From the IMG/VR virus record IMGVR_UViG_3300035701_000180, positions 1 through 31,212 of that record: DNA of 31,212 nt. The stretch is one strand, 5' to 3'. This DNA is from a virus. This document shows, in pieces, positions 1-31,212 of this stretch (its first letter is position 1; the number at the start of each line of letters is the position of its first letter). The notes beneath the pieces are model-generated. The model ran no database searches. It saw only the letters and a program-made list of their open reading frames with translations, and was not told the DNA's origin. The translations under genes and the position numbers were made by a program.

Positions 1-398
1 TCGTCCGACACCATTACAACAACAGGAAACGTCCCAACGGCGTTAATGGGAGGGACTATGGTTATCCACCTTGCGGCCTTAACCGTCTGATTCGCCAAAA
101 CAGAAGAACCATCACAGGGAGAAATCTCACCTGTGCTAATTATTACATTCGGGTCGTTTATAATCAAAGGCCCGACCGTTATCCAGGATGGCTTGCTCAG
201 GATGTTTATATCTATGGCGTAAGGGCCGAAAGGCGGCACGTTGCCATCGGGGTCTTTGTATGAAAAACCATACCCGATTTTTGATTTTCCCGGTTCGACG
301 ATAATCGTCTCCATCAAGGTCGGATTGCAGGGGTCAGTTGAACAAACAGCGAAGGCCGGACCTGCGAAAATCAGAACTACCAACATCATTCGCCACAT
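1..398 (-). CDS. Secreted protein, N-terminal part (runs off the window)
   Basis: The reading frame starts at ATG 398 behind a good ribosome binding site (GAAAGGA) and stays open to the window edge, giving 132 residues. Residues 1-17 (MWRMMLVVLIFAGPAFA) form a clear Sec signal peptide ending in an AFA cleavage motif. The mature part has two Cys near the start and beta-rich text with two copies of a 'W-I-T-x-x-x-P' pattern (SKPSWITVGP and ARWITIVPP), which suggests repeated Ig-like or cadherin-like modules. It follows the 38-aa ORF directly, and the binding site overlaps that ORF's stop. I do not recognise the family. It may be a phage-encoded surface protein. Confidence 0.7.
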   Translation of the reverse strand, partial: MWRMMLVVLIFAGPAFAVCSTDPCNPTLMETIIVEPGKSKIGYGFSYKDPDGNVPPFGPYAIDINILSKPSWITVGPLIINDPNVIISTGEISPCDGSSVLANQTVKAARWITIVPPINAVGTFPVVVMVSD

Positions 399-410
399 AA
401 TAAAGTCCTT

Positions 411-527
411 TCAATTTATCAGTCCTTCGTTATGGTCTTTCGACCGGTTGGTTCTGTGCGTCAATCGCAACATATAGTTCAACGCATCCTCAAAGAATAA
501 ACCTGCAATAAACGCTAAAATACACAT
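411..527 (-). CDS. Small hydrophobic protein, 38 aa
   Basis: ATG at 527 lies 3 nt after the stop of the large secreted protein at 531-3215, and the TGA stop at 411-413 merges into the ribosome binding site of the next gene. This tight packing argues that it is real. The N-terminal half (MCILAFIAGLFFEDALNYML) is hydrophobic and could span or dip into a membrane; the C-terminal half is charged. No family is recognised. Confidence 0.45.
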   Translation of the reverse strand: MCILAFIAGLFFEDALNYMLRLTHRTNRSKDHNEGLIN

Positions 528-530
528 AAT

Positions 531-3215
531 CTATCCGCCATTCGTCCAAGCCCCTATCGGGGTATTGAAATCTATGAAAATGATGTTCGCATCCCAAATG
601 TCGTGGGTGAAGTAAGCGGATGCTCGACCATCACTGGCAGAGATAATCCCCTGATTCACGTCCATTCCAAGAAAATAGTCGCCTGGATAGGGTTTGATGT
701 TCGGGTCCGCCCCTGCGGTATTGTTGACATCGTTGATAGTGACACTCCAGCTATTCGTCGTCTCCGCCTGCGGCAAGGTCAGATTAGCGGCGGCAGAACC
801 GTTGTAATAAATAGTCCTTCCACTCCACCAAACAGGTATTGACGTTTCGCCATATACAGTTATGTCTGCCGACTTTGAGAAGTATTTAATCGTCCAGACA
901 TTCGGTTCCTCTACGGCGACCTTCATATTCATTGGCCTGTCTGTTTCATTTGCTATCTGCTCCCCCAAACTCATATAAATTCCATTGGGCAGTTTGAATC
1001 TGTCGGTTGCAGCAATTACGATATTTACATCCGCACCATCAGTATCATTTGAATCCTGCAAATCATAGACCAATGCACTACCCCTGAACGCCGGCGGTAG
1101 GGTATAAAGCACCCTTGCAGTGGCATTTGCATTGTCATACGTTGCCCCATTATAGACTGGCGTAATATAAACCGTCCCACCTGTGCAATTAACCGGAATA
1201 GTCCTGTTATTTGTGAATGTAGGATAATAAGAGCCGCCAAAAGCATATTGGCCTGTATATGAAGTGCTTGCTATATTAGACGCCCCCGTCCCCGCCAGCG
1301 TGCAAGTCCAGTAGTTTGTGAAATTGGCGTCGCCATCAAGAAGTGCCTTTAATGCAGTTCCGGTCCTTGCTGTCGAACCTTTTGTTACGAACACGCCCTT
1401 GCCTATGACCGACAAGGTAAAAGTGGACGGCGAACCGGAAGCAAGCTGCTGGTATTTCGTGCTGTTCCATTCCGGGTCAGCACTTTTCGCCGTGATTATT
1501 ACATTCGCATTAACGCCGTTTGTGAAGTTCGTAGTAAGGGTTGCGTAATTGTTCGTCTGGATATTAGGGGGCCATAGATTGTTTCCGTCGTTATCTGACC
1601 CATAAATGCTTCTTATAATCTTGCAATTCCTTATTACGGCCAGAGGCCCTATCCCCTGCGACCGCACAGAGGGGCCATTTGTGTTGCCGTCCGCGAAAGA
1701 AAAATACGCTGATGTTGCGGGTTTGTTTATTCCTTCACTTCCACAATTCCTGATTTCCACATTTTCTGCAACACCGTTAAAGTAGGCATTTACATCACCT
1801 GTTCCTCCAGGATTTCCTCCTGCTTGATAATAATCACCAGCGGCAAGACTACCGACCCCGCAAAGTGAATTTCTGATTGTTCCCGTGAAGCTGCGTTGAA
1901 CCGCTAACGACTGTACCCCGCAGGAAAGATTCTCAATATATCCCGCTACCTTACAACTATAAGCCACACAACCCGCGAAATAAGAACCTGATTTCCAATT
2001 TATGATATTCGCATCAACAAACACACCATTCAAATCTCCGCCCATACAATACCAGCCATAGTAACCATCGGGTGAGACCTGGTTGATATATTGATACCAA
2101 TTAGCGCCATCCTTAAATGTCCCTGCTACCGTAATGTTCTCAGCCGCCCGAAATGCCTGGCTTGTTGTATTGACATTCCGCCAGGTGCCATTTGAATTTG
2201 TATTGAAAAATACAGGGACAGAACCGTTATATAACGTCGCTATCGCAGTCCCCTCAAGATTGGTATTCACTATTTTTAGACCATCACCATAACCACAATT
2301 TATGTCAAGGCCGATATTGACCGGCACGGAAGGCCAAGTCCACGTTTTTGAGGGCGAGCCGGTATTCCTGATGGTTATTCCGTTTATGTGAACATCGGGA
2401 TTCGTAATCTGAACCGTTGAACCCATAGAGGCAGTTATGATGTTTGAGCAGGGGTCGCCGTTAAGGCCCACTATATCAACACCTGCCGTATCCAAAACCA
2501 GTTTCGGGCCGGTCGCCGAATTTGCGCCGTTCACATCGAAAGTCCCCGCAATAAAAAGCGTCCTTCTTGTCGCGGGCAAAGTCCCCATGCTGGCATTTCT
2601 GTCCGAACTTTTCAACCATGCATAAGCGTCAATAAGGTTTTGGTCAGGATAGACAACCATACAACCAGCGTGTGCATTGGGGTCGGCCAATCTCGCAGGC
2701 AGGGTATTCGGGTCGTAAAACCTGCTGTAATTTACATCTACTACCCTCTTCGCCTCGGCCATAATCGCATCATCTGCGGTCTTGTTGTAAAAGTTGTTGG
2801 AAATCACAGCATTGACTTCTATGGCTGGGGTATTTGAATCCCATTTCTTGCTGTAATTGGCATCGTTCGCCGCCTTAGTCTGGTAGGCGGCTATGAGAGA
2901 ATTGATATACGTCGCATTGTACCAATTGCCTGTAAGCAAGGAATTAACATCAGTTGCGCCGGCTGCGATAGCTGCGCCAGCGTTATCTCCTTTAAGAATC
3001 AAGCCAGTTGTTGCTATACTTCCACTGCCTCCCCCTTCTTCACAATGGCAAAAACCATTGGCATCTCGGACAAGGAACCCGTTGCAATCACTCGAGCTGG
3101 ATATTCCTTTGAGCCCGTCTCCACCCGAATTCAGTTTATTTGGAATATCAGCATTAACGATCGAAACAAATAACATTGCAAGAAAACCCGCAATAATCAT
3201 TTTCGCCGACTTCAT
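531..3215 (-). CDS. Large secreted beta-helix-like protein (tailspike or surface protein)
   Basis: An 894-aa protein with an N-terminal Sec signal (MKSAKMIIAGFLAMLFVSIVNA, residues 1-22). The mature part is rich in Asn, Gly, Asp and Thr. Its middle section (about 205-560) has the short, irregular beta repeats of a right-handed parallel beta-helix of the pectate-lyase type, for example around VDIVGLNGD and HINGITIRNTG. The last 150 residues look like separate beta-sandwich text. Beta-helix proteins of this size beside phage head genes are often tailspikes that bind or cleave surface polysaccharide. No catalytic residues can be assigned. The signal peptide is odd for a virion protein. It is the first of three consecutive ORFs at the left end that seem to be co-transcribed. 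Confidence 0.75.
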   Translation of the reverse strand: MKSAKMIIAGFLAMLFVSIVNADIPNKLNSGGDGLKGISSSSDCNGFLVRDANGFCHCEEGGGSGSIATTGLILKGDNAGAAIAAGATDVNSLLTGNWYNATYINSLIAAYQTKAANDANYSKKWDSNTPAIEVNAVISNNFYNKTADDAIMAEAKRVVDVNYSRFYDPNTLPARLADPNAHAGCMVVYPDQNLIDAYAWLKSSDRNASMGTLPATRRTLFIAGTFDVNGANSATGPKLVLDTAGVDIVGLNGDPCSNIITASMGSTVQITNPDVHINGITIRNTGSPSKTWTWPSVPVNIGLDINCGYGDGLKIVNTNLEGTAIATLYNGSVPVFFNTNSNGTWRNVNTTSQAFRAAENITVAGTFKDGANWYQYINQVSPDGYYGWYCMGGDLNGVFVDANIINWKSGSYFAGCVAYSCKVAGYIENLSCGVQSLAVQRSFTGTIRNSLCGVGSLAAGDYYQAGGNPGGTGDVNAYFNGVAENVEIRNCGSEGINKPATSAYFSFADGNTNGPSVRSQGIGPLAVIRNCKIIRSIYGSDNDGNNLWPPNIQTNNYATLTTNFTNGVNANVIITAKSADPEWNSTKYQQLASGSPSTFTLSVIGKGVFVTKGSTARTGTALKALLDGDANFTNYWTCTLAGTGASNIASTSYTGQYAFGGSYYPTFTNNRTIPVNCTGGTVYITPVYNGATYDNANATARVLYTLPPAFRGSALVYDLQDSNDTDGADVNIVIAATDRFKLPNGIYMSLGEQIANETDRPMNMKVAVEEPNVWTIKYFSKSADITVYGETSIPVWWSGRTIYYNGSAAANLTLPQAETTNSWSVTINDVNNTAGADPNIKPYPGDYFLGMDVNQGIISASDGRASAYFTHDIWDANIIFIDFNTPIGAWTNGG

Positions 3216-3225
3216 TTTCCATGCT

Positions 3226-3271
3226 CCTTAATAAAAATCAGCAATCAAAAATCAGAAATCAGAAATCAAAA
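3226..3271. repeat. Short tandem repeat of the AATCAGAA type
   Basis: Several copies of a seven- to nine-base unit (AATCAGAA / AATCAAAA) fill the gap between two genes. It is simple-sequence in character and has no apparent coding role. Confidence 0.6.
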
Positions 3272-3985
3272 TTAACCGCCTGTTCCCGTATAAACACAGT
3301 AAATATGGTCGGTGTACCACCAGGTCCCGTTCGTTATCTCGACCTTGACAAATTCAGTCCCCAGACCCAGCCACCAGACCTCGATGATATCGACGCCGGT
3401 AACATCCGAATCGGGCAATCCCTCGACCGGCCAGTCCCAGTCCACGGCAGTCGCGGCATCCGCCCATTTGTAGTTCGGGTCCGCCAGTCCCGAGCGGAAT
3501 TGCGTGCCTGAATTCGGGTCCCGGCTTAGCTGCGTGGTTCCGATTCCAATAGTGGCCCCGACGACCCGTTTGATTCCGCCGTATTTACGGGCCGCGAAGA
3601 CATTCACATCGAACGAACCCTGTGCCGGGTCATTGCCGTCCTTGCCGTGCGCGTAGCAGGCGAGGCAGTGGTAGGTATTGCCCGGATTGACCGGATACCA
3701 GTTGGCATCGGCCATCTTGTCATCCCAGGTCTTCGTCGCCGCCGCTAACGGAGTATCGTTGGCATCCGCCGACTTGACGAGCAGCCAGCCGTGCTGCGAT
3801 GAGCCGATATAGGCGATTTCGTTGAACGATTCGTAACTCTTCGAGTCGGCGTATGCGGCCCCGGCAATCATCAAAAACCACAGGCATATCGTTAATGGAA
3901 ACAACCCGAACCCGCCTCTCCATTTTATGGAGGGCGAGGTCTCGACATCGGCTTTGCCGATGGCGGATTTGTTTTTATTCTTCAT
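3272..3985 (-). CDS. Secreted protein of unknown function, 237 aa
   Basis: The ATG at 3985 has a GGAG ribosome binding site. A hydrophobic stretch at about residues 28-46 (LFPLTICLWFLMIAGAAYA) forms a signal peptide with an AYA cleavage site. The n-region before it is unusually long, because residues about 8-26 are encoded by a palindromic repeat element (3918-3962). The mature part has many Trp and Asp-Ala-Asn patterns, one CLAC motif, and a C-terminus rich in Trp/Tyr that could be a beta-sandwich binding domain. It lies between the beta-helix protein and the holin-like gene. No family is recognised. Confidence 0.7.
   Translation of the reverse strand: MKNKNKSAIGKADVETSPSIKWRGGFGLFPLTICLWFLMIAGAAYADSKSYESFNEIAYIGSSQHGWLLVKSADANDTPLAAATKTWDDKMADANWYPVNPGNTYHCLACYAHGKDGNDPAQGSFDVNVFAARKYGGIKRVVGATIGIGTTQLSRDPNSGTQFRSGLADPNYKWADAATAVDWDWPVEGLPDSDVTGVDIIEVWWLGLGTEFVKVEITNGTWWYTDHIYCVYTGTGG
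3918..3962. repeat. Palindromic element (hairpin / GGCGAGRTCTCG / hairpin), copy 1
   Basis: Hairpin 1 is CTCCAT / ATGGAG with a TTT loop (3918-3932). The core GGCGAGGTCTCG is at 3933-3944. Hairpin 2 is CATCGGC / GCCGATG with a TTT loop (3946-3962). The element lies inside the coding frame of the 237-aa secreted protein, where it lengthens the n-region of the signal peptide. Other copies are at 5438, 15247 and 16944. Confidence 0.7.
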
Positions 3986-4016
3986 CTTAATATCTCCGAA
4001 GAATCTGTCTGATTTT

Positions 4017-4340
4017 TCATTTTGCAGACCCGTTTATTATGGAGCCAATCCATTTTATGAGCGGAACGGCGATATATGCGAGCCAGGTCCCGCCGATTAT
4101 GGTCAGTATGCCTACGGCATATTTTTTTATCTTCATCAGTCCCCTGATTTCCTCGCAAATTCCCATCTTGTCTTCTTTTTCACTGCCGTGAAGGTTGCAC
4201 TGATGTTCGTCTAATTGTTTTTGGTGTTCATCTAATTGTTTTTGATGCGCCGGGCATCGTTCGCTAATGGCGCCGATGGTCTTTTGGATATTCGATACCA
4301 TATCGAATAAACCATCGAAATTTTTCCCATCTTTTGCCAT
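4017..4340 (-). CDS. Holin-like or XhlA-like protein (coiled coil plus C-terminal membrane segment)
   Basis: A 107-aa protein. Residues about 5-70 are helical and charged, and contain an exact heptad duplication (QKQLDEHQ repeated; DNA unit 21 bp at about 4199-4246), which fits a coiled coil. Residues about 74-104 are hydrophobic (YAVGILTIIGGTWLAYIAVPLIKW) and would form one or two membrane passes. This layout is that of haemolysin XhlA-type and holin-accessory proteins, which act in the inner membrane during lysis. It lies just downstream of the capsid gene. A tail-anchored structural protein is the alternative. Confidence 0.55.
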   Translation of the reverse strand: MAKDGKNFDGLFDMVSNIQKTIGAISERCPAHQKQLDEHQKQLDEHQCNLHGSEKEDKMGICEEIRGLMKIKKYAVGILTIIGGTWLAYIAVPLIKWIGSIINGSAK

Positions 4341-4408
4341 TTATGATACAGTTCAATTTAATCCAATACACATTCCCCCTAAACCACGGCGGATCCAGGG
4401 AAGGAGGC

Positions 4409-4457
4409 CCCCGTACCAGGCCGAGGCGCCTGGTACGGGGTTGTCGCAGTCCGCGAC
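4409..4457. repeat. Two adjacent hairpins in the capsid/holin gap
   Basis: A perfect 13-bp stem (CCCCGTACCAGGC at 4409-4421 with its complement at 4428-4440, 6-nt loop) is followed by a second stem GTCGC / GCGAC (4443-4457). Neither side has a U-tract, so this is not a standard intrinsic terminator. It could stabilise the 3' end of capsid mRNA or be another palindromic repeat. Confidence 0.6.
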
Positions 4458-4466
4458 TGATTGTGG

Positions 4467-5423
4467 TTAGCTTAATGTCGCGTGGGCGCCGTATTGCCAG
4501 TACCCATATCCTACGTTGCTTATTCGTTTAACACCGTAGAGGTGCCGATTGTTCTTGAACTCTTCCTCGGAACCTTCAGCGAGAGCATCGACAGATAGCG
4601 GCTCCTCTTCCTGAACGATGAACGGCTTTGCAGGCGCATCGGTTCGGAATACTGAAAATACGTCCGTCCACGTCAGTCGCGAGTTGGCGGCGATGGATAT
4701 ATTGAATCCATCCGCCTTCAGCGCCACGATTGCGTTCGTCTCGCCCGATGACACCGTCGGTTGGATTATCCCCTGCGCCAGATAACCCCAGAGTGCCGGG
4801 CTTGTCATTACAAGGAACTCCTTCGCGTTGTCGTTAATCGGCTCACCCTGGTCATCTTTATACCCCAACATGTAGGCGACGACCCCTAAAATGGCCTTGA
4901 CCGCCTCGGCTGATGTCGGTGCGGCCGGCGTGGTGACGTTCAGTGTAGGGACCTGTGCGGCTGCTAAAAGGTTCAATTGTGTCCCGCTCTCGCCTTCCGA
5001 GTGGTCAGTATCGAAGAAGACATGGCCGTCGTAGCAGTACCCGCTCGTTGTTCCTGTCCCGTTTGCGATCAGGGTGCTGAGTAACTTGGCGTCATGTTCC
5101 GTCGCCCTCTTCGCCAGTTCGGCGATTCGGACCGCTATCTGGCCCGTCTTGTCCCTGCGGATCCAATCGATGAGGATCTCCAGCGTAGCTTCCCACGTCT
5201 TGTTCGTGATGGTCATTCCGTTCTCACGGAACCCTTTTGCCTGCCTTCCGCCGACCCATTCCCGCAACGCCGGCACCATGCCGAGCCATTTATACGTCTC
5301 GGATTCCTGGTCTGAGTCCATCAGCATTGATACCCTGCCGACCCACGATGCACCTGTGGCCGCCTCTAAGGCGGCGTAAAACTTCCCGATTATCGCCCTT
5401 GATCCTAATCCCGCTGCTCCCAT
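4467..5423 (-). CDS. Major capsid protein, Mu gpT-like
   Basis: A 318-aa protein that matches the Mu gpT major head subunit family in layout. It has an N-terminal 'IGKFYAALE' stretch, the segment TYKWLGMVPALREWVGGRQ, a central TKTWEATLEI-like region (NKTWEATLEILID), and the diagnostic CYDGHVFFDTDH at about residues 130-141. The C-terminal part (VMTSPALWGYL, VFSVFRTDAPAKPFIVQEEEP) also fits. Start ATG 5423 follows AAAGGACATAAAC. The gene is flanked by a terminator-like hairpin upstream and a long hairpin downstream, so its expression may be set apart from the rest of the head operon. It is an unusual partner for the lambda-type portal and terminase. Confidence 0.88.
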   Translation of the reverse strand: MGAAGLGSRAIIGKFYAALEAATGASWVGRVSMLMDSDQESETYKWLGMVPALREWVGGRQAKGFRENGMTITNKTWEATLEILIDWIRRDKTGQIAVRIAELAKRATEHDAKLLSTLIANGTGTTSGYCYDGHVFFDTDHSEGESGTQLNLLAAAQVPTLNVTTPAAPTSAEAVKAILGVVAYMLGYKDDQGEPINDNAKEFLVMTSPALWGYLAQGIIQPTVSSGETNAIVALKADGFNISIAANSRLTWTDVFSVFRTDAPAKPFIVQEEEPLSVDALAEGSEEEFKNNRHLYGVKRISNVGYGYWQYGAHATLS

Positions 5424-5437
5424 GTTTATGTCCTTTC

Positions 5438-5470
5438 TCGCCCTTGGCGAAGTCTCGCCCCTTAGGGGGC
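5438..5470. repeat. Palindromic element, copy 2, in the capsid gene leader
   Basis: Hairpin 1 is TCGCC / GGCGA with loop CTT (5438-5450). The core GGCGAAGTCTCG is at 5446-5457. Hairpin 2 is GCCCC / GGGG(G)C with loop TTA (5457-5470). It sits directly upstream of the ribosome binding site of the capsid gene, so it would be in the capsid mRNA leader. Confidence 0.55.
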
Positions 5471-5480
5471 GGACAAAAAT

Positions 5481-5520
5481 TAGTATTTAGTTTTTAGTCG
5501 TTAGTCATTAGTTGTTGGTC
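5481..5520. repeat. TTAGT-type simple repeat
   Basis: A run of imperfect TTAGT(C)/TTTAG units in the non-coding gap between decoration and capsid genes. Shorter runs of the same kind occur at about 15405-15422 and 15530-15545. Confidence 0.5.
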
Positions 5521-5552
5521 ATTTGTCTTTTTACATTTTTATTTCGGGCAAC

Positions 5553-5596
5553 AAAAAAAGGGCCATCGAGATGTCGGTCCCGACAGACCTTTTTTT
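5553..5596. terminator. Bidirectional intrinsic terminator between decoration and capsid genes
   Basis: An inner stem TGTCGG / CCGACA (5572-5585) is enclosed by AAAAAAAGG (5553-5561) and CCTTTTTTT (5588-5596). Read on either strand this gives a GC stem followed by seven U residues. On the minus strand it lies after the decoration gene and before the capsid gene. Confidence 0.65.
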
Positions 5597-5716
5597 GCCT
5601 TTAATATCCTGCCCCTGCCGGGTACAGGATCAAAGCCCGATATTCACATTTCAAATCTGTTCATTGTTCCTTGTTCATTGGCTATGAACCATGAACTCAT
5701 TGCTATGAACTAAAAC

Positions 5717-6499
5717 CTACTCGCTCGCCCACGTCCCGCGAATGTTGTTGATATTCCAGCCGGTTGTCCCGTTCATGGCGAGTTTGATGAAGTCGCCGCG
5801 TCTCGCCCCCGCCGCCGTATTCCCGATCTTATGCCCATCGGCATTTGCAGCCACTCCGCAACCGCCGGCAAGAAGGTCCGCGTTGTCCGGGTCAACCTCC
5901 ACAAGCACCAGGCCATCCCCACCGGCATTGACGACCGTTAACTCGCCAGCGCCTAATATAGTTGTCCCGATGCAAAGCGTTACCACCACCCCGGTGGTAT
6001 CGACATAGATTATCTTGCCGTTATCTGTGATGAGCGACGTATAGTTGGCGCTTTTGAGGATGCGGTTGGGATTATCGCCGAACTGGTCGAACCCTCCGAC
6101 ATCCAGCTTGACGACGCCGTGTGTTGCATCGACGTATCTTTCCAGTCTGCCGATATAGGAATTGGGTCCGCTGGCGTTCGCCCCGACCATTGTGAATGTG
6201 GCGTCATCCGAGGCATAGACCGGCAACCCCACGTCGGTAATATACACCGCGGCAATCGGGACCTGTATTCGTCCTTCCACGAGGAGTTTTATGTTCTTGG
6301 CGCCCGCCGCCCCAGCGGAGTTATCGCACTTGTCCATGCAAAAGCCCCGGAACCTGTCACCCGCAACAAGGGGTCTTCCGTACCCGGCCGATGTTCCGAC
6401 CGCCGAACCTTCCCAAACTATGTCCGTGACAATGCACGGAATCGACCCGATACTGCCTACGCTTTCTATGATCGGGACATCTGCTGCTGAAGTTGTCAT
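5717..6499 (-). CDS. Head decoration or stabilisation protein, DUF2190-like
   Basis: A 260-aa protein. The N-terminal half has the small beta-barrel features of DUF2190-type or lambda gpD-like capsid cement proteins: residues 'PLVAGDRFRGFCMDK', 'AVYITDVGLPVYASDDATFT' and 'YIGRLERYVDATHGVVKLDV'. The C-terminal half (from about residue 155) is a second beta-rich region with TVVNAGGDGLVLVEVDPDN and may be an added surface domain. Start ATG 6499 has an excellent ribosome binding site (TTAGGAGATAAACA). The position between protease/scaffold and capsid matches lambda D. The assignment to decoration is an inference from motif pattern and gene order. Confidence 0.75.
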   Translation of the reverse strand: MTTSAADVPIIESVGSIGSIPCIVTDIVWEGSAVGTSAGYGRPLVAGDRFRGFCMDKCDNSAGAAGAKNIKLLVEGRIQVPIAAVYITDVGLPVYASDDATFTMVGANASGPNSYIGRLERYVDATHGVVKLDVGGFDQFGDNPNRILKSANYTSLITDNGKIIYVDTTGVVVTLCIGTTILGAGELTVVNAGGDGLVLVEVDPDNADLLAGGCGVAANADGHKIGNTAAGARRGDFIKLAMNGTTGWNINNIRGTWASE

Positions 6500-6540
6500 T
6501 GTTTATCTCCTAAAAAAATTTTGTCATTCAAATTTATTGT

Positions 6541-6582
6541 ACCCCCCATATCCTGATTTCCGCAGGGAATCATTTGGGGGGT
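6541..6582. terminator. Long hairpin between two head genes
   Basis: ACCCCCC (6541-6547) pairs with GGGGGGT (6576-6582), and an inner TGATT / AATCA stem is possible. The base of the stem overlaps the last codons of the 107-aa gene. There is no strong U-tract on the minus strand, so it is either a weak terminator or an mRNA-stabilising hairpin. Confidence 0.4.
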
Positions 6583-6893
6583 TTCAAATCCGCATTATTT
6601 TTGGGCGTAAACTTTGCAATCGCCTCATCCGCCAGTGCGCCCCTGATCTTGTCGCCGGCCCCGTACGCCCTCTGCCTGTAGCTTTTCAGGCAGGCGAGAG
6701 CTGATGGGTCATCCGCCCTCAGAACAAACGGCCTCGCATTGACATCGGCTACAGGTTTGGCGGCTATCCTCGCATAATGCCCCACGATCGGCTCGACGTA
6801 AGGGTCCGTCATTGGTATGCTGAAGGTCGGCGCCTTTTCCACTTCCGCTACCGCCGGCCTCCGCTCTTCCGCCTTCTTCTGCTCTTTTGCCAT
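6570..6893 (-). CDS. Small head-module protein of unknown function, 107 aa
   Basis: The open frame extends to 6941, but ATG 6893 is preferred because it has a GTGGAG ribosome binding site and avoids a start in the repeated upstream tail. The protein begins MAKEQKKAEERR, has a Lys/Glu-rich N-terminus and then a compact region with 'ADVNARPFVLRADDPSALACLKSY'. It lies between protease/scaffold and decoration genes. The position suggests a head assembly or completion role, but I recognise no family. Confidence 0.65.
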   Translation of the reverse strand: MAKEQKKAEERRPAVAEVEKAPTFSIPMTDPYVEPIVGHYARIAAKPVADVNARPFVLRADDPSALACLKSYRQRAYGAGDKIRGALADEAIAKFTPKNNADLKPPK

Positions 6894-6940
6894 TTTCAAT
6901 CTCCACTTTTTCGGTTCGATTTTTCGTTGCCTACAAAACA

Positions 6941-6992
6941 AAAACTACAGATGCTATTCCTTACGCAAAACTACAGATGCTATTCCTTACGC
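6941..6992. repeat. Perfect 26-bp tandem duplication
   Basis: Bases 6941-6966 and 6967-6992 are identical, with no mismatch. The repeat contains the last codons and TAG stop of the protease/scaffold gene plus its 3' tail, so the stop region is present twice. Confidence 0.9.
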
Positions 6993-7504
6993 GACATTAT
7001 CTTCACTCGGCCCGCCGCATCCGCCTTTTTGAATGCGACGTATTCCCTCGCGTTGCTGAACTCTTTCTGCAGGTCCGCCGAATCGGCGAATTCCTTCTCC
7101 CAGCCATCCGGCGTTGTCGCAATTGTTTTGCCCTGATTGTTCTTTTTCGCTGCGTCGTCGGAGAACGCCTGTATCGCCGGGTCCGCCGGCTTTTTCGTTT
7201 CAGTTGTCTTTGCCGCCTCTTCCTTCAACTTGGCGTTCTCCGCGGCTAATTTCGAGGTATAGGCCGCCGTCGCCGCCTCGAGTGTGGCGCCCGCCTTGAA
7301 CTGCTCGAGACAGAAGGTCGGGTCGGCGCCGAACCGCTTCTCGAACTCGGCGAACTGGTCCCGCACCGCCTTTTCGCCCTCAACCTTCCCCTCCGCCTTC
7401 GCTTGTTCTGAACCCAATTTTGTTGCCTTGGCAAAAACCTCGGCCCAAATATCCGGGTAGTCCGCCGCGAAGGTCTCGGCCGTCAATTTTGTCTTTGTTT
7501 CCAT
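6980..7504 (-). CDS. Nested scaffold protein from an internal in-frame start
   Basis: Codon 204 of the protease gene is ATG (7504), preceded by GAAAGGGGACAGGAA, a near-perfect ribosome binding site at proper spacing. Translation from here gives a 174-aa protein that begins METKTKLTAETF and contains only the scaffold-like helical region. Lambda makes Nu3 scaffold in the same way from inside gene C. The internal start is seen in the sequence; that it is used is inference. Confidence 0.6.
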   Translation of the reverse strand: METKTKLTAETFAADYPDIWAEVFAKATKLGSEQAKAEGKVEGEKAVRDQFAEFEKRFGADPTFCLEQFKAGATLEAATAAYTSKLAAENAKLKEEAAKTTETKKPADPAIQAFSDDAAKKNNQGKTIATTPDGWEKEFADSADLQKEFSNAREYVAFKKADAAGRVKIMSRKE

Positions 7505-8113
7505 TTCCTGTCCCCTTTCAAAAATATCGAATCTTACATCCTCGTTTTTATCGAAGACTTCTCCGCTTGTCCTGTTATCAGCCCCGAGGCAGCACAAACT
7601 GACCTCGTATATCGTCGATTTGCGAAACACCGTCCCCGGCCCATCCAATTTCCGGCCGTTGACCATTACGCTTGACCCCTGCTCCACCCTCTCGATTATT
7701 TCAGGCACGTTGTATATCGAGGCCTGCATGGGGAACCCCTCTACCATATCGTTGCGCATCTTCTGTGCCGGCTCGCTCGACAGGAACTTTCCCTCGACTA
7801 CTACCACATCTGAGATGTCCTGCATCGTGGTGAACCCCAGCCGGACGCTGGTTGCATGATCTTCGATTACGGGCGTCTTTTTCTTGTCAAATTTTTCGCC
7901 TGACAGGTCGAACGCGAGGTTCCCCCAGTACCAGTGGTTTTTGATGACCTCGCCCGAATACGCGACAATCCGGAACTTCTGATTGCTCGCACCCTCGCCG
8001 TCTGTGAACCCCACAATCGTGGTCTCCCGGAATATGCACGCCTTCATGGGCGCCGTATTGCTTTTTGCCGATTCGTTTTTCTCTGTGACCTCTGTGTTCT
8101 CTGTGGCCATCAT
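6980..8113 (-). CDS. Prohead maturation protease fused to scaffold
   Basis: A 377-aa protein. Residues about 24-195 resemble the S78-type (HK97/prohead) protease fold: 'TPVIEDHATSVRLGFTT' carries the likely catalytic His86, and 'STIYEVSLCCLGAD' the likely catalytic Ser172, in the spacing and context usual for this family. Residues about 204-377 are Lys/Glu/Ala-rich and helical (KLAAENAKLKEEAAK), as expected of a scaffold that is cleaved after assembly. Start ATG 8113 has GAGGACAAA upstream and lies 7 nt after the portal stop. The first 20 residues (ENTEVTEKNES) are encoded by a G/T-periodic repeat and may not be ancestral. A strong internal start at 7504 could make free scaffold. Confidence 0.82.
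   Translation of the reverse strand: MMATENTEVTEKNESAKSNTAPMKACIFRETTIVGFTDGEGASNQKFRIVAYSGEVIKNHWYWGNLAFDLSGEKFDKKKTPVIEDHATSVRLGFTTMQDISDVVVVEGKFLSSEPAQKMRNDMVEGFPMQASIYNVPEIIERVEQGSSVMVNGRKLDGPGTVFRKSTIYEVSLCCLGADNRTSGEVFDKNEDVRFDIFERGQEMETKTKLTAETFAADYPDIWAEVFAKATKLGSEQAKAEGKVEGEKAVRDQFAEFEKRFGADPTFCLEQFKAGATLEAATAAYTSKLAAENAKLKEEAAKTTETKKPADPAIQAFSDDAAKKNNQGKTIATTPDGWEKEFADSADLQKEFSNAREYVAFKKADAAGRVKIMSRKE
8081..8108. repeat. G/T-periodic repeat (CTCTGTG units) at the protease start
   Basis: Three imperfect copies of CTCTGTG(A/T)CC or similar. The repeat is translated as the N-terminus of the protease (ENTEVTE). Related repeats occur in many gaps in this window. Confidence 0.6.
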
Positions 8114-8120
8114 TTTGTCC

Positions 8121-9581
8121 TCAATTCGTTATCTGTATTTTTCCCGCCGTCTGGTCCGTCACATCCAGCAAGTTATTTTCCTTGAGCAGTTTTTTCTCTT
8201 CGCCGAGTTTATTCGCAATATCTTTATGGTCATTGCCCTGCCGTGCGCAGATGATTGCGCGTGTAATAGTCGTATTTTTCAATTGCTGCTCATCCGCTAT
8301 GGCCTCCTTATACGGGTCAACGTAGGGCCAGCGATTACAAAGCACTTCATGCCTGAACCAGTCCGCCGGCCGGCCTTTGAGCAGTTTTGTCTCTATCAGC
8401 CGGCCTATTCCCCACAGCCATATCCGCGTGGCTAACGGCTTTTCAACGAAGTCCTGCTCCGCCTCCCAGTGCTCCTGCGCCTTCTGGTATGCGATGCGTG
8501 TGTTCATGAACGTAGCGCCAGAAAAATCCAGCGTGACTAACATCATAGGCATGCAAAGCGGCCTGCCTATAATTGAAAGCATCCTCGCCACGAACGGGTC
8601 AAAGGTCGTCCCCGGATATGCCTGACCTATCCCTGTCGCCGATTCGCCCGGCCTGCCGTACATAATCGTTCCCGGCTCCAGCTTCTCATGCTTGATCCCT
8701 TCATCCGTCTGGCCCGACGATTCAACACCGCCCGTATATCCCGCCGTCGGCAGTCCTGTATTTTCCTGTGCGACGAACATGCTGAAACAGGCATTCACCT
8801 TCATCGCCACTAAGGTGGCATCGACGATGCCGGTCAGGTAATCGAGGTATTTTATCGAGGGCGTCAGGACCGGCTCGCCCCTTGAATAAGAGACCCGTTC
8901 GGGATTGAAGATATGATGGACCTGCGCAACCGGGTAATTCTGCCACGAATCCGGCTGGATATATCCCCACTTGTTCGGCTGGCCGATATAGTAACCTATT
9001 ACCCGGCGGGTCTGTTTGCTATAGGCAACGCCGTTGATTATATCGAAGTTTTCCGGCCTCGCCTTTCCCCACGGCGTTCCTATCTGCTCGCCCTCGCACA
9101 ACTGCAGATTGTCCTCGTTGAATATAACGGCGGCATCCCCATCGCGGCGATATGAAAGAAACCCTGTCCTTTGCAACTGTTGTGCGTTGAATCTCCCCGT
9201 CAAATCGCATGGTTTATCGATGTAATTTTCCTTGAATGCCGCCTCCGCCTCTTCGTTCCACTTCTCGTCTTTGGAGCGGGCCTCGACCTTCGGCCCTGAT
9301 CCGACAACGGCGTTCATTTCAGTCCGCAGCATCCCTATCGCAATCGGGTTATTGCGGGAGAGGTCGCGGGCGATCTCGCGGAGCTGTGCAAGCGAAAATT
9401 CGTCAAGATTGAGGTCGCCCGTCCCGCCGGCGAGATTGCGTTTTGTGCGGGTGCGATGCCGGTCAAGGACCTCATATGCCTGGCGGAAGGCGTGGCGCTT
9501 ATAGGCCGCCTTCGGCGATATAACGCCTATCGCCCTGTCGAGCATCTTTCCGAAATCGAATTTTTGTTTTACTTCGTACAT
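8121..9581 (-). CDS. Portal protein, lambda gpB family
   Basis: A 486-aa protein with the features of lambda-family portals: 'ARDLSRNNPIAIGMLRTEMNAVVGSG' near residues 78-103, 'LSYRRDGDAAVIF', 'VHHIFNPERVSYSRGEPVLTPSI' (compare H-x-F-x-P-x-R-x-x-Q-x-R-G), and the late 'ISGATFMNTR'-like stretch LDFSGATFMNTRIAY. The dodecameric portal forms the DNA channel at one capsid vertex and binds the terminase. The length is normal for the family. Start ATG 9581 has GGAG 12 nt upstream. It lies between the gpW-like and protease genes, as in lambda. Confidence 0.92.
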   Translation of the reverse strand: MYEVKQKFDFGKMLDRAIGVISPKAAYKRHAFRQAYEVLDRHRTRTKRNLAGGTGDLNLDEFSLAQLREIARDLSRNNPIAIGMLRTEMNAVVGSGPKVEARSKDEKWNEEAEAAFKENYIDKPCDLTGRFNAQQLQRTGFLSYRRDGDAAVIFNEDNLQLCEGEQIGTPWGKARPENFDIINGVAYSKQTRRVIGYYIGQPNKWGYIQPDSWQNYPVAQVHHIFNPERVSYSRGEPVLTPSIKYLDYLTGIVDATLVAMKVNACFSMFVAQENTGLPTAGYTGGVESSGQTDEGIKHEKLEPGTIMYGRPGESATGIGQAYPGTTFDPFVARMLSIIGRPLCMPMMLVTLDFSGATFMNTRIAYQKAQEHWEAEQDFVEKPLATRIWLWGIGRLIETKLLKGRPADWFRHEVLCNRWPYVDPYKEAIADEQQLKNTTITRAIICARQGNDHKDIANKLGEEKKLLKENNLLDVTDQTAGKIQITN

Positions 9582-9599
9582 CCTTCGTTAAAACTCCGT

Positions 9600-9663
9600 C
9601 CCCTGCTGATTCCGCCAGGGGCGAAATCAAATCGCTGGGGACTCGGCCCCCGGTTGATTTCGC
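9600..9663. repeat. Inverted repeats upstream of the portal gene
   Basis: CCCCTG / CAGGGG (9600-9621) is followed by GCGAAATCAA (9621-9630) and its exact complement TTGATTTCGC (9654-9663). They fill the portal/gpW gap (9582-9718), where I see no gene. Confidence 0.55.
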
Positions 9664-9718
9664 TTCAAGGTCGCGAAATCACCGCACCGGGGACTACGTT
9701 CTAATTCACTTCGTTTCA

Positions 9719-9919
9719 TTAGAACTCCGCAACCGTTCTTGACATCGTCGCTGTCGAGTTGATTCTGTTCTGGCAGTCGGTTCGCATCTGTCGAAGTTCG
9801 GCGATGTCCGCCGCCTCATACATCCGACCATTCATTTGATACCGCTGCCCTCTGGTCAGGACCGCCGTTATCGCCGTCTCGATTTCCGCGAGCTCAGCTT
9901 CTAATGTTTTTGCCGTCAT
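9719..9919 (-). CDS. gpW-like head-tail joining protein, 66 aa
   Basis: The length (66 aa), the position between large terminase and portal, and the text fit lambda gpW or the similar DUF6148 group: a helical N-terminus (LEAELAEIETAITAVLTRGQ), a beta hairpin (RYQMNGRMYEAAD), then a second helix (IAELRQMRTDCQNRI). gpW plugs the portal before tail joining. No clear ribosome binding site is seen before ATG 9919. The gap 9582-9718 downstream carries hairpins. Confidence 0.72.
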   Translation of the reverse strand: MTAKTLEAELAEIETAITAVLTRGQRYQMNGRMYEAADIAELRQMRTDCQNRINSTATMSRTVAEF

Positions 9920-9991
9920 ATTTTTAGTATCGTGCTTGGTTATAACGGGGGCAACAGGCTGATTACTAAACTTTAGTAACGACTTGAAAAT

Positions 9992-10237
9992 TTATTTTTC
10001 GATAGATTTGAAGGTATTTTTGCATTTGAGGCATTTATGATAGCGAATAGGCAGGTGTGAACTGTCATAGACCCTTGTTTTTTCCGATTTGCAGAATGGG
10101 CAATTGACCCGGCTATAAATCACCGTCGGATATAATTCCTCGGTTTTCCTGGTCGGGACAGGTTTTCCCGCGGTCCCCGTCTTTTGTTTGGCGGGAAGGT
10201 CTAATTCCGGCAGGTCGTCGAGAAATCCATTTCCCAT
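9992..10237 (-). CDS. Zinc-ribbon protein with a terminase-like tail motif, 81 aa
   Basis: The C-terminal half has two CxxC pairs (NCPFCKSEKTRV ... HKCLKCKNTF), a classic zinc ribbon. The N-terminus, MGNGFLDDLPELDLP, closely resembles the C-terminus of the adjacent large terminase (GFLSDLPQLT). The gene lies between large terminase and gpW-like protein. A small zinc-binding partner of the packaging machine is a reasonable guess; no family is recognised. Confidence 0.6.
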   Translation of the reverse strand: MGNGFLDDLPELDLPAKQKTGTAGKPVPTRKTEELYPTVIYSRVNCPFCKSEKTRVYDSSHLPIRYHKCLKCKNTFKSIEK

Positions 10238-10270
10238 TTTTTAATCCCGCCACTAAGACACTAAGGCCCT

Positions 10271-10288
10271 ATCCCGGCACGCCGGGAT
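10271..10288. repeat. Hairpin in the terminase leader/zinc-ribbon gap
   Basis: ATCCCGGC (10271-10278) and GCCGGGAT (10281-10288) form an 8-bp inverted repeat with almost no loop. It lies within G/T-periodic repeat text between the large terminase stop and the zinc-ribbon start. Confidence 0.5.
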
Positions 10289-10313
10289 TCCTGGTGACTT
10301 CGCGCCTTTGTGG

Positions 10314-12398
10314 CTATGTTAATTGCGGCAAATCGCTTAAAAATCCCTTTCTGTCTTCCCTGTCCTCGAGCTTTATTATCGGGGGCGCCGGTTCCGCCTT
10401 CGCCCTCATATTCTGTATCCCCTTATAGAACGCCGCCGCGGTGGCATAGACCGCCGTATCGAAGAAGTGCGTCGCCGCTCCCCTCGATGCCGGCTGCCAG
10501 ACGTATTTTTTCAGCCCTGTTTTCCTGTCCGTGATGGGTACAAGTTTTTCATTCGTGAACTCCGTGGCGTAATAACTCGGAATTTCGGCGTAGAATTGCG
10601 TCATTGGCGGGCGGACCAGTTTCGGCTTGCCGCCCGCCGCATCCTCCTCATAGGTCGGCTCCGCCCAGCTCGTCACCTGGTTCTTGAAATAGTATGTATC
10701 AATGATAATAAGCTGCATGCCCTTATACCACATCCGGGAATGCCGGCTCCTTATTCTCCGTTCCGTAGCGACCTCGAGATCGCTCATCCTCAACGGCTTC
10801 ATCAGCGGCCCCTCTTCTCCTTTTATCGGGATTGTTATTCCCGGCCTTCGCCGGCAATAATTATAGACATCATCCGGCTCGAACCCTGAATCGATGAACG
10901 CGCAGCAGGGTCCGAGCGGCGATTTCTGGTCCGCCGCCGTGCCATCTGACCATGGGAATGGCGTCCCGAATATCCGTTCATCGAACTCATCGAAGTTGCT
11001 CGCCCAGCCGGAATCGATAACGTAGTTCTTGCCCGCTATCTTTTTCTTCTCTCCTTTTTCATCGGTCACATATTTATCGAGTGCGAACCCCCTCACCTCG
11101 AAGTCGATTCTTATAATGCCCTTGACCTCGCTTTTATGGTAGTCCGCCCCGACCGTAAGCATAACGCAGTCGGCGGGCACCGTATGCGCCGAGAAAAATC
11201 CTTCAAGCTTACGGACATCCGATGCCCTCAATTGCTTGCCCTGCGGCTCGTACGGCTCGCCGTCGTATGCGTTTGAAAAGTCCATTCTTTTGCCGCGTGC
11301 AATTCCCTCTTCGGTATTCGCCTCGAACCATGCCGCCATAATCCGGCACCATCTGACCAGCTCGAACGGGCTGACTACCGACGATATCGCAAACCCGCTC
11401 TTGCGTTTCGTTCTTTTCGGCTCGCCTTTTGTTTTGCCGTTGGCGTCGAGGAAAAGGCCCTCCGGCAGCCAGATACCGGCCGCGACTAATTTCGGCTTCT
11501 CTATTTCCTCGATTTTTTTCCCGCAGACCTCGCATTCGTACCAGACATCGTTTTTTGCGATGATTTCGTCCGGCTCTCTCAACGTCTTCGGCACCCGGAT
11601 TTGAGAGCATTTCCAAACCCGGTACTCGCCGCAGTGCGGGCAGGGTATGTAATATCTTTGCATATTCGAGTCATCGTATGCCTGGTAGATATACCCGTTT
11701 CTTGTCGTCGGCGTGCAGGCCATTACTATTTTCCTGTCCCACCAAGTCGTAGTCCTTTTCTCGCCGAGGTCGATGGGGTTCGCCTCCCGTCCTGAGAACG
11801 GCGGGTATTTGTCCGGCTCGTCGAAAAATAGATAGCGGATCGATTTCTGGGCGAGTGCGGCGATTGACCCGGCGGAGGCGAAGTATATGGTCATGCGGTC
11901 CAAGTTATAGAAACTGCCCTGCAAATCACGCGGGGAGCCGGTGGTATGTTTTGTGAGCTGCATACTGTCGTATATCATCGGCTTGATTTTCTTCTCTCCG
12001 ACGAATCCGATATCGTCCTCAGTCGGCACAACCACCAGCGTCGGCCCCGGGTCCTGGTCGATAATATAACCCTGCATATTTTCAAGCGTCGTCGTCTTGG
12101 CGACCTGGGTCCCCGACATTATGACAATCCATTCGACCTCCGAATCCGTGAAGGCATCCATCGGACCGCGCATATAGGGCGTTATCTCGGAACTGTATTT
12201 GCCGGGAAACGCCCCTTCCGCAGGAAGATAGCGGTACTTGTCCGACCACTCGGTGACGGTCAATCTCTCCGGCGGCGCAAACGCCGCCCGCTCCGAAGGA
12301 GACCAGACTTCGCTTGATGATTGCCTGCCCTTCGCAGCCCTCGGCGTAGAAGGGTCTGTTTCAAATAACGTCTTCGTTTTCTCAAATCTTTTTGCCAT
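10314..12398 (-). CDS. Terminase large subunit, GpA family
   Basis: A 694-aa protein, full length for lambda GpA-type packaging ATPase-nucleases. The GpA opening (TVTEWSDKYRYLPAE... PGKYSSEITPYMRGPMDAF) is followed by Walker A-like SGTQVAKTT (residues 95-103) and Walker B YLFFDEPDK (about 189-197). A zinc-binding insertion has CPHC at 253-256 and CEVC at 289-292. The C-terminal nuclease domain follows from about residue 410 (VGADYH, CAFIDSGFEPDDVY). It drives DNA into the prohead and cuts the genome. The last residues, GFLSDLPQLT, recur at the N-terminus of the neighbouring zinc-ribbon protein. Confidence 0.95.
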   Translation of the reverse strand: MAKRFEKTKTLFETDPSTPRAAKGRQSSSEVWSPSERAAFAPPERLTVTEWSDKYRYLPAEGAFPGKYSSEITPYMRGPMDAFTDSEVEWIVIMSGTQVAKTTTLENMQGYIIDQDPGPTLVVVPTEDDIGFVGEKKIKPMIYDSMQLTKHTTGSPRDLQGSFYNLDRMTIYFASAGSIAALAQKSIRYLFFDEPDKYPPFSGREANPIDLGEKRTTTWWDRKIVMACTPTTRNGYIYQAYDDSNMQRYYIPCPHCGEYRVWKCSQIRVPKTLREPDEIIAKNDVWYECEVCGKKIEEIEKPKLVAAGIWLPEGLFLDANGKTKGEPKRTKRKSGFAISSVVSPFELVRWCRIMAAWFEANTEEGIARGKRMDFSNAYDGEPYEPQGKQLRASDVRKLEGFFSAHTVPADCVMLTVGADYHKSEVKGIIRIDFEVRGFALDKYVTDEKGEKKKIAGKNYVIDSGWASNFDEFDERIFGTPFPWSDGTAADQKSPLGPCCAFIDSGFEPDDVYNYCRRRPGITIPIKGEEGPLMKPLRMSDLEVATERRIRSRHSRMWYKGMQLIIIDTYYFKNQVTSWAEPTYEEDAAGGKPKLVRPPMTQFYAEIPSYYATEFTNEKLVPITDRKTGLKKYVWQPASRGAATHFFDTAVYATAAAFYKGIQNMRAKAEPAPPIIKLEDREDRKGFLSDLPQLT

Positions 12399-12404
12399 GA
12401 AACT

Positions 12405-13046
12405 CTAAGCCCCTAAGTTTTTAATTAAAAACCTAAAATTATCCTTTGTGCCTTGGTGACTTTGTGGCCAATTTCTAATTCCCGCAGCAAAACTCTCCAG
12501 AATCTGCCTGTTGTCCGTATCGATTATCGATTGCAACTGTTTGAGGTCCCCGCCGGCAGCCCTCAATAAAGGCGCCAGCTTCCTGCCCTGTCCCGTCAGT
12601 GCGCGTTTCACCATTGTTATCTGCGCAATCGACTTCTGCTCGACATCCTGCCGTGCTATATACTCGCCCTGTTTGCTTTTCAGTTCGTAATCTAATAGTT
12701 TCGCCTTGATGTCCTTTATATCCGCCGAGGCGATTTTTTCGCGCTCCCTGTGCGGGTCTGGTTTTATCTCCTCGGCATTCGCGTACAGTTTCAAATCGCC
12801 TTTGCGATACGTCTTGCACCTATCTCGCAGAGAGGTCGGCAGTCCCTTTTTCTCCCAGCGCCATAACGTTTTTTGCGAGACATCCGCGAACCTCGCCGCC
12901 GACTTTTGCCCGACGATTATCTCGGAATCAATGGCCGAAGCCGCGTCAGGGAGATGAGGGGGGCGGCCCTTCTCGTGACTCGTGACCCGTGACTCGTCGT
13001 TCGCAGATTTGGTTTTGGCATCCATGCCGTTTTCTTTCAAATTCAC
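12405..13046 (-). CDS. Terminase small subunit, Nu1-like
   Basis: A 213-aa protein just upstream of the large terminase (6-nt gap). Residues about 45-70 (GQKSAARFADVSQKTLWRWEKKGLPT) form an excisionase/Nu1-type winged helix-turn-helix. Then comes a helical segment with 'ADIKDIKAKLLDYELKSKQGEYI', as in Nu1-like proteins. The tail (RNWPQSHQGTKDNFRF) and the N-terminal ESRVTSHEKGR are translations of G/T-periodic repeats, so the ancestral protein was probably shorter at both ends. The annotated start is GTG 13046; ATG 13025 is an equal alternative. It would bind cos or pac DNA and recruit the large subunit. Confidence 0.75.
   Translation of the reverse strand: MNLKENGMDAKTKSANDESRVTSHEKGRPPHLPDAASAIDSEIIVGQKSAARFADVSQKTLWRWEKKGLPTSLRDRCKTYRKGDLKLYANAEEIKPDPHREREKIASADIKDIKAKLLDYELKSKQGEYIARQDVEQKSIAQITMVKRALTGQGRKLAPLLRAAGGDLKQLQSIIDTDNRQILESFAAGIRNWPQSHQGTKDNFRFLIKNLGA
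12443..12469. repeat. G/T-periodic repeat read into the small terminase tail
   Basis: Imperfect copies of CTTTGTGCC / CTTGGTGAC / CTTTGTGGC. The repeat is in frame with the small terminase and encodes its C-terminal residues. Confidence 0.6.
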
Positions 13047-13075
13047 CCCGTTAGATAGACGGCAACGGCTTTATC

Positions 13076-14509
13076 TCACGGGGTAAACAATGCCCCCTGT
13101 CCAATTTTCTGTTCGGCGACCGGCACGCCTGTTTCAACCGCCTTCACTTCGACCTCGGCCTCTTTGAGCCGTTTTTCGGCAATGGCCACGTAGTCCTTTT
13201 CAATCTCTATCCCGATATACCGCCATCCCCCCAATTTCGCGGCGACTAACGTACTCCCGCTGCCCGCGAACATATCGAGAATTACGCAGGGCGTCGTTTG
13301 ACCGTAGCCCCCTATCTTGTTTTCTCCGAAAACATGGGGGGGAGGCGTGATTAACCCAATGAGGTATTTCATAAGGGCGATGGGCTTGACTGTGGGATGA
13401 AAATTGGTTCGTTTGTTGACACCCCTGTTTCGTGGATTATCACCCCCGGGATTACCTTCTTTCCTGCCTTCGTCCATTTGCCTTTCATCCTCACCCTCCA
13501 ATCCCGCATCCCTCTCTGCCTTGCTCGCCTTCGCACAGTAAAAAAACCGGGCAGCAGAACCGGAAGATTTCTCACTATTACCAACTCCACCAAGTCCAAA
13601 CATAGATGTCCCTGAATATCCTGTATTTGTGCCAAAATGCGTCGAGGTCTGCGGAAACATCTCCACCACCCCATCAGAGCCATCGTGGATTAAATTGGCA
13701 GGAAAACGACCAAGAGATTCCGATTTAGCAACTTGCCCTTTACATCTCACTATTTTTGATTTTACTGCCTCTTCATTATGACGCCACGGCCTATCCCATC
13801 CCTCAGAAGCCGATGTGCTTCCTGTTGTCATTCCGCCGTTCAATTTATCGTTTGTCCCCACCCTGCACCCATCCACATTTATCCCGCCCGTCCCCCATTT
13901 CAAGACATTCTCGGCTATTGTCTTTTCGCTTATCGGTTTTCGGGCAAGACATACCGGCTCGTGGGCGGGTTTCAAAGCAGTCCCCCAGCCAGACCATTGA
14001 ACAGCGGCGGGGGTAGTAGGTTTTGTTTGCAAATTATGTGTTGTCTCTCCTGATTGACATTTACCCGCACTATCCCGCATTGCTTCATCGCTTGCAAAAT
14101 GACAAGGTTTGCCATCACCGTAAATTCTTACCCCAACAACTTCTCTTTCCGCACCTACTTGCTTATCAATCGCCTTGCTAATATCCAAACTTTTCGGGAA
14201 ACCAGAGCCATAAATCCATTCCACCATATCCCGTATCTCAAAACCGGCATCCTCAATAGCACAGGCCATACGGTGATATGTCCGTGAGCCGCCGAAAGCC
14301 AAAAGGTGTGCGCCCGGCTTCAATATCCGCAAAACCTCACGCCACATATCGACGTTATAAGCGATACCTGTATTGTCCCACGACTTGCCCATAAATCCGA
14401 TATTGTAAGGCGGATCGGTAACTACATTGTCGATGCAGTTGTCCGGCCAGCCGGCCATAACCGTTCGACAGTCACCACAAACGATTCGATTTATTGGCAG
14501 TTCATTCAT
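13076..14509 (-). CDS. DNA methyltransferase, beta class (N6-adenine or N4-cytosine)
   Basis: ATG 14509 is preferred; the frame extends to a TTG at 14542, but those residues come from a repeat. The 477-aa protein has the catalytic motif TDPPYN (31-36) first and the S-adenosylmethionine motif FAGSGS (414-419) last, the beta-class order. The text between them (about 150-370) is the likely target recognition region. 'HPTVKP' is typical of this class. No restriction partner is nearby. The two ends (ELPINRI...CGDC, GVPVAEQKIGQGALF) are nearly shared with the methyltransferase at 20919-22694, while the middle differs. The ATG overlaps the preceding gene's stop by 8 nt. Confidence 0.88.
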   Translation of the reverse strand: MNELPINRIVCGDCRTVMAGWPDNCIDNVVTDPPYNIGFMGKSWDNTGIAYNVDMWREVLRILKPGAHLLAFGGSRTYHRMACAIEDAGFEIRDMVEWIYGSGFPKSLDISKAIDKQVGAEREVVGVRIYGDGKPCHFASDEAMRDSAGKCQSGETTHNLQTKPTTPAAVQWSGWGTALKPAHEPVCLARKPISEKTIAENVLKWGTGGINVDGCRVGTNDKLNGGMTTGSTSASEGWDRPWRHNEEAVKSKIVRCKGQVAKSESLGRFPANLIHDGSDGVVEMFPQTSTHFGTNTGYSGTSMFGLGGVGNSEKSSGSAARFFYCAKASKAERDAGLEGEDERQMDEGRKEGNPGGDNPRNRGVNKRTNFHPTVKPIALMKYLIGLITPPPHVFGENKIGGYGQTTPCVILDMFAGSGSTLVAAKLGGWRYIGIEIEKDYVAIAEKRLKEAEVEVKAVETGVPVAEQKIGQGALFTP

Positions 14510-14795
14510 CTTCGTGTATCTTCGTGCCCTGAGAAATTCCAAAGGAATTTCCAGGACTTGGTCCGGTTTTTGATTTCAATTTCAGTGAGTCGTCCAGCCG
14601 GACGCCCTGCCGGGCGAGGATTCTTTCGAGTGCGATATTGTGATTCAAAAGCGACGCTATCTCCGCCGTTGTCAACTTGTTTCGCTTTCCTTGTTCAACC
14701 TTCAAATCTTCTAACTCCTGTTTTCTGTCTTCTATCTCCTTTCGCATTGCCTGATATGCCTTCTCCCTGATGATTCTCAATCCAAATATTTTCAT
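14502..14795 (-). CDS. Small helical protein, 97 aa, with repeat-derived tail
   Basis: Start ATG 14795 has AAAGGGTG upstream; the longer frame to 14867 reads through a repeat. Residues 8-45 are charged and helical (REKAYQAMRKEIEDRKQELEDLK), probably a coiled coil, followed by a short helical region (LTTAEIASLLNHNIALERILARQG). The last 25 residues are encoded by palindrome copy A and a TTCGTG repeat. No family is recognised. It is translationally coupled to the methyltransferase. Confidence 0.55.
   Translation of the reverse strand: MKIFGLRIIREKAYQAMRKEIEDRKQELEDLKVEQGKRNKLTTAEIASLLNHNIALERILARQGVRLDDSLKLKSKTGPSPGNSFGISQGTKIHEDE
14528..14555. repeat. Covarying palindrome, copy A
   Basis: Outer stem CCTG / CAGG, a bulged A at 14532, inner stem GAAATTCC / GGAATTTC, loop AAA. 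It lies 19 nt upstream of the methyltransferase ATG and within the 3' end of the preceding gene. Matching copies are at 16445, 22751 and 22784. Confidence 0.75.
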
Positions 14796-14811
14796 AAAAC
14801 ACCCTTTATTC

Positions 14812-14841
14812 CCACCACGAAGAACACGAAGGTGCACGAGG
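14812..14841. repeat. G/T-periodic repeat (CACGAAG units)
   Basis: Copies of CCACGAAG / ACACGAAG / GCACGAGG in the gap 14796-14895, with more CTCTGTGG-type text to about 14890. No gene is seen in this gap. Confidence 0.6.
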
Positions 14842-14895
14842 CTTTGAAACCTAAAACTTTCCTTCATGTTTCTCTATGCCCTCTGTGGTGAATTA

Positions 14896-15129
14896 TTATT
14901 TTGGCCATCTCAAAAGCCCGTCAATTGCCAGGGCCAGGAACATAATGTCCCTTACAACGAACCACGGCCCGCCGACGGCAAAATGCGTGAAGAGCGACAG
15001 CCCATTGCCCGCTATCCAGAACCAGAAACATCGTCTGTCCTTGCGATTGATGAGCCAGACGCCCCAGGCCAATAACAAAGTCGCAACAATCTCAAGAATG
15101 TTTACTATGCTTAACCTTCCTTTTCCCAC
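14896..15129 (-). CDS. Small membrane protein, PnuC-like pattern, 77 aa
   Basis: Almost the whole protein is hydrophobic, with about three membrane segments (IVNILEIVATLLLAWGVWLI, CFWFWIAGNGLSLFTHFAV, FVVRDIMFLALAIDGLL). The arrangement 'WLINRKDRRCFWFWIAGN...W' resembles half of a PnuC-type vitamin transporter, and similar small proteins occur in phages. The proposed start is GTG 15129, overlapping the upstream zinc-binding ORF by 38 nt. The function is unknown; a lysis or uptake role is speculation. Confidence 0.55.
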   Translation of the reverse strand: MGKGRLSIVNILEIVATLLLAWGVWLINRKDRRCFWFWIAGNGLSLFTHFAVGGPWFVVRDIMFLALAIDGLLRWPK

Positions 15130-15403
15130 GATGAATTGTGTAACTATGAGTCCGGCATCTTTTGTAGTAATTCATAAAATACAGTCCCAAATCCAAAAAA
15201 CTGCCGCACCCGCATTTCGGACAGACTTGTTCGCCGTTATTGCCTCCGCCAACAGGTCGCCTGTTGGCGAGATCTCGCCCGTCCATAAAGGACGAGGCGG
15301 ACCACGAGCATCTTGCGCAGACAAATCTCCCGACCGAGTCGGGGAATCTAACTGGGTCCGGAGGATGGGCGAGATAAAATTCGTAATCATTGTGCAGGCC
15401 CAT
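15092..15403 (-). CDS. Zinc-ribbon-like protein with palindromic insertion, 103 aa
   Basis: Two Cys pairs (VCARC and VCPKCGC) make a zinc ribbon. Between them lies DGRDLANRRPVGGG, encoded by the palindromic element at 15247-15294. Removing it would bring the pairs to a normal spacing. The C-terminal part has an extra Cys/His (RCRTHSYTIHRGKRK). ATG 15403 lacks an obvious ribosome binding site. The overlap with the membrane protein and the coherent Cys pattern support it. Confidence 0.5.
   Translation of the reverse strand: MGLHNDYEFYLAHPPDPVRFPDSVGRFVCARCSWSASSFMDGRDLANRRPVGGGNNGEQVCPKCGCGSFLDLGLYFMNYYKRCRTHSYTIHRGKRKVKHSKHS
15247..15294. repeat. Palindromic element, copy 3, inside a gene
   Basis: Hairpin 1 is a perfect 10-bp stem (CGCCAACAGG / CCTGTTGGCG, loop TCG; 15247-15269). 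The core GGCGAGATCTCG is at 15266-15277. Hairpin 2 is CGTCC / GGACG with loop ATAAA (15280-15294). It is in frame within the zinc-ribbon-like protein. Confidence 0.75.
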
Positions 15404-15436
15404 GTTTAGTCGTTAGTCGTTAGCGGGCGAGCTCCT

Positions 15437-15502
15437 TCAGTCTTTCAAGCTGGCTTTCGCTGTCTTGATTCTGGTTTTAATCGCTATTTCCGTCTTTGCC
15501 AT
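15437..15502 (-). CDS. Mini-ORF, 21 aa, with a strong ribosome binding site
   Basis: ATG 15502 follows GGAAGGACAAA, one of the best ribosome binding sites in the window, and lies 18 nt after the DUF5131 stop. The peptide is basic (MAKTEIAIKTRIKTAKASLKD). It could be a small functional peptide, a remnant, or a leader for coupling. No family can be assigned. Confidence 0.35.
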   Translation of the reverse strand: MAKTEIAIKTRIKTAKASLKD

Positions 15503-15520
15503 TTTGTCCTTCCTTTCTTA

Positions 15521-16429
15521 TTATTGATGACTATTGACTAACGACACGGGCCATTCACGCCTTCTCGCCCATTCCGGCCAAAGATTCATATCTCCCGTCA
15601 CTTTGCCGTCGATTTTGAGTTTCTTGACAAAGACCGGGACTTTCGCCGTATCACATTGTTCTATAAGAGATTTGACCCATTCGATTTTACACGGCCTTCT
15701 CTTTGGTCCCGTCTCACATCCGATGATTAACCATTCTATTTGTCGTTTGTCGTTTATGGTTCGCAGTTCGTTGAGTTTCAAATCTATCGGCCCCAGAAGC
15801 GGCTCGCAGGAAATAAACCGGACCGCGGCGGGGATTTGACAAAGCATCTTAGCCCGGTCAAGATGCTTATCATTTTCAATCGTCACGCCGAGCCATATAT
15901 TTTCGGGAAATTTCCCGCTTTCCATAGATGCATTAAAGGGTGAATCGCCCCGCCAATGTTCGCCAACCCAGTCAAGCCAGAGTGGTATTCTTTCCGGCCT
16001 TTTTGTCAGGACCTGATAAGTATGGCCGGGGTCAACAAGCAATGTATCATCCCCTTCCCTTTCCGCCTTTTTGTTCGGCCATCGCCAGCTGCACATCACA
16101 TCAAAAACACGGGTTATAAACTCAAACGGCACCTTCTCATAAAACAAGTCCCCCATCGAGCAGACGAAGATATGCCTCGGCTTTCGCCAGTGAAGCGGCT
16201 GCTCCAGTGCTTTTTCATCATAGAAAACTCTGCCCGTCCAGGTCTGTCTGCCGCCAAGAGAGTGACCTTTGGTCGTTATGACCCTGCCATATTTTTCCAG
16301 ACCCATCGCTGCTAATCGAATCGCCATTTTTTCGGCATAGCATTTTGCGCATCCCTCGGAAACTTTAGAGCAGCCGACGACCGGGTTCCACGTCGATTCA
16401 GTCCATTCAATCCTTGTCTTATCGCTCAT
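15521..16429 (-). CDS. DUF5131 (phage Gp37/Gp68) family protein
   Basis: A 302-aa protein whose opening, IEWTESTWNPVVGCSKVSEG, is diagnostic for this family, with the three-Cys motif C20, C27, C30 (GC...GCAKCYAE). The rest also fits: 'FVCSMGDLFYEKVPFEFI', 'YQVLTKRPERI', 'WLGVTIEND', 'RFISCEPLLGPIDL', 'IIGCETGPKRRPC'. The family is common in phages and mobile elements; its biochemical role is not settled to my knowledge. The motif suggests metal or cluster binding. Start ATG 16429 has GAGGAT upstream and overlaps the DUF1353 stop by 11 nt. Confidence 0.9.
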   Translation of the reverse strand: MSDKTRIEWTESTWNPVVGCSKVSEGCAKCYAEKMAIRLAAMGLEKYGRVITTKGHSLGGRQTWTGRVFYDEKALEQPLHWRKPRHIFVCSMGDLFYEKVPFEFITRVFDVMCSWRWPNKKAEREGDDTLLVDPGHTYQVLTKRPERIPLWLDWVGEHWRGDSPFNASMESGKFPENIWLGVTIENDKHLDRAKMLCQIPAAVRFISCEPLLGPIDLKLNELRTINDKRQIEWLIIGCETGPKRRPCKIEWVKSLIEQCDTAKVPVFVKKLKIDGKVTGDMNLWPEWARRREWPVSLVNSHQ

Positions 16430-16928
16430 ATCGCAATCCTCGGCCCTGAGAAATCTCCTTGAGATTTCCAGGACAAAAGTCTCGGGAAATCCGAGGCACT
16501 ATTATTGCCCCCGGCGCCTCACGGACGAATCCTGTGGCCTTATCCTGCTTTGAATTATTCGCCCACGCCTTCCACCCGCCGATTCTAACGGCGGAATAAA
16601 AAACATTCGCCGTGAATTGAGTATCTTTGCAAACCACTATCGCCTCCCGCAAAACCGCATCCACAATTTCTCTCGGACAGAATTGCAGCCAGTACCCGAT
16701 ATCGTGAAGTATCACAGCAAGGGTATATTTGCCATAAGGCGGGTACAGCCACCACAAGGATCGCGGAATAGAGCCGAGGTCTGTAATGAAGTTTTTGGGG
16801 ACGTGGATTGTCCTTTTCGCAACTTCGGACCAGTAGTAAATATCCGTCCTGACTACCCATTCACGAGGACTGCCCGGAAATGGCGTAATTAAAATATCCT
16901 CTACCGGTGTTAGGAATCGCGCTTTCAT
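16419..16928 (-). CDS. DUF1353 family phage protein
   Basis: A 169-aa protein with the family hallmarks: 'FITDLGSIPRSLWWLYPPYGKYTLAVILHDIGYW' (residues about 48-80; TDLGSIP and HD are key). DUF1353 genes are frequent in phage late or lysis-adjacent regions and are of unknown biochemical function. The last 30 residues (FCPGNLKEISQGRG) are encoded by palindrome copy B and so are probably not conserved. The start ATG 16928 has only a weak upstream GGCGGAT. Confidence 0.85.
   Translation of the reverse strand: MKARFLTPVEDILITPFPGSPREWVVRTDIYYWSEVAKRTIHVPKNFITDLGSIPRSLWWLYPPYGKYTLAVILHDIGYWLQFCPREIVDAVLREAIVVCKDTQFTANVFYSAVRIGGWKAWANNSKQDKATGFVREAPGAIIVPRISRDFCPGNLKEISQGRGLRYER
16445..16472. repeat. 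Covarying palindrome, copy B
   Basis: Outer stem CCTG / CAGG, a bulged A at 16449, inner stem GAAATCTC / GAGATTTC, loop CTT. It forms the 3' end of the DUF1353 gene and lies 16 nt before the DUF5131 start. Confidence 0.75.
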
Positions 16929-16943
16929 ATTTTATAATTATCC

Positions 16944-17016
16944 GCCAGGCAGAAAATGAAAACTTCTGCCTGGCGAGATCTCGACACTTTGTGGCGGACC
17001 CCCGGTTTATCCGGGG
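16944..17016. repeat. Palindromic element, copy 4
   Basis: Hairpin 1 is an 11-bp stem GCCAGGCAGAA / TTCTGCCTGGC (16944-16974). The core GGCGAGATCTCG is at 16972-16983. A short ACAC-TTT-GTGG hairpin follows that aligns with copy 1, then CCCCGG / CCGGGG with loop TTTAT (17000-17016). It lies between DUF1353 and the lipoprotein gene and overlaps the latter's 3' end. Confidence 0.65.
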
Positions 17017-17417
17017 TTTATTCCTCTTGTTTTCTTCCCGCGAATAGCGACGTAACCAAGAATTACCAGTGTCAACCAATTCGCTTTCGGAATCCCCAAA
17101 GGTGTCCAGGCCATATAAGTTCCGGCTATTGTATCAATGGCGGCAAGGAAACCTTCGGCCTGATCCGGTTGTATCAATTCGGTATCAATCGCCGCCTGCG
17201 TGTAAATATTGGCCTGCTTACTAACCTTCTCCACTTCTGATAGAGTAACATCTGCTCGCACCTTGTTGGCCTCGACCGTTGCCTTATCCACCGTCGCTTT
17301 TATCTTCAAAGATTCAGCCAGATTGGTCTGTAAATCCTGCGACTGTTGAGATGTACATCCGCCGACCGAAAACAATCCGGCCAGCATCAGCGTAATTGTC
17401 ATAATTCGCATCTTCAT
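17007..17417 (-). CDS. Lipoprotein with C-terminal membrane segment, candidate unimolecular spanin
   Basis: A 136-aa protein. Residues 1-21 are a lipoprotein signal ending in the lipobox SVGGC (Cys21). A helical, charged region (25-85) follows, then a hydrophobic stretch at about 97-124 (AGTYMAW..., NWLTLVILGYVAI) with a basic end. Lipobox plus C-terminal membrane anchor is the layout of unimolecular spanins (phage T1 gp11 type), which span the periplasm and disrupt the outer membrane at lysis. Start ATG 17417 has a strong AGGAGAACAAAA. The membrane part is short, so a plain phage lipoprotein remains possible. Confidence 0.6.
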   Translation of the reverse strand: MKMRIMTITLMLAGLFSVGGCTSQQSQDLQTNLAESLKIKATVDKATVEANKVRADVTLSEVEKVSKQANIYTQAAIDTELIQPDQAEGFLAAIDTIAGTYMAWTPLGIPKANWLTLVILGYVAIRGKKTRGINPG

Positions 17418-17455
17418 TTTTGTTCTCCTTTTTTTGCCATTGAATGATTAAATCA

Positions 17456-17533
17456 CTAATCGAAAATTCGTATATCGATGTATCGAAGTGAATCCCCGTC
17501 CTGTTTCACCGCCTTTAATGCTTTATTGGGCAT
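17456..17533 (-). CDS. Mini-ORF, 25 aa, following the D12 methyltransferase
   Basis: The ATG at 17533 is inside the conserved linker, 9 nt after the methyltransferase stop. The peptide MPNKALKAVKQDGDSLRYID has a repeat-like 3' end. A similar mini-ORF begins at the second linker (18667), and the third linker supplies the MPKK start of the 60-aa ORF. It may be a by-product of the linker rather than a functional gene. Confidence 0.25.
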   Translation of the reverse strand: MPNKALKAVKQDGDSLRYIDIRIFD

Positions 17534-17551
17534 TGAATCACTTCACTCACC
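17528..17551. repeat. 3' linker, copy 1
   Basis: A 24-nt module containing CATTGAATCACTTCACTCACC, present again at 18662-18685 and (one or two changes) 19068-19091. It supplies the final Gly-Glu-stop of the upstream gene and an ATG after it. Confidence 0.7.
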
Positions 17552-18535
17552 AACATCGAATAATCCTTTTTTCTCTTTTAGACAATGCGGGCTAATAAAC
17601 AGCTGCTCCCTGTGTCGGTTTATACTGCCTCTCGATTTTGCGTTGGAGTAGCCGCCCCCCGCCGACCACGCTTCAAATATCCAGCCATTATCCAGTAGCG
17701 TCTTGTATTCATCATCGTAACCAGCGGCAACAATGCGATAGTTAGGATTCCTGCCGCGTTCCAAACACCACACCTCAACATCCTTTGCTATGGTCATAGA
17801 ATCTTGCTGGTAAATCGCCTCATCTCTCCCGCTCGTCGCGTATGGTGGGTCAAGGAATATGCCGACTGGTTTGTTTCCGTCCTGCCAGTTACCACCGCAA
17901 ACCCGCGACCAATCGCCGCAGACAACTTTGATATTTCGCAAACGCCTCGATAGTGCGTTAATCCACTCGTAAACGCCCGCATCGCGGGGAAGGTGCGATA
18001 TCTTGCTTGTGATGCCCTTATTTTCGATAAGGTGCGGTATCTTGCTTGTTATGCCCTTATCGCCGGCAAGGTGCGGTCTCGCATTTGGGCGGGTAAGGCC
18101 CGAACCAATCCAGCAACTTGCCGCCCAAACCCAATATCCCGCAAGTTTGGCGTCGTGCCATTCGGGGTCATTTTGCAGATTGTTTATTAAATATCCCTCG
18201 TTTTCTGTAAGGATTTTGCGGCGGGCGTTCAAATCAGCGTGATTAACCGGCCAATCACACCACCGAGCGACCTCGTCGGGCGAAAACGCTATCGACCTCC
18301 AAACATTCGCGACAAAACCATCCTTGTCATTTACAATTTCGTAAATCTTGTTGAGTTTTGTCGGTGGACGTTTTAGCAAAACCGCACCACTGCCAAAAAA
18401 TGGCTCAATGTATTGTTTAACGTCCCCAAGATACGCCCAAACCCTGTCAGCTACCTTACCCTTGCCGCCGAAATACGGAAATGGGGCTTTAAGGGCTTTG
18501 TCCATCACAACATCTTTCGTTGGTTTATCTGTCAT
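17543..18535 (-). CDS. DNA adenine methyltransferase, D12 (Dam) class
   Basis: A 330-aa protein with the alpha-class order: PFPYFGGKGK near the start, FGSG at 47-50 for S-adenosylmethionine binding, and catalytic DPPY at 229-232. 'NIKVVCGDW' precedes the catalytic motif as in Dam-like enzymes. The recognition region carries a 13-residue tandem repeat (154-187). Start ATG 18535 has AAAGG at good spacing, within a 38-bp linker that is also present at the start of the MT-A70 gene. It methylates adenine N6, probably to protect phage DNA or to regulate it. No nuclease partner is seen. Confidence 0.9.
   Translation of the reverse strand: MTDKPTKDVVMDKALKAPFPYFGGKGKVADRVWAYLGDVKQYIEPFFGSGAVLLKRPPTKLNKIYEIVNDKDGFVANVWRSIAFSPDEVARWCDWPVNHADLNARRKILTENEGYLINNLQNDPEWHDAKLAGYWVWAASCWIGSGLTRPNARPHLAGDKGITSKIPHLIENKGITSKISHLPRDAGVYEWINALSRRLRNIKVVCGDWSRVCGGNWQDGNKPVGIFLDPPYATSGRDEAIYQQDSMTIAKDVEVWCLERGRNPNYRIVAAGYDDEYKTLLDNGWIFEAWSAGGGYSNAKSRGSINRHREQLFISPHCLKEKKGLFDVGE
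17975..18076 (-). repeat. 39-bp tandem repeat in the D12 methyltransferase
   Basis: It encodes PHLAGDKGITSKI, PHLIENKGITSKI and a partial SHLPRDAG. The first two units differ at three residues. It lies in the target-recognition region between FGSG and DPPY, where copy number changes could alter specificity. Confidence 0.75.
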
Positions 18536-18570
18536 ATTTTTACCTTTGGTGCGTCAGGTGATTCATTGCC
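18533..18570. repeat. 5' linker, copy 1
   Basis: A 38-nt module spanning the ribosome binding site and start codon of the D12 gene. It matches 19626-19663 at 36 of 38 positions by eye. On the minus strand it reads CACCAAAGGTAAAAATATG at its end. Confidence 0.75.
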
Positions 18571-18667
18571 CTTTATTGCCCGCCAAGATATTGATATCCT
18601 TTTTTCCCCCGCCAACAATTTCCAAAAAATCATCCAATTTCATTTTTCCTCTCCTTTTTTTGGGCAT
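18563..18667 (-). CDS. Mini-ORF, 34 aa (or 26 aa from an internal ATG)
   Basis: ATG 18667 lies in the linker; a better start is ATG 18643, behind AAAGGAGAGGAAAA. The shorter product begins MKLDDFLEIVGGGKK. The stop lies in the 5' linker of the D12 gene. The strong ribosome binding site suggests that it is translated. No family is recognised. Confidence 0.4.
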   Translation of the reverse strand: MPKKRRGKMKLDDFLEIVGGGKKDINILAGNKGQ

Positions 18668-18685
18668 TGAATCACTTCACTCACC
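18662..18685. repeat. 3' linker, copy 2
   Basis: Identical over 24 nt to 17528-17551. It follows the excisionase-like gene. Confidence 0.7.
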
Positions 18686-18904
18686 AGCACGACGAGTGCG
18701 TTGCCATTCTGATATTTTGTTCAAAGCAATTCTAACTTGTTCAGCATCAAAGTATCGTCTTCCGCCTTTTTGTTTATTTGGATTTACACTGTATTTTCCA
18801 GTCCCCACAAACGGGATTCGTCCTGATTTTGCCAGTTCATCGAGAAATTTTTGGGGCAGTCCCAAAAAAGCAGACAACGATTCTAATGAATCATATCCTC
18901 TCAC
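18677..18904 (-). CDS. Excisionase-like or MerR-type HTH protein, 75 aa
   Basis: GTG 18904 is preceded by GGGAGGTTATTT, a near-ideal ribosome binding site. The text 'ESLSAFLGLPQKFLDELAKSGRIPFV...RRYFDAEQVRIALNKI' has the winged helix-turn-helix pattern of excisionases and MerR-like DNA-binding domains, including the IP turn and the RYFDAEQV wing. It may be the directionality factor for the integrase or a regulator. The start overlaps the preceding ORF by 14 nt, and the gene ends in the conserved linker. Confidence 0.65.
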   Translation of the reverse strand: MRGYDSLESLSAFLGLPQKFLDELAKSGRIPFVGTGKYSVNPNKQKGGRRYFDAEQVRIALNKISEWQRTRRAGE

Positions 18905-19073
18905 AAATAACCTCCCTTTCTTTGAGTATCTTTACCACTTTTTGATAATCTTCTGGGGGTAATTCTGGAGGTTGTCTAAACCACAATTCCAAAAGCATAT
19001 CATTGGATAATTTGCTAAAATTTATTGACCACAATTTTTCTTCGCTTTTTTTATTCATATTTTTCTTTGGCAT
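18891..19073 (-). CDS. Small protein of unknown function, 60 aa
   Basis: ATG 19073 lies in the third copy of the 3' linker (MPKKNMNKK); ATG 19058 is an alternative. The text is mixed and helical (LSNDMLLELWFRQPPELPPEDYQKVVKILKER). It overlaps the next gene by 14 nt. No family is recognised, but the operon packing supports it. Confidence 0.55.
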   Translation of the reverse strand: MPKKNMNKKSEEKLWSINFSKLSNDMLLELWFRQPPELPPEDYQKVVKILKEREVICERI

Positions 19074-19091
19074 TGAATCATTTCACTCACC
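19068..19091. repeat. 3' linker, copy 3
   Basis: Matches 17528-17551 with two or so differences. It provides the end (Gly-Glu-stop) of the MT-A70 gene. Confidence 0.7.
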
Positions 19092-19628
19092 AAAGACAAT
19101 ATCGCTCTCAATTTCGTTTCCCCACACATCCCACCCTTCCGTTTTCTGGCGGGCGAACAGTTCTATACGGGGGAGGTCGCCGACTAACCTGATAATCTCG
19201 TTGCGTATTTGCGGGGGTTTCACAGAGTGTCGTCCACGCGGCCACATCTGAATCTGCTTGACCGATTTACACAATCGTTTAGGATGGCCGCGTTTGGCGA
19301 ACAAGCACAGTTCGGCATTGCCGTTTGTCCAGTGTCCCATACCAGAATAAATACCCTCGCCTAACGGGTTGAGTTTCACCCAAGTAAAAGCACAAGTTGT
19401 ATAAACAAATCCCCACGCTTTGATAACCACCAACGCCTCAGTGAGTTTGGGCATCGTGGCCCAGAGAAATAGAGAGCAGTTTTCATCGGCGATTGACACA
19501 ATAGGTAAATTACAGATGTCTTCATTAGACAGAACCGGATAGGTTATTCCGCCCATTGCGGGGTCGTTTCCTTTAGGGTCGTTATATCGCCACGGCGGGT
19601 CAGCATAGATTATCTGGTATTTCTTCAT
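19083..19628 (-). CDS. MT-A70 family adenine methyltransferase
   Basis: A 181-aa protein of the phage-type MT-A70 family: 'YQIIYADPPWRY' with catalytic DPPW at 10-13, 'LFLWATMPKLTEAL', 'GMGHWTNGNAELCLFAKRG', and the closing 'PRIELFARQKTEGWDVWGNEI'. It methylates adenine N6 in DNA. The ATG at 19628 overlaps the upstream stop (ATGA) and has AAAGG in the shared 5' linker. The 3' end lies in the shared 3' linker, so the gene is bracketed like the D12 gene although the two proteins are unrelated in order and fold class. Confidence 0.92.
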   Translation of the reverse strand: MKKYQIIYADPPWRYNDPKGNDPAMGGITYPVLSNEDICNLPIVSIADENCSLFLWATMPKLTEALVVIKAWGFVYTTCAFTWVKLNPLGEGIYSGMGHWTNGNAELCLFAKRGHPKRLCKSVKQIQMWPRGRHSVKPPQIRNEIIRLVGDLPRIELFARQKTEGWDVWGNEIESDIVFGE

Positions 19629-19990
19629 ATTTTTACCTTTGGTGCGTCAAATGATTCATTGCCTTTTCTTTCTGGTGTGTCAGCTATATCATTGCCTTTT
19701 TTTGCCGCTAAGGCACTAAGACATAAATCACACCACAAAGACGTAAATTTCTTTTGTGATTCGGGGTCTTCCTGATAAAAGGTTTGGCCACAATGTCCAA
19801 GACATTTGCGTTGAATTTGTCCTGTTGTAAGCCGTAAATCACTCAAATCTCCGTTGCAAATTGGACATTGAGCATTTGGTTCATAATGAATTTTTTCAAA
19901 TACGATAATTTTTTGACTATTGAACATTTTCCAAACCTCAAATCTAAAATCATTGTGTTCTTTATGTTTTTGGACCTTTGAACTATTCAT
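19625..19990 (-). CDS. Zinc-finger protein, 121 aa, with repeat-derived tail
   Basis: ATG 19990 is chosen because it overlaps the stop of the upstream gene by 8 nt and has GGAAA in front; a longer start at 20020 has no such site. Cys pairs CPIC and C-x3-C (KCLGHC) form a zinc ribbon in residues about 40-70. From 'FTSLWCDLCLSALAAKK' on, the protein is encoded by a G/T-periodic repeat, then by two related copies of GN-x5-DAP-like text within the 5' linker. Confidence 0.6.
   Translation of the reverse strand: MNSSKVQKHKEHNDFRFEVWKMFNSQKIIVFEKIHYEPNAQCPICNGDLSDLRLTTGQIQRKCLGHCGQTFYQEDPESQKKFTSLWCDLCLSALAAKKGNDIADTPERKGNESFDAPKVKI
19626..19663. repeat. 5' linker, copy 2
   Basis: Matches 18533-18570 at 36 of 38 positions. 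It covers the ribosome binding site and ATG of the MT-A70 gene. A partial copy follows at about 19676-19696. Confidence 0.75.
19704..19744. repeat. G/T-periodic repeat inside the zinc-finger gene
   Basis: GCTAAGGCACTAAGAC and CACCACAAAGACG text of the dispersed type. It is in frame and encodes SLWCDLCLSALAAK. Confidence 0.6.
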
Positions 19991-20186
19991 CAGGATTTCC
20001 GTCAGGTCCGAGAAATCCATCGTTCAAATCAGGCCCCGCGTCACGTCTGATTCGGGACTTTATGCAATCGTGTTTTACCAGACATTTTTTGTTCATCGGG
20101 TCCCGCAGCCGGCGCTCGCTGTTTCGGTGTTCGCAGATATGCGGCGCGCCCCACATTTGCTCCGTTGTCAATGGTTTACACAGCAT
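19983..20186 (-). CDS. Small Cys/His protein, 67 aa
   Basis: ATG 20186 follows GGAGGCGAAAA and overlaps the end of the replication gene by 11 nt. Cys at 3, 18, 35 and 41 with nearby His (PHICEHR, KCLVKHDC) suggest a small metal-binding fold. No family is recognised. Confidence 0.6.
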   Translation of the reverse strand: MLCKPLTTEQMWGAPHICEHRNSERRLRDPMNKKCLVKHDCIKSRIRRDAGPDLNDGFLGPDGNPDE

Positions 20187-20922
20187 TTTTCGCCTCCATT
20201 ATGTTCTCAATATCTTTGAGTGTTTGTGTAATTCCTTCACTTAGGGTCCCCATGCCTCCCCTGCTTGGCCTGATGTAATTGCATTCCCTCTTCAGTAGAG
20301 CATAAAATAATCCTATCGGTTTTTTGCCAGCTCTTGCCCTTAATGCAATTTCTCTGACCGTTTGATATGCTTTTTCATCTGTTTTGCCAGCCGTTATTCG
20401 CTGAGCGATTATATTGCCTATGTTCTCATATGACTTCCAGTCGCTGCTCGATTTGGCGGGGATTATCTCATTGAGTTCCCGCGCAAACGAAAGCGAGGGC
20501 ATGGCATTTACTCTCGAGCTCGAAAACGAAGATTTTCCCTTTCGTATTTCGTTTTCGTTTACGGAAAGCACTGCTGAAGCAGTGCTTAAGCAGTGCTTCT
20601 TTACGTCGCTTCCTATAAGCCCAGCCCTACGCTTGTCTTGCAATCTTTTCTTTGCGACCCCGATATCGCTTCTTATTGTTTTATGGAAGTATTTGCCTCC
20701 GATTTTGTTCAAAAACGCGCCGACGTGTCTCCACTTCGAGGCCAGTTCGAGTTCGCCCGTCCCGCATATCTGGGCGATATAGGCCATATCATCTTTTATC
20801 CAGCCATCATGTGTCAGCAGGTGGAACAGCAGCGCCGCGTACGGTCCTTTGACATCCGCCGGCAATGACTTGATCTCGCCATCGTATTTCCCAACCTCAA
20901 TCTGGACGTATCGTATATTCAT
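20176..20922 (-). CDS. Replication organiser, DUF1376-like
   Basis: A 248-aa protein. Residues about 3-100 resemble DUF1376 / phage replisome organiser N-termini (YDGEIKSLPADVKGPYAALLFHLLTHDGWIKDDMAYIAQIC), a winged helix-turn-helix that binds origin DNA. The C-terminal region (165-235) with 'NIIAQRITAGKTDEKAYQTVREIALRARAGKKPIGLFYALLKRE' resembles helicase-loader or DnaD-type tails. The Ser-rich linker between them is encoded by a cluster of inverted repeats (20521-20598). The ATG overlaps the methyltransferase stop by 4 nt. It probably starts phage DNA replication and recruits the host helicase. Confidence 0.72.
   Translation of the reverse strand: MNIRYVQIEVGKYDGEIKSLPADVKGPYAALLFHLLTHDGWIKDDMAYIAQICGTGELELASKWRHVGAFLNKIGGKYFHKTIRSDIGVAKKRLQDKRRAGLIGSDVKKHCLSTASAVLSVNENEIRKGKSSFSSSRVNAMPSLSFARELNEIIPAKSSSDWKSYENIGNIIAQRITAGKTDEKAYQTVREIALRARAGKKPIGLFYALLKRECNYIRPSRGGMGTLSEGITQTLKDIENIMEAKNAV
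20521..20598. repeat. Inverted-repeat cluster in the replication gene, candidate origin
   Basis: CGAAAACGAA (20521-20530) and its complement (20548-20557) enclose AT-rich text. Next come AAGCACTGCT (20566-20575), AGCAGTGCTT (20578-20587) and a second AAGCAGTGCTT (20588-20598). Lambda and relatives keep their origin iterons inside the initiator gene. Confidence 0.5.
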
Positions 20923-22694
20923 TTGAATAAAGCCCCCTGCCCTTTTCTCTGCTCTTTAACCGGCACGCCAGTCATCGCCGCCTGAATATGCCAATTGGCG
21001 ATATCATAGACGTATTTTTCGCTAATTTCAATCCCGATAAAATCCCTGCCAAGCCGCAAGGCCACCTTCCCCGTCGTCCCCGAGCCGATAAAGGGATCTA
21101 AGACGATGCAATTTGCTATTTTCGATTTTCCAATTTCTATTTGACAGCCGCATTCCGTCCAGCCGATGGTCTGCGTTTCCGTGCAGTGCCTTTCGGTATC
21201 GTAATTGAGGCCTTCTGTTTTTTGAGACAGGCCCGCCCGCGTGGCAACCCTGTTTTTCTGGATAATCCTCTCTCTCGGCCTGCCGCATTTCGGGCAGTTG
21301 CCCTTCTCTGAGGTACCCGCCATTATGCACGGCCCAACCAGTTTCTCCGGGAACGTCGCAAAATGCGCCTCCGGCGTCGCCTGTGTCGTTATGGTCCATT
21401 TACTGTCAGTCGCGTTTTGTAACCATATTGTTTCACACCACTCTAACCATTCACCGAGAGTCATAGTCCAGACCGAACGACGATTACGATTCGGGACCAA
21501 ACTTTTAACGGCAGCAGAAAATGATTCATTTTGTCGAGATTTGATTGCCCTCGATGAATGGTTAGGGCCTCTATCTACATCTACATAGATTCTTGAATTT
21601 GGCCCTGGCATCTTCGCCTTCGGGTTTATCCCATTCCCCCTCTCGTGTGCAGTTCCCGCAACTTCTTCTTTTATCGCCTCCGCATCAAAATAGTAATCGT
21701 GGCCCTCCCAGTGCGATTGCCTGACCCGCCCTTTAATGCACCGCTTATTACCCTTGCAACCCTTGCCCTTGCATCGTGAGCATTCAACCCATTCCCAGTC
21801 CTCACCCTCCATTCCATTTGTCCCCGCCGGCTGAACATAAACCAACTTCTCTATCTTTTCGTTCGTCCAGTATTGCGCCTCGCCCGACTTCGTCAGCAAA
21901 AACAGGTACTCGTGGCCCTTCGTGCATCGGTCGCGGCAACTCTCAGGCATCGGGTTCGGCTTATGCCAGATAATGTCCTGCCTCATCCACCAGCCATCTT
22001 GCTGCAAAGCCAAAGCCACGCGGGCGGGAATCATACAAAGGTCCTTTGGCTTCAGTGTTCCTTGTGGTTTCAATCCCATACCAATCCCGTAAACTTCTTT
22101 TTCACGCTGCCCAGATATTGTATATTGATTATTCGGTGCGGTCGGGCAAAAACCACCACCGCCGACATAGCTATCCCCCAAATTCAGCCATAGTGTCCCC
22201 CAGGGCTTCAAAACCCTGCGGACCTCCCTGAAAACCTCAACTAAATGCCGGACATATAATTCGATAGAGAGCTCAAGGCCGAGGCAACCTAACCAGGCCC
22301 CGCACTTGCGGCAAAAGCATCCGCCGGATGCGTTATATTGAGTCCCTGAATTTGTTTTTTGTTTCGGCGAATTAGGTATATCATTTTCACTTCGTGGCCT
22401 TCGTGGTGGAGAATTTTCCCAGATATGCTCACACGTAGCCCCTGCGTCGTTTTCCGCCTTTGCGGAAAGTTGCAGGGGGTCGCACGGCTCAATCTTGCCC
22501 CGGCAGATTTTCTTACGAAAATCAAACGACGCCGGGGCTGCGATTTCTCCCATCCAGATGACGGGAGAATTCTTGTAGTCTCTCAGTCCCCAGTATGGCG
22601 GACTGGTCACGACGCAATCGACGCAACTATCCGGCCACGCCTTCATCACCTCCCGGCAGTCCCCACAGATAATTTGATTTATCGGTAATTCCAT
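20919..22694 (-). CDS. DNA methyltransferase, beta class, with zinc-finger insertions
   Basis: A 591-aa protein. Catalytic motif TSPPYWGLRDY (30-40) comes first and S-adenosylmethionine motif FIGSGT (535-540) last, the beta-class order seen in N4-cytosine and N6-adenine enzymes. The long middle has extra Cys clusters: CFCRKCG near 150, CSRCKGKGCKGNKRC near 310 and CPKCG near 470. A short insertion at about residues 93-103 (NSPPRRPRSEN) is a translated G/T-periodic repeat. The ends (ELPINQIICGDCR, GVPVKEQRKGQGALF) match the methyltransferase at 13076. The protein is larger than typical members because of the insertions. Confidence 0.88.
   Translation of the reverse strand: MELPINQIICGDCREVMKAWPDSCVDCVVTSPPYWGLRDYKNSPVIWMGEIAAPASFDFRKKICRGKIEPCDPLQLSAKAENDAGATCEHIWENSPPRRPRSENDIPNSPKQKTNSGTQYNASGGCFCRKCGAWLGCLGLELSIELYVRHLVEVFREVRRVLKPWGTLWLNLGDSYVGGGGFCPTAPNNQYTISGQREKEVYGIGMGLKPQGTLKPKDLCMIPARVALALQQDGWWMRQDIIWHKPNPMPESCRDRCTKGHEYLFLLTKSGEAQYWTNEKIEKLVYVQPAGTNGMEGEDWEWVECSRCKGKGCKGNKRCIKGRVRQSHWEGHDYYFDAEAIKEEVAGTAHERGNGINPKAKMPGPNSRIYVDVDRGPNHSSRAIKSRQNESFSAAVKSLVPNRNRRSVWTMTLGEWLEWCETIWLQNATDSKWTITTQATPEAHFATFPEKLVGPCIMAGTSEKGNCPKCGRPRERIIQKNRVATRAGLSQKTEGLNYDTERHCTETQTIGWTECGCQIEIGKSKIANCIVLDPFIGSGTTGKVALRLGRDFIGIEISEKYVYDIANWHIQAAMTGVPVKEQRKGQGALFK
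22388..22410. repeat. G/T-periodic repeat inside the 591-aa methyltransferase
   Basis: ACTTCGTGGCCTTCGTGGTG text, identical in type to the intergenic repeats at 14812 and 22706. It is read in frame as PPRRPRS. Confidence 0.65.
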
Positions 22695-22705
22695 CTAACT
22701 TTCTG

Positions 22706-22728
22706 CCACCAAGTCCCTAAGTCACTAA
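22706..22728. repeat. G/T-periodic repeat upstream of the methyltransferase
   Basis: CCACCAAGTCCCTAAGTCACTAA text in the gap 22695-22839, followed by palindromes C and D. There is no gene in the gap. Confidence 0.55.
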
Positions 22729-22750
22729 TTATTTCTTTGGGTCTTCGTGC

Positions 22751-22776
22751 CCCGAGAAATCTGAAAGATTTCCGGG
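22751..22776. repeat. Covarying palindrome, copy C
   Basis: Outer stem CCCG / CGGG, a bulged A at 22755, inner stem GAAATCT / AGATTTC, loop GAA. The outer pair differs from copies A and B by a compensated change. Confidence 0.75.
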
Positions 22777-22783
22777 ACTAAGT

Positions 22784-22811
22784 CCTTGAAATTGCTTTGC
22801 AATTTCTAAGG
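22784..22811. repeat. Covarying palindrome, copy D, opposite orientation
   Basis: Read on the minus strand: outer stem CCTT / AAGG, a bulged A, inner stem GAAATTGC / GCAATTTC, loop AAA. It has the same architecture as copies A-C and lies back to back with copy C. Confidence 0.75.
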
Positions 22812-22839
22812 GCCTTAGTGGCTAAAATTCCCTTGATTA

Positions 22840-23082
22840 TCAGCCACATTCCCTTTTCCGATATCCCATCAAAGTCACAAACCATTCATCGTCCAGCTTC
22901 GCCGGGCCATCCGTGAGCGTCGCTCGTATCTGTTTTTCTTCAAGTCCTGCCATTTGCAGCAACTCCACCCGGCTTATCTCGCCGAAGGTCCGCCCCAGCG
23001 CCCGTTCCCTCGGACTCACCCGCCTTTGCCGCGATTCATTTCTCGATTCGTCCATAGGACTCCGCTTCGCTTCGTCATTCAT
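22840..23082 (-). CDS. Small basic protein of unknown function, 80 aa
   Basis: ATG 23082 overlaps the stop of the upstream nuclease gene (ATGA) and has GGAGGCGAAAAA. The first 30 residues are polar and Arg-rich; the second half (FGEISRVELLQMAGLEEKQIRATLTDGPAKLDDEWFVTLMGYR) may be a small helical DNA-binding fold. No family is recognised. Confidence 0.6.
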   Translation of the reverse strand: MNDEAKRSPMDESRNESRQRRVSPRERALGRTFGEISRVELLQMAGLEEKQIRATLTDGPAKLDDEWFVTLMGYRKRECG

Positions 23083-23612
23083 TTTTTCGCCTCCAGCAAC
23101 TCAGGATTTTTCCTTGAACCAGTCGGGAACCCGGTTTCGGCAGCCCGTATAATTAAAGATGCCAAAAAAAATCTATCAACCGGTTTGGGATAGAGCAAAT
23201 GCGGCTCTCTCGCAGTTCTAAAATAACCGTCAATCTCAGTGCCGCCCTGGTCATATATCCATATTCCCCAGTCCTCCGGAATTCTAAGTTTGCCGTCCAA
23301 CACCCTTTCGTCGCCGACAATAAGTATCCATTTGTTGCAAAACTGTTTGAATGTTTCAGCTTTCTCTAAGTCTCTTAGTTCCTTAAGTAAATCGTTGCGG
23401 CTGCATTTTATTTCGTATCCTGTAAGCCCAATTTCCTCTTTGTTTGAACGATAGAATGAAACTTCAATCGCATCGGCGTATCTTTCCGGCCTGACAAATC
23501 CGGCGGTTCGCCGTACGTTTTCGAGCAGTAAATACCTGCACATGCCCAGATGAAGTTTGTTTTGCCTTCTTAATGCCGCCCGAATAAGGTTGGCCTTATC
23601 ACATTCACTCAT
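23079..23612 (-). CDS. MmcB-like PD-(D/E)XK nuclease
   Basis: The start is set at ATG 23612 (ATGA overlap with the upstream ORF), giving 177 aa. 'YADAIEVSFY' (Asp48) followed by 'GYEIKCSRNDLL' (Glu67, Lys69) is the D...ExK core of the PD-(D/E)XK fold, as in MmcB-type DNA repair proteins. 'FCNKWILIVG' and 'IPEDWGIWIYD' continue the expected strand pattern. It probably binds or cuts DNA during repair or recombination. MmcB itself is a repair factor; a phage role in recombination is inference. Confidence 0.7.
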   Translation of the reverse strand: MSECDKANLIRAALRRQNKLHLGMCRYLLLENVRRTAGFVRPERYADAIEVSFYRSNKEEIGLTGYEIKCSRNDLLKELRDLEKAETFKQFCNKWILIVGDERVLDGKLRIPEDWGIWIYDQGGTEIDGYFRTAREPHLLYPKPVDRFFLASLIIRAAETGFPTGSRKNPELLEAKK

Positions 23613-23719
23613 CGCCTCGTCACCCCACAATCACCGTTCGGGACCAGCCATATCGCCGCCAGCCCGCACAGGACCGCCCATAAAATCCGTGTAATCCGCG
23701 TTAATCCGTGGTTGACCAT
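23609..23719 (-). CDS. Small membrane protein, 36 aa
   Basis: ATG 23719 has GAGGTGGTT upstream. The frame is open to ATG 23818, which would give 69 aa. The peptide starts with a repeat-encoded NHGLTRITRI, then has a hydrophobic stretch (LWAVLCGLAAIWLV) long enough for one membrane pass. It is coupled to the nuclease gene. Confidence 0.45.
   Translation of the reverse strand: MVNHGLTRITRILWAVLCGLAAIWLVPNGDCGVTRR
23685..23716. repeat. G/T-periodic repeat (AATCCGTG units)
   Basis: AATCCGTGT / AATCCGCGTT / AATCCGTGG, read in frame at the start of the 36-aa ORF. Confidence 0.6.
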
Positions 23720-23738
23720 AACCACCTCGATAGAAAGA

Positions 23739-24044
23739 CTACGAACAACATCGCCCGACCCCGGCCCATATCCCCCACCTCCAACTTGGTTGCGCTTTGA
23801 ATGCATCGAGCGCCGCATAAAATCCTAAGCAGCATCCCATTCCGAGTATCATTATCCGATTTATTGGCAAATTGCGGGCATCATATCTCCGGGTGGCCTT
23901 ACATGTCCCCGTGTATTGTTTTGTAAAATTGCAGGCATCATATATCCAGGTACCCTTGTATTTTTTAAGCGCGACCGGACACCGAAATTCGCCCGCAAAT
24001 TTGCCTCTTTGCGCGCGACTTTTGGTGACCGCAGTGCTGTATGT
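23739..24044 (-). pseudogene. Cys-containing ORF without a usable start, possibly broken
   Basis: The frame is open from a TGA at 24045-24047 to TAG at 23739. It has credible protein text (GEFRCPVALKKYKGTWIYD, then ACNFTKQYTGTCKATRRYDA) with three Cys in zinc-finger-like spacing, then a hydrophobic segment (MILGMGCCLGFYAALDAF). The only ATG is at 23852, which gives 37 aa. A frameshift from the overlapping frame upstream could restore a longer gene. 'LPINRI' in the middle matches the N-termini of both beta-class methyltransferases. Confidence 0.35.
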
Positions 24045-24312
24045 TCAGGGAGGACCCGCGAAGGGGCAAAGTCATCACAAGTCAGTGGTTGTAAGTCCTT
24101 TGTTTGGGGGGGGTGTGCGTTTAGACACAAAACCCGCTTATTAAGCAAAGAACGCAGATATTGATTTTGAGGCAGGCATTTTTCTTTTTGCCGGTCCTGT
24201 CCACTATGCTTTCTTGTTCTAAAAACAAGGCCCATTCTTATTAGATGTCTATTTAACGTCCACATCATTTTTTCTTCTGTTTTCATCATGCCCCAAAGAG
24301 CATCATATCTCG
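23878..24312. repeat. Three spaced copies of GCATCATATCTC, possible operators
   Basis: Near-identical 13-mers at 23878-23890, 23935-23947 and 24300-24312. The first two are 57 bp apart and share flanking AAATTGC(A/G)GG text. They lie downstream of the integrase. They could bind a regulator or be remnants of duplication. Confidence 0.4.
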
Positions 24313-24356
24313 TTATAATATAAGTGTTTACAAATTGCCTAATCTCATAGTGGCAA

Positions 24357-25079
24357 TCATACGGCTAAACCCTTACCACTAAGGCCATAGACTTCTGCAT
24401 AAAGGGCCTCTGTTTGCCGGCGAGCATCATCATCAAATACATGTGCGTATCTTGCCGTCGTTTCAGGCCGTTTATGTCCTGCCTGATTTTGTGTATTACG
24501 CAAATCTTTTCCGACCTTATATAAAAATGAAAGGAAGGTATGGCGAAATTTATGTGGGTGCAAATGCCCCAACCCTGCTCTGTTACCGATTCGTCTTAGC
24601 CGCATATATAGTTCGTGATAACTGAGCCGGGCAGTCAGTTCTGTGCGCTTTGTGATAATTCCTTTGTGGCTGATGCGATATCGAAGTGTGCGCTGCCCAT
24701 TCTCGTTTACAAACAATGGACTTCCCGGCTTTGCTCCCTTCCTGCAGAAACGGATATATTCAGCCAGTTTATCTTTCAAAGATTGTTTTACATTCACCAC
24801 TCTAAACTCATCGCCTTTGCCCTGGCGGACCTGGATAACATCTTTGCCGTGATATATCGGTAAGTCCCTGATTTGCAAATTGCATACCTCTTCCGCCCGC
24901 AGGCCCGTTCCAAACATAATCTCTATCAGCATCCAATTGATTATGCCTCTCTTTGAACCGTTTTTTCTCGCCTGGTCCGCCTCAGTACAAACCATCTGAT
25001 ACAATTGCGCAATCTCTTCAGCTTTCAAATACTTATCAGGTGGTAGATACCCCTGATTTATCGTTCTGTTATTTTGCAT
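24357..25079 (-). CDS. int: Tyrosine recombinase (phage integrase), compact
   Basis: A 240-aa protein with all catalytic residues in order: Arg61 (GTGLRAEEV), Lys88 (GKGDEF), His176 and Arg179 (HPHKFRH), His202 (QAGHKRPE) and Tyr211 (ARYAHV). The N-terminal core-binding domain is short: only about 45 residues precede the catalytic domain, against about 100 in most phage integrases. It would insert the phage into the chromosome. It is the main sign of a temperate lifestyle. A possible excisionase is at 18677. Confidence 0.92.
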   Translation of the reverse strand: MQNNRTINQGYLPPDKYLKAEEIAQLYQMVCTEADQARKNGSKRGIINWMLIEIMFGTGLRAEEVCNLQIRDLPIYHGKDVIQVRQGKGDEFRVVNVKQSLKDKLAEYIRFCRKGAKPGSPLFVNENGQRTLRYRISHKGIITKRTELTARLSYHELYMRLRRIGNRAGLGHLHPHKFRHTFLSFLYKVGKDLRNTQNQAGHKRPETTARYAHVFDDDARRQTEALYAEVYGLSGKGLAV

Positions 25080-25379
25080 ATTGTTTTATCATTATCCCTT
25101 TCTTTGTAGAATCCTGCTCCTGCCATCTTTCGTGCATGCCTCAATTATGGCCCACAGAAGATTTAATATTTTTAATATTACATTTTTCATTTTTCAATTT
25201 TGCCCGTCTTTCCGGGCCGCCACAAGATTAAATTAAAATATAATATTTATTATCGCAAATTTTTAGTTTCGCTATTTCAACAAAATCTATAATATCTGAT
25301 AGACAATAACGGATGCAATTTTCAAAACAGGCGGCAGTGGTCAATGAAACATCCCTGCTTCACTGCCGCCTTCATTCCA
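25080..25379. other. AT-rich gap upstream of the integrase
   Basis: There is no convincing gene. It has A/T-rich text (about 25160-25310) with TAATATTT / AATATTA motifs, a small GCCCG / CGGGC hairpin near 25202-25217 and a terminator hairpin at 25330. It is a reasonable place for integrase control or the attachment site, but no att core can be identified from one window. Confidence 0.5.
25330..25370 (-). terminator. Terminator after the two small genes
   Basis: GGCGGCAGTG (25330-25339) pairs exactly with CACTGCCGCC (25361-25370), loop 21 nt. On the minus strand the stem is followed by TGTTTT. It lies 10 nt after the stop of the 75-aa gene. Confidence 0.6.
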
Positions 25380-25607
25380 TCAAATTTCAGTTACCTCAAG
25401 TATTGCCATATCGAAATCGTATTTCCTGCACGGCCGCACACCTGGCAGGACTTCCGCCCTCGTTTTGCCTGGGCACCTCTTGCCTGTGAACTTGCCTGTG
25501 AACTCGATGCACTCCGCGCACATCGGCGCCATGCAACCAATGGGTTGTTTTGTTTGTGGTTTGTCAACTTTTCGCACAGAAACATTTTCAAATGTCAACT
25601 GATTCAT
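25380..25607 (-). CDS. Small Cys protein, 75 aa
   Basis: ATG 25607 overlaps the stop of the upstream gene. Four Cys (GCMAPMCAEC at about residues 26-35, then RCPGK) and basic patches suggest a metal-binding fold. The protein begins MNQLTFENVSVRK. No family is recognised. Confidence 0.6.
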   Translation of the reverse strand: MNQLTFENVSVRKVDKPQTKQPIGCMAPMCAECIEFTGKFTGKRCPGKTRAEVLPGVRPCRKYDFDMAILEVTEI

Positions 25608-25780
25608 AATTTGCCTTCTAAGGCAGCTGCAACCACCCTTAGAAAAGAATCGAGGATGTATTCCCCTGGGGGCAGTTCTATACAACCCACAGGGATTGTT
25701 AACAGCAATCGTTCGGCCTTTGGTTTATTGGCGATTTTTCTCAATTCTTTCGCAATTTCTGATGCTGCTGTTTTTTCCAT
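25604..25780 (-). CDS. Small protein, 58 aa
   Basis: ATG 25780 has AGAAAGGATAAAATTT upstream. The text is helical at first (MEKTAASEIAKELRKIANKPK), then hydrophobic and proline-containing (LLLTIPVGCIELPPGEYIL). It is coupled to the next gene (TTATGA). No family is recognised. Confidence 0.6.
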   Translation of the reverse strand: MEKTAASEIAKELRKIANKPKAERLLLTIPVGCIELPPGEYILDSFLRVVAAALEGKL

Positions 25781-25807
25781 AAATTTTATCCTTTCTCTTA
25801 CGCCAAA

Positions 25808-25881
25808 TTGCGGGGGCAGGATTCGAACCTGCGTTCTTCTGGTTATGGGCCAGATGAGATACCGGACTTCTCTACCCCGCG
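25808..25881 (-). tRNA. tRNA-Met(CAT), initiator type
   Basis: A full cloverleaf is visible. The acceptor stem is CGCGGGG / CCCCGCA with the C1-A72 mismatch that marks bacterial initiators. The D stem GAGA / TCTC has the A11-U24 pair. The anticodon arm is TCTGG / CCAGA with loop CCCATAA (anticodon CAT). The T arm is GCAGG-TTCGAAT-CCTGC. CCA is not encoded. Two features are odd: position 33 is C instead of the near-universal U, and the third G-C pair of the anticodon stem is U-A. This points to a divergent, phage-carried initiator rather than the host's standard gene. Confidence 0.88.
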
Positions 25882-25886
25882 ATAAA

Positions 25887-25915
25887 AGACGGGCCTCGCT
25901 ACGATGGGCCCGTCT
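25887..25915 (-). terminator. Hairpin with U-tract just before the tRNA
   Basis: AGACGGGCC (25887-25895) pairs with GGCCCGTCT (25907-25915), and the minus-strand transcript continues TTTT. It could end transcription ahead of the tRNA or guide its processing. Confidence 0.6.
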
Positions 25916-25946
25916 CAGGAGGGGAGAAAAACTCATTGATAATTCC

Positions 25947-26180
25947 GGGCCGGTTTACACTCCGGCCCTGTCTGAATCTGAATGCCTTAAGAGTCCGGGG
26001 CGGCCTGGTCAGGGTCGCCCGTAAACAAAAGGAATCGCTTATGAGGCCAAAAACCAGATTCCCAAAAAAAGAATCTGGCTTCGGAGGAGGGTGATGAAAA
26101 GCCTCTTTTGAAAAATGCTGTCGGGCGGGGCGTCGTATAAAAGCCAAACGGTCATCCCGTTCTTGGGCCGCCGACAGCAT
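25947..26180. other. Hairpin array in a gene-free region
   Basis: 25882-26463 has no convincing gene. It holds four further stems after the one at 25887: GGGCCGG / CCGGCCC (25947-25968); a 9-bp stem 25998-26020 with loop GGTCA; CCAGATTC / GAATCTGG (26054-26078); and a 13-bp stem with one bulge enclosing 26115-26180. Such density is unusual and suggests a structured leader or non-coding RNA. Confidence 0.5.
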
Positions 26181-26428
26181 AATGCGAAATTTGTTGATTA
26201 TTGTATACGTGGGCAGTTGTGGTCGCAGAGGAGCACGGAGGTTTCCCTCGTAGAAAGAAGGTTGATTGATATGTTTTGTTCTATTCGACCTCGTCTGACT
26301 TTGCACCATCAATTGCACTCCATAAAACTGTCGGTATTATCGGCGCGCCAAGGCGCTTTGCAACACAAAAATCAAAATTTTCACGCCCGCCTGCAAAAAA
26401 GCACCATAACTATTTATTACATAAAGAC

Positions 26429-26456
26429 TTGCGGTTGCGAAAAATTCTTCTATATT
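26429..26456 (+). promoter_or_regulatory. Candidate promoter for the plus-strand block
   Basis: TTGCGG (26429-26434), 16-nt spacer, TATATT (26451-26456). Transcription would begin near 26463-26464, right at the second ATG of the ORF, so the mRNA would be leaderless or nearly so. Confidence 0.45.
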
Positions 26457-26463
26457 TATGGAT

Positions 26464-26841
26464 ATGGGCACAACTGCACAACGTGTTTTGACTAATGTCG
26501 CCGAGGTTCTGGCCGAACGGTTCGCCCAGAGATACGGCAGTTTGAAGTCGGTATTATCGGCAGGCGTTGTCGCATTCAGCAAGTTGACTCCCGTCGAGCG
26601 CGAAAAAACGCTTGATGAGGCCAACGGAATAAAGTATGATGACCCTTCGCAGCAAGCCGCCGAAGATGTCCGGTTTGTGATAAAAAAGTGGCAGATTATG
26701 AACGATAAAGAACGAGCCATTGCCCTTCAATTCCTGTCAGCCGACGAGAGCCGGGCCATCCGTGAAATGCTTAACGCCCTCGACCCTGAAATCCAGGCCG
26801 CTCGCAGACAGAAGGTTCGCAAGTCATCTAAAATCGCTTAG
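26464..26841 (+). CDS. Plus-strand protein of unknown function, 125 aa
   Basis: The frame opens at ATG 26458, but ATG 26464 coincides with the predicted transcript start; neither has a ribosome binding site. The text is helical and charged (LTNVAEVLAERFAQRYG, VEREKTLDEANGIKYDDPSQQAAEDVRFVIKKWQI, DKERAIALQFLSADESRAIREML) with a basic C-terminus (RRQKVRKSSK). Opposite strand, leaderless start and small size would suit a lysogeny regulator, but no helix-turn-helix is recognised. Confidence 0.6.
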   Translation: MGTTAQRVLTNVAEVLAERFAQRYGSLKSVLSAGVVAFSKLTPVEREKTLDEANGIKYDDPSQQAAEDVRFVIKKWQIMNDKERAIALQFLSADESRAIREMLNALDPEIQAARRQKVRKSSKIA

Positions 26842-26853
26842 GGAGGATTTTTG

Positions 26854-27915
26854 ATGGAGATATTTGTTGGCTTAATTGCGGTGGTAGGATATGTCTTTTT
26901 CTTTATTGTAATCCCTGTTATTATTATCAGATGGGTCCTTCGCATTAACAAAATCATTGAGCTCCTTGAGCAAATATCTGAGAAACTGCCGAATCGGCCT
27001 TCAATAAACCTTTTGCCTCCTATTCCGGCATTACATACTAAAGCATGTGGATGTTGTTATCAGGAATTTCCTGTATCAGAACTCTCCGAAATCCATTCAA
27101 TTGGCAAAACTGTTTGCCCGTCTTGTAAAAAGTTTTTGCTGTCGAAAAAACCCGGCGATAGACAAATATCCACATTCTCAAAAATCATCATTCTTTCTTT
27201 ATTATTATTCTTGTCTTCCCGGGCTGGCGCCGTCATTGCCGATGCCAACATCCTCAATCAACTTCGTTTTCTAAAGGCCGACAAAATCGCCCAGTTAATC
27301 GCCGATTGCAACAACGCCGAAAAGGAGTTGGCAAGATATGTTAGGGCGCCGATTAAACCTTATCGAAAACAAGCCTCTCGAAAAGACGTCCTAATGGATA
27401 TACCTCCTAATCCTGTCCAGCGAAAAGACCCCGCCAAAGAAAAAAGGGCCGTCATTGATGACCTGCGGGCGAAAACCCAGACCATAAAACAAAACATTTC
27501 ACTCATCGAGGCCAACGACCTCAATTTGATAGTCCCGGTTTTTGAAACTCCTTTTCGCATAGGTGATATTGGCCGGCTGGGCGATGTCCATTATGGCGGC
27601 CGCGGCCAGGACTTTACTCATCAGCAGAGGTTCAGAATCATAAGCATTTTTAGTGGTGATGAATCGCTCGTTGAGTTTGAGATATCAGCTTATTTTACAA
27701 GGCACAATGATATCGGCATGGGCGTCGGCCCGGGCGAGATATTATCAAAGAATGTTTGTTTGCGTGGCGTCAGTACTGCGGGTCTCATAACTGGGTCCCC
27801 TATCAAGCCGCCCCCCTTCCTGATTATCACCGGCACACAGGATTATTTCACGCCCGTCGGCGCCAAGCAGACCGTCTTTGTCTTTGAACCGCTTGAGATA
27901 CCGGTTAATTTTTGA
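26854..27915 (+). CDS. Membrane protein with zinc ribbon, 353 aa
   Basis: ATG 26854 follows GGGAGGATTTTTG. Residues about 3-27 (VGLIAVVGYVFFFIVIPVIII) form a membrane pass, then a short coiled-coil-like stretch. A zinc ribbon (CGCCYQEF ... VCPSCKKF) spans about 65-95. A second hydrophobic segment (IIILSLLLFLSSRAGAVIA, about 111-130) follows and could be read as a signal for the rest. Then comes a helical region (130-210) and a beta-rich C-terminal domain (FRIGDIGRLGDVHYGG ... YFTPVGAKQTVFVFEPL). I do not recognise the whole protein. It may be expressed in the lysogen. It ends 11 nt into the opposite-strand gene. Confidence 0.7.
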   Translation: MEIFVGLIAVVGYVFFFIVIPVIIIRWVLRINKIIELLEQISEKLPNRPSINLLPPIPALHTKACGCCYQEFPVSELSEIHSIGKTVCPSCKKFLLSKKPGDRQISTFSKIIILSLLLFLSSRAGAVIADANILNQLRFLKADKIAQLIADCNNAEKELARYVRAPIKPYRKQASRKDVLMDIPPNPVQRKDPAKEKRAVIDDLRAKTQTIKQNISLIEANDLNLIVPVFETPFRIGDIGRLGDVHYGGRGQDFTHQQRFRIISIFSGDESLVEFEISAYFTRHNDIGMGVGPGEILSKNVCLRGVSTAGLITGSPIKPPPFLIITGTQDYFTPVGAKQTVFVFEPLEIPVNF

Positions 27916-28087
27916 AAAGAATCTTCAATCCGGCAGCGATGACAAAATCGGTGAAATCGGCGAAATTGATAATTGACCTGGTCTTTGCGATATATTTAGG
28001 GTGTGCGGTCCGCAATTGCCGGGCGATATGTTTATGTACCCGGATTGTCTCGGCTTGATTTTCAGGGTCTGATTTGCGAGAGGACAT
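27905..28087 (-). CDS. Ribbon-helix-helix-like small protein, 60 aa
   Basis: ATG 28087 has AAGGAATCAATT upstream; the longer frame to 28276 overlaps another gene and is rejected. 'ETIRVHKHIARQLRTAHPKY...NFADFTDFVIAAGLKIL' has the short strand, two helices pattern of ribbon-helix-helix DNA-binding proteins. It may repress the operon or the convergent plus-strand genes. Confidence 0.55.
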   Translation of the reverse strand: MSSRKSDPENQAETIRVHKHIARQLRTAHPKYIAKTRSIINFADFTDFVIAAGLKILFKN

Positions 28088-28108
28088 AATTGATTCCTTC
28101 AAATATAA

Positions 28109-28140
28109 CCCAGCCCCCGCCGACACGGCAAGGGGCTGGG
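28109..28140 (-). terminator. Hairpin between two small genes
   Basis: CCCAGCCCC (28109-28117) pairs with GGGGCTGGG (28132-28140). On the minus strand it is followed by TTATATTTG. It would terminate or attenuate the 132-aa gene's transcript. Confidence 0.55.
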
Positions 28141-28154
28141 TAAAAAATGCGATG

Positions 28155-28553
28155 TTATTCCTTTTTGTTATTTTCGATTGCTTTGACAAATTCCTCGGAC
28201 TTTGCCGCCGCCGCCGCATAACCAGCTTCAATTGCTTTTTCGGCGACCGCCTCGCCGTATTTTTCGCAAAGTTCAATCAGTTTTGACAATTCGCTTTTCG
28301 CTTCGCAATCGCAATCGGGCGATGGATTCTCGCAATCGCACTCATCACCTGCCGTTACAGTGACGAATTTTTCAATGGCCGTGCCAAAGCCGACGCCAAT
28401 ATGCGTTTCGGCAACAAACCCTGCTTTTTCGATAACTTCATAAATCGCCGATTCCCATGCCATCTTGACCTCAGCAATTTCCGGCTCGCCCGCCGGTGTT
28501 TCAAACTGCTCAAAGTAAATCCTGTTCGTTGTAATTTTTATTGTGGCTTGCAT
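28155..28553 (-). CDS. Protein of unknown function with Cys-Asp motif, 132 aa
   Basis: ATG 28553 has GAAAGGGGTAAAAA upstream and a near-consensus promoter 52 nt further up. The N-terminal half is mixed alpha/beta (MQATIKITTNRIYFEQFE); a central DECDCENPSPDCDCEAK may bind metal; the C-terminus is an Ala/Glu helix. No family is recognised. The strong promoter implies early or constitutive expression. Confidence 0.65.
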   Translation of the reverse strand: MQATIKITTNRIYFEQFETPAGEPEIAEVKMAWESAIYEVIEKAGFVAETHIGVGFGTAIEKFVTVTAGDECDCENPSPDCDCEAKSELSKLIELCEKYGEAVAEKAIEAGYAAAAAKSEEFVKAIENNKKE

Positions 28554-28604
28554 TTTTTACCCCTTTCAAATTTGATTGTTATTAACTTGTTTGTTTATAT
28601 CTAT

Positions 28605-28633
28605 ATTATCGACACCCTCGATGTTTTTGTCAA
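28605..28633 (-). promoter_or_regulatory. Near-consensus sigma-70 promoter
   Basis: On the minus strand: TTGACA (28628-28633), 17-nt spacer, GATAAT (28605-28610). It drives the 132-aa gene and possibly the 60-aa gene after it. Confidence 0.75.
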
Positions 28634-28777
28634 GTGAAAAGTCTGGATTTTTTGAAAAATTCTTCAAATTGTTCATAACTCCCTGTAAATACGAAGGTTA
28701 GGAAACGAGGAAATATGTGAAAAATTCAAATTGCTACGGCCCTGCTGAGGCCCTTGCAGGGGTTTCTGGCGGATTGG

Positions 28778-31183
28778 TCAACCATCAAGCCATTTACCTA
28801 ACAGACATTTTTCGTCCATCAATCGAATCTTTGCCGGCAGGTAGCATTTGCAGACCGCGCAGAATTTCTCAGTCCTATTATCGTCTTTGGGATATATCGA
28901 CAATTCCGGGAGGACAGACAAATCCACGATATTTTTAGCGACTTCTTTGACATTGCTTGCCAGCCATCCGCCATATTCCGTCAATCCCATATAGGTCAAC
29001 TTCTCGCAACCGTCACAAACGGCTTCTCTGCTTTTGAGAATCATCATTTCCCTCGCCGTTTTCACCGGCGGCAGGCCAAAGAACTTCTCCCCGGCCAGTT
29101 TCCCATACCCCCTTGCGATTGAAAGCAGCTTATCGACCCTGCCCCCGCAGCAACCGGCCTTCTTTTTAAGAGTTGCAACTGTCTCTGTAACTGCTGTCGC
29201 TGCCGTTGCCAATACCGCTGTTGGGATGGTTCCATTCGCCTTTGCCGCGCCTTTTCGTTTGCAGACCTGGCGGCAAAAATCAGGGGGGACAAATTTGCCT
29301 GAATAGATACATCGTTTTGGCCGGTCGCCCTTCATCAGTTCATCACAGAAGTCATCCTTATCGGGCGGAATTGTGTCAATCATAAACATATCAGGTTCGA
29401 GTTCGAGAATGTCATTGATTATAGCTGTCCCGCCCTGATAATGATTGCAAGGAACTGGCGAGCCCGCCATGAAACAAGGCTCATTGTTGCATACCAATAT
29501 ATTATTTATTGTAGATTGAACACACGTATCTTCTGCCGGTGTTCCATCGCCCCAAAATAAACACCATTGTGGACCAGGCGTGGGTTCATACCACATTACC
29601 CTGCATTCCACACCAAACTCCGACCTGTGAATGCTGACTCTTAAACCCCAAAGATGATAAGGGCCGCCATAAATCATGGAACAAAGAGAAGATGCCGGAG
29701 GCACACCCCAGTATACTGTGTAATATCCATTAAATAAATCTCCATAATCTTCCCACCAGTAGCACTGAGCTTTGTAAGGCAGGATGAATGTTTCATTGGG
29801 GAGGTCGCCAGTCATATCAGAATTAAGGATGCAACCGCATAATGACATGCCTGAGATAGTAACCTCGACGAATTTTGGAACATCCGCCTCTTCGCCGCAC
29901 CACCAGCAAGGTGAGGGTGGCGGTGGCGGAGGAGGTCGCGGGCAGCAGCAGTCATAACACAATTTATGCCGTTCGGGAGTCCCCGGAGGGTCGGCAGGTA
30001 TTATTTTGCCCGAGATTTTACCTGCTGATGTCGCCAATCGAGGAATCGGGCAAAAGCTTATACCCAAGCCCTCGGCCACATCGGTCGCTCTGTTAAAGAC
30101 TGTTATCGAAGATGACCCGGCAAACAAAAGTCCGACGGCTTTTTTTCCGCATTTAGTAACAAGCAAAGAGCCGGAATCGCCTTTTTCACCCATCGCAATG
30201 GGTTCATTTCGAGTCATTATCTGGTCATCAAAAATAGCCCATTTGGCTTCACCATACCAAACCGCTATCCACGATGAAAATCCCCAAATCACTCCTTCGG
30301 TTCTGCCGGTGGTCCTTCCGGTCTTGGTTACTTCTTCGCCGATAATCGGGTCTCTCAACATCCCTGTAAGACCGATGTCGAGGACTGTCTCATTGACATC
30401 CGCGCTGTCCCAATAATATCTCCAGTTCGCCCCGCTCCTCGGCTTGTTGATTGCTGCGGAAGTATGCCATAATTTGCATCGATATACGAGTTTTGTTATA
30501 GGATTTCTTGCACAGTCATATAGACCGTAAACGTGGCCGGATACCCAAGGGGTTCCGGTGAGCGGACGTGCGATTGCACAGTCGACATAGTTCCATGGTC
30601 CGGTAAAATTGTAAAATAGAATCGGAACAAAATCATAAAGTGTGGCTATGATATTCTCCTCTGTGGCCTGCTCAATTTCATCTTCATCATAAGGCTCGTA
30701 ATGGTCAAAAATATCGAACATACCGGGTTGCGCTATCGGCGAGCCTATCACCGCGTCATTTTGCATTGCCAGGACATGGTTGTTTGAGAGTATCATTTTT
30801 ATTCTTGCGGGACTTTTGTAAACCACTACGCCGAGGGTGCCGGCTGTTGTGTCCTCGTCGATATGTCCCAAGGATAATCCGCCGTATGCCGGTCTGTGTT
30901 TTATTGTCCGGTCAACAAAGGCCTTTATCCTGCCTGTTACGACAAGTTCCGGCTCAAGCTCGTCTATTTTGGATTCTTTCTCCCCCTCTTTGGCAAGTCG
31001 CGGCTTGTCTCCGAATCGAAGCCGCGTCAGGTGCTCGTGCGAGTTGTTTTTCTCCTCAAGCAGAATGGCCAATTTGAATTTGCCGTCTTGCTTTATCATT
31101 GCTGTCCCGGCGCATTTATTGGTCTGCTTGAAAAGCCGGGGTCCATGCTGGCGGAGAATCATTCTGGCTGTTTCTTGGTCCAT
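28778..31183 (-). CDS. Serine protease fused to phage structural C-terminus, 801 aa
   Basis: Residues about 85-380 form a chymotrypsin-like (Nal1-type) protease: His136 (LSNNHVLA), Asp201 (YVDCAIARP) and Ser337 (GEKGDSGSL), with 'KTGRTTGRTEGVI' and 'VGLLFAGSS' as in that group. A proline run (about 415-425) links to a Cys/Trp-rich middle (425-600). The end, 'CDGCEKLTYMG ... FCAVCKCYLPAKIRLMDEKCLLGKW', is a Cys module that I associate with phage virion proteins. No signal peptide is visible. The ATG overlaps the upstream stop (TAATG). Self-cleavage or processing of a virion partner is the obvious idea, but a host gene is not excluded. Confidence 0.8.
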   Translation of the reverse strand: MDQETARMILRQHGPRLFKQTNKCAGTAMIKQDGKFKLAILLEEKNNSHEHLTRLRFGDKPRLAKEGEKESKIDELEPELVVTGRIKAFVDRTIKHRPAYGGLSLGHIDEDTTAGTLGVVVYKSPARIKMILSNNHVLAMQNDAVIGSPIAQPGMFDIFDHYEPYDEDEIEQATEENIIATLYDFVPILFYNFTGPWNYVDCAIARPLTGTPWVSGHVYGLYDCARNPITKLVYRCKLWHTSAAINKPRSGANWRYYWDSADVNETVLDIGLTGMLRDPIIGEEVTKTGRTTGRTEGVIWGFSSWIAVWYGEAKWAIFDDQIMTRNEPIAMGEKGDSGSLLVTKCGKKAVGLLFAGSSSITVFNRATDVAEGLGISFCPIPRLATSAGKISGKIIPADPPGTPERHKLCYDCCCPRPPPPPPPSPCWWCGEEADVPKFVEVTISGMSLCGCILNSDMTGDLPNETFILPYKAQCYWWEDYGDLFNGYYTVYWGVPPASSLCSMIYGGPYHLWGLRVSIHRSEFGVECRVMWYEPTPGPQWCLFWGDGTPAEDTCVQSTINNILVCNNEPCFMAGSPVPCNHYQGGTAIINDILELEPDMFMIDTIPPDKDDFCDELMKGDRPKRCIYSGKFVPPDFCRQVCKRKGAAKANGTIPTAVLATAATAVTETVATLKKKAGCCGGRVDKLLSIARGYGKLAGEKFFGLPPVKTAREMMILKSREAVCDGCEKLTYMGLTEYGGWLASNVKEVAKNIVDLSVLPELSIYPKDDNRTEKFCAVCKCYLPAKIRLMDEKCLLGKWLDG

Positions 31184-31212
31184 TAGGGCGGCTCTTCATA
31201 TTCGCATACGAT
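31183..31212 (-). CDS. C-terminal end of an upstream gene (partial)
   Basis: Nine codons ending IVCEYEEPP and TAA, which overlaps the ATG of the protease gene as TAATG. The overlap is the only evidence. Confidence 0.35.
   Translation of the reverse strand: MVCEYEEPP

Follow-up and report, generated by a model that had tools for sequence, protein, structure and literature searches.

An initiator-type tRNA(CAU) gene with C33 in a partial temperate phage genome of probable Phycisphaerae host range

The window, meaning the whole stretch of 31,212 nucleotides analysed here, is an entire IMG/VR record (IMGVR_UViG_3300035701_000180); it is linear and partial, without host chromosome. Its genes include those for the head and for packaging, one for a tail assembly chaperone, several for DNA methyltransferases and one for an integrase. 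A near-identical contig, which ends at window position 24029 and so leaves the tRNA stretch outside it, reaches ~7 kb beyond the left end of the window, and we therefore take the phage to be larger than the record. Short direct repeats are present in the early region (17522–17555, 18656–18689 and 19062–19095), as is a second set (18532–18577 and 19625–19670).

Between the integrase gene and the right end lies a complete tRNA(CAU) gene of the initiator type (Table 1). ARAGORN called it as tRNA-Met(cat) at 25807–25882 on the minus strand, and Rfam RF00005 matched it with 61.3 bits (gathering score 29; E 3.9e-11). A possible small open reading frame lies directly downstream on the same strand. 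The 5′ end of the tRNA is preceded, at a distance of ~5 nt, by a terminator-like hairpin that may bear on how the gene is transcribed; this hairpin was absent from the matches of the consensus scan.

Table 1. Positions of the features discussed, in window coordinates.
Feature	Position	Strand	Basis or remark
Terminase large subunit; query for relatives and likely host group	10314..12398	-	Protein search
Tyrosine recombinase/integrase, 240 aa	24357..25079	-	Within the G354 prophage, an internal recombinase matches best
Possible small ORF, ~58 aa from an internal ATG; AAAGGA 8 nt upstream	25605..25781	-	Read by eye
Initiator-type tRNA(CAU): C1×A72, A11-U24, C33, U29-A41/G30-C40/G31-C39, no encoded CCA	25808..25881	-	ARAGORN, Rfam, fold, comparison
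Hairpin with U-run; G+C-rich, stable, terminator-like	25886..25916	-	-19.8 kcal/mol, z -4.3
Motif GCTTCGGAGGAGGGTGATGAAAAGCCTCTTT, also conserved next to the tRNA of the G154 prophage	26078..26110	+	Sequence comparison

The tRNA reads CGCGGGG UA GAGA AGUCCGGUA UCUC A UCUGG from the acceptor to the anticodon stem, and CCCAUAA CCAGA AGAAC GCAGG UUCGAAU CCUGC CCCCGCA A from the anticodon loop to the 3′ end. It folds as a cloverleaf (z -2.9) and, like the related Phycisphaerae host genes, does not encode CCA. Positions 1 and 72 form no Watson–Crick pair, and this mismatch, together with A11-U24 and the CAU anticodon, is that of a bacterial-type initiator. An earlier note on this DNA, which had described an initiator with these bases, is exact at base level. 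It was also right that the loop has C33 and that the anticodon stem has lost one of the three initiator G-C pairs: of pairs 29–31:39–41, two are kept and U29-A41 replaces G29-C41. The three pairs are conserved, not strictly required, and unconventional initiators exist (PMC10568206).

Terminase relatives at 58, 48, 47 and 41% were found in genomes of the same Phycisphaerae order, and three of the four genomes with the closest prophage terminases (G316, G354 and G154, not G393) have C33 initiators. Judged from these relatives and from C33, the host is most likely a member of the Phycisphaerae (Planctomycetota). The tRNAs of Elusimicrobia resemble the window tRNA in C33 and in the D arm, yet no more than three terminase matches, all of them partial and none above 31%, came from 196 genomes of that group, and the Phycisphaerae are preferred for this reason. 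A search of viral contigs with the integrase gave no relatives. In 37 further viral relatives no tRNA was seen within up to about 10 kb of the terminase on each side, a reach that falls short of the 13 kb separating tRNA and terminase in the window. The tRNA is also missing from the 35.7-kb record of a distant relative, G002, which runs from a homologue of 26458–26841 at its start to an integrase homologue at its end; the break in this record thus falls at the expected place of the tRNA.

The earlier note took C33 to be abnormal, a description that does not hold for the likely host clade. C33 CAU tRNAs are carried by 64 of 161 genomes of the order to which G154 belongs, these being mostly among the genomes listed first, and in four genomes (G004–G007) the C33 tRNA is the sole copy matching the broader CAU pattern. 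What had been read as a loop defect is thus the native state in some genomes of one bacterial order. Most other Phycisphaerae that were read have U33. When genomes were scanned for C33 tRNAs in which two G-C pairs adjoin the loop, at least 113 stretches matched, some of them elongator-like, with Patescibacteria, Elusimicrobia, Phycisphaerae, Leuconostocaceae, Erysipelotrichaceae and archaea among the matches listed. Additional initiator-type tRNAs occur in Planctomycetota on contigs with phage-like genes (G010:C193, L679; G034:C251, L682; G639:C389, L686). The extra copy has C33 in G034 and in G639, where the copy presumed to be the host's has U33; inheritance from the present host therefore does not account for C33 in every case.

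The suggestion that the gene is a decaying copy left by integration was set against a comparison, over 74 positions, with the commonest C33 initiator of the Phycisphaerae clade. Ten positions differ. Pairs 13:22 (C-G to A-U) and 29:41 (G-C to U-A) have changed on both sides, and 27:43 has changed on one side, from U-G to a standard U-A pair. All helices are kept, 1:72 is still mismatched, and the tertiary pairs 8:14, 15:48, 18:55, 19:56 and 54:58 are intact. Because every helix is kept and two pairs have changed on both sides, we conclude that the tRNA is not decayed. This pattern resembles what selection for function would leave, as far as a single comparison, which gives no rate, can indicate. 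No base of the anticodon loop differs from that of the C33 clade taken as the likely host group. The remainder of the tRNA does not decide its source: at 64/74, the U33 initiator L404 from Phycisphaerae is as close as the C33 one, and L013, another phage tRNA, exceeds both with 66/74.

The same changes bear on the idea that the tRNA is a passenger, acquired at little or no cost and without effect on phage growth. Its patchy occurrence among relatives and the hairpin upstream would fit such a gene. However, helix-preserving two-sided changes, with the initiator determinants kept after 10 substitutions, speak against it, and an initiator with C33 and U29-A41 recurs in a prophage with a terminase only ~40% identical. 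We consider a passenger quite improbable.

That prophage, in G154, has its terminase, its integrase and its C33, U29-A41 initiator on one contig, the tRNA being on the same strand. The host's own initiator, also C33, is intact 36 kb away at C8:91945, and the prophage tRNA is therefore not attB. Nor is it repeated at the other end of the prophage, where the ends share only 11-base repeats; of these, ACATATATTAT, at 11098 and 56714, is a weak att candidate. In G354, a prophage of ~39.8 kb related to the window phage is bounded by a 49-bp repeat (G354:C28 2466 and 42285; L469, L471) in tRNA-Pro(GGG), and no initiator tRNA lies between the repeats.

These prophages also bear on whether the window tRNA could serve as the core of attP, or be what an att event left behind in a host tRNA-fMet gene. 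The integrase gene is ~730 bp away with the tRNA 3′ end facing it, 24 nt of the 3′ half (positions 48–71) are identical to the host gene, and the G354 prophage does use a tRNA gene for integration. Nevertheless, identity to the host gene ends at position 72, all pairs are retained, unlike in a remnant, and the window integrase is closer to the internal recombinase of G354 than to the att-adjacent one. Given in addition the G154 arrangement, in which an intact host initiator accompanies an unrepeated prophage copy, an integration-site origin is very improbable, and the earlier suggestion of a decaying copy left by integration is not supported.

Phage-borne initiator tRNAs were said to be rare, which is true only in part. 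Of 50,697 phage records, 69 cover at least 80% of the window tRNA at E ≤ 1e-5, a count that includes any elongator matches, and scans of viral collections for such tRNAs gave at least about 120 contigs. No viral contig exactly matches the first 44 nt of the window tRNA. A sample of viral tRNAs was drawn with a pattern in which part of the D arm and CATAA were fixed, and the anticodon stem and position 33 left free; 80 matches listed were read, 74 of them well formed and 61 initiator-like in having a 1:72 mismatch. Among these 61 listed tRNAs, G-C is present at 29:41 in 20, at 30:40 in 58 and at 31:39 in 47; all three pairs are G-C in 15, and five have C33. The same pattern in Planctomycetota gave all three G-C pairs in 136 of 150 matches listed, counted from rows, and C33 in just one of them, which is itself a second copy in its genome. 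Fisher tests were used to compare the two sets; since the viral set mixes phages of many hosts, the p-values overstate a like-for-like contrast, which is to be read as indicative. Loss of G-C at 29:41 is thus common among the phage initiators listed.

As a set, phage initiator tRNAs may be marked by a relaxed anticodon stem, in which 29:41 varies and 30:40 is kept, and by occasional C33, a base that would have become the norm for initiators in some members of a Phycisphaerae order; this would imply initiators with altered P-site or nuclease properties. We put this forward as a tentative possibility. Variable 29:41 with 30:40 kept is a comparative result that can be tested in initiation assays and, if the P-site behaviour or the nuclease sensitivity of phage initiators as a set does differ, it bears on why phages carry tRNAs.

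The difference in the anticodon arm between phage and host initiators as sets also accords with a rival reading, in which the tRNA is a spare that evades a host anticodon nuclease (VapC/PrrC-like) cutting the host initiator. Phage tRNAs altered in the anticodon loop at nuclease sites have been described (eLife 2023, PMC10264068), and a VapC acting on initiator tRNA has been reported (PMC4105405). Like those nuclease-evading tRNAs, the window tRNA differs from the host in the anticodon arm; unlike theirs, its loop is that of the likely host clade. Because C33 and the rest of the loop match that clade, the loop would give the phage copy no protection there, and for a C33 host this base is an unlikely means of escape. 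In addition, no RNA-ligase family was matched among the proteins scanned, and the eLife study states that, where the anticodon itself is the VapC-LT2 target, phages as a rule do not encode tRNA-fMet (PMC10264068). A nuclease-resistant spare is unlikely overall, some weight being kept for changes other than C33.

The explanation that we favour, and think probable, is that the gene encodes a functional initiator tRNA, derived from a host lineage and carried by a temperate phage most likely infecting Phycisphaerae, which supplements the initiator pool of the host. Its source would probably have been a host-lineage initiator gene already with C33, from which G29-C41 would have been lost through a two-sided change; C1×A72, A11-U24, G30-C40 and G31-C39, the determinants for formylation and the P site, would have been retained. 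Extra initiator tRNA made during infection could then keep phage translation going if the host's own supply runs short or is damaged. Against this stand the hairpin upstream, the G034 and G639 genomes with their U33 host copies, and the fact that the tRNA was not seen in most terminase relatives, within the flanks covered, nor in G002.

Comparable tRNAs are known. A tRNA-fMet has been reported in phiLM21-like prophages of Sinorhizobium (PMC12429752), and these, like the Caulobacter phages CcrSC and phiCbK and the window phage, carry an initiator-type CAU tRNA. The initiators of phiLM21, CcrSC and phiCbK share U29-A41 with G30-C40 and G31-C39, but have U33 where the window tRNA has C33. In the metazoan (eukaryotic) initiator, C33 replaces the conserved U33 as it does here (PMC9023262), whereas the C1×A72 mismatch and A11-U24 of the window tRNA are bacterial. 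The unconventional initiators of Mycoplasma pneumoniae (AU/GC/GU) have likewise lost the first G-C pair of the anticodon stem (PMC10568206); the window tRNA, unlike these, retains G-C at the third pair and has C33.

On the plus strand, the motif at 26078–26110, GCTTCGGAGGAGGGTGATGAAAAGC, is preceded by a hairpin and followed by a tiny reading frame (MKSLF). An Rfam search of 25850–26460 at a relaxed threshold gave a single weak match, far under its gathering score. The motif is similar in G154, where it adjoins the prophage initiator tRNA, and in L326, and less closely so in L673; it is possibly a leader or a shared regulatory element.
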